In this document: positions 1 through 33,006 of the stretch, piece after piece | How positions within the stretch are numbered: position 1 is the stretch's first letter | Layout of the letters: every line of letters begins with the position of its first letter | Virus record (IMG/VR): IMGVR_UViG_3300032087_004119 | Coordinates: 1 to 33,006 of that record | From: a virus | Strand: one strand, 5' to 3' | DNA length: 33,006 nucleotides | The notes under the pieces: generated by a model | What the model saw: only the letters and a program-made list of their open reading frames with translations | What the model was told of the DNA's origin: nothing | The model's database searches: none | Program-made: the position numbers and the translations under genes

Positions 1-91
1 AGCGAGAAAGGGAGCCGGGCGCAAACCAAAGGCCGACGAACATAAAACAACCGAGATTTTCAAAATTGCGTTGCGTGAAATATACGACGTT
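1..91. repeat. 91-bp terminal direct repeat, left copy
   Basis: Bases 1-91 are identical to bases 32916-33006. The repeat lies inside the small terminase gene and joining the ends keeps the reading frame open, so this is the overlap left when a circular or circularly permuted genome is assembled. A true packaged terminal repeat is possible but less likely, because it would cut a coding gene. Confidence 0.95.
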
Positions 92-280
92 CAGACGGAC
101 GACGACGCGAAAAAAGAATTTACAAAGGATTTATTAAAGTTTTCCCGGGGCCAATTATTCATTGCTGAACACCTATTTGGCAAACCAAAGGAAAACGTTG
201 ATTTAAACGTTAGCAAACGCCCGGATTTAAGCCACCTAACAACGGACGAATTAAGGGACCTTTTAGATAATGACGAATGA
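1..280 (+). CDS. Terminase small subunit, 3' portion (gene split by contig ends)
   Basis: This is the main part of the small terminase; its start lies at 32890 at the other end of the window. Joined across the circle it encodes 101 residues. Frame: codons begin at base 2. The N-terminus is rich in G, R and K (GARKGAGRKPK), like the basic DNA-binding N-termini of small terminases, followed by acidic helical sequence. It overlaps the large terminase by 11 bases, the usual TerS-TerL arrangement. TerS recognises viral DNA and regulates the large subunit during packaging. The call rests mainly on position, size and the basic start, since small terminases are poorly conserved. A TTG at 71 also opens this frame but would discard the basic region. 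Confidence 0.8.
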   Translation, partial: ARKGAGRKPKADEHKTTEIFKIALREIYDVQTDDDAKKEFTKDLLKFSRGQLFIAEHLFGKPKENVDLNVSKRPDLSHLTTDELRDLLDNDE

Positions 281-1619
281 AATTAAACGCATATTATTCG
301 CTGAATTAGCCGCCCGGGACTTTTGGGCGTTTTGTCGTTATTATGATCCGGAATTTTACCGCGAACGTAAATTTTTAAAAGAGGTTGCCACGGCCTTACA
401 GGAAGTTGAGGAGGGAAAAATAAAATCTTTGTCCGTATCAATGCCACCAAGGGCCGGAAAATCTTACATAACGTCGTTATTTTGCGCGTGGACCATTGGG
501 CGGAATCCGACCGAATCCGTAATGCGAAACACCTGTACCGCGACATTATACCAAAAATTTAGTTACGACGTCCGGGCAATAGTAAAGAGCGACAAATTTA
601 GGGAGGTTTTCGACGTCAAGTTATCAACAGACAAAGCCAATTTAGGCGGTTGGAACACGGACACGGCCAAAATGGTTTCATATTTTGGAGCCGGCGTTGG
701 AGGTACAATAATAGGTTTTGGAGCGTCAAAAATAGCAATTACCGACGACCTTTATAGGGGCATTGAGGACGCATTGAGCGACACCGTAAACGATAGGATT
801 ATACAATGGAAAGAATCAACGCACGATTCAAGATTTGAATCCGGGTGCGCTCGAATCGACATTGGGACGCGTTGGAGTTTAAACGATATTATTGGCCGAT
901 CATTCGAGGCCAACGAATACGATAAAAGTATTATCATAGCGGCATTGGACGAGAACGATAAAAGTTTTTGCGAGGCCGTAATGACAACCGAGGAATATTT
1001 AGACAAACGTAAGAAAACGGAAAAATCAATTTGGTTGGCTGAATACCAACAAAAACCCGTTGACGTTGAGGGGCGTTTGTTCGATAACTTACAAACCATT
1101 GAGCCGGACGAATTAAACACGGACAAAATAGAGGGCGCAATTGGTTACGTTGACGTTGCGGACCAAGGCAAAGACTATACGGCCGCCGCAATAGGCGTTT
1201 TGATTGGTTCTAATATCTATATTGTCGAAACGTTTTTTAGCAAGGATAACACCGATATAACAATGCCACAAATCGCCGCAATGCTCAACAAATGGAACGT
1301 TAGTTATTGTCGCGTCGAATCCAATAGTATGGGCGCAATGTTTGCCCGGACGTTGCAACGGTCAACAAAGGCTCGAATATTACAGATAACAAACCAAACG
1401 AACAAAATAACGCGAATCATTATGCAAAGCGCGTTTATCAAAAGCCAATTTATATTCGTTAACAGATCAACGCCCGGTTATTTACAATTTATGGAAAACG
1501 TTTATTCGTTCAGTAAAGAGGGCAAAAACAAGAACGACGACGCGCCGGATTGTTTGGCCGGTTTGTCAATGTTTGCCCAAGGAATGTTCAAAAACTTGTT
1601 TAATTCGTGGGCGGCCTAA
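270..1619 (+). CDS. terL: Terminase large subunit (ATPase and nuclease)
   Basis: Packaging motor that pumps DNA into proheads through the portal and cuts concatemers. The 449-residue protein shows a Walker A motif PPRAGKS (residues 59-65), a Walker B-like strand KIAITDD (154-160) and the downstream IGTRW element (about 198-202). A C-terminal RNase H-like nuclease domain follows, with acidic residues in GYVDVAD (D295, D298), RVESN (E350) and DDAPD (D423-D427). The length is normal for the family. The start overlaps the TerS stop. The gene after it on the same strand is a small accessory cassette, not the portal, which is on the opposite strand. Confidence 0.96.
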   Translation: MTNEIKRILFAELAARDFWAFCRYYDPEFYRERKFLKEVATALQEVEEGKIKSLSVSMPPRAGKSYITSLFCAWTIGRNPTESVMRNTCTATLYQKFSYDVRAIVKSDKFREVFDVKLSTDKANLGGWNTDTAKMVSYFGAGVGGTIIGFGASKIAITDDLYRGIEDALSDTVNDRIIQWKESTHDSRFESGCARIDIGTRWSLNDIIGRSFEANEYDKSIIIAALDENDKSFCEAVMTTEEYLDKRKKTEKSIWLAEYQQKPVDVEGRLFDNLQTIEPDELNTDKIEGAIGYVDVADQGKDYTAAAIGVLIGSNIYIVETFFSKDNTDITMPQIAAMLNKWNVSYCRVESNSMGAMFARTLQRSTKARILQITNQTNKITRIIMQSAFIKSQFIFVNRSTPGYLQFMENVYSFSKEGKNKNDDAPDCLAGLSMFAQGMFKNLFNSWAA

Positions 1620-1643
1620 AATTTTTTTAATTTTTTTTTAGTC

Positions 1644-1672
1644 TTGAAACACTTGTAAACAAAGGGATTCAG
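1644..1672. repeat. 29-bp imperfect intergenic element, copy A
   Basis: This stretch just after the large terminase matches 9692-9720 at about 22 of 29 positions. The shared cores are TGAAAC, CTTGTAAACA and TTCAG. Both copies start some 25 bases after a structural gene, are flanked by runs of T or A, and lie upstream of a TATATTTG promoter driving a small accessory cassette. The role is unknown; it could be a protein-binding site, a 3' processing or termination signal, or an insertion-junction remnant. Confidence 0.6.
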
Positions 1673-1706
1673 AAAAAAATGTATAAAAAAGTGAATTATT
1701 TTATTG

Positions 1707-1744
1707 TTTGATAGTAGGATATTGAATATATATTTGTATATTTG
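1707..1744 (+). promoter_or_regulatory. Bacteroidota-type promoter of the first accessory cassette
   Basis: TTTG at 1707-1710 and TATATTTG at 1729-1736 are separated by 18 bases and match the Bacteroidota -33/-7 consensus. A second TATATTTG lies at 1737-1744. The transcript would have an A-rich leader ending in AAACAAAACAAAATG at the gene starting at 1774, nearly the same leader as at 24848 and 29409. Confidence 0.75.
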
Positions 1745-1773
1745 AATGTAGAAACAATTTAAAACAAAACAAA

Positions 1774-2022
1774 ATGACAACAGAAACACAGGCACCGGCA
1801 ACAATTGAGATCGATTTAGGATTTATCGGACCAAAGGCAAGAAAATTGCAAATGCTTTTTAAAGGTTATAGCACCGAACCAAACGAAAACGGATATTTTT
1901 TAGCGTTTCACAATTATTCGCATTTAGTAGTAAACCAAGGCGTTTATGTTTTAACAAACTGTTTTGAAAGTGAGGAGCAATTTTTGGAAACATTACACAG
2001 CAAACTTTTATTAAACTTTTAA
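1774..2022 (+). CDS. Hypothetical protein, first gene of accessory cassette
   Basis: An 82-residue protein that I do not recognise. It is mixed alpha/beta with no signal peptide or membrane segment; the C-terminus (EEQFLETLHSKLLLNF) is probably helical. It starts with an A-rich leader behind a strong TATATTTG promoter and is followed by a GC-rich hairpin and two further small genes. The cassette separates the large terminase from the portal, a position where phages often carry accessory (moron) genes. Being promoter-proximal with a hairpin directly behind, it may be made in larger amounts than the genes after it. No function is assigned. Confidence 0.75.
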   Translation: MTTETQAPATIEIDLGFIGPKARKLQMLFKGYSTEPNENGYFLAFHNYSHLVVNQGVYVLTNCFESEEQFLETLHSKLLLNF

Positions 2023-2029
2023 TAACACC

Positions 2030-2050
2030 GGGGGCCATTGCGCCCCCTTT
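2030..2050 (+). terminator. GC-rich hairpin, terminator or attenuator
   Basis: GGGGGC (2030-2035), a six-base loop and GCCCCC (2042-2047) are followed by TTTAAAA. The hairpin lies between the first and second genes of the cassette, 8 bases after a stop codon. The T tract is short, so partial termination fits best. The same GGGGGC-type hairpin follows the first gene of the operon at 24848. Confidence 0.6.
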
Positions 2051-2063
2051 AAAACTTTGAATT

Positions 2064-2372
2064 ATGGCTTGGAATGATTTAACATATAACGAAAAATTAA
2101 ACATTAACTTACCGCGTTATTGTCGTAACATAGCAAACGACAACCGGTTAAAATGTATTAAAAACCTTGATATTGATCCGGTTGACCTATTGCCGGAAAA
2201 ATGGTCTAAATTAGATTTTGAGCAACGTTTGGAGTTGCGCCAACAATTGGTAAATTTAGCAAACAAGGCCGAGGCGGTCCGCCGTGAAGCGTGGAGGGCG
2301 GCGAATCCTAACTTTAAGGAACAGGAAACAACGATCGAAATGGTTTACAGGGTAGCCGGAAAATCAAGTTAA
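2064..2372 (+). CDS. Hypothetical protein, second gene of accessory cassette
   Basis: A 102-residue protein of unknown function. It is mostly helical and charged; the middle (residues about 48-78, WSKLDFEQRLELRQQLVNLA) looks like an amphipathic helix or short coiled coil. There is no signal peptide. The ATG lies 17 bases after the GC-rich hairpin, and the stop codon overlaps the start of the next gene (TAATG), so the two are probably translationally coupled. Confidence 0.72.
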   Translation: MAWNDLTYNEKLNINLPRYCRNIANDNRLKCIKNLDIDPVDLLPEKWSKLDFEQRLELRQQLVNLANKAEAVRREAWRAANPNFKEQETTIEMVYRVAGKSS

Positions 2373-2581
2373 TGGAACAGAAACAACCAAACAACGCCGT
2401 TTTATTCGTTTTAACGGCGTTTTTTCTTTTTGTCTTGTATTGTGTACTATCGACAAAGAAACGACCGGAAAACGGATATATTAAGGAAATATCAAACCGG
2501 GAATTAAACCGGATAGAGGGAGTAAACTATTTAAACCCTTACAGGCCCAATAACGCGCGTTGTTCATCTTCTGTTAATTGA
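2372..2581 (+). CDS. Small single-pass membrane protein
   Basis: A 69-residue protein with one hydrophobic segment near the N-terminus (residues about 9-27, VLFVLTAFFLFVLYCVL), then KKRP and a polar, asparagine-rich C-terminal half. This topology predicts a small inner-membrane protein with its basic side in the cytoplasm. The start overlaps the previous stop. Its last 43 bases run tail-to-tail into the 3' end of the portal gene on the other strand. The function is unknown; membrane proteins in accessory cassettes sometimes alter the host envelope, but nothing here shows that. Confidence 0.65.
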   Translation: MEQKQPNNAVLFVLTAFFLFVLYCVLSTKKRPENGYIKEISNRELNRIEGVNYLNPYRPNNARCSSSVN

Positions 2582-3744
2582 ACGCCGGCCGTTTGAATCT
2601 TATTAAGGGCGTCGGCCTTTGTGTTTAATACATTCGCGGCCTCCTCCTCATTTTCCTGTAATACGTGAACGTGCGAAAAGTCAGCAACCAATCGTAAACC
2701 CTCCTTATCCAAACCAAGTTGTTCGCCGATATTGTCGTACATTGCCTGTGTTTCCGGAATGATCGTATCACTATAAACCATTCGTAAACCGTCCCGGACA
2801 TTGCTAAACGTTGCGCCCCGTTCTTGGCTGAAAACGTGAATATTAAGGCCGAACGCGTCCACAATTGCGAGTTTATCGGCGTTTAGTTCCTCAAATAATA
2901 ACAAATCTTTTGTTGGGTACGACATAGGTTGCCAATTAACATCGGATTCCGTTATTATTAATTCGTCTTTGCTCCTCCTATACCAATCTTTTTGAATTTG
3001 TTTTTTATCGTCCGGCGTCATAGGAATCGCGCCCCCAATGTCAGAATTTCGAGCCGATAAAATACCAATTGCGCCGATATTTTCCAACAGAACGTTTCTT
3101 TTATGATAACTTGCTTTAATGTTTGAAAGCGGATATTTGAGCGATTCCAAACGCGACGACGGATTAATTAAATTAATACCGTCCGGCGTCATTAAATAGA
3201 CTACTTCGTTAACGTCTAAATTTTCCTTTTCGCCGTCGTCGTAGCAAAACACGAATTTCTCAATATAACCGTCAACCGTTGTTTGTTTTAACGTTTTCCC
3301 GGTTGTCATTATCTTAATACGATCGGAGGGCAACGGCTGAAATTGCGTAACAATGCCAAACGATCTTTTGGGAGCGTAGGCAAAAGCATTTGAAAACAAA
3401 GCGTCGTTTACTGAAAGCATAAAAACAACGTCCGCCCAAGTTTGCGTTGCGTTGGGTTGCCGTATAAGGTCCAAAAACCAATGCGATTCGATTTTATTGC
3501 CGTCTTGATCGTACAAACAGGGTTTATTTGCAGACATCATTGACGCCCTTTTATTTACAACCGCCCGTAATTCCGGAATTTCGACGTAATGTTTAAAAGC
3601 GTCCCCGGTATCAATCCAAACGGCCGTTTTTTGTCCGAAAATTCTAGTATTATATTCGCGAAATTGGTTAATAAAACGTTGGTTTGTGAGCCACTCAAAA
3701 CCAAAAAACGATTGCCAAAAGTTTAAATTCGATCCGTTTTGCAT
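2539..3744 (-). CDS. Portal protein, HK97-like
   Basis: Forms the ring at the capsid vertex through which DNA is packaged and ejected. The 401-residue product has features of the Phage_portal family (PF04860): an N-terminal region with PELRAVVNKRASMMS, the segment FMLSVNDALFSNAFAYA, the stem region around LSNIKASYHKRNVLLENIGAIGILS (about residues 205-230), and a C-terminal segment with NADKLAIVDAFGLNIHVF and NVRDGLRMVYSDTIIPE. The length is normal. It is the only gene on the minus strand, although its partners (terminase, protease, capsid) are on the plus strand. It has its own divergent promoter box at 3766-3773, and its 3' end overlaps the preceding cassette. Confidence 0.93.
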   Translation of the reverse strand: MQNGSNLNFWQSFFGFEWLTNQRFINQFREYNTRIFGQKTAVWIDTGDAFKHYVEIPELRAVVNKRASMMSANKPCLYDQDGNKIESHWFLDLIRQPNATQTWADVVFMLSVNDALFSNAFAYAPKRSFGIVTQFQPLPSDRIKIMTTGKTLKQTTVDGYIEKFVFCYDDGEKENLDVNEVVYLMTPDGINLINPSSRLESLKYPLSNIKASYHKRNVLLENIGAIGILSARNSDIGGAIPMTPDDKKQIQKDWYRRSKDELIITESDVNWQPMSYPTKDLLLFEELNADKLAIVDAFGLNIHVFSQERGATFSNVRDGLRMVYSDTIIPETQAMYDNIGEQLGLDKEGLRLVADFSHVHVLQENEEEAANVLNTKADALNKIQTAGVQLTEDEQRALLGL

Positions 3745-3765
3745 AATTTTTTAAGAATATTAAGA

Positions 3766-3783
3766 CAAATTTAGTTAATTTTG
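3766..3783. promoter_or_regulatory. Back-to-back divergent -7 boxes (portal / protease)
   Basis: CAAATTTA at 3766-3773 reads TAAATTTG on the minus strand, and TAATTTTG is at 3776-3783 on the plus strand; both fit TAnnTTTG. They are 2 bases apart in the 58-base gap between the divergent portal and protease starts. RNA polymerase could probably not occupy both at once, so their expression may be mutually exclusive. I see no clear -33 TTTG for either. Confidence 0.55.
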
Positions 3784-3802
3784 TTATGAATATTTGCAAT
3801 TT

Positions 3803-4864
3803 ATGGAAAAAACGATAACGGCGTATAGTTTAAAAGGCCAAAACACGGTCTTAAAAGATTTTGACGAGGCGAGCCGAAAAGTGGCCGTTTATTTGTCAGC
3901 GTTCGACCAATTGGATAGCGACAACGATATAATAAGACGCGGAGCGTTTACAAAGAGTATTAAAGAGCGTGGCCCGGGTTCAACGTCAAATCGACAAATT
4001 GCGTTTTTAAGATACCATAATTGGGAAATGCCAATTGGGAAGTTTTTAGAATTATCGGAGGACGAAAAGGGCCTTTTTGCCGTTGGCGAGTTGGGCAATA
4101 GTACGTTGGGCGCGGACGCGTTGGCGGATTATCAAGACGGAATAATTAAAGAACATTCAATTGGTTTTCAGTACATCAAAGACAAAGTGAAATTCATTGA
4201 CGATCCGGGATTGGAAACGGGCGGTTATTACGAAATAACGGAGGTTAAACTTTGGGAGGGTTCGGCCGTTACGTTTGGAGCGAATGAATTTACAAACGTT
4301 GTCGAGGTTGCCAAAAGCGAGGGCAAAGAATCGACGGCGCAACGAATAAGTAACGAAATTGATCTAATTGGTAAAGCGTTAATTAACGGACAAGGGACCG
4401 ACGAACGTTTACACAATTTAGAAATGAAATTAAAATTTTTGAACGCGCAATTGTTAACACTTGCGACAACGGAACCGTTTAAAAAACATTCCGTAAAGAG
4501 CGAGCCGGAAATAAAACCGTTGGCGTTCAATTGGGAAAAGGTAGGCGATTTTTACGAAAAACAAACGTTTAAAGACTATCCACAAAGCGCGGTTAATAAC
4601 GCAAAAAAAGGAATCGAATTAAACGAGGCGGTAAATAACAAGTGCGCCACGGCCGTAGGAAAACAACGCGCCCGGGACATTGTAGCAAAACGCCCATTTA
4701 GTTTGGACACCTTGAAACGCGTTTATTCTTATTTATCGCGAGCAAAAGAGTATTACAACGCAAACGACGAAAAGGCGTGCGGAACAATTAGTTATCTTTT
4801 GTGGGGAGGCGAAGCAATGCGAGTTTGGAGCCAAAATAAACTTACCGAATTAGAGAATAATTAA
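3803..4864 (+). CDS. Prohead protease with C-terminal accessory domain
   Basis: Caudovirus prohead serine protease (S78/U35, HK97 family) that cleaves the capsid N-terminal scaffold during maturation. With the ATG at 3803 it has 353 residues; an upstream TTG at 3794 is less likely. Catalytic signatures are RYHNWEMPIG (H72) and KEHSIGFQ (S119), followed by WEGSAVTFGAN (about 151-161). The protease core ends near residue 175. Charged helical sequence follows, then a separate domain (about 259-353) with DYPQSAVNNAKKGIELN, CATAVGKQRARDI and YLLWGGEAMRVW. I have seen this type of C-terminal domain attached to other phage head proteins but know no function for it. The capsid gene follows directly, as usual. 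Confidence 0.93.
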   Translation: MEKTITAYSLKGQNTVLKDFDEASRKVAVYLSAFDQLDSDNDIIRRGAFTKSIKERGPGSTSNRQIAFLRYHNWEMPIGKFLELSEDEKGLFAVGELGNSTLGADALADYQDGIIKEHSIGFQYIKDKVKFIDDPGLETGGYYEITEVKLWEGSAVTFGANEFTNVVEVAKSEGKESTAQRISNEIDLIGKALINGQGTDERLHNLEMKLKFLNAQLLTLATTEPFKKHSVKSEPEIKPLAFNWEKVGDFYEKQTFKDYPQSAVNNAKKGIELNEAVNNKCATAVGKQRARDIVAKRPFSLDTLKRVYSYLSRAKEYYNANDEKACGTISYLLWGGEAMRVWSQNKLTELENN

Positions 4865-4868
4865 TAAT

Positions 4869-4876
4869 TAAATTTG
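4869..4876 (+). promoter_or_regulatory. Probable capsid promoter, near-leaderless
   Basis: TAAATTTG (TAnnTTTG) lies in the 17-base gap between the protease and capsid genes, ending 5 bases before the capsid ATG at 4882. If used, transcription would begin at or within a few bases of the start codon. Confidence 0.5.
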
Positions 4877-4881
4877 TAAGA

Positions 4882-6117
4882 ATGTCAGAAAATAATATGA
4901 CACCGGAGCAAGTGATTGAAAAAATAAACGATTCAATCGCGGCAAAAACAGACGGGTTCGCAAGATCGGAGGAAATCGACGGTTTAAAAACGGACCTTGC
5001 AAGCGTTAAAGAAATGATTGCAAAAGGAAACGAAAACGACGACATCGACGCCCTAAAAAGCGCAATTGCCGGAGTTGAGGCGTCAATTGACGGTTTGAAA
5101 GAGGCGAAAAAAGAAACACCAAAAGCGAGATCATTGGGCGAGGCGATAACAAACGCGTTCGTTTCAGCAAAAGAGGCGATTTTGGAAATGTCAGAAAAAG
5201 GCGGAACGGTTAAACTAGACGTTAAAGCGGCCGGAACAATGACAATCGCCGGAAATTATAGCGGAGGAACCGTTGGACTTTCCGACCTTGAAACAGGGTT
5301 AACAAGAATCCAAAGACGCGCGCCATTTATGCGCCAATTGGTAAACACAAGAGGAACAACAAGCAAATATGTTGTTTGGATTGAGCAAGCAAACGCCGAT
5401 CCGGGAGAGGCCGGACAAACGGCGGAGGGAACCGAAAAAACGCAAACGGATTTCGATTTAGTAGAGCGTTCAAGCGAGGTTAAGAAAACAACCGCGTACA
5501 TTAAGGTTTCAAAAGAAATGTTGGCGGACATTCCATTTATGCAAGGCGAGATCAACGGCGAGTTAATGGAGTTGGTTGAGTTGAAACTTGACGAGCAAAT
5601 TTTACTTGGCGACGGAACAGGAAATAACCTTTCCGGTATTGATTCAGTTGCAACGGCATTTGCGGCCGGTACTTTTGCGTTGAGCGTTCCACAAGCGAAC
5701 AATAGCGACGTTTTAAGAGTTGCTATTTCTCAAATTGCAAACGCTAATTTCTCGGCTAATTATATTCTATTGAATCCGGCAGACGCGGCGGCAATGGAGT
5801 TAACAAAAGACACGAACGGACAATACACTTATCCGGTATTTGTTAACGAGGCCGGAATGTCAGTTAAAGGTATTCCGGTAATTGAAAATCCGGGAGTTAC
5901 GGCCGGGAATTTTTACGTTGGGGACTTTACGAAATCTAATTTAAGAATCCGTGAGGAAATGAACGTACAAGTAGGTTATGTAAACGACGATTTTACGAAA
6001 AACTTGGTTACGATCCTTTGCGAAACGCGTGCGTGCCATTTCGTTAAAACGAACCATTATGGGGCGTTTGTAAAAGGCGATTTTGCGACGGCGATAGCGG
6101 CAATTGATAAACCATAA
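4882..6117 (+). CDS. Major capsid protein, HK97 fold
   Basis: Main shell protein, 411 residues (Phage_capsid family, PF05065). Residues 1 to about 105 are highly charged and helical, with repeated DGLK-type segments; this matches the N-terminal delta/scaffold domain removed by the prohead protease. The folded part shows the expected signatures: an E-loop region around RRAPFMRQLVNTRG, LLGDGTGNNLSGI (about 240-252), YILLNPADAAAMELTKD and the P-domain region KGIPVIENPGVTAGNFYVGDF. It sits directly downstream of the protease, has a possible private promoter, and is followed by a GC-rich hairpin, consistent with high separate expression. Confidence 0.95.
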   Translation: MSENNMTPEQVIEKINDSIAAKTDGFARSEEIDGLKTDLASVKEMIAKGNENDDIDALKSAIAGVEASIDGLKEAKKETPKARSLGEAITNAFVSAKEAILEMSEKGGTVKLDVKAAGTMTIAGNYSGGTVGLSDLETGLTRIQRRAPFMRQLVNTRGTTSKYVVWIEQANADPGEAGQTAEGTEKTQTDFDLVERSSEVKKTTAYIKVSKEMLADIPFMQGEINGELMELVELKLDEQILLGDGTGNNLSGIDSVATAFAAGTFALSVPQANNSDVLRVAISQIANANFSANYILLNPADAAAMELTKDTNGQYTYPVFVNEAGMSVKGIPVIENPGVTAGNFYVGDFTKSNLRIREEMNVQVGYVNDDFTKNLVTILCETRACHFVKTNHYGAFVKGDFATAIAAIDKP

Positions 6118-6130
6118 TTGAGTTAAAAAC

Positions 6131-6153
6131 GGGCCGGCGTAATGGTCGGCCCT
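6131..6153 (+). terminator. GC-rich hairpin after the capsid gene
   Basis: GGGCCG (6131-6136) pairs with CGGCCC (6147-6152); a G-T and a C-G pair extend the stem to 8 bp around a six-base loop. TAATTTGAAAAAA follows. It lies 13 bases after the capsid stop codon. It may be a partial terminator or a 3' end stabiliser for the capsid mRNA. Confidence 0.5.
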
Positions 6154-6165
6154 AATTTGAAAAAA

Positions 6166-6369
6166 ATGGCAAAAAAAGCAAACACAAAAAAGGAGGCAAC
6201 GACAAAAAAACCGACAACGAAAAAGGTTGAAAAAGTTACTTTGGATCATTCCAAAATGTACTCAATTGAAGCGTTAACCGGTAAACACCTAATTAAAGGT
6301 AATGAATACCAAGTTAGTGGCGACGTTGCCGAAATTTTAGTAAATAGCGGACAAGCCAAATTAAAGTAA
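6166..6369 (+). CDS. Small lysine-rich head protein, possible head-tail or decoration factor
   Basis: Starting at the ATG at 6166 this encodes 67 residues: a very basic N-terminal tail of K, T and A (residues 1-22), then a compact domain (about 30-67) with YSIEALTGKHLIKGNEYQVSG and AEILVNSGQAKLK. An upstream ATG at 6142 lies inside the hairpin and is unlikely. Small proteins of this layout often lie between capsid and connector genes in Bacteroidota phages. The exact role is unknown. The next gene starts 3 bases downstream. Confidence 0.75.
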   Translation: MAKKANTKKEATTKKPTTKKVEKVTLDHSKMYSIEALTGKHLIKGNEYQVSGDVAEILVNSGQAKLK

Positions 6370-6372
6370 AAA

Positions 6373-6879
6373 ATGATCGTTACCATTTCAGATTTTGAGG
6401 CCGGCAAATATGAATTAAGCCGGGGACATTATGACAACGCCAAGTTACAGAATTATATCGACGTTTTCGAAAAGCGTTATTTAATTCAGTTATTGGGCGT
6501 AGAGTTATATAACGAATTTGAGGCGGACTTAACGGCCGGAGGCGGAACGCCAACGGAAACCCGATTTTTAACAATATTTAATGAATTAAACTTTGATTAT
6601 TCTTTTGAGATTTTTCAAAGTGAGGGCATTAAAGAAATGTTAATGGGGTTCATTTATTACGAGTATTTAGCGGACCAAATTAACCAAATGACAATAAACG
6701 GCAACGTATTGCCGCAAGGCGAAAATTCACAACGAACAACAACGCTATATTCGACGGTTTATAGCCGGTATAATTTAGCGGTTGTAAGTTATGACACGAT
6801 ACAAAAGCACATTTGGCTAAACAGGAGCAATTATAGTAAGTTCAACGGGAGGCCAAAAGGTTTTGCATATTGGATTTAA
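6373..6879 (+). CDS. Probable head-tail connector (adaptor)
   Basis: A 168-residue, mostly helical protein directly after the capsid genes. Segments such as YIDVFEKRYLIQLLGVELYNEF and EGIKEMLMGFIYYEYLADQ resemble a family repeatedly found at this position in flavobacterial phages, which I regard as the head-tail adaptor. It would bind under the portal and prepare it for tail attachment. This is inferred from gene order and resemblance, not from a catalytic motif. The next gene begins 3 bases after the stop codon. Confidence 0.7.
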   Translation: MIVTISDFEAGKYELSRGHYDNAKLQNYIDVFEKRYLIQLLGVELYNEFEADLTAGGGTPTETRFLTIFNELNFDYSFEIFQSEGIKEMLMGFIYYEYLADQINQMTINGNVLPQGENSQRTTTLYSTVYSRYNLAVVSYDTIQKHIWLNRSNYSKFNGRPKGFAYWI

Positions 6880-6882
6880 TTA

Positions 6883-7590
6883 ATGGAGGAAATAAGCGAA
6901 ATAATAAAAGATTTAGTTACCGGAATTGATAACCGCGTTTTTTATAATTACGTTGTTGATCCGCCACCATTATCAACAACGCATTTTTACAATTGCGATA
7001 CGAAATGGATGCGAATAGGCGACAAAATAACGAACAAGGACGGCGGATTTTCTTTTGTTACAACGTTAGAAGTTGATACAGATTTTAGTTTTTTTGGAGG
7101 AACAGGGCCGTGGGTTCTTGATCCGCCAAACAACTTTTTTTATGTACGAACGCCATTTTTCCAAAGCGGAACCAAGTTAGCCGCGAACCGTGAATGGACT
7201 ATTTCAAACACGGATTTAACATTAAAAACGCCATTGGTTTGGTTGTTTGAAATTATACGCGTTCAAAAGTTTGGACGGGGCGACGTTAGGGAGTTTGAAA
7301 CGGATTTAAGATTATTCTTTTTAGACGAAACAAACGTTAAAGATTTCTATACCGAGGACCACCGGCGCGAGGTTGTTAAACCGATGATAAAATTAGCCGA
7401 GGAGTTTTTGAACGTTGTTAGAGGTAAGGCCAATTTTCAAACAATAGAAAATTATACTTTGGTAACATTTTCGAGGTTTGGAGTTGAAACGGACCAAGGC
7501 GTTATTGAAAATATTTTGGACGCAAATTTAAGCGGGGTTGAATTGCAATTTACCCTTACGAAGTATAAAGAGAATTGCAAAATTTGTTAG
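6883..7590 (+). CDS. Putative neck / tail-completion protein
   Basis: A 235-residue protein in the slot between the connector and the tail tube gene, where head-closure and tail-terminator proteins are encoded. It is beta-rich and aromatic in the N-terminal half (VYNYVVD-like and FSFVTTLEVDTDFSFFGG segments), with a helical segment around YTEDHRREVVKPMIKLAEEFLN (about 155-178) and a C-terminal strand region. I see no named domain. By synteny it joins head and tail or caps the tail tube. Confidence 0.6.
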   Translation: MEEISEIIKDLVTGIDNRVFYNYVVDPPPLSTTHFYNCDTKWMRIGDKITNKDGGFSFVTTLEVDTDFSFFGGTGPWVLDPPNNFFYVRTPFFQSGTKLAANREWTISNTDLTLKTPLVWLFEIIRVQKFGRGDVREFETDLRLFFLDETNVKDFYTEDHRREVVKPMIKLAEEFLNVVRGKANFQTIENYTLVTFSRFGVETDQGVIENILDANLSGVELQFTLTKYKENCKIC

Positions 7591-7616
7591 AATTAAAAAT
7601 TTAAAAAATAAGTATT

Positions 7617-8531
7617 ATGGCACTAGGTTGCGAATGTAATGCAGGGTTATCCAATACAGGACGCCCGGGGTGCGTACCGATTCAGTCGGTAACGTCATCA
7701 ATGATTATTGTTCCATTAACGGCAAACGACGGAACAAAAAATGGAATAGATTTAAGTACAACGTTGCCGGTTTGGAACGATCTAATTAATGAAGCGGACG
7801 CGAGCAAAAGATATTTTCCTTTGCCGCAGTTTGAAAACGTAGAGTTGCCAAAAGCCGACACCCAATTTGAGGAGGCGGCAAGCGGACGACAAGCGTATTT
7901 AAGACAAGGGAAAAGATCGTTTACCGGCGAATTATGGGCGGACGATTCAACGCCAACGTTTCTTGGAAAATTACAGGCGAGCCGTTGCGTTGATTTCGGT
8001 ATTTATATCGTTGACGTAAACGGAAATTTAATTGGAAGTCAAGACGGGGACTATCTTTATCCTATTCCGGTTGACAATGCAAGTTGGGATCCAAAATGGA
8101 TGCCGGCGACGGATTCAACAGTACAAAAAATAATGCTCGGTTTTGATTGGGACCGTCTTTTTGACGAAAGCACGTTATATATGTTGACACCGGACGAAGC
8201 CGGAGTTAATTTTAACGACCTTACAGGATTGATCGACGTTAACATTATTGGAGGCGTTGGAGCATTAACTTTTGATTCAGTTTCTTTCAGTGCGGCGTTG
8301 GATTACGGAACGGCGTTAAACAAAATCGTTTACACGGGAGCAACGAACGTTGCAGATTGGGACGTTTACAACGTAACAACGGCGAGTTCATTAAACCCAA
8401 TTGCCGGAGTTACCGAGGGACCGGACGGAGATTATACGCTATCTTTTGCGGCTCAATCGAGTTCGGACGTTATCCGAGTAACGGTTGCGCGCGACGGTTA
8501 CATTGGAACGGCTGATATTACGTTACCATAA
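7617..8531 (+). CDS. Probable major tail (tube) protein with C-terminal Ig-like domain
   Basis: A 304-residue protein located after the neck genes and before the tape measure region, the usual position of the tail tube protein. The N-terminal two-thirds is beta-rich and contains a FTGELWADDSTPTFLGKL segment. From about residue 218 onward (GVGALTFDSVSFSAALDYG to the end, with VIRVTVARDGYIGTADITL) the sequence looks like a bacterial Ig-like domain, a frequent decoration on siphovirus tail tubes. The N-terminus has four cysteines within 20 residues. The assignment rests on order and composition. Confidence 0.7.
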   Translation: MALGCECNAGLSNTGRPGCVPIQSVTSSMIIVPLTANDGTKNGIDLSTTLPVWNDLINEADASKRYFPLPQFENVELPKADTQFEEAASGRQAYLRQGKRSFTGELWADDSTPTFLGKLQASRCVDFGIYIVDVNGNLIGSQDGDYLYPIPVDNASWDPKWMPATDSTVQKIMLGFDWDRLFDESTLYMLTPDEAGVNFNDLTGLIDVNIIGGVGALTFDSVSFSAALDYGTALNKIVYTGATNVADWDVYNVTTASSLNPIAGVTEGPDGDYTLSFAAQSSSDVIRVTVARDGYIGTADITLP

Positions 8532-8545
8532 TTTTGTTAAATTTG
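8529..8545 (+). promoter_or_regulatory. Tandem -7-like boxes before the gene at 8553
   Basis: TAATTTTG (8529-8536) overlaps the tail protein stop codon, and TAAATTTG is at 8538-8545. Both fit TAnnTTTG. The second ends 7 bases before the next ATG, so its transcript would be leaderless or nearly so. Confidence 0.45.
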
Positions 8546-8552
8546 TTTCATT

Positions 8553-8735
8553 ATGGAACAAATCAAAATAGGACGTAACGCGTTTAATACGGAAACTTTA
8601 AAGGGGTTGACGTTAGAACAAGCGAAAACCCTTTTTAAGCACGTTAACGAACAAGTCGTAACGCAAGCGCACGAAATGGCAAACCCGGAGCCAAAAGCAA
8701 AGGCAAAGCCAAAACGCAAGCGCAAAAAAGAGTAA
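8553..8735 (+). CDS. Small basic protein, unknown
   Basis: A 60-residue protein with a helical N-terminal part (LTLEQAKTLFKHVNEQVVTQAHEM) and a very basic C-terminal tail (residues 44-60, PEPKAKAKPKRKRKKE). Such a tail suggests binding to nucleic acid or an acidic partner. It lies between the tail tube protein and a strong terminator, so it may be a small tail-assembly factor by position. No family is recognised. Confidence 0.7.
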   Translation: MEQIKIGRNAFNTETLKGLTLEQAKTLFKHVNEQVVTQAHEMANPEPKAKAKPKRKRKKE

Positions 8736-8739
8736 AGAG

Positions 8740-8768
8740 AACGCCCTTTTAATTGAGGGCGTTTTTTT
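8740..8768 (+). terminator. Rho-independent terminator
   Basis: ACGCCCT (8741-8747) pairs with AGGGCGT (8756-8762), extended by an A-T pair, and is followed by a T run to 8768. This is the strongest canonical terminator in the structural region and would end the capsid-tail tube transcript. Confidence 0.85.
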
Positions 8769-8769
8769 G

Positions 8770-8777
8770 TATCTTTG
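8770..8777 (+). promoter_or_regulatory. -7 box for the phosphoesterase gene
   Basis: TATCTTTG directly follows the T run of the terminator, with the ATG at 8797. Terminator and promoter together insulate the phosphoesterase gene from the structural operon. No clear -33 TTTG is visible. Confidence 0.5.
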
Positions 8778-8796
8778 TTTTTCTTTAAGGCACAAA

Positions 8797-9666
8797 ATGA
8801 AAATTATTAGAGAATCGCGAAACGTTCACGTTTTAAAACTTTCCGGGAATGATTCAAGAATTGCTATTTTGTCCGATTTACATTGGGACAATCCAAAGTG
8901 CGACCGGAAAACGTTAAAAAAGCATTTAGATTTTTGTGTAAAAAATAATATTCCAATAGTTGTAAACGGCGATTTTTTCTGTTTAATGCAAGGCCGATAT
9001 GATCCAAGGCGTAATAAAAAAGACATTCGCCCGGAACATAATACGCACGATTATTTGGACGCGGTTATTAACACGGCCGTCGATTGGTTCAAACCATACG
9101 CGAACAATTTAGTTTTGATAGGTTACGGAAACCACGAAACAGGAATAATAAAAAATCTTGAAACCGATCCGTTACAACGATTCGTTGACGCGTTAAACCG
9201 CGAGAAAAACACGAATATACAAACGGGAGGTTACGGCGGTTGGTTGGTTATTCAACAGGAGTTAAGCACCAATAAAATGACTTCCACGAAAATAAAATAT
9301 TTTCACGGTTCCGGGGGCGGAGGAATAGTAACAAAGGGAGCGATAAATTTAACGCGAGCGTTGGAAACGTTCGAGGGTTACGACGTTTTCACAATGGGAC
9401 ACATTCACGAAAATAGCGCACGAAACGACGTAAGGGATTGTTTAAGGCATACCGGAAAAGCCGGCTATACTTTGGAGCAAAAACAGATTCATTCAATGAT
9501 AACCGGGACGTACAAAGAGGAATACGAGGACGGCGCGTTTGGTTGGCACGTTGAAAGGGGCGCACCGATTAAGCCAATAGGGGGCCGAATCCTACAAATT
9601 TACACCGGACACAAAGAAAAACGCCTCGAAAAGTCGATAACAAGTTACAAATTTCCGATTTCTTAA
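8797..9666 (+). CDS. Calcineurin-like metallophosphoesterase
   Basis: A 289-residue protein with all the metal-binding motifs of the Metallophos superfamily: SDLHWD (D27, H29), NGDF (D59), GNHE (111-114), YFHG (H170) and GHIH (201-204). It should hydrolyse phosphodiesters or phosphomonoesters with two metal ions; the substrate cannot be read from sequence, and DNA, nucleotides or RNA ends are all possible. The start is the ATG at 8797, since an earlier in-frame ATG (8767) lies inside the terminator/promoter. It is an autonomous unit with its own promoter between tail genes, so it is either an accessory gene or expressed with a timing unlike its neighbours. No signal peptide is present, so it acts in the cytoplasm. 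Confidence 0.9.
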   Translation: MKIIRESRNVHVLKLSGNDSRIAILSDLHWDNPKCDRKTLKKHLDFCVKNNIPIVVNGDFFCLMQGRYDPRRNKKDIRPEHNTHDYLDAVINTAVDWFKPYANNLVLIGYGNHETGIIKNLETDPLQRFVDALNREKNTNIQTGGYGGWLVIQQELSTNKMTSTKIKYFHGSGGGGIVTKGAINLTRALETFEGYDVFTMGHIHENSARNDVRDCLRHTGKAGYTLEQKQIHSMITGTYKEEYEDGAFGWHVERGAPIKPIGGRILQIYTGHKEKRLEKSITSYKFPIS

Positions 9667-9691
9667 AAAAAAAGTAAAAATTTTTTTCGCG

Positions 9692-9720
9692 CTGAAACCC
9701 TTGTAAACAGTACGTTTCAG
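9692..9720. repeat. 29-bp imperfect intergenic element, copy B
   Basis: Counterpart of 1644-1672. This copy has a perfect inverted repeat at its ends, CTGAAAC (9692-9698) and GTTTCAG (9714-9720), around the shared core CTTGTAAACA; copy A keeps only TGAA/TTCA of the arms. The flanks are strongly T-rich. It begins 26 bases after the phosphoesterase stop codon and lies upstream of the promoter of the second accessory cassette. Confidence 0.6.
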
Positions 9721-9762
9721 AGTTTTTTGTAAATTTTTTTGAATTTTTTTTTACTTTTTTCC

Positions 9763-9792
9763 TTGCCAAGTAAATATATATATGTATATTTG
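9763..9792 (+). promoter_or_regulatory. Bacteroidota-type promoter of the second accessory cassette
   Basis: TTG (9763-9765) and TATATTTG (9785-9792) are separated by 19 bases. The leader of about 25-30 bases is A-rich and ends at the ATG at 9823. It has the same layout as the promoters before 1774, 24848 and 29409. Confidence 0.7.
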
Positions 9793-9822
9793 AATATCTC
9801 AAACACACAAAAACAAGAAAAA

Positions 9823-10041
9823 ATGGAAACAAGAACAAAAAACACAGAATACGCAAAAATCACTTGGACTGAGAAAAAAGCAACAAATTCAGCATTGAAT
9901 AAAGGTTGGTTAGTTATTATTGAGAAAGTACATACTTCAAAGATTAATGGAGCGATAACAATTGAAAAGTTTTACTCAATGGGAATGAATGACTTTTTTA
10001 ACGGTGGTGTTACGCATAAATTTTATACTAAATTTAAATAA
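9823..10041 (+). CDS. Hypothetical protein, second accessory cassette
   Basis: A 72-residue protein that I do not recognise, predicted beta-rich (GWLVIIEKV, GAITIEKFY, GGVTHKFYTKF). The start is the ATG at 9823; an earlier in-frame ATG at 9739 would place the promoter inside the gene. Codon use is more AT-biased than in the flanking structural genes (ACT, ACA, GGT, ATT rather than ACG and GCG), which suggests separate origin. The stop overlaps the next start (TAATG). The cassette interrupts the tail genes between phosphoesterase and pre-tape-measure genes. Confidence 0.72.
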   Translation: METRTKNTEYAKITWTEKKATNSALNKGWLVIIEKVHTSKINGAITIEKFYSMGMNDFFNGGVTHKFYTKFK

Positions 10042-10283
10042 TGAATTGGCAAGATCAAATCGACAAACACCACAAAGGGCAAACGGGATTTTTTAAAGAA
10101 ATGGAAAACAAACAAAAACAAGTTATGGAAACAACAGAAAAATTATTAGAGTTTTTTAGTCAGTTTAGTAAAGATCAACAGAGAGACGAATTAGAGCAAC
10201 TTCTATTGGCTCTGCAAGAAAAAGGCGGTAACCTTGTCGGTTTACTTGAATTTTGGGAAAAAGGCGGTATTAGACAACCTTAA
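10041..10283 (+). CDS. Hypothetical helical protein, second accessory cassette
   Basis: An 80-residue, strongly helical, charged protein (METTEKLLEFFSQFSKDQQRDELEQLLLALQEKGG) that could form a small coiled-coil dimer. It has no signal peptide or membrane segment and no recognised domain. It is translationally coupled to the preceding gene and followed by a terminator, so the two form a self-contained transcription unit. No function is assigned. Confidence 0.7.
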   Translation: MNWQDQIDKHHKGQTGFFKEMENKQKQVMETTEKLLEFFSQFSKDQQRDELEQLLLALQEKGGNLVGLLEFWEKGGIRQP

Positions 10284-10323
10284 AAAACAAAAGTTATTAA
10301 ATAGAATAAAATCAACACTAACA

Positions 10324-10350
10324 GGGCCGCAAATAGCGGCCTTTTTTTTT
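10324..10350 (+). terminator. Rho-independent terminator
   Basis: GGCCGC (10325-10330), loop AAATA and GCGGCC (10336-10341) are followed by nine T. This is a canonical terminator closing the two-gene accessory cassette. Confidence 0.9.
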
Positions 10351-10374
10351 GCTCAAAATTTCGTTTTATTTCGT

Positions 10375-10382
10375 TAATTTTG
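10375..10382 (+). promoter_or_regulatory. -7 box, near-leaderless start of the tail operon
   Basis: TAATTTTG ends 4 bases before the ATG at 10387. The 14 bases starting one base upstream (GTTAATTTTGTTAT) also occur at the protease promoter (3775-3788). It probably starts the long tail transcript after the preceding terminator. Confidence 0.55.
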
Positions 10383-10386
10383 TTAT

Positions 10387-10857
10387 ATGGTTGATCTTTT
10401 ACAAACACGGGTTGGCGAAACGTTGTTAAAAGCGTCGAAATTGGACGAGGCGGCGGCGTGGATCGAATCAATAACACCGAGTATTAAAAGAGATATCATA
10501 AACGAGTATATCCAAAAGGACCAATTAACGCGCCAAGGAGTTGACGAGGACGGGACAATTTTAGGATATTACAAGCCGTTAACTGAATTATTGAGCCAAG
10601 GGCGCAAAAAGGCCGGGACACCGTACAATTTAAACGATACCGGGGCGTTTTATCGTTCAATGTTTGTAACGGCATTAAACGACGGTTTATTAATAGAGGG
10701 GGACACGAATAAAATGGAGGGCGAAAAATGGTGGATTGATAACAATTTGGAGGCGGACAAAATATTGGGTTTAACAGATGAAAATTTACAAAAACTTATT
10801 ACACAAATTCAAGTTAACTACCTTAAATACGTCAGTAAAATATTGGGAATCAATTAA
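10387..10857 (+). CDS. Conserved phage protein ahead of the tape measure, possible tail-completion factor
   Basis: A 156-residue alpha-helical protein. Segments such as DQLTRQGVDEDGTILGYY, KKAGTPYNLNDTGAFYRSMFV and KILGLTDENLQKLI belong to a type I recognise as recurrent among tail genes of Bacteroidota phages, with no established biochemical role. The DTGAFYRSM part is reminiscent of virion-morphogenesis / tail-completion proteins. It is the first gene behind a possible leaderless promoter and heads the tail operon. Confidence 0.65.
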   Translation: MVDLLQTRVGETLLKASKLDEAAAWIESITPSIKRDIINEYIQKDQLTRQGVDEDGTILGYYKPLTELLSQGRKKAGTPYNLNDTGAFYRSMFVTALNDGLLIEGDTNKMEGEKWWIDNNLEADKILGLTDENLQKLITQIQVNYLKYVSKILGIN

Positions 10858-10861
10858 CGAA

Positions 10862-11284
10862 ATGCCGTTATTTAATTGGATTCAATGCAACGACGGCAAT
10901 TTTCAGTTTGTGAGGGTTGAGGCAAACACGGACCAAGAACCAACAGAAAACGACGTAAAAAATTGGTTTGTTATTTACGATCAATATTTAAAAAAATACG
11001 GCCTTGGAAAAAAGTATAAAAGACTATTAGACGTAATGAAAAAAAAAGCGTTGTTGGAATTAGAATTTATTTTAACGCGTGAACGTTTTAAGATAACACA
11101 AATTGAAGTAGAGGAGGCAAATTTAAAAGCAATGTTGGCAAATAAAGGTAACGGAATGACTATTGAGCAAACGTTGGTACATTTGTCCCGGTGGCTAGGT
11201 TATCAATTAAACACAAAAAAAATAACGGTTGCGGAATATTTTAATATTTTAGATCAATATGGCAAAGAAAATACAAAAAAGTGA
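10862..11284 (+). CDS. Putative tail assembly chaperone
   Basis: A 140-residue protein encoded immediately upstream of, and overlapping by 26 bases, the tape measure gene, the slot used by tail assembly chaperones. The start chosen is the ATG at 10862, 5 bases after the previous stop codon; an earlier frame opening at 10778 would overlap that gene heavily. The N-terminal part is compact (MPLFNWIQCNDGNFQFVRV) and the rest helical. No typical G/GT-type frameshifted extension is evident, although an A9 run lies at 11039-11047. Function is inferred from position only. Confidence 0.55.
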   Translation: MPLFNWIQCNDGNFQFVRVEANTDQEPTENDVKNWFVIYDQYLKKYGLGKKYKRLLDVMKKKALLELEFILTRERFKITQIEVEEANLKAMLANKGNGMTIEQTLVHLSRWLGYQLNTKKITVAEYFNILDQYGKENTKK

Positions 11285-14200
11285 TATAAGCGAGGAGGAC
11301 GTATTTAAAGGGATACGCGATAGCGCAAAAAATACACTTGAAACAATAAAGAAACTTGACAAAGAGTTAAAAGACGTTGCAACCACGTTAAAAAGCGATA
11401 TTAAGGGCGCAAAGTTTACAAATACGGCGGACATTAATAAGTTTACGCAAGCGGTAAACAAGGCGAACAAAGCCAAAAAAGACGCTATTAAAATCGACCA
11501 ACAGGAACAAAAGGCAAACCAAACATTAATCAAAAGTGAAGCCGAATTACAACGAATAAAACGCGAAAAATTAAAGACCGAACGCGAGGAAATAAGAACG
11601 GCGCAAGCGAGGGCAAAAGCAAAAGAACAGGAACGCAAAGCGAATGAAAAGAACGCCCGGACCGTTGAGAATGAACGTAACGCCTACAAAAAACTTGTAG
11701 TTGAAACACGGAATTTAAAGAATGAAAGTAAACGATTGGCGGCCCGTCTTTTGGAAATGGATAAAGCCGGCCAAAAGAATACAAAAGGTTATAGAGAATT
11801 GCGCCGTGAATATAAACAAGTAACAAGGCAAGCGCAAGAGGGCGACAAAGCATTAAAAGGAATTGATAGAACCGTTGGCGACAATTTCCGAAACGTTGGA
11901 AATTACGTTGGAGCCGTGAATAAATTAAAAGGTGCATTAGCCGGTTTGGGCGTTGCGTTTGGAGCGTTTCAAGCAATTAGATCAAGCGCAAAAATTGTTG
12001 TTGCCTTTGATCAAGCGCAAGCGGATTTACAGGCAATTTCCGGGAAAACGGAGGAGCAATTGGCAAGTTTAACCGCCCAAGCAAAAGAGTTGGGCGCAAC
12101 AACGCAATTTAGCGCGACGCAAATAACCGAAATGCAAATCGAATTGGCAAAGTTAGGTTTTACAAGCGAGCAAATTTCAGATAGCACCGGAGCCGTTGCC
12201 AATTTTGCGGCGGCAACAGGGGCGGAAATACCAAGGGCGGCGGCGTTAGCCGGTTCCGCAATGCGTGGTTTTGGTTTGGAGGCCGAGGAAATGGACCGCG
12301 TTGTTAGTACGTTGGCCGTTGCAACAACAAAAAGCGCATTAGATTTTAGTAAACTAGAAACCGGACTTTCGACCATTGCCCCGGTTGCGGCGTCTTTTGG
12401 TTTTTCTATTGAGGACACCACGGCATTATTAGGACAATTAGCCAACGCCGGTTTTGACGCGTCAAGCGCGGCAACGGCAACGCGAAACATATTGTTAAAT
12501 TTAGCCGACGCAAACGGCGATTTAGCGCAACAATTGGGCCGGCCTATTGAGAGCGCGGACGATTTAGCGGCCGGATTACAGGAATTACAGGCAAAGGGAA
12601 TTGATTTAGGCGAGGCATTAGAATTAACAGATAAACGAAGCGTTGCGGCGTTCCAAACATTCTTAAAAGGATCGGGAACGTTGATTGATTTACGAGATAG
12701 CATAACGGACGCAAACGACGAATTGGAAGAAATGGCGGCAAAAAGACTTGACACCATAGGAGGACAATTCACGTTATTGGAATCCGCGTGGGAGGGGTTT
12801 GTTTTATCCGTTAACGAGGGTTCCGGCGTTGGCGAAACAATTAAAAATGTTATTGCGTTCATTGCTCAAAATTTAAGTACAATTTTGGGAGTTATTGGCA
12901 AAGTAACGACGGCGTTTGTACTTTACAGGATAGCAACGAGCAAGGCAACAAAAGATTTAATTGCGTTTGGAAAAGGTTTATTTTCATCAATTAAAAATCT
13001 AAAAAGGCAAGATTTAGCATTAAAAAACGTTGGTAAAACCGCAAAAACCGCCGGAACCGCTTTTCGATCAATGGGCAAGGCGTTACAAGGAATCGCATTT
13101 ATTGCTATTGCAACCGCGATTTTTGAAGTTGCCACGGCGTTGTGGGACACCGTAAGCGGTGCGCGAGCATTAAGGGAGGAAACGGCAAAACAAAAAAAGG
13201 CGTTAGAGGACGGAAAAAAAGCCGCTAATTCATACAGTGAAGCGTTAAAAAAGAGTCTTGACGAGCGAATGAAAGAAATCGATATTTTAGAGGCCGAGGG
13301 CAAACTAAAAGGCAAAGACGTTGCAAAAGCAAGGCAAAAAGCAATTGACGACCTAAAAACGGAAACCACGGAAAGAAAAAAATCTTTTGAGGTTGCAAAG
13401 GCGGATATTGAACAAAAATTAAAAGCAGTTCAAGCGGAAAGGCAAGCAACAAAAGAACGTTTAAAAAGTGGGTTATCCTATAAAACACAAGGGGCGTTAA
13501 TAAACAAATTGAAAGAGGAGGACGCAAAATTAGCAAAACAGGAAAGCGACCTAAATAAACAATTAAATTTATCGCGTGGAACCATTGACGGATTAACGAC
13601 CGATTTAGAAACATTAAACGAGGAAACGTTTAACAATACCGTCGAAATAAAAACAAACGAAAGGGAAACAAGAAAATCGACAACGACGAAAAAACAATTA
13701 AACACGGAGTTAAAAACCGAGATTGATTTAGTCAGTGAGTTAAATGATCTTTACGCAAGGCAAAACGAGGCGCAACAAAATTTAAAGGAATTAGATTTAA
13801 CGCAACAAATCGCGGATTTAAACGAACAAATTGCCGAAGCAACCGTAATGGAACGCGCAAGGGTTGAACAGGACGGCGCATATACATTGGAACAAATAAC
13901 AGATTTAGCGAATAAACGAAAAGATTTAGAAATAAAATTAATAGAAATAAGCCGGGACGCGCAGATTGACGCAAACAGAAAAGCCTTTCAAGATCGTTTT
14001 GACGCATTAAAAACGGCATTAAATACGGAATTAGCGGAACAGAAAAAAGCGAATGAAGAAAGCAAACGATCAAAAAAAGATATTGCCGCCGCAAACGCAA
14101 AATTGGACGCCGATTTTGCTAAAAAAATGAATGAAATAAACCAATTAGAACGCGAAGAATTTAAGACGTTACAGGAGGAAAAAACTGTAATAAAAGAGGA

Positions 14201-15104
14201 GGCGAACAAAAAAATATTGGAAGTTGAAAAGGACACGGCCGAAGAAGTTAACGCGATTGACGAAGAATTAGTTAACGATATGATCGAAAGGAATAAAGAA
14301 TTAACTAAAAACAACGAGGAGGACGGCAAAAAAGCGATAGAGTTACAAAAGCAAAGAGCCGCAGAACAACGCGCGATTATTCAATCGTTAACAGATTACG
14401 CAATAAAACAAAGCGAAGAACGCGTAAACGCAATAGATAAAGAGATTCAAAAGGCCGAAGAACAAAGCGACCATTTAAAACAATTGGCCGCGCAAGGGAA
14501 TATTGAGGCGAGCGAATCAATAGCCGAGCAACAACGAATTATTGCCGAGGCAAACCGGGCGCGTGAAAAGGAATTACAACGCCAACAACGAATAAAATTG
14601 GCGTCCACAATTTATGATACTTATCAAAGTAAGATTGAGGCCGGGAGTGCGGAACCATTAGCCGAAACGATAAGGGACACGACGTTATTACAAGCGTTTA
14701 TTAGTAGTTTACCGGCGTTTGAGGACGGAACGGAGGACACCGGGAAGAACGGCCAAGGAATCGACGGAAAAGGAGGTTTTCACGCTATTTTGCACCCTAA
14801 CGAGCGCGTAATGACAAAGGGCCAAAACGCAATGATTGGCGATTTAACAAACGTTGAGTTGGCGAGGTTGGCCCAAGAATACAACGCCGGGCAAATGATC
14901 CACAAAGACGGGGCCAAACAATTGGGCGGAGCGTGGGAATCGACGGCAATAGTAAACAAGTTAAACGAGTTGCAACGCGCGATTGAAAGCAAGCCGGAAA
15001 CGAATATCGAATTGGAGCGAATTATTGACGGAACAATGAAAATAACAAGGCAAACAAAACACGGAAATAACGTTATTTTTAATCGTTACAAAGTTAGAAA
15101 ATGA
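11259..15104 (+). CDS. Tape measure protein
   Basis: At 1281 residues this is the largest protein; it sets tail length and passes through the tube on ejection. Residues 1 to about 220 are charged coiled coil rich in K, E, Q and A. A TMP core follows (about 225-520) with AVAFDQAQADLQAISGKTEE-like sequence, TQFSATQITEMQIELAKLGF and ATRNILLNLADANG. Hydrophobic helices lie near residues 530-660 (IAQNLSTILGVIGKVTTAFVLY, GIAFIAIATAIFEVATALW). Then come long coiled coils to about 1130, and a C-terminal segment with HAILHPNERVMTKGQNAMIGD typical of these proteins. Hydrophobic segments fit membrane insertion on ejection. The next gene overlaps by 4 bases. Confidence 0.95.
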   Translation: MAKKIQKSDISEEDVFKGIRDSAKNTLETIKKLDKELKDVATTLKSDIKGAKFTNTADINKFTQAVNKANKAKKDAIKIDQQEQKANQTLIKSEAELQRIKREKLKTEREEIRTAQARAKAKEQERKANEKNARTVENERNAYKKLVVETRNLKNESKRLAARLLEMDKAGQKNTKGYRELRREYKQVTRQAQEGDKALKGIDRTVGDNFRNVGNYVGAVNKLKGALAGLGVAFGAFQAIRSSAKIVVAFDQAQADLQAISGKTEEQLASLTAQAKELGATTQFSATQITEMQIELAKLGFTSEQISDSTGAVANFAAATGAEIPRAAALAGSAMRGFGLEAEEMDRVVSTLAVATTKSALDFSKLETGLSTIAPVAASFGFSIEDTTALLGQLANAGFDASSAATATRNILLNLADANGDLAQQLGRPIESADDLAAGLQELQAKGIDLGEALELTDKRSVAAFQTFLKGSGTLIDLRDSITDANDELEEMAAKRLDTIGGQFTLLESAWEGFVLSVNEGSGVGETIKNVIAFIAQNLSTILGVIGKVTTAFVLYRIATSKATKDLIAFGKGLFSSIKNLKRQDLALKNVGKTAKTAGTAFRSMGKALQGIAFIAIATAIFEVATALWDTVSGARALREETAKQKKALEDGKKAANSYSEALKKSLDERMKEIDILEAEGKLKGKDVAKARQKAIDDLKTETTERKKSFEVAKADIEQKLKAVQAERQATKERLKSGLSYKTQGALINKLKEEDAKLAKQESDLNKQLNLSRGTIDGLTTDLETLNEETFNNTVEIKTNERETRKSTTTKKQLNTELKTEIDLVSELNDLYARQNEAQQNLKELDLTQQIADLNEQIAEATVMERARVEQDGAYTLEQITDLANKRKDLEIKLIEISRDAQIDANRKAFQDRFDALKTALNTELAEQKKANEESKRSKKDIAAANAKLDADFAKKMNEINQLEREEFKTLQEEKTVIKEEANKKILEVEKDTAEEVNAIDEELVNDMIERNKELTKNNEEDGKKAIELQKQRAAEQRAIIQSLTDYAIKQSEERVNAIDKEIQKAEEQSDHLKQLAAQGNIEASESIAEQQRIIAEANRAREKELQRQQRIKLASTIYDTYQSKIEAGSAEPLAETIRDTTLLQAFISSLPAFEDGTEDTGKNGQGIDGKGGFHAILHPNERVMTKGQNAMIGDLTNVELARLAQEYNAGQMIHKDGAKQLGGAWESTAIVNKLNELQRAIESKPETNIELERIIDGTMKITRQTKHGNNVIFNRYKVRK

Positions 15105-16819
15105 AGCATTTTTTAAACGACATTGAAATAACGCCGCGTAACTTACCGGACATTGGTATTATTTCAGATTGGACCGATAACCCGGACGAATTACAATTAA
15201 ACGTTGATAAGTTAATTTTACCGCGTGAGGGGTTAACTATTATTCAAGATCACATTGCAACGCAAGGCGTTTTTGAGGGCATACCGTACAAAGTAGAATT
15301 GCAAAGCGGTATTATTTTGGATTATTACGTTGATTTAACGGAAAGTCCGGTTTTCCGATCTTACGAAATAGAGGTTAAGATAAAAAAACGGTTGGCAAAA
15401 GATAATTTTTTCGACCGGGCAAGCGGTACAACGTTCGAGTTACTGAATAAAAAAGGCGTTGTTTTCGATTCGTTTGACGTTCCCTATGTTATAGTAAAAG
15501 ATAACGCGTTGGAGTTGGGAATATCGTTATCTATTTCTTTGTATATAATGACAAAGGAATTAATACAGGCGATAAAAGACACGGCGACAATTTCGGCGGC
15601 CGTTATTCAAGCGTTGGCGATTAATTTTAACGCCGGCGGTCCGGTTGTTCCTGTATCTCAAATAATTGCTTTATCCATTCAATTATTGGCACAAATAGCG
15701 TACACGGCGGCGGTATTGGTTGCGGTTGTCAAGTTAGGCCAACAATTATTTGAGTTGATTTTTCCTAAAATCCGTTATTTCAAAGGAACAAAGGTTAAAA
15801 ATCTAATTGAAAAAGGTTGCAATTATTTAGGTTACAATTTTGAATCGACGTTATTGGACGGTGTAAGCGGTTTAACATTGTTGCCGGTTCCATTGACTAA
15901 AAAAGAACAATCGTTTTTTGATTTTTTGCAGAACGATCTAAATTTTGCATTTAATAAAGGTTATCCAACGGCGCAAGATACGACGCCCACGTTATTAAGT
16001 TTGATTGAAGCAATTGAGAATTGGGGCAACGCCCGGACGCGCGTTATAAACGGAACAGTTTATTTAGAACGTCGCGATTTTTGGCAATTAGTAACACCAA
16101 ACGCAATAACGCCGGCGTTGGTCTTACAGGACGACCGACAAGACGAATACACGTTAAATTTAGAGGAGGTTTGGAAACGTTATTACATTAGTTACCGCGT
16201 TGATTATTCTGACATTTACACGGCAGACGATTTTGATAGTACAGACGCGGAGTTTTCAACGGAGCCGACAAGCGTTATTAATGACGATTTAGTAACGATT
16301 AAAGGATTAAACGAGGTACAAATACCTTTTGCCCTTGGAAAGCGTAAAAACGACCTTAATTTTGTCGAAAAGGTTGCCAAAACGTTTTTTGAGTTGATCG
16401 ACAATGTAAGCGCAGTTTTTGGAGGAGGAACAAATTTCGCCGCAATTATTGAAAATCGAATTGGCGTTTTAGTTATTTCGCAACAATATTTTGGAACGAC
16501 AAAATTACTTTACACGGTAAGCGCAAAACAACCGGTAAATTACAAGGATTATATACGAGCGTCGGCCCTTTGGAACAATTACCATTATATTAATCAAATT
16601 CAATTGAACGATTATTTAATAAGGGAATCGGCAAGGGTGCGAATATCTAACCAAGATTTTGTAAATTTGTTGTCAAATAATTTTGCCGAGGTTGAGGGCG
16701 TAATTGTTGAAATTTTACGTTTGGAGTTTATCGACGAGAAAAGTTTTGCGACAATTAGTTACAAACAACCTTTTAATTATGCCAACGGCAAGGTTACAAC
16801 GTTGACGATTAATGATTAA
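15101..16819 (+). CDS. Tail-tip protein with an internal hydrophobic region
   Basis: A 572-residue protein directly after the tape measure, where distal-tail and tail-associated proteins are encoded. Residues 1-135 look like a beta-rich ring domain (FLNDIEITPRN, LVELQSG-type strands). Residues about 139-222 are unusually hydrophobic: two or three possible membrane-spanning helices with only a few charges (ISLSISLYIM, IIALSIQLLAQIAYTAAVLVAVV). The rest (about 225-572) is soluble alpha/beta with LLKKEQSFFDFLQNDLNFAF-like and RTRVINGTVYLERRDFW segments. I infer a baseplate hub or tip protein; the hydrophobic part may engage the host membrane. The start overlaps the tape measure stop (ATGA). Confidence 0.65.
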   Translation: MKHFLNDIEITPRNLPDIGIISDWTDNPDELQLNVDKLILPREGLTIIQDHIATQGVFEGIPYKVELQSGIILDYYVDLTESPVFRSYEIEVKIKKRLAKDNFFDRASGTTFELLNKKGVVFDSFDVPYVIVKDNALELGISLSISLYIMTKELIQAIKDTATISAAVIQALAINFNAGGPVVPVSQIIALSIQLLAQIAYTAAVLVAVVKLGQQLFELIFPKIRYFKGTKVKNLIEKGCNYLGYNFESTLLDGVSGLTLLPVPLTKKEQSFFDFLQNDLNFAFNKGYPTAQDTTPTLLSLIEAIENWGNARTRVINGTVYLERRDFWQLVTPNAITPALVLQDDRQDEYTLNLEEVWKRYYISYRVDYSDIYTADDFDSTDAEFSTEPTSVINDDLVTIKGLNEVQIPFALGKRKNDLNFVEKVAKTFFELIDNVSAVFGGGTNFAAIIENRIGVLVISQQYFGTTKLLYTVSAKQPVNYKDYIRASALWNNYHYINQIQLNDYLIRESARVRISNQDFVNLLSNNFAEVEGVIVEILRLEFIDEKSFATISYKQPFNYANGKVTTLTIND

Positions 16820-17048
16820 CGAAACAGAAATAAAAAACGCAATTAAGTTGGCGAACGATTTACAAGGTAAATTAGATTCGTTAATTAAGGCAACAAACAA
16901 AAGTTTGGAGGCATTGAAGCCGGCAGAACAAAGCAAATTGGCGTTTGTTAGTCAAGACATCAACGCAATAATGAAAGCCGCTAAAAACGGCGATTTGAAA
17001 CAATTGCAAAGTTATTTAAACAAATATGCCGATAGTAGTAACAAATAA
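16812..17048 (+). CDS. Small helical tail protein
   Basis: A 78-residue, almost entirely helical protein (ETEIKNAIKLANDLQGKLDSL, LKQLQSYLNKYADSS) with no membrane segment. It overlaps the gene before by 8 bases and the gene after by 23 bases, so it is made together with the tail-tip proteins and may be a subunit linker or chaperone. No family is recognised. Confidence 0.65.
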   Translation: MINETEIKNAIKLANDLQGKLDSLIKATNKSLEALKPAEQSKLAFVSQDINAIMKAAKNGDLKQLQSYLNKYADSSNK

Positions 17049-19302
17049 GCAATTTAACGACAATTTTAGTAATACTTTAAGTTATTACCAAAGTAATGTT
17101 GGCGATCGGCAAAGCGTTATTTTAACGGTTGAATCAAATATTAGAATTTCAAGCGTTGGAAACCCTATTTTATTTGATCTTACAACGAATCAATTAACAT
17201 CAAGTTCAGAAAGTTGGTTGGAGGAGGGATTCCGGGACGGCGATAGTATAACATTAACAAAATATGATTCTTCCGGTACCGTTTTAATAACGTGGAACGC
17301 GACCGTTCAATGGGTTAACGATTCAATTTTAGACGTTTCAATAATGCAAACGTCCGGTTACGATATAGCGAACGGCGAAATATTCGAGGTTATTGTAACA
17401 GGCAGAAACCGCGACGATCTTGATTTATTTTTTAACCACGTTCCAAACGGGCAAATTGGGAGCGAATTTAGTTTATTGGACGGCGAGGCGACGCGAATAA
17501 TATTTACCGGCGTGGATTCGTTGGCCGTTAGTGGAGCAATTAACGGAATATTGCCGCCGAATCAATCCGGGCAATGCGTTATTAGTTCATCAATTCAAAG
17601 GTTGGCCGATCCGGTAACAGGAACAAAAAAATATAATGTAAGCGTTGATTTTACAACGACCGGATTTTATCAAAGTTCACTATTTAATTCGAGTAATTGC
17701 GTTAAAGTTTATATTCGTTTTGAGTGGGCGTCAATTAGTGGGGAGCCGTTCGACCGTACAGAATACATTTTTAACGACGACGCAAACACGGGATTTTTAA
17801 ACGAGGCATTTAATAACGGTATTCCGGCAATAACATTGGTGCAAGGAATCGACGAATTAGATTATTGCAATGCAACAACGCACGACATCATAATAGACGG
17901 CCTTGTTACCGATTTAGGAATTGGCGCGGCCTATGTTTCATTAGACGATAATTATTATAAGAGCCAAACGACACCGGGACAAGATCAATTAATGCTCGCC
18001 CCGTCGTCGGACGTATTTTTGGCCCCTTTTCCGTGGACGTTAACGAGTAACGCAAACCAAGCCGGAGCAAATTATTTAATTGACATTAATAGCGTTAACA
18101 CGGTAGGAACGCAAACGACAATAAACATAACATTTACGCCGCAACCGCTATTTAATCAATTTATGGCCGGGCGCGACGACGGCGACCGTTTATTTTATTT
18201 GTGGATTAAAGGCGACAACGTAAATTTAACCGCGTTTTCCGACCAATTAACGTGCGAACCGCCGATTGGAGGTCCGTTAATTATGGAATCGAACGCCCGG
18301 TTTTTAGATCATTCGCAAAACGCCGAAAGTTTAAGCGGTAATTTAACACAAAGGGAGCATAATATTGAGGACGATATAGCGTTTTTCGGAACGTTTAAAG
18401 TTGACAAAGGCGACGAATTAACCGGATTAAACGTTTTTGTTGAGGCGTACAATATAACAAGCGGCGCGGATTTTACGTTGCAACAGGCCAATTTTGATTT
18501 TTCAACGGTGCAAATTAGTTCAGACGGCCGTTATTTATTGGACGAGGCGCAAACGATTGTTTCAAGTTTACCGAGCAATAGTAAAAAAAGGGAATCTAAA
18601 TTAAAATTATATCCGAGTTTGGATAATTTGACCGAATACGGAATTAGTATTTATTACCCGTTTTTGTTACGTTGGGAATATTGGTTGGACCAAGCGAACG
18701 CGAACGTTGATTTTTACCCGGACCAAAATAAAAATTGGTTTCCATACGATTCAACCGGCGATTGGACGGTTCGTTTAAGGGTTCAATTGATAAAAGAGGG
18801 GTTGGCCTATACGCATACCGAGGACGTCGATATTTTAGACTATAACAATACAAGTTATATTAATACAAATATCGAGTTATACGTCGATTCGACCGGCCAA
18901 AACGTCCCTATTGTCGTTGAGAACGGTTTAATGCGCGTTGTTGGAACGCATCGATTAACAAACGGCAGTTCGTGGGATCAATCGACGGTTTGGGGAATGA
19001 TAACCGTTGAACCGACCGAGAGCGCACCGCGCTTTATTTGTTCATCGGTTTTAGCGTTTGACAATAACAATTTAAACCCGTTGACGCCGTTGGATAACGT
19101 ACAAATGAACGTTACGTTTCCGGCCGTTGATACGGCAAGAATGGAATGTTATTTTAATCCGGATAAGATTAATTTAACAAATGGTTGTAAATTTACAAGT
19201 AAAATAAAGGGTTGTATAACAGATGAAGTAATTGAGAAAACAATGACCGACGGAACCACGAAAACAACGACCGGAGGCACAAATAAAACGATAGCAAATT
19301 AA
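17026..19302 (+). CDS. Large beta-rich tail protein
   Basis: A 758-residue protein with no cysteine-rich, enzymatic or transmembrane motif that I can identify. Its composition (S, T, N, D, G, aromatic) and repeated short strands are those of extracellular phage tail proteins built of several beta-sandwich domains. An arginine/aspartate segment, GRDDGDRLFYLWIKGDN, lies near residues 384-400. The C-terminus carries a threonine-rich low-complexity tail (about 735-758, TMTDGTTKTTTGGTNKT). Position between the tail tip and fibre genes suggests a baseplate or fibre-attachment component. Confidence 0.6.
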   Translation: MPIVVTNKQFNDNFSNTLSYYQSNVGDRQSVILTVESNIRISSVGNPILFDLTTNQLTSSSESWLEEGFRDGDSITLTKYDSSGTVLITWNATVQWVNDSILDVSIMQTSGYDIANGEIFEVIVTGRNRDDLDLFFNHVPNGQIGSEFSLLDGEATRIIFTGVDSLAVSGAINGILPPNQSGQCVISSSIQRLADPVTGTKKYNVSVDFTTTGFYQSSLFNSSNCVKVYIRFEWASISGEPFDRTEYIFNDDANTGFLNEAFNNGIPAITLVQGIDELDYCNATTHDIIIDGLVTDLGIGAAYVSLDDNYYKSQTTPGQDQLMLAPSSDVFLAPFPWTLTSNANQAGANYLIDINSVNTVGTQTTINITFTPQPLFNQFMAGRDDGDRLFYLWIKGDNVNLTAFSDQLTCEPPIGGPLIMESNARFLDHSQNAESLSGNLTQREHNIEDDIAFFGTFKVDKGDELTGLNVFVEAYNITSGADFTLQQANFDFSTVQISSDGRYLLDEAQTIVSSLPSNSKKRESKLKLYPSLDNLTEYGISIYYPFLLRWEYWLDQANANVDFYPDQNKNWFPYDSTGDWTVRLRVQLIKEGLAYTHTEDVDILDYNNTSYINTNIELYVDSTGQNVPIVVENGLMRVVGTHRLTNGSSWDQSTVWGMITVEPTESAPRFICSSVLAFDNNNLNPLTPLDNVQMNVTFPAVDTARMECYFNPDKINLTNGCKFTSKIKGCITDEVIEKTMTDGTTKTTTGGTNKTIAN

Positions 19303-19307
19303 ATAAA

Positions 19308-20270
19308 ATGGCGAATATTAATCAATATCCATTAACGGCAACGGTAATAAACGACGAAGATTATTACGACGTTGATTATTGGAACGGTTCGAGTTATGAA
19401 ACGCGCAAAATTAGCGGCGCAACATTAAAGGCAAATTTTAGCGCAACGGGCGCAACAAATACAAGTTCAACGCAATGGAGCAAAACGGTAGGTTCGCCGG
19501 TTGCGTTACCTAACGGCGAGGTTGCCAACGGAATGACATTTTTCGATAATGCAACGGACAAGGTTGCGACCGGGACAACGAGTTACGACGAATATAATAT
19601 TAGCCACGGAATCGACGCGTTAATAACAGGAACGTCCGGGAGTTGTAACATTAACATTCTCGGAACGGATTATTTATTGACCTTCAATACGAGCATTAGA
19701 ATATCAATAGCGAATTGGATAAGTGCGAATTTTAGCACGTTACAGGCGTTGGGCGTAAACGTGGGACACAATGACGGAAGCCCAATAAACGCAAACGGCG
19801 AGGATACGATAAGATTTTGTTCAACCGAGGCTATTTTGAACGCGATAACGGTTACAAACGTAAGCGGAAATTTAGCCGGGACAATGCAAAATTATTTTAC
19901 CGGTGGGAGCGTTGCGGCATACGACCATATTTTAGTGCCTTACAATGGGGAGCCATACGCCGGGAAAAGAATACATCATTTATTTAGAGTAAATTTTGAT
20001 ATTGTAGCCGGAGCCGATCAAACGTTGGCGTTAAGTTTACGCCGATTTTTTAACGATTCAATAATTGGTTCAGAATCGCAAGTTTTCAGAAACCAAGACG
20101 TTGAGGGCGTTCAATATGTTTTCGCAACTTACACAAACGACGGCAATGATCCGTTTGTTTTGGGAGGTTTTTATTTTTGTTTGCGTAACGATTCCGGAAC
20201 GGCAATTGAGGTTTCCGGCGACGTTGGGATATTAGTACAACAAACGTTTCAAAGTCCAATTGTATTTTAA
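19308..20270 (+). CDS. Candidate tail fibre / receptor-binding protein
   Basis: A 320-residue protein. The first 45 residues (NQYPLTATVINDEDYYDVDYW, ending in ISGATLKANF) are of the kind found at the start of many Bacteroidota phage fibres and probably anchor it to the tail. The rest is beta-rich and glycine/asparagine-rich. The last 150 residues (AAYDHILVPYNGEPYAGKRIHH to QTFQSPIVF) look like a jelly-roll type head domain that could bind receptors. The stop overlaps the next start (TAATG). Confidence 0.65.
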   Translation: MANINQYPLTATVINDEDYYDVDYWNGSSYETRKISGATLKANFSATGATNTSSTQWSKTVGSPVALPNGEVANGMTFFDNATDKVATGTTSYDEYNISHGIDALITGTSGSCNINILGTDYLLTFNTSIRISIANWISANFSTLQALGVNVGHNDGSPINANGEDTIRFCSTEAILNAITVTNVSGNLAGTMQNYFTGGSVAAYDHILVPYNGEPYAGKRIHHLFRVNFDIVAGADQTLALSLRRFFNDSIIGSESQVFRNQDVEGVQYVFATYTNDGNDPFVLGGFYFCLRNDSGTAIEVSGDVGILVQQTFQSPIVF

Positions 20271-21466
20271 TGTCGTGTTGTCTTAAAATAGCGATTCAGT
20301 TAAACGCCGAAAGTTCGGTTGTAAACTTTGATTTAACAACGCCAACGGGAACATATAATGGAGTTGATTATTGGGAGTTTGTAATTGACGGCGTTACTTA
20401 TACTATCCGAATGGAATTAGAGCCAATAACTTTAAATTGCCGTTGGGAGTTAACAATGGATTTTGCCGGGGGGCAATTATTGGCATATTTTACGAGCGCA
20501 GAATTTAGTCAAAAATCTTGCGTTGAATGTCCAATTGGAACGTGGGTTTTAAACCCGGAGGCAAAAATTCCAATTTACCTTTTTATTGTTACAGATTGCG
20601 ACGTTTGCACGTTTTTACAGGAGCGCGACAAACGCAAATATAATTCGATTCGTTTGCCGGAGGTATTTGAGGAGGAGGACCGGGGGTTTTTCCGTTGTTG
20701 TTGTAAAGAGACCGTTTTGGCGAGCGAATCCGACGCGGACACTTGGAAAAACGACGTTGTTAGCGCGTGGATTAAATTAAGTTCAATTACTGATAGCGTT
20801 ACTTTTGAATTATACAAAGACGGACAATTGGCAACATTTACGCCAACGGTTCAATCCTTTGTTAACGAATCGTTTGCATTTTATACAACGATAAATTGGC
20901 AAAGCGTTTTAAACACGGACGGGGCCGGGTGCTATGAATTAAAGGTAAATTATAACATTTCCGGCATTATTGGAAACTTTGTTTGGGGAATATACCAATT
21001 AAAGCCGTTCAGCGTTCAGAACGCATTAGAAACGGCGAGAGTGCGCGTTTTGTTGGATAGTTACCAAGAAATTGAACAAATAGATTTTACAGGTTCGCAA
21101 GTTGAAACGTCGTTAAGGTTTAACGGGTTCATTGGATTAAGACAACCAAATACGGAAATAGATAATATAATTTATCAAGATCGCGAGGTTAAAAGCGTTA
21201 TTAGAGAAAATCTTAATAGTTACGAAATAAAAACCGATCCGTTATGCGAACAATTTACAACGCAATTAACGGACCTTTATTTATTAAGCGAAAACGAATT
21301 ATTTATTTCAGACTATAACGCGCACAATCATAGTTACAAGTTTAACGATTTGCCGGTTATTGTTGAGGAATCGCCGGAATTGATTTATTATGATTATGCC
21401 CGGGACGCGGCGTTAACTTGTAAGGTTGGCGATAAAAAGAAAAACAAAAGAACATATTACAAATAA
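20270..21466 (+). CDS. Cysteine-rich tail protein, unknown
   Basis: A 398-residue protein with cysteine clusters in its first 160 residues: CC at 3-4, CVEC (about 88-91), CDVC (about 109-112) and CCC (about 144-146). The spacing suggests disulphides or a metal site, unusual for cytoplasmically assembled tail proteins. The remainder is beta-rich with a charged C-terminal end (KVGDKKKNKRTYYK). It lies between two candidate fibre genes and is probably part of the tail tip. I do not recognise a family. Confidence 0.6.
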   Translation: MSCCLKIAIQLNAESSVVNFDLTTPTGTYNGVDYWEFVIDGVTYTIRMELEPITLNCRWELTMDFAGGQLLAYFTSAEFSQKSCVECPIGTWVLNPEAKIPIYLFIVTDCDVCTFLQERDKRKYNSIRLPEVFEEEDRGFFRCCCKETVLASESDADTWKNDVVSAWIKLSSITDSVTFELYKDGQLATFTPTVQSFVNESFAFYTTINWQSVLNTDGAGCYELKVNYNISGIIGNFVWGIYQLKPFSVQNALETARVRVLLDSYQEIEQIDFTGSQVETSLRFNGFIGLRQPNTEIDNIIYQDREVKSVIRENLNSYEIKTDPLCEQFTTQLTDLYLLSENELFISDYNAHNHSYKFNDLPVIVEESPELIYYDYARDAALTCKVGDKKKNKRTYYK

Positions 21467-21474
21467 AAAATAAA

Positions 21475-22344
21475 ATGGCGAAACAATTACAGAAAATCGA
21501 AAATTACGTTGTCTTTTCAGACACGGCAACGGCGACAAATTTGGGCGAATACGCAATAAACCATTGCGTTTATACCGAGGAAACGGACCGATTTATAATT
21601 AAAGAGGTTATTGACAACGGAAGTTTAACGATCTTAAAAAGCGAAATTTCCGCCGGCGATTGGGTTGACGGTGGCGCGGTTGCATACGACGAGCGCGGAA
21701 TTAGGGATTTTTTACAGGCAAACACGGGTTTTAAGGCGGCCGGGGGAGGAAGTCCGGCACAGTTGGCAAATTTTTCAATGCCGGGAACGATAACGAATTT
21801 TTTAAGTCCAACGAACACACCTAGTGTTCAAATTGGTTCATATAGTAGTCAAACATATTACAATAGTTTTCGTTTGGAAAGCACAACGAAAATTCAAAAT
21901 ATAGGTTTAAGAATTGCATCTTTAAGTGGCACAAGTGGTGCAAGGGCATACTGCGCATTATATAAGTACGACATTGATACAGATACGTTAAACTTGGTTG
22001 CAGTTATGCCATCGGAAATTGATATTGATAGTGCAACGGGCGTAACGGGTTGGAATTTTATCAATCTTGGTTCATCTGTAACATTAGAACCAGGAATATA
22101 TTTTACTAGATATAAAACATCGGCAACAGTTCAAATAGGAACAACAAACACAACCAACAGTGGCGATACATTAGGAATTGAGGGTGTTGGAACATCTACC
22201 ACTATGATATACGGATTTTATGAATTAGGTATTGGATACGATTTTGGAAGCACACCAACAAGTATAACTTTTAGCAGTTTATTGAAAGGCACAAATTCAA
22301 GTTATGCCGTAGCAAAAGGTATATTTTACAGATTAACAAATTAG
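21475..22344 (+). CDS. Candidate receptor-binding tail fibre, mosaic
   Basis: A 289-residue protein. The N-terminal part (1 to about 110) matches its neighbours in codon use (ACG, GCG, GGC, GAC). From about 21,810 onward the gene shifts to ACA, GCA, GGT, GAT and AGT codons. This C-terminal domain (SVQIGSYSSQTYYNSFRLES to YAVAKGIFYRLTN) is S/T/G/Y-rich and beta-predicted, as expected of a receptor-binding tip. The composition step suggests that the tip was exchanged while the anchor was kept, a common pattern in host-range modules. Inference only; no named domain. Confidence 0.65.
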   Translation: MAKQLQKIENYVVFSDTATATNLGEYAINHCVYTEETDRFIIKEVIDNGSLTILKSEISAGDWVDGGAVAYDERGIRDFLQANTGFKAAGGGSPAQLANFSMPGTITNFLSPTNTPSVQIGSYSSQTYYNSFRLESTTKIQNIGLRIASLSGTSGARAYCALYKYDIDTDTLNLVAVMPSEIDIDSATGVTGWNFINLGSSVTLEPGIYFTRYKTSATVQIGTTNTTNSGDTLGIEGVGTSTTMIYGFYELGIGYDFGSTPTSITFSSLLKGTNSSYAVAKGIFYRLTN

Positions 22345-22347
22345 AAA

Positions 22348-22749
22348 ATGGATTATTACGAAATATCAAAAGATTATTGGTCAACGATTCAGAAGTTTGA
22401 AACATTACAGGAGGCGCAAGCGTTCGCGGATTCTTTGGGGACGGGTTATAGTGTTGAATTAGTTGGACCATATACGCCGCCAACAATTGAACAACGTTTG
22501 GAAATGGATTTAGATTTTGGAGCAGAGTTAGTGAAAACGTTCGTTTATGATAATCGAGAAATGGGAACAACGCAACAACAGAACGACGCTATTTTAGTTA
22601 AATTTCGCGACATTTTGGCGTTTGCACAAACCGGGGCAATTGAATCTATTAACGCACATTTACCGAATATTACAACGGACGAAGTTTTTACGCAAGCGCG
22701 AAAAGATAAATATATTTCAATGGTAACGGTTTATTTAAGCCAATTTTAA
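22348..22749 (+). CDS. Putative fibre-associated protein
   Basis: A 133-residue soluble protein directly behind the candidate fibre gene with a 3-base gap. The N-terminal part (YYEISKDYWSTIQKFETLQEAQAFADSLG) and the C-terminal helices (RFDILAFAQ-type) suggest a small alpha/beta protein. Genes in this position are often fibre chaperones or short tail accessory proteins. No family is recognised; the call is by context. Confidence 0.6.
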   Translation: MDYYEISKDYWSTIQKFETLQEAQAFADSLGTGYSVELVGPYTPPTIEQRLEMDLDFGAELVKTFVYDNREMGTTQQQNDAILVKFRDILAFAQTGAIESINAHLPNITTDEVFTQARKDKYISMVTVYLSQF

Positions 22750-22759
22750 AATTTAGGTT

Positions 22760-23110
22760 GTGGAATTGATCGAGTTGTTAGATACGGCGTTGCAGAAATA
22801 CGACATTTTAACCATTATATTGGTTGGCGGTCTTTATTTATGGTTCCGTAAAAAATTGGATTCCGTACATAAGGACGTTAAAACCGTGGACGACGCCGTT
22901 AACAACCGACCGTTGGGATCGTTAACAATGTCGCAAGAAGTAAGCGAAATACATCGAAAAGTTGACGTTCAAAACAACGAAATAAAACACGTTAAAGACG
23001 ACGTTTCGATTTTAAAGAGTGAGTTAACAAAAAGCCGGATTTACAACGTTGAGCGTTTTGAGGAAATCGAAATGAACGTTAAACAGATGAAAGCAAAAAT
23101 TTGTAAATAA
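22760..23110 (+). CDS. Membrane-anchored coiled-coil protein, lysis region
   Basis: A 116-residue protein with a GTG start at 22760. It has a membrane segment at residues about 15-29 (ILTIILVGGLYLWF), then a long charged helix with heptad-like spacing (about 32-116). The layout resembles XhlA-type or other holin-associated proteins. The stop overlaps the start of the probable holin (TAATG), linking it to lysis. No enzymatic motif is present. Confidence 0.6.
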   Translation: MELIELLDTALQKYDILTIILVGGLYLWFRKKLDSVHKDVKTVDDAVNNRPLGSLTMSQEVSEIHRKVDVQNNEIKHVKDDVSILKSELTKSRIYNVERFEEIEMNVKQMKAKICK

Positions 23111-23331
23111 TGCGACAAATAATTAGTTGGTTTTCGCGTCTTATTAAAATGGATTCGTCCGAAAGTTCAAAAAGATTTTTGGCGATTTTTAGCATTATTG
23201 TTTTTGTTACTTATTTAGTTTTTAGGTTCTCGGATCATTCCAACGTTGAAATTATTTTAGGCGAAATTTTGAGTTTTGTTTTGGTTCTTTTTGGAGTTGC
23301 CGCGTGGCAAAATCAAAGGCCAAAAAAATAG
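23110..23331 (+). CDS. Probable holin
   Basis: A 73-residue protein with two hydrophobic segments (about 22-40, RFLAIFSIIVFVTYLVF; about 47-65, VEIILGEILSFVLVLFGVAAW) separated by a short polar loop. The N-terminus is charged and the end (QNQRPKK) basic. Size, topology and location between a membrane coiled-coil protein and the spanin-amidase genes fit a small two-segment holin that opens the inner membrane for the endolysin. A palindromic AT-rich terminator follows. Confidence 0.7.
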   Translation: MRQIISWFSRLIKMDSSESSKRFLAIFSIIVFVTYLVFRFSDHSNVEIILGEILSFVLVLFGVAAWQNQRPKK

Positions 23332-23335
23332 TTTT

Positions 23336-23358
23336 TGATTAAAATTTAATCAATATTT
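23336..23358 (+). terminator. AT-rich palindromic terminator
   Basis: TGATTAAA-A-TTTAATCA is a perfect palindrome (23336-23352), flanked by TTTTT upstream and ATATTTTT downstream, directly after the holin stop codon. It may work on both strands but is weak because of its AT content. Confidence 0.5.
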
Positions 23359-23387
23359 TTAGCGTTTTGACGAAAAACTTGGAATGC

Positions 23388-23455
23388 GTTTTAATGGCAT
23401 TTTTAAGCGATTTAAGAGACTTTCGTCTTTGGCTAGTATAACACCATTAAAAAAC
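23388..23455 (+). ncRNA. Candidate structured RNA between holin and spanin
   Basis: The gap 23332-23509 holds no gene. Within it TTTTAATGG (23389-23397) can pair with CCATTAAAA (23444-23452), enclosing a six-pair hairpin AGAGAC / GTCTTT (23415-23430, one G-T pair) with a TTTC loop. The rest (23456-23505) is GC-richer with no clear stem. It could be a leader structure of the spanin gene or a small RNA. No promoter box is evident. Confidence 0.3.
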
Positions 23456-23509
23456 AGAGAAGTGCGTTTCGTAGTGGTGGCGCGGGTTTCAGAGGGTTAA
23501 AAAAATATT

Positions 23510-23938
23510 ATGCGTACATACAAATTTTTTGTTTTCGTCTTGATTTTGGTTTTTTTGGGTTCTTGTTCGCCTCAAAAAAGATTCACAAAATTAATTGAAA
23601 AACACCCTTATTTAATAACGTCGGACACGGTTAAAATTTTGGACACCGTGCGCGTAAATATTCCGGCGGTCCAAGTTGATACCGTTTTAAAAATCGACCA
23701 ATTAACGGACACGGTAACGATCATAAAAGAACACTATAAAACAAAAGTTTGGAGGGTTCGCGATAGCGTTTTTATTTCCGGGGGTTGCGATACTATCCGA
23801 GTTGAAAAAATTATTGAACGTCGGATTCCTGTAAAATATTACGAGAAAAAGAAAACGAACGTTTTACTTTACGTTGGTTTTGTTTTGTTAATTTGTTTGG
23901 TTATTTTACATTTATTGAAAAGAATCAAATTTTTGTAA
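23510..23938 (+). CDS. Lipoprotein with C-terminal membrane segment, u-spanin candidate
   Basis: A 142-residue protein with an N-terminal signal ending in the lipobox LGSC (C19), followed by Ser-Pro, which favours outer-membrane sorting. The middle is hydrophilic with repeated Asp-Thr-Val motifs (SDTVKILDTVRV, VDTVLKIDQ), probably periplasmic and extended. A single C-terminal transmembrane helix (about 116-134, NVLLYVGFVLLICLVILHLL) ends in KRIKFL. A lipid anchor at one end and a membrane helix at the other is the defining topology of unimolecular spanins (T1 gp11 type), which fuse inner and outer membranes at the end of lysis. It lies next to the holin and amidase. No sequence homology to known u-spanins is claimed. 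Confidence 0.75.
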   Translation: MRTYKFFVFVLILVFLGSCSPQKRFTKLIEKHPYLITSDTVKILDTVRVNIPAVQVDTVLKIDQLTDTVTIIKEHYKTKVWRVRDSVFISGGCDTIRVEKIIERRIPVKYYEKKKTNVLLYVGFVLLICLVILHLLKRIKFL

Positions 23939-24234
23939 TGGAGGGCGCAATAATACCAACAACCGATTTAACAAATAGAACGTTAAAAAGACGGTTTGTT
24001 AATGAAGCCAAAAAAATTGCGTTACCATTAGAACAGATTAACACGGCGTTTATTTGGGAATTATTCAACGCCCCGGATCATTTAAGTTATGCCGACATTT
24101 ACGCAGTTTATTCTCAAAAATGGACGGACCAAGTTAGGGAATTGAGCCAACGAAAAGAATTTACATTGGCCGCAATAGATATATTATTTTTCAGTAGAGA
24201 ATACAAACCAAGGAATAATGAAAAGGCAAATTGA
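23938..24234 (+). CDS. Hypothetical protein in the lysis cassette
   Basis: A 98-residue helical protein, starting at the ATG that overlaps the spanin stop codon (TAATG at 23936-23940). It has no signal peptide or membrane segment. The sequence includes RTLKRRFVNEAKKIALPLEQIN and a C-terminal KPRNNEKAN. The last 17 bases overlap the amidase gene, so it is translationally linked to it. Its role is unknown. Confidence 0.65.
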   Translation: MEGAIIPTTDLTNRTLKRRFVNEAKKIALPLEQINTAFIWELFNAPDHLSYADIYAVYSQKWTDQVRELSQRKEFTLAAIDILFFSREYKPRNNEKAN

Positions 24235-24634
24235 TTATATCGCGGTTCATTGCTCGGCAACAATAGAGGGGGCCGATTTTGGAGCGCACGAATTTAGGGC
24301 GTGGCATAAGCGCAAAGGTTGGGCCGATATTGGTTATCATTACGTTGTAAGATTAAACGGCAAAATTGAGTTGGGCCGATCGTTGGGCGTAACAGGCGCA
24401 CACGTTGCCGGGTTTAATTCAAAAAGCATTGGCATAGTTTACACGGGAGGATTGGATAAAAACAGGAAACCAAAAGACACCCGGACACCGGAACAAAAAG
24501 AAAGTCTATTACTACTAATAACAACGTTAAAAAAAATATTTCCCAACGCGATCGTTCAAGGACACCGAGATTTTCCAAACGTTAGAAAATCTTGTCCGTG
24601 TTTCGACGCGAAAACGGAATATTCAGAAATTTAA
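24218..24634 (+). CDS. Endolysin, T7-lysozyme-type N-acetylmuramoyl-L-alanine amidase
   Basis: A 138-residue Amidase_2-family enzyme that cuts the bond between muramic acid and the peptide stem in peptidoglycan. Zinc ligands are visible: H11 in IAVHCSAT, H116 in VQGHRDF, and a cysteine in KSCPCFD (C126 or C128). The catalytic tyrosine region is DIGYHYVV, and the substrate-groove segment GAHVAGFNSKSIGIVYTGG is typical. There is no signal peptide, so it depends on the holin. The length is normal for a single-domain enzyme without a wall-binding domain. Confidence 0.95.
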   Translation: MKRQIDYIAVHCSATIEGADFGAHEFRAWHKRKGWADIGYHYVVRLNGKIELGRSLGVTGAHVAGFNSKSIGIVYTGGLDKNRKPKDTRTPEQKESLLLLITTLKKIFPNAIVQGHRDFPNVRKSCPCFDAKTEYSEI

Positions 24635-24635
24635 C

Positions 24636-24643
24636 TATCTTTG
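24636..24643 (+). promoter_or_regulatory. -7-like box at the end of the amidase gene
   Basis: TATCTTTG (24636-24643) starts 2 bases after the amidase stop codon and would fire into a non-coding stretch that ends in a strong terminator. No -33 TTTG is seen about 19 bases upstream. Confidence 0.4.
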
Positions 24644-24649
24644 TTTTTA

Positions 24650-24738
24650 ATTCTATTCATTTTGACGGTCTGCCAAGGCCAAGTGAATTGTTTTAAATTG
24701 TTTGACTGATAAAACCCAATTTAGCGATTGGGTTTTTT
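24650..24738 (+). ncRNA. Candidate small RNA between lysis and early genes
   Basis: A stretch of about 90 bases without an ORF is framed by the TATCTTTG box and a terminator. Within it ATTCATTTTG (24655-24664) can pair with CAAGTGAAT (24680-24688), with one wobble and one bulge, around a GC-richer inner region. Together with the 3' terminator hairpin this gives the two-stem shape of a trans-acting sRNA. It may instead be just the 3' end of the lysis transcript. Confidence 0.35.
24711..24738 (+). terminator. Rho-independent terminator ending the late transcript
   Basis: AAAACCCAAT (24711-24720), loop TTAGCG and ATTGGGTTTT (24727-24736) form a 10-bp stem running into a T run up to 24738. It separates the lysis module from the early region. 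Confidence 0.85.
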
Positions 24739-24777
24739 CTTATCCGAAAAAAAATTTTAGGTTTTTTTTTACAAAAG

Positions 24778-24808
24778 TTTGCAGTTAATATATTTTTGTA
24801 TATATTTG
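24778..24808 (+). promoter_or_regulatory. Strong Bacteroidota-type early promoter
   Basis: TTTG (24778-24781), a 19-base spacer and TATATTTG (24801-24808) give the best match to the -33/-7 consensus in the window. The leader has AACAATT repeated (24818-24832 region) and ends AAAACAAAACAAAATG. It probably drives the early operon. Confidence 0.8.
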
Positions 24809-24847
24809 AATTGTCGAACAATTATTGAACAATTAAAACAAAACAAA

Positions 24848-25210
24848 ATGAACAATTTAGATTTAGAGACACTTTTAAAACAATGGTACGAACGAACACA
24901 AGAAAAGAGAATCAAAAAAGGATTCGTAAAAGCTAAAAGTATTCAAGAAATATGGAATAACGAGAATTTAAAACGTACCTATGCAGACGCGAGTAGTTGG
25001 ATAACAAGTAAACAAGTTAAACTTTTTCAAGCAATATTTTACAAAAAATGTAAAGAGTTTTACTGTTTTCAAGCAAATTATCCAATATTTTTAAATACTG
25101 CAAAAGACGGATCATTTACAGATGAAACAATAGTAGTTAGAGTTTACCAAAATTCAAATGGTGCGGCCGTTATAGATTTTAAACGTGCTAGAAGATACAC
25201 GGGGGCATAA
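24848..25210 (+). CDS. Hypothetical early protein
   Basis: A 120-residue protein, starting at the ATG at 24848 after the A-rich leader; an earlier in-frame ATG (24779) lies in the promoter. The N-terminal half is basic and helical (LLKQWYERTQEKRIKKGFVKAKS) and the C-terminal half beta-rich (ETIVVRVYQNSNGAAVIDF). Codon use is more AT-biased than in the structural genes, and the gene contains one of only two AGCT sites I could find. As the first gene behind the strongest early promoter it may be a host-takeover protein, but the sequence does not show this. Its stop codon lies in the loop of a terminator. Confidence 0.75.
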   Translation: MNNLDLETLLKQWYERTQEKRIKKGFVKAKSIQEIWNNENLKRTYADASSWITSKQVKLFQAIFYKKCKEFYCFQANYPIFLNTAKDGSFTDETIVVRVYQNSNGAAVIDFKRARRYTGA

Positions 25211-25228
25211 TGCCCCCTTTTAATTTTT
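25201..25228 (+). terminator. GC-rich hairpin terminator or attenuator
   Basis: GGGGGCA (25201-25207), loop TAA and TGCCCCC (25211-25217) are followed by TTTTAATTTTT. The loop is the stop codon of the upstream gene, so a terminating ribosome would cover the hairpin. The next gene follows after 24 bases, so read-through must occur. Compare the hairpin at 2030. Confidence 0.75.
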
Positions 25229-25234
25229 AGTCAA

Positions 25235-25483
25235 ATGAAAACAAAAGAAATTACACAATTACACGAACGCGCGGCGTTGATCCTCGAAAGGATTGCAGAA
25301 ATGGAATCAACAATTAAAGTTCACAACCACAATTTACAAATTTACAACGGTTGGTTTGGCGACACGTTAACGAAAACAGAAACGCGAAAAATCGAACGCC
25401 GGGAGTTGGCGATTTCAAAACTTTGGAAATTATATAACGAGGCAATAACAGAAATTCAATTTAAAACTTGTTTAAACAAATAA
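25235..25483 (+). CDS. Hypothetical coiled-coil early protein
   Basis: An 82-residue protein predicted to be mostly helical (ITQLHERAALILERIAEMEST; RKIERRELAISKLWKLYNEAITEIQ), probably two antiparallel helices. There is no membrane segment, signal peptide or named domain. It is the first of a run of small early genes ahead of the replication proteins. Confidence 0.68.
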   Translation: MKTKEITQLHERAALILERIAEMESTIKVHNHNLQIYNGWFGDTLTKTETRKIERRELAISKLWKLYNEAITEIQFKTCLNK

Positions 25484-25485
25484 CT

Positions 25486-25644
25486 ATGAAAACACGAACA
25501 AAAAAAATCAAGTGGGAGGAAAACCGTTTTTTACCGAATCCACAATTGGGAAAGTCCATTGCATTTTGGCGCGATCGCGGAACGTTTGACGTTGAGTTGT
25601 ATTTATTAATCTGCAAGGTAAAAGCACAAACAACGGAATTATGA
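25486..25644 (+). CDS. Small hypothetical early protein (52 residues)
   Basis: ATG at 25486, stop at 25642-25644, overlapping the next start (ATGA). The product begins MKTRTKKIKWEE and contains GKSIAFWRDRGTFDVELYLLICK. It has no domain that I recognise. Support comes from the tight fit: 2 bases after the previous stop, 4-base overlap with the next gene, and codon use like its neighbours. Confidence 0.6.
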   Translation: MKTRTKKIKWEENRFLPNPQLGKSIAFWRDRGTFDVELYLLICKVKAQTTEL

Positions 25645-25916
25645 AAGCGACGAGAAAAAATTTAAGTATTTCGATTGAATACGGAGCCAACGCCGACGCA
25701 ATACAATGTTTACAAAAATTAATTTATTTAATGCGACAAGGCCAAACGAGATACGAACGCGAAACGATCAACGGCGCAATATTGGAGTTTTCAATAAAAC
25801 ATTCAGAACCGCCGGTATATCGCGAGGAAACAATAAACGGGCAATTTTGCCACGTTGTGGAATCCAAGTTAAACAAACAATTACGAATGGAACAGTTAAA
25901 AAAAAGAAAAAAGTAA
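25641..25916 (+). CDS. Hypothetical early protein
   Basis: A 91-residue basic protein with an alpha/beta pattern (LSISIEYGANADAIQCLQKLI) and a lysine-rich C-terminus (KKRKK). No domain is recognised. It starts inside the previous gene's stop codon and ends 4 bases before the next ATG. A second open frame (25706-25933) over the same bases is a shadow. Confidence 0.66.
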   Translation: MKATRKNLSISIEYGANADAIQCLQKLIYLMRQGQTRYERETINGAILEFSIKHSEPPVYREETINGQFCHVVESKLNKQLRMEQLKKRKK

Positions 25917-25920
25917 AACA

Positions 25921-26256
25921 ATGGAACAATTAGATTTATTTCAAAGCCTTGGCAAAACGTTTGAACCAAACACTGAACAGGACAAACCAAAAACGTTCGC
26001 CGAATACCACGAACAAAATCCACAAATTTACGAGGCGTTTAAAAAGTTTACGTTCGATTTAATAAAGCGAGGCCGCGACCATTACGGAGCGCAAGGCATA
26101 ATTGAATTAATTCGTTATAATTCAATCATTGGAGGCAACGACGGGTTTAAGATCAACAACAATTATTCCGCCGATTACGCCCGGTTATTTATGCGCGATT
26201 TTCCTCAACACGATAATTTTTTTAGATTGCGTCAATTAAAAAAAGTAAACAGATAG
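25921..26256 (+). CDS. Conserved phage early protein, unknown function
   Basis: A 111-residue protein. The N-terminal MEQLDLFQSL is a short motif like the beta-clamp binding peptide (QLDLF), suggesting a possible link to the sliding clamp. The C-terminal part with HYGAQGIIELIRYNS, FKINNNYSADYARLFMRDFP and FFRLRQLKK is a pattern I have seen in proteins adjacent to phage replication genes. The function is unknown; it may be a replication accessory factor. Confidence 0.68.
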   Translation: MEQLDLFQSLGKTFEPNTEQDKPKTFAEYHEQNPQIYEAFKKFTFDLIKRGRDHYGAQGIIELIRYNSIIGGNDGFKINNNYSADYARLFMRDFPQHDNFFRLRQLKKVNR

Positions 26257-26263
26257 TCAAACA

Positions 26264-26890
26264 ATGGAAAACAAAAAATCATTCTTGCTATACGCGGATA
26301 TTATTCACACCGTTAGCAAGTTACCAAACGACAAGGCCGGGCAGTTATTTAAACACATTTTAAGTTATGTTAACGACGAAAACCCGGAGGCCAAAGATTT
26401 AATTATTGAGGTTGCATTTGAGCCGATCAAACAAAGTTTAAAACGCGATCTTGACAAGTGGAAACGCATTAGCGAGCGAAACAGGGAAAACGGAAAAAAG
26501 GGCGGACGACCTAAAAAAACCCAAAAAACCCAAGCGGTTATTTCGGAACCCAAAAAAGCCGATAATGTAAGTGATAGTGTAAGTGATAGTGTAATAAATA
26601 AAGAACAATTAAAATTGTTCTATGAATCTTTACAGGGCAATTTCAACGATTTATTTCACAAACGAACGCGAGTTTTCCCGGATAAGATCAAGACGCAATA
26701 CAAAGCAAGGTTAAAAGAGGGGTTCACGTTGGGCGATATTGTTAACGCAATGAAAAATGCAAGTTTGGACGAATACCACAAAAACACGAATTACAAATAT
26801 TGCACATTAGAATTTTTCAGCCGTCCGGAAAAAATAGATAAATTCGCCAATCAATCAAACAAAAAAACAAAATACATTCCTACAAAATGA
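26264..26890 (+). CDS. Replication initiator / helicase-loader-like protein with DUF6291-type N-terminus
   Basis: A 208-residue protein. The N-terminal 75 residues (FLLYADIIHTVSKLPNDKAG, LFKHILSYVND) match the DUF6291-type domain found in Bacteroidota phage replication proteins. A basic stretch NGKKGGRPKKTQKTQ follows (about 74-88), then a linker with the repeat VSDSVSDSV (about 101-109), and a helical C-terminal domain (about 112-208). The gene overlaps the DnaB-like helicase gene by 4 bases (ATGA), so it probably loads that helicase at the phage origin. The 12-bp DNA repeat encoding the linker may be a simple linker or an initiator-binding site. Confidence 0.7.
   Translation: MENKKSFLLYADIIHTVSKLPNDKAGQLFKHILSYVNDENPEAKDLIIEVAFEPIKQSLKRDLDKWKRISERNRENGKKGGRPKKTQKTQAVISEPKKADNVSDSVSDSVINKEQLKLFYESLQGNFNDLFHKRTRVFPDKIKTQYKARLKEGFTLGDIVNAMKNASLDEYHKNTNYKYCTLEFFSRPEKIDKFANQSNKKTKYIPTK
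26567..26594. repeat. 12-bp tandem repeat inside the replication gene
   Basis: GTAAGTGATAGT occurs at 26567-26578 and 26579-26590, and begins a third time (GTAA, 26591-26594). It encodes VSDSVSDSV in the linker of the initiator-like protein. In lambda the origin iterons lie inside the initiator gene, so an origin role is conceivable, but two copies is few. Confidence 0.7.
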
Positions 26891-28167
26891 ACGAATTAAT
26901 TAGTAAGGTTTACGGCCTTATTTTAACAACCAACAAAGCGGATCAATTAAAATTATTTGAGGCATTACGCCCGGAGTGGAACAAAACACAATTTGAGAAA
27001 AATTTACATTCCGTTATTTCGTCGTTAATGGACAAATCAAAGGACGTTAACGTTATGACCGTAACGTTAGAATTTCGTGAACGTGGATTATTTACCAAAG
27101 AGATAATGAACAAAATTAGTTTATTGGCTAATAATTTGCGTTCTGACGAGTTTTTACGCGTTAATAATATATTGGGTTCACTTGCTTATCAAAACGCCGT
27201 TAGAACGGCTAAAAATGCGTCGGACAAAATTAATCAATTGATTCAAAGCGAAAATTTTACCGTTGAGCAATTTAATAACATTTATGAAAAGGCCCTTAAT
27301 TCGCTCAAAACCAACGAAAAAACGGACAAATCAAACGCTGAATTAATCTTTGAGGTATTAGATCGGCATAACAGGAGGAAAAAAGGCGAAATATTTGGAA
27401 TTGATTTAGGTTTTATTAGTTTAAAAAATATCGTCGAAATTGAAGACGTTGATTTAATGGTTATCGGAGCGCGTCCGGCAATGGGAAAAACGGCGTTCGC
27501 GGTCCAAGTTGCTATTAATGTCGGTATAAAGCAAAATAAAAAAGTTGCGTTTTTTTCATTGGAAATGTCGGCCCAACAAATGATCCGCCGAATAATTGGA
27601 AATTTGGCGAACGTGGACACGTTAAAAATAAAAAACGGCGAATGTAACGCGGACGAATTACAACGTATTTATATGGTGCAAGAAATGCCGGAGTTAAGCA
27701 ATATTAAAATATTTGAGGGTTCGCATAATATCCGGCAAATCGGAATCGAAATAAACGAAATGCAATTAAACGGCGGTTGCGATTTATTTATTGTTGACTA
27801 TCTGCAAAAGGTTATACCAACGTCCGGGAAAAATCGTTACGAGCAAGTAACGCAAGTAAGCAACGGCGCAAAGTATTTAACGCAAAATTTAAAAATTCCC
27901 GGTTTGGCCCTTGCACAATTAAACAGGGAATCGGCAAAAACCGGTAAATTACCAACGTTGCCGGATCTTAAAGAATCCGGCGAGATTGAACAAGACGCAA
28001 GTATTGTTGGATTTTTGCACCGCCCGGAGTATTACGGCGAGGAAATAACGAGCAACGGAACACCGGCCGAAAATGTTTGCGAATTTATATTGGCAAAACA
28101 GCGAGAGGGAAATATAGGTATTTATGAAATGAACGTAGAATTAAAAACAAGTAAATTTTTTGATTGA
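26887..28167 (+). CDS. dnaB: Replicative DNA helicase, DnaB family
   Basis: A 426-residue ring helicase that unwinds DNA at the replication fork. The N-terminal helical domain spans about 1-150. The RecA-like domain carries Walker A GARPAMGKT (194-202), the SLEM motif (224-227), Walker B LFIVDYLQ (D304) and the ALAQLNRES motif (about 337-345), with ESGEIEQDAS and KQREGNIG near the end. The length is near that of host DnaB (somewhat shorter). It is co-translated with the initiator-like protein before it and the methyltransferase after it. Confidence 0.95.
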   Translation: MNELISKVYGLILTTNKADQLKLFEALRPEWNKTQFEKNLHSVISSLMDKSKDVNVMTVTLEFRERGLFTKEIMNKISLLANNLRSDEFLRVNNILGSLAYQNAVRTAKNASDKINQLIQSENFTVEQFNNIYEKALNSLKTNEKTDKSNAELIFEVLDRHNRRKKGEIFGIDLGFISLKNIVEIEDVDLMVIGARPAMGKTAFAVQVAINVGIKQNKKVAFFSLEMSAQQMIRRIIGNLANVDTLKIKNGECNADELQRIYMVQEMPELSNIKIFEGSHNIRQIGIEINEMQLNGGCDLFIVDYLQKVIPTSGKNRYEQVTQVSNGAKYLTQNLKIPGLALAQLNRESAKTGKLPTLPDLKESGEIEQDASIVGFLHRPEYYGEEITSNGTPAENVCEFILAKQREGNIGIYEMNVELKTSKFFD

Positions 28168-28790
28168 TGAAAGTATTAAATTTATATGCTTGTCTTGGAG
28201 GAAATAGATACCTTTGGGATAATTGCGAAGTAACCGCGGTAGAGTTAGACGCCGAACTAGCTAGATTATATCAAGAGAGGTTTCCAAACGATACAGTAAT
28301 AATAGCGGATGCACATCAATATTTATTAGACCACTACAAAGAGTTTGATTTTATTTGGTCAAGTCCGCCGTGTCCTAGCCATTCAAGGGCGAGGTATTGG
28401 GGTAGCAAAGGCGGACAAGTAGCCCCAATATATCCGGATGCAAAGTTATATCAAGAAATAACTTTTTTAAAACATTTTTTTGATGGTAAATGGGTTGTTG
28501 AAAATGTGAAACCCTATTACGATCCTTGGATTTATCCAACACAAAAACTAGGTAAACATTTTTTTTGGAGTAATTTTGTTATTCCGGAATTTAAAACACT
28601 TTCTGCGCATTATGAAAGTCAGAAAGAAATAGAATTATTCCATAAAATAAATTTAACAGATTATAAAGGAGAACAAAGCAAAAAGAAGATAGCGAGAAAT
28701 ATGGTTCATTTTGAAACAGGCAAACACATCTTTGATATAGCACGAAATATATACAAAGCGAATAACGCAAATCAAACAAGTTTATTTTGA
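28167..28790 (+). CDS. Orphan DNA (cytosine-5) methyltransferase, short form
   Basis: A 207-residue protein from the ATG at 28167 (overlapping the helicase stop codon; an earlier TTG at 28164 is less likely). It has motif I NLYACLGGNRYLW, the acidic SAM-contact VELD, motif IV SSPPCPSHSRAR with the catalytic PC, and motif VI VVENVKPYY. It is much shorter than the usual 300-400 residues and has little room for a target-recognition domain, like other short phage members. No restriction endonuclease gene is adjacent. Codon use is atypical (AGA, ATA, GTA, CTA frequent), and it contains one of the two AGCT sites. It probably protects phage DNA from host restriction; its target cannot be read from the sequence. 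Confidence 0.85.
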   Translation: MKVLNLYACLGGNRYLWDNCEVTAVELDAELARLYQERFPNDTVIIADAHQYLLDHYKEFDFIWSSPPCPSHSRARYWGSKGGQVAPIYPDAKLYQEITFLKHFFDGKWVVENVKPYYDPWIYPTQKLGKHFFWSNFVIPEFKTLSAHYESQKEIELFHKINLTDYKGEQSKKKIARNMVHFETGKHIFDIARNIYKANNANQTSLF

Positions 28791-28793
28791 TTT

Positions 28794-29330
28794 ATGAAAA
28801 ATTGCAAAGTTTGTAATAGTGAATTTGTTGAATACAAGACAACGCAAAGAGTTTGTTCTTATGATTGCGCCATTGAATACGCGTTATTGAAGCGAAAAAA
28901 AGACGAATTAAAAGAATGGAGCAAACGCAAAAGAAAATTAAAAGAGGGTTTAAAAACGTTGTCGGATTATATTAAAGAAACGCAAAAGGTTGTTAACTTA
29001 TATGTTCGATTAAGGGACACCGGCAAACCCTGTATTAGTTGCGGAATAAAATATCAATCTAACTTTCAAGCCGGACACCTTTACTCGGCCGGGAATTGTT
29101 GGCCGGTCCGATTCGATTCTCGAAACATTCACGCACAATGTAGGCAATGCAATATGAACAAAAGCGGTAATTTGAACGAATACCGGAAAAACATATTGTC
29201 CCGGATAACTGAACGCGATTTAGACGAATTAGACGCGTTGGCGCATACAACGGCCAATTATTCCAAAGATCAATTGGAGGAAATAAAGCAAATTTTCAAA
29301 GCAAAAATTGAGCAATTGAAAAAAAAATAG
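28794..29330 (+). CDS. ninG: NinG/Rap-type recombination endonuclease
   Basis: A 178-residue protein of the lambda NinG (Rap) family, structure-specific nucleases that cut branched recombination intermediates. The N-terminus has a zinc-finger-like CKVCNSEF ... CSYDC pair. A basic helical region follows. The conserved core is QKVVNLYVRLRD, PCISCG (about 80-85), FQAGHLYSAGN, RFDSRNIHAQCRQCN and SGNLNEYRKNIL (about 92-138), an HNH-like zinc arrangement. It probably works with the annealing protein and exonuclease and trims DNA before packaging. An AT-rich hairpin follows the stop codon. Confidence 0.88.
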   Translation: MKNCKVCNSEFVEYKTTQRVCSYDCAIEYALLKRKKDELKEWSKRKRKLKEGLKTLSDYIKETQKVVNLYVRLRDTGKPCISCGIKYQSNFQAGHLYSAGNCWPVRFDSRNIHAQCRQCNMNKSGNLNEYRKNILSRITERDLDELDALAHTTANYSKDQLEEIKQIFKAKIEQLKKK

Positions 29331-29348
29331 AAAAAAAACTATTTTTCT
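29323..29348 (+). terminator. AT-rich hairpin terminator
   Basis: AAAAATAG (29323-29330, including the NinG stop codon), a loop of eight A and CTATTTTT (29339-29346) form an 8-bp stem ending in a T run. It is weak in energy but positioned as a terminator just before the next promoter. Confidence 0.45.
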
Positions 29349-29350
29349 TA

Positions 29351-29380
29351 TTGTTGTTAATTCATAAATGTATATATTTG
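29351..29380 (+). promoter_or_regulatory. Promoter of the recombination operon
   Basis: TTG (29351-29353), a 19-base spacer and TATATTTG (29373-29380) match the Bacteroidota promoter. The leader contains AACAATTTAAACGAAACAAAATG, close to the leader before 1774. It drives the small gene at 29409 and ERF, exonuclease and SSB. Confidence 0.75.
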
Positions 29381-29408
29381 TTTCAGTTAACAATTTAAAC
29401 GAAACAAA

Positions 29409-29567
29409 ATGAAAGGAAGTAGCATTGAACAAATTGAGCAAAAAATCTGCAAAGCGTTAAACGTTAATTATAACGATTTTGTAAAAATGACATTTCAAGA
29501 GCAAACAAAAATCCGCGCACGTTATACGACGGAAATAAGCGGTTTAAAATTCAAACAACATAAATAA
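29409..29567 (+). CDS. Small hypothetical protein (52 residues) heading the recombination operon
   Basis: ATG at 29409 directly after the A-rich leader, stop at 29565-29567, ERF gene 9 bases later. The product (MKGSSIEQIEQKICKALNVN, ending SGLKFKQHK) is helical and basic at the end. No family is recognised. Position directly behind a consensus promoter and the tight spacing make it a credible gene despite its size. Confidence 0.65.
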   Translation: MKGSSIEQIEQKICKALNVNYNDFVKMTFQEQTKIRARYTTEISGLKFKQHK

Positions 29568-29576
29568 TTTAAAACA

Positions 29577-30230
29577 ATGGCAAAGAAAACAGAAACGGCG
29601 CAAGTTGACGCGCCAAACCCAGAGCAACAGGAAAAGCCGAAAACATTAACAACGGCAATTTTACAAGTAATGAACGAAGTTAAAAGCGTTGAAAAGAATT
29701 TAAACGTTGGAGTTGGCAAAAGTAGTTACAAAGGCGTTTCAGACAAAGACGTTAAACAAGTTATTCAACCGGCAATGGTTCGCGCCGGCCTTGTTATCAT
29801 TCCTGTAAATATCGAACCGACATTAAAAATTGATCGTTGGACCGAACAAACCAATTACGGCGAAAAGCAAAAGCAACAAGTATTTACAGAAGTAAAAGTA
29901 ACTTATAGATTAATGCACGAAAGCGGCGAATCTATGGAAATCGTTGGTTACGGCCACGGAATTGATACGCAAGACAAGAGCGCCGGGAAAAGTTGCACTT
30001 ATGCCCTCAAAATGGCCCTTTTATATACGTTCTTAATTCCAACAGGACAAATCGACGACACCGATAACGACCATTCAGAAAATAAAGACGTTCCAAAGCA
30101 AAAGCAAACATTAACCGACGAACAATTTAACAAAGCGTTGGACGCGATCGAAAAAGGAACGTACACAAAAGGCGAATTAGTTGCCAATTTTCAGTTAACA
30201 GAAAGTCAAACAAATCAAATAATAAAGTAA
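29577..30230 (+). CDS. erf: ERF-family single-strand annealing protein
   Basis: A 217-residue recombinase that anneals complementary single strands, working with an exonuclease. The ERF-type core (about 25-160) includes LNVGVGKSSYKGVSDKDVKQ, GLVIIPVNIE, and the signature GYGHGIDTQDKSAGKSCTY followed by ALKMALLYTFLIPTG. The acidic and glutamine/lysine-rich linker after residue 160 leads to a short C-terminal helical segment. It is followed by the exonuclease gene with a TAATG overlap, the classic SSAP-exonuclease pair. Confidence 0.9.
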   Translation: MAKKTETAQVDAPNPEQQEKPKTLTTAILQVMNEVKSVEKNLNVGVGKSSYKGVSDKDVKQVIQPAMVRAGLVIIPVNIEPTLKIDRWTEQTNYGEKQKQQVFTEVKVTYRLMHESGESMEIVGYGHGIDTQDKSAGKSCTYALKMALLYTFLIPTGQIDDTDNDHSENKDVPKQKQTLTDEQFNKALDAIEKGTYTKGELVANFQLTESQTNQIIK

Positions 30231-30931
30231 TGTATAAAGAACGAGCAAGCGCAATGGGTTCGATAATGACCAACCCACGAAGTAAAAGCGAGATATTGAG
30301 CCAAACCGCAAAAACACGAATCCAAGAAAAGTTTTTAGAGGATCATTTTAACATTAAAAAGAACGTTTGGAGCAAATACACGGATAAGGGAATCTTACAA
30401 GAAAATGAAAGCATAAAACTATTTGCAAAGGTTGCCGGAATGTTTGGAGTTACTAAAAACGAACAAAGTTTTGAAAACGATTATTTTACAGGAACGCCGG
30501 ACATTTTAACGGAATCGCACGTTATCGATATCAAAACAAGTTGGGACGGTTCCACGTTTCCATTTTTCGCCGATCCTAACAAGGTCCCAAACAAGGGTTA
30601 TGAATACCAATTACAGGCATATATGAATTTGACCGGCAAACGCAAAGCGTTATTGGTTTATTGTTTAACAGACGCCGACGAACAAATGATTATGGACGAA
30701 ACGCGCCGGCAATGTTGGCAACACCGGGTTATTGATATGGACGGCCCGGAGGCGGACAAAATCGAAAACAAAGTTAGGGAACAATTAACATTTGACCGCA
30801 TACCGGACGAATTGCGCGTTAAAATATTCGAGATCGAATACGACGAAAACACGGTTGACGAAATGCAACAACGCGTTATATTATGCCGTGACTATTACGA
30901 GGAATTAGAAACACAAATAACAATTAAATAA
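30230..30931 (+). CDS. YqaJ-like PD-(D/E)XK recombination exonuclease
   Basis: A 233-residue nuclease of the YqaJ/lambda-exonuclease-like fold. The active site is visible as GTPDILTESHVIDIKTSW (D91, D100, K102), preceded by an ILQENE glutamate (about 55-60) and followed by the YQLQAYM helix (about 126-132). It should resect double-stranded ends so that the ERF protein can anneal the single strands. It is co-translated with ERF and followed within 8 bases by the SSB gene. Confidence 0.87.
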   Translation: MYKERASAMGSIMTNPRSKSEILSQTAKTRIQEKFLEDHFNIKKNVWSKYTDKGILQENESIKLFAKVAGMFGVTKNEQSFENDYFTGTPDILTESHVIDIKTSWDGSTFPFFADPNKVPNKGYEYQLQAYMNLTGKRKALLVYCLTDADEQMIMDETRRQCWQHRVIDMDGPEADKIENKVREQLTFDRIPDELRVKIFEIEYDENTVDEMQQRVILCRDYYEELETQITIK

Positions 30932-30939
30932 ACAAACAA

Positions 30940-31305
30940 ATGGAAGTAACAGGAAGAATCAAAGAAATCAAGCAAAAACAAGTTATTAGCGAAAAATTCG
31001 AAAAAATTGAGTTTGTAATAACAACCCCGGAGGAATACCCCCAACACATACAATTGGAGGTTATTAACGATAAATGTTTATTGCTAAATAATTTGAACGT
31101 TGGCGATAATATAAAATGCGCTATTAACATTCGAGGCCGTGAGTGGACAAACCCGGAGGGCGTTGTCAAATATTTTAACACGATTCAAGCGTGGAGGATT
31201 GAACAGATTGCAGGATCATTTGAACCCAATTTAAACACAAAGACCGACGGCATACCGCGCCAAGTTTTGGAGGACGAAATTGGGAGCGACGATTTACCGT
31301 TTTAA
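30940..31305 (+). CDS. Single-stranded DNA-binding protein, DUF3127 type
   Basis: A 121-residue OB-fold protein of the DUF3127 type common in Bacteroidota: MEVTGRIKEIKQKQ, FVITTPEEYPQHIQLEVINDK, NLNVGDNIKCAINIRGREW and KYFNTIQAWRIE. The acidic C-terminal tail ends DDLPF, like the partner-binding tip of SSB proteins. It protects single strands made by the exonuclease and helicase and probably recruits partners through the tail. Confidence 0.88.
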   Translation: MEVTGRIKEIKQKQVISEKFEKIEFVITTPEEYPQHIQLEVINDKCLLLNNLNVGDNIKCAINIRGREWTNPEGVVKYFNTIQAWRIEQIAGSFEPNLNTKTDGIPRQVLEDEIGSDDLPF

Positions 31306-31312
31306 CAATATA

Positions 31313-31354
31313 AGTTTACGTTTTCCCTGTTAATGTAACGGGGAAATGTAAACT
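31313..31354. promoter_or_regulatory. Long near-perfect hairpin / palindrome before the HTH gene
   Basis: AGTTTAC (31313-31319) pairs with GTAAACT (31348-31354). Pairing continues through GTTTTCCC / GGGGAAAT (two wobbles) and, after one bulged T, GTTA / TAAC around an ATG loop: about 19 bp of stem in 42 bases. No T run follows, so it is not a canonical terminator. It could be an operator for the HTH protein, an mRNA structure, or a replication signal. Confidence 0.7.
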
Positions 31355-31372
31355 ATTAAACCACGGACACCA

Positions 31373-31579
31373 ATGACACCAAAAGAGTTAAAGAACATTC
31401 GTAAGGAATCAATACAAATAATTGATAACTATTGCGAACAGACAAAAACAAGTTATACCGCGTTAGCAATCGAGTGCAAAATACACCCGGCGCAATTACT
31501 AAAATTTGTTAAAGGCAAACAAGGTTTAACAGATAGCACCCTTTCAAAGATCGGAGCGCATATTGACAAAAACACTTAA
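31373..31579 (+). CDS. Small helix-turn-helix-like DNA-binding protein
   Basis: A 68-residue all-helical protein. The segment SYTALAIECKIHPAQLLKFVKG (about 27-48) with QGLTDSTLSKIGAHI after it reads like a Cro/C1-type HTH: a first helix, a turn before IHPAQL, and a recognition helix. It could bind the palindrome 18 bases upstream and regulate the early region. It is too short for a CI-type repressor and no divergent cro-like gene is nearby. Confidence 0.65.
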   Translation: MTPKELKNIRKESIQIIDNYCEQTKTSYTALAIECKIHPAQLLKFVKGKQGLTDSTLSKIGAHIDKNT

Positions 31580-31589
31580 AAAAAAACAG

Positions 31590-32015
31590 ATGAAAACAAT
31601 TTTAACAATTATCATTATTGTATTATTCTCAATTAATGCAAACAGTCAATTAATTATTAAAGAATCGGCAAAAGATAGTATTGTTTGGAGGGCAAGCAAA
31701 TTAACAACGGTCCCCAAATTAATACATTTTTACGGCGAATCAGATAATTACACAATGTATTACCAAAACGCAAAATATTCTACAATTACGGATATTAAAT
31801 ATATTTCAATTGGCGATCTAAAAACTACCATTCAATTTTTTGAAGCATTAAACGACGTAATAACGGAAAACAAAGAGTTGAACGTAACAATAAAAAACGA
31901 AACGTGGTTATTAAAAAAGGTAATGAAAAACGTTTGTATTTATTCCCAATTTAGTTTTTTCTATTTGAGCCAAAAACAAGTTAATTCAATATTGAAAACT
32001 ATTAAACAAAAATAA
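31590..32015 (+). CDS. Exported protein of unknown function
   Basis: A 141-residue protein, taking the ATG at 31590; a TTG at 31563 would put nine residues before the signal. The N-terminus MKTILTIIIIVLFSINANSQ is a clear signal peptide (lysine, hydrophobic core, cleavage after a Ser/Gln region), not a lipobox. The mature part has about 120 residues (IVWRASKLTTVPKLIHFYG, ending VNSILKTIKQK), alpha/beta, with a single cysteine. Export to the periplasm by an early phage gene suggests action on the envelope, for example superinfection exclusion, but no motif confirms this. Confidence 0.7.
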   Translation: MKTILTIIIIVLFSINANSQLIIKESAKDSIVWRASKLTTVPKLIHFYGESDNYTMYYQNAKYSTITDIKYISIGDLKTTIQFFEALNDVITENKELNVTIKNETWLLKKVMKNVCIYSQFSFFYLSQKQVNSILKTIKQK

Positions 32016-32017
32016 CA

Positions 32018-32395
32018 ATGAAACAAAGGTTAAAACACGAGGAAAAAACATTATTTTTCCATTACGATACAACAATACCGGGAAACGTAAAAACAACGGT
32101 AATTCCACGGAAAATAAACCGAAATTTAAAAGAGTTTAATATTGACATCGACGGATTAAATGATTTAAAAATTTCAAAGCGTGAAAATTTTGTTATTTGC
32201 ACAATGCAAGGAACGGAAAACGTTAAAAAGGAAACAGGCATTGATTTAGGGCAATTTCTAATTACGCAAGAATCAATATTGGAGGAAATAGAATTACCGG
32301 AATTACAAAGCGCATTAAAACCGGCGTTCGATTTATTAGAAATTCGAACGTTACAGGACGCGATCAATTACAACAACCAAAACACGAACAAATGA
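32018..32395 (+). CDS. Hypothetical early protein
   Basis: A 125-residue cytoplasmic protein: N-terminal basic and beta-rich (KTLFFHYDTTIPGNVKTTVI), middle FNIDIDGLNDLKISKRENFVI, C-terminal helical (LPELQSALKPAFDLLEIRTLQDA). No domain is recognised. Its stop overlaps the start of a 25-residue membrane peptide gene (ATGA). Confidence 0.68.
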   Translation: MKQRLKHEEKTLFFHYDTTIPGNVKTTVIPRKINRNLKEFNIDIDGLNDLKISKRENFVICTMQGTENVKKETGIDLGQFLITQESILEEIELPELQSALKPAFDLLEIRTLQDAINYNNQNTNK

Positions 32396-32469
32396 TTTTC
32401 GTTATTTGCTCAACAATATTGGCCTTGTATATGTTAGTAGTTATTTATATTTACGAAAACAAAGAGTAA
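32392..32469 (+). CDS. 25-residue single-pass membrane peptide
   Basis: ATG at 32392, in the ATGA overlap with the preceding stop, and TAA at 32467-32469. The product is MIFVICSTILALYMLVVIYI plus YENKE: one hydrophobic helix with a short charged end. Translational coupling and composition support a real gene, but its size leaves doubt. Confidence 0.5.
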   Translation: MIFVICSTILALYMLVVIYIYENKE

Positions 32470-32511
32470 AAACACGAACAAAAATAATTTCGTAAATTTA
32501 AACCGCAATAT

Positions 32512-32598
32512 AACAACATCAACGGGCCGGTTTTTTTTGTAGATAAGTGGAACACGATTGATAGATCATAATAGTTAGGTTTCCGGCCCGTCGTTGTT
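32512..32598 (+). ncRNA. Candidate structured RNA / long-range stem
   Basis: The gap 32470-32612 holds no ORF. In it AACAAC (32512-32517) pairs with GTTGTT (32593-32598), and ACGGGCCGG (32522-32530) with CCGGCCCGT (32583-32591), giving 15 pairs around a 52-base loop that begins with eight T. A -7-like TAAATTTA lies at 32493-32500. It could be a structured leader of the membrane protein gene at 32613 or a stable small RNA. Confidence 0.4.
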
Positions 32599-32612
32599 TA
32601 AATACTGAAACA

Positions 32613-32846
32613 ATGAAAGAGAAAACAAAACAGATTTTAAAAATTACATTGGGTATTATTCTTTTACCAATAATATTTTGTTTGTTCACTATTGACCGAG
32701 CAATTTTAATCTTTTTACCGCACATCAAACAAAATACGTTTTTAGGCGTTTTAAGAGATTACGACGCGTTAATGTTAACACTATACCGGATAATCGGAGT
32801 TAGTGCGTTATATGGCGTTTATATGCTATTTAAGTGGATATTTTAA
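32613..32846 (+). CDS. Small membrane protein with two hydrophobic segments
   Basis: A 77-residue protein. Segments at residues about 9-34 (LKITLGIILLPIIFCLFTI, continuing AILIFLP) and about 58-77 (YRIIGVSALYGVYMLFKWIF) should span the inner membrane. The N-terminus (KEKTKQ) is positively charged and cytoplasmic. It is the last gene before the terminase promoter. Its function is unknown; a second holin-like role or superinfection exclusion are both possible. Confidence 0.65.
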   Translation: MKEKTKQILKITLGIILLPIIFCLFTIDRAILIFLPHIKQNTFLGVLRDYDALMLTLYRIIGVSALYGVYMLFKWIF

Positions 32847-32854
32847 TTAATTCG

Positions 32855-32862
32855 TAACTTTG
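32855..32862 (+). promoter_or_regulatory. -7 box of the terminase operon
   Basis: TAACTTTG (TAnnTTTG) lies 27 bases before the TerS ATG at 32890. No TTTG is clear 19 bases upstream. It marks the probable start of the late packaging transcript. Confidence 0.5.
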
Positions 32863-32878
32863 TCTTGAATAATCAAGA
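32863..32878 (+). promoter_or_regulatory. Small hairpin in the terminase leader
   Basis: TCTTGA (32863-32868), loop ATAA and TCAAGA (32873-32878) immediately follow the -7 box, with ATTTTT after. It may be a regulator-binding palindrome at the transcription start or a weak terminator for the upstream gene. Confidence 0.45.
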
Positions 32879-32889
32879 ATTTTTCAACA

Positions 32890-33006
32890 ATGTCAACAAA
32901 GGGAAAACACGGAGGAGCGAGAAAGGGAGCCGGGCGCAAACCAAAGGCCGACGAACATAAAACAACCGAGATTTTCAAAATTGCGTTGCGTGAAATATAC
33001 GACGTT
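32890..33006 (+). CDS. Terminase small subunit, 5' portion (continues at base 1)
   Basis: True start of the small terminase: ATG at 32890, reading MSTKGKHGGARKGAGRKPKA and on into the repeated 91 bases. The frame is identical to that at the left edge, so the complete gene is 32890-32915 joined to 1-280, 101 residues. The glycine/arginine/lysine-rich start resembles an AT-hook-like DNA-binding tail. It is preceded by a TAACTTTG box and a small hairpin. Confidence 0.8.
   Translation, partial: MSTKGKHGGARKGAGRKPKADEHKTTEIFKIALREIYDV
32916..33006. repeat. 91-bp terminal direct repeat, right copy
   Basis: Identical to bases 1-91. Removing one copy gives a circular genome of 32,915 bp. The preceding bases (32890-32915) supply the true start codon of the small terminase gene, which is missing at the left edge. 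Confidence 0.95.

Follow-up and report, generated by a model that had tools for sequence, protein, structure and literature searches.

A lone inverted portal gene and a predicted bidirectional promoter in the head module of a clade of uncultured phages

Introduction

Why should the portal gene of a tailed phage stand alone on the opposite strand, inside a head module whose terminase, protease and capsid genes all run the other way? The head module ranks among the most conserved gene orders of tailed phages, and it is debated whether co-expression, co-assembly or simple inheritance keeps it so. The IMG/VR record IMGVR_UViG_3300032087_004119, the whole of which (33006 bases) was analyzed and is hereafter called the window, presents such a portal. 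A sequence-only reading of this DNA had proposed that the gene possesses its own divergent promoter, separately controlled and holding its level low. Here, the locus is compared with those of related phages.

Results

The first and last 91 nt of the window (1-91 and 32916-33006) form an exact direct repeat, and the record is therefore a complete, circularly mapping genome. Its gene set is that of a siphophage, with a TerL, portal, S78 protease, HK97-type capsid, tape measure, DnaB-like helicase, Erf-like annealing protein and SSB. Forty-six of the 47 called genes are located on the plus strand and the portal gene is the only one on the minus strand, flanked by TerL on one side and by the S78 protease and the HK97-type capsid on the other (Table 1), just as the sequence-only reading had described it. 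The portal identity, judged from the profile matches, is secure. By Pfam and PHROG the content of an HK97-type head module is present, namely a portal, an S78-type protease and an HK97-fold capsid near TerL, but its organization as a single transcription unit on one strand is not, the portal being on the minus strand. At its 5′ end the portal gene diverges from the protease, with 49 bp to a TTG at 3794 and 58 bp to an ATG at 3803, the latter being the likelier protease start. At its 3′ end it converges and overlaps with an accessory cassette of three small ORFs, for which Pfam and PHROG searches returned no match. Both junctions agree with the earlier description, while the span of 2539-3783 given there for the portal gene needs correction at one end: the ORF (minus strand) spans 2539-3744 and position 3783 is the last base of the promoter palindrome treated below.

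Table 1. Coordinates of the head genes, the accessory cassette and the predicted promoter elements in the window.
Feature	Position	Strand	Evidence or remark
Terminase large subunit (TerL)	270-1619	+	phrog_38, E 2e-77; PF22530
Accessory cassette, three small ORFs (1774-2022, 2064-2372, 2372-2581)	1774-2581	+	content differs among relatives
Overlap of convergent 3′ ends, 69-aa ORF and portal gene	2539-2581	.	43 bp
Portal protein gene, 401 aa	2539-3744	-	PF04860, E 8e-24, near-full profile; phrog_2662, phrog_12 portal, PHROG E 3e-33
Pseudo-palindromic promoter core CAAATTTA-GT-TAATTTTG (CAAATTTAGTTAATTTTG)	3766-3783	.	predicted bidirectional
-7 box TAAATTTG, portal transcript	3766-3773	-	predicted start near 3761 by flavobacterial geometry
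-7 box TAATTTTG, protease-capsid transcript	3776-3783	+	predicted start near 3788
Prohead protease, Peptidase_S78, divergent partner of portal	3803-4864	+	PF04586, E 1e-22
Major capsid protein (MCP), HK97 type, Phage_capsid	4882-6117	+	PF05065, E 3e-40

A protein search of IMG/VR led to 31 relatives of the portal. Over several searches, from the lists of which the totals were tallied by hand, the inverted portal (opposed to TerL and/or to protease and MCP) was detected in about 56 other IMG/VR contigs, and about 70 collinear relatives have all four genes on the same strand. In the inverted contigs that carry both TerL and protease, the portal is opposite to both. Two contigs from other samples (L002 and L003) share the inversion with 99-100% identity over the region and represent the same virus in independent assemblies. 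Portal sequences of the inverted contigs as a whole have diverged to 45-60%, and the non-coding DNA of the joint is conserved. Since the contig is metagenomic, a mis-assembly or chimera might be suspected, and the sequence-only reading had asked whether the same order recurs in related phages. It does, and the number of contigs, the two nearly identical assemblies, the extent of the divergence and the conserved joint DNA led us to reject an assembly artefact, the probability of which is practically nil. The inversion is real and heritable, beyond chance.

Every distant relative examined has the collinear order: Tenacibaculum phage JQ, Flavobacterium phage stinky9-1 and the locus L042 of a Flavobacterium MAG. 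The stretch read of Polaribacter phage Danklef_1 does not include TerL and has portal and MCP on the same strand. For this reason the collinear order is, on the sequences compared, the ancestral one, and the premise that a portal usually shares the strand of its neighbors holds in the collinear sister lineages as well as in the named flavophages. In a tree of 99 portals, all inverted ones form one clade (support 100/98). A second tree of 84 portals (37 inverted), to which a subclade represented by L155 was added and from which near-copies were removed, also presents one inverted clade (100/96) and one orientation change, and a single change was recovered in 200 of 200 bootstrap trees of the portal. 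The MCP tree likewise has one change, while the TerL and protease trees have two and three, respectively, with no well-supported branch forcing more than one. Two changes seen in the first portal tree were a long-branch artefact caused by L134 (25% identity, branch length 10), which was removed. No reversal to the collinear order was found in the 37 distinct inverted portals. Because all inverted phages constitute one clade of the portal tree, these phylogenies point to one ancient inversion of the portal gene, retained across a large clade of uncultured phages.

The sigma-A -7 box of Bacteroidota is TAnnTTTG, refined in F. johnsoniae to TAHHTTTG at -12 to -5 (PMC6847099; see also PMC9723704 and PMC7366714). 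Two such boxes stand back to back, 2 bp apart, between portal and protease, and CAAAnnTA-NN-TAnnTTTG occurs as a single copy in the 33006-base window. Both arms match TAHHTTTG and the consensus is that of Bacteroidota, the host affiliation itself being inferred partly from this motif. With F. johnsoniae geometry, transcripts starting at the predicted positions would have leaders of ~15-17 nt. Both arms thus fit the -7 box of sigma-ABfr promoters, whereas a clear -33 element (TTTG or TTG) is absent on the plus side: a TTG at suitable distance is found on the minus side (3799) and none on the plus side, F. johnsoniae promoters showing this element poorly and its conservation in flavobacteria being low (PMC6847099).

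De-duplication left 26 inverted intergenics, and 21 of them contain the exact double box, compared to a mean of 0.002 in dinucleotide shuffles; when sought in the collinear loci it was found in none. It lies 18-24 nt from the portal ATG in 19 of the 21 and mostly 9-24 nt from the protease ATG, and G never occupies the nn positions of the boxes, as TAHHTTTG requires. The five intergenics without the exact pattern are those of L043, L074, L087, L052 and L090. TTTA replaces TTTG on one side in L043, L044, L074 and L087, the spacing is 1 bp in L052 and 3 bp in L100 and L122, and L090 retains both boxes in a different order. Symmetric core elements directed toward both flanking genes, a trait of bidirectional promoters, are found in these 21 intergenics and in the DNA-only scans described below, and the divergent promoter postulated at the 5′ end of the portal gene is supported by this conserved pair.

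The palindrome could also be the operator of a phage regulator and not two -7 boxes at all, as it is an 18-bp dyad with A/T flanks, a classic operator size, and L050 and L065 have further ATTAGATTTTAATCAT repeats alongside. We regard this as quite unlikely, given that either arm makes a complete TAHHTTTG box by itself, as far from its gene as a promoter would be, and that the remaining bases are weakly or not symmetric (nn positions symmetric in 9 of 20 vs. 5.4 expected; middle bases 6 vs. 6.5 expected). An operator would not survive the 1- or 3-bp spacing of L052 and L100 or the reordered boxes of L090, and these exceptions fit two promoters better than one operator. As an additional role, an operator would still overlap both promoters.

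Concerning the level of the portal, the inversion may have been selected for removing a protein needed in 12 copies from the capsid operon and for keeping its level low. The portal is indeed separated from the protease-capsid transcript, and the inversion has been retained over great divergence. However, both -7 boxes match the consensus and stand at similar distances from their respective start codons. In its A content the portal leader equals that of the protease. Favourable leader adenines (-3, -6, -12, and -13) have a mean of 0.61 for inverted portals, 0.59 for proteases and 0.57 for collinear portals, so nothing indicates that the portal leader has been weakened, and the collinear relatives do without any inversion. 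Selection for dosage control is thus unlikely and the proposal that the promoter holds the portal low was not borne out. Separate control is doubtful as well: with 2 bp between them, the two -7 boxes form a single element common to both sides, and for that reason the portal and protease-capsid transcripts are more likely to be coupled or in competition than to be independent.

Other promoter-like sites were also observed. TAnnTTTG boxes are located at 1729 and 1737, upstream of the accessory cassette. A promoter-leader module, consisting of TATATTTG boxes and then a leader ending AACAATTTAAAACAAAACAAAATG, is present in three copies (1726-1778, 24790-24852, and 29351-29413) and precedes three different small genes, which perhaps form one co-regulated set. 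At 4869-4881, 5 nt separate the end of a -7 box (TAAATTTG) from the MCP ATG, with a similar case (4 nt) at gene 10387; a second capsid promoter at this site would give a nearly leaderless MCP mRNA. In the portal-protease intergenics of L050 and L065/L066, the portal leaders are longer, and ATTAGATTTTAATCAT-like dyads recur next to the double -7 box, where they may be the operator of a regulator in this sublineage.

Two exact DNA patterns derived from the promoter sequence, with 18 fixed bases each, were searched for across 2.9 million viral contigs. The first matched 26 stretches, 12 of them at an inverted portal-protease joint, and its remaining matches lie within genes or beside unrelated genes. 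The second matched 32 stretches, 20 of them at such a joint, and three of its remaining matches belong to one other divergent intergenic on three contigs. Both patterns together gave 58 stretches, 32 at inverted portal-protease junctions. Since these DNA-only scans find inverted-portal members unseen by the protein search, including the L155 subclade, the non-coding element predicts the gene arrangement. This subclade (L155, L151, L161, L190-L206) has proteases 53-63% identical to that of the window and an MCP only ~28% identical, and the capsid gene adjoining its conserved promoter joint may have been replaced or be fast-evolving.

The convergent joint behaves differently. All 66 collinear loci have a TerL-portal gap of 34-80 bp; in 27 inverted loci this gap measures 8-2708 bp and accommodates zero to about eight extra ORFs; the collinear joint of Tenacibaculum phage JQ has insertions too. 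The break of the operon seems to have opened the convergent joint to insertions. In L005 it contains a phosphoesterase gene related to window positions 8797-9666. The position of this gene (PHROG DNA repair exonuclease) varies among the relatives (window 8797-9666, L005:2731-3588, L019:926-1804, L031:2075-2944), as it follows the head genes in some, precedes TerL in others or lies in the TerL-portal gap. A conserved terminator was sought at the convergent joint and none was found, T-tailed hairpins being restricted to a small number of loci (window, L052, L005, and L033). A scan of positions 1500-5000 for sigma-70 promoters and terminators gave no more matches than shuffled sequences, sigma-70 being the wrong promoter type. 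Both portal orientations exist among the relatives, as they would if the portal lay on an invertible segment flipped by recombination like a phase switch. Such a switch is very improbable, as no notable inverted repeats flank the gene (in the region, no arms exceed 30 nt, at 70%), the tree has one orientation change, and the collinear relatives have no promoter pair and keep their tight joint.

Discussion

We consider it highly probable that the portal was inverted once and has been conserved so, that the portal and protease-capsid transcripts arise from one bidirectional promoter and that the convergent joint gathers accessory genes. Directly visible in the sequences are the inversion, the fact that it arose once and has persisted, the conserved pair of boxes and the variable convergent joint; two-way activity of the boxes, use of host sigma-A, mutual exclusion and any functional consequence are predictions. 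In the common ancestor of the clade, the portal alone was inverted between TerL and the prohead protease, splitting the head operon in two. The new 5′-5′ joint would be served by one bidirectional promoter with two back-to-back sigma-A (sigma-ABfr type) -7 boxes, and we infer that host RNA polymerase, through its sigma-A, could sit on it in either orientation, producing a short-leader portal mRNA leftward and the protease-capsid operon mRNA rightward. Because the boxes are 2 bp apart, only a single polymerase at a time would occupy the site; the two transcripts would come on jointly and, under strong use, could compete with each other. In E. coli, competition is confined to strongly activated bidirectional promoters and does not occur at basal ones (PMC12825309); activity late in infection may be strong enough for competition. 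That mutually exclusive polymerase binding at the 18-bp -7/-7 site sets the ratio of portal to protease-capsid transcripts, and thereby tunes head stoichiometry, is a tentative proposal that we hold to be possible though doubtful. The convergent TerL-portal joint, freed from its operon role, has accumulated a varying set of small genes.

The above concerns how, and not why, the inversion arose, and is compatible with a neutral rearrangement, in which a chance inversion was fixed once and the promoter pair restored expression and was kept for two essential genes, with no regulatory gain. To this we give an even chance. The single event and the loose and variable arrangement of the convergent joint speak for it, whereas the near-constant 2-bp spacing and the lack of reversals suggest more than tolerance, although a conserved essential promoter would give the same picture. 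The host is probably a member of the Bacteroidota, according to the promoter motif and a weak kinship with flavophages. A search of genome contigs for the host returned two loci only, one on a "Rhodobacteraceae" MAG contig and one on a distant Flavobacterium MAG contig. The former, the collinear relative L041 (RFQY01000125.1), is probably phage DNA in the wrong bin.

The phages presented here share genes, order and homologous proteins with the HK97-type head module (TerL, portal, S78 protease, MCP) of Tenacibaculum phage JQ, stinky9-1 and the collinear sisters, but their portal is alone on the opposite strand and a predicted promoter separates it from the protease. In P2-like phages, where portal Q and terminase P are opposite to scaffold O and capsid N, transcription of the portal likewise leads away from the capsid genes, with a divergent intergenic between them; KL3, for instance, has O on the minus strand and P and Q on the plus strand (PMC3091744). 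Portal and terminase ATPase are adjacent and co-directional in those phages (PMC3091744), whereas here the portal is alone and opposed to TerL too, and a joint opposition of portal and terminase ATPase to the capsid was not found, TerL being on the capsid strand. The bacterial bidirectional promoters described by Warman, Grainger, and co-workers (PMC12825309) have a similar pseudo-symmetric core, with opposite-strand starts and two-way polymerase binding, both predicted in our case. Those promoters share one symmetric sigma-70 -10 element, whereas here two complete sigma-A -7 boxes are predicted from the sequence. An isolated inverted portal was sought in the open-licence literature and none was found, the P2-like phages being nearest (PMC3091744), an absence that constitutes weak evidence. 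HK97 head genes, Bacteroidota promoters and bidirectional promoters are known parts; a lone inverted portal, fixed throughout a large clade together with a conserved two-way promoter, did not turn up in the open literature examined.

The 18-base non-coding signature offers a way of finding such phages without a protein search, and it provides a naturally conserved example of a predicted two-way promoter, probably from Bacteroidota. Apart from that, the clade amounts to a natural experiment. It persists without a co-directional portal, a conserved, predicted two-way promoter having taken the place of that arrangement, and it can be set against a matched collinear sister group, so that one can test whether the portal has to be expressed together with TerL or with the capsid.
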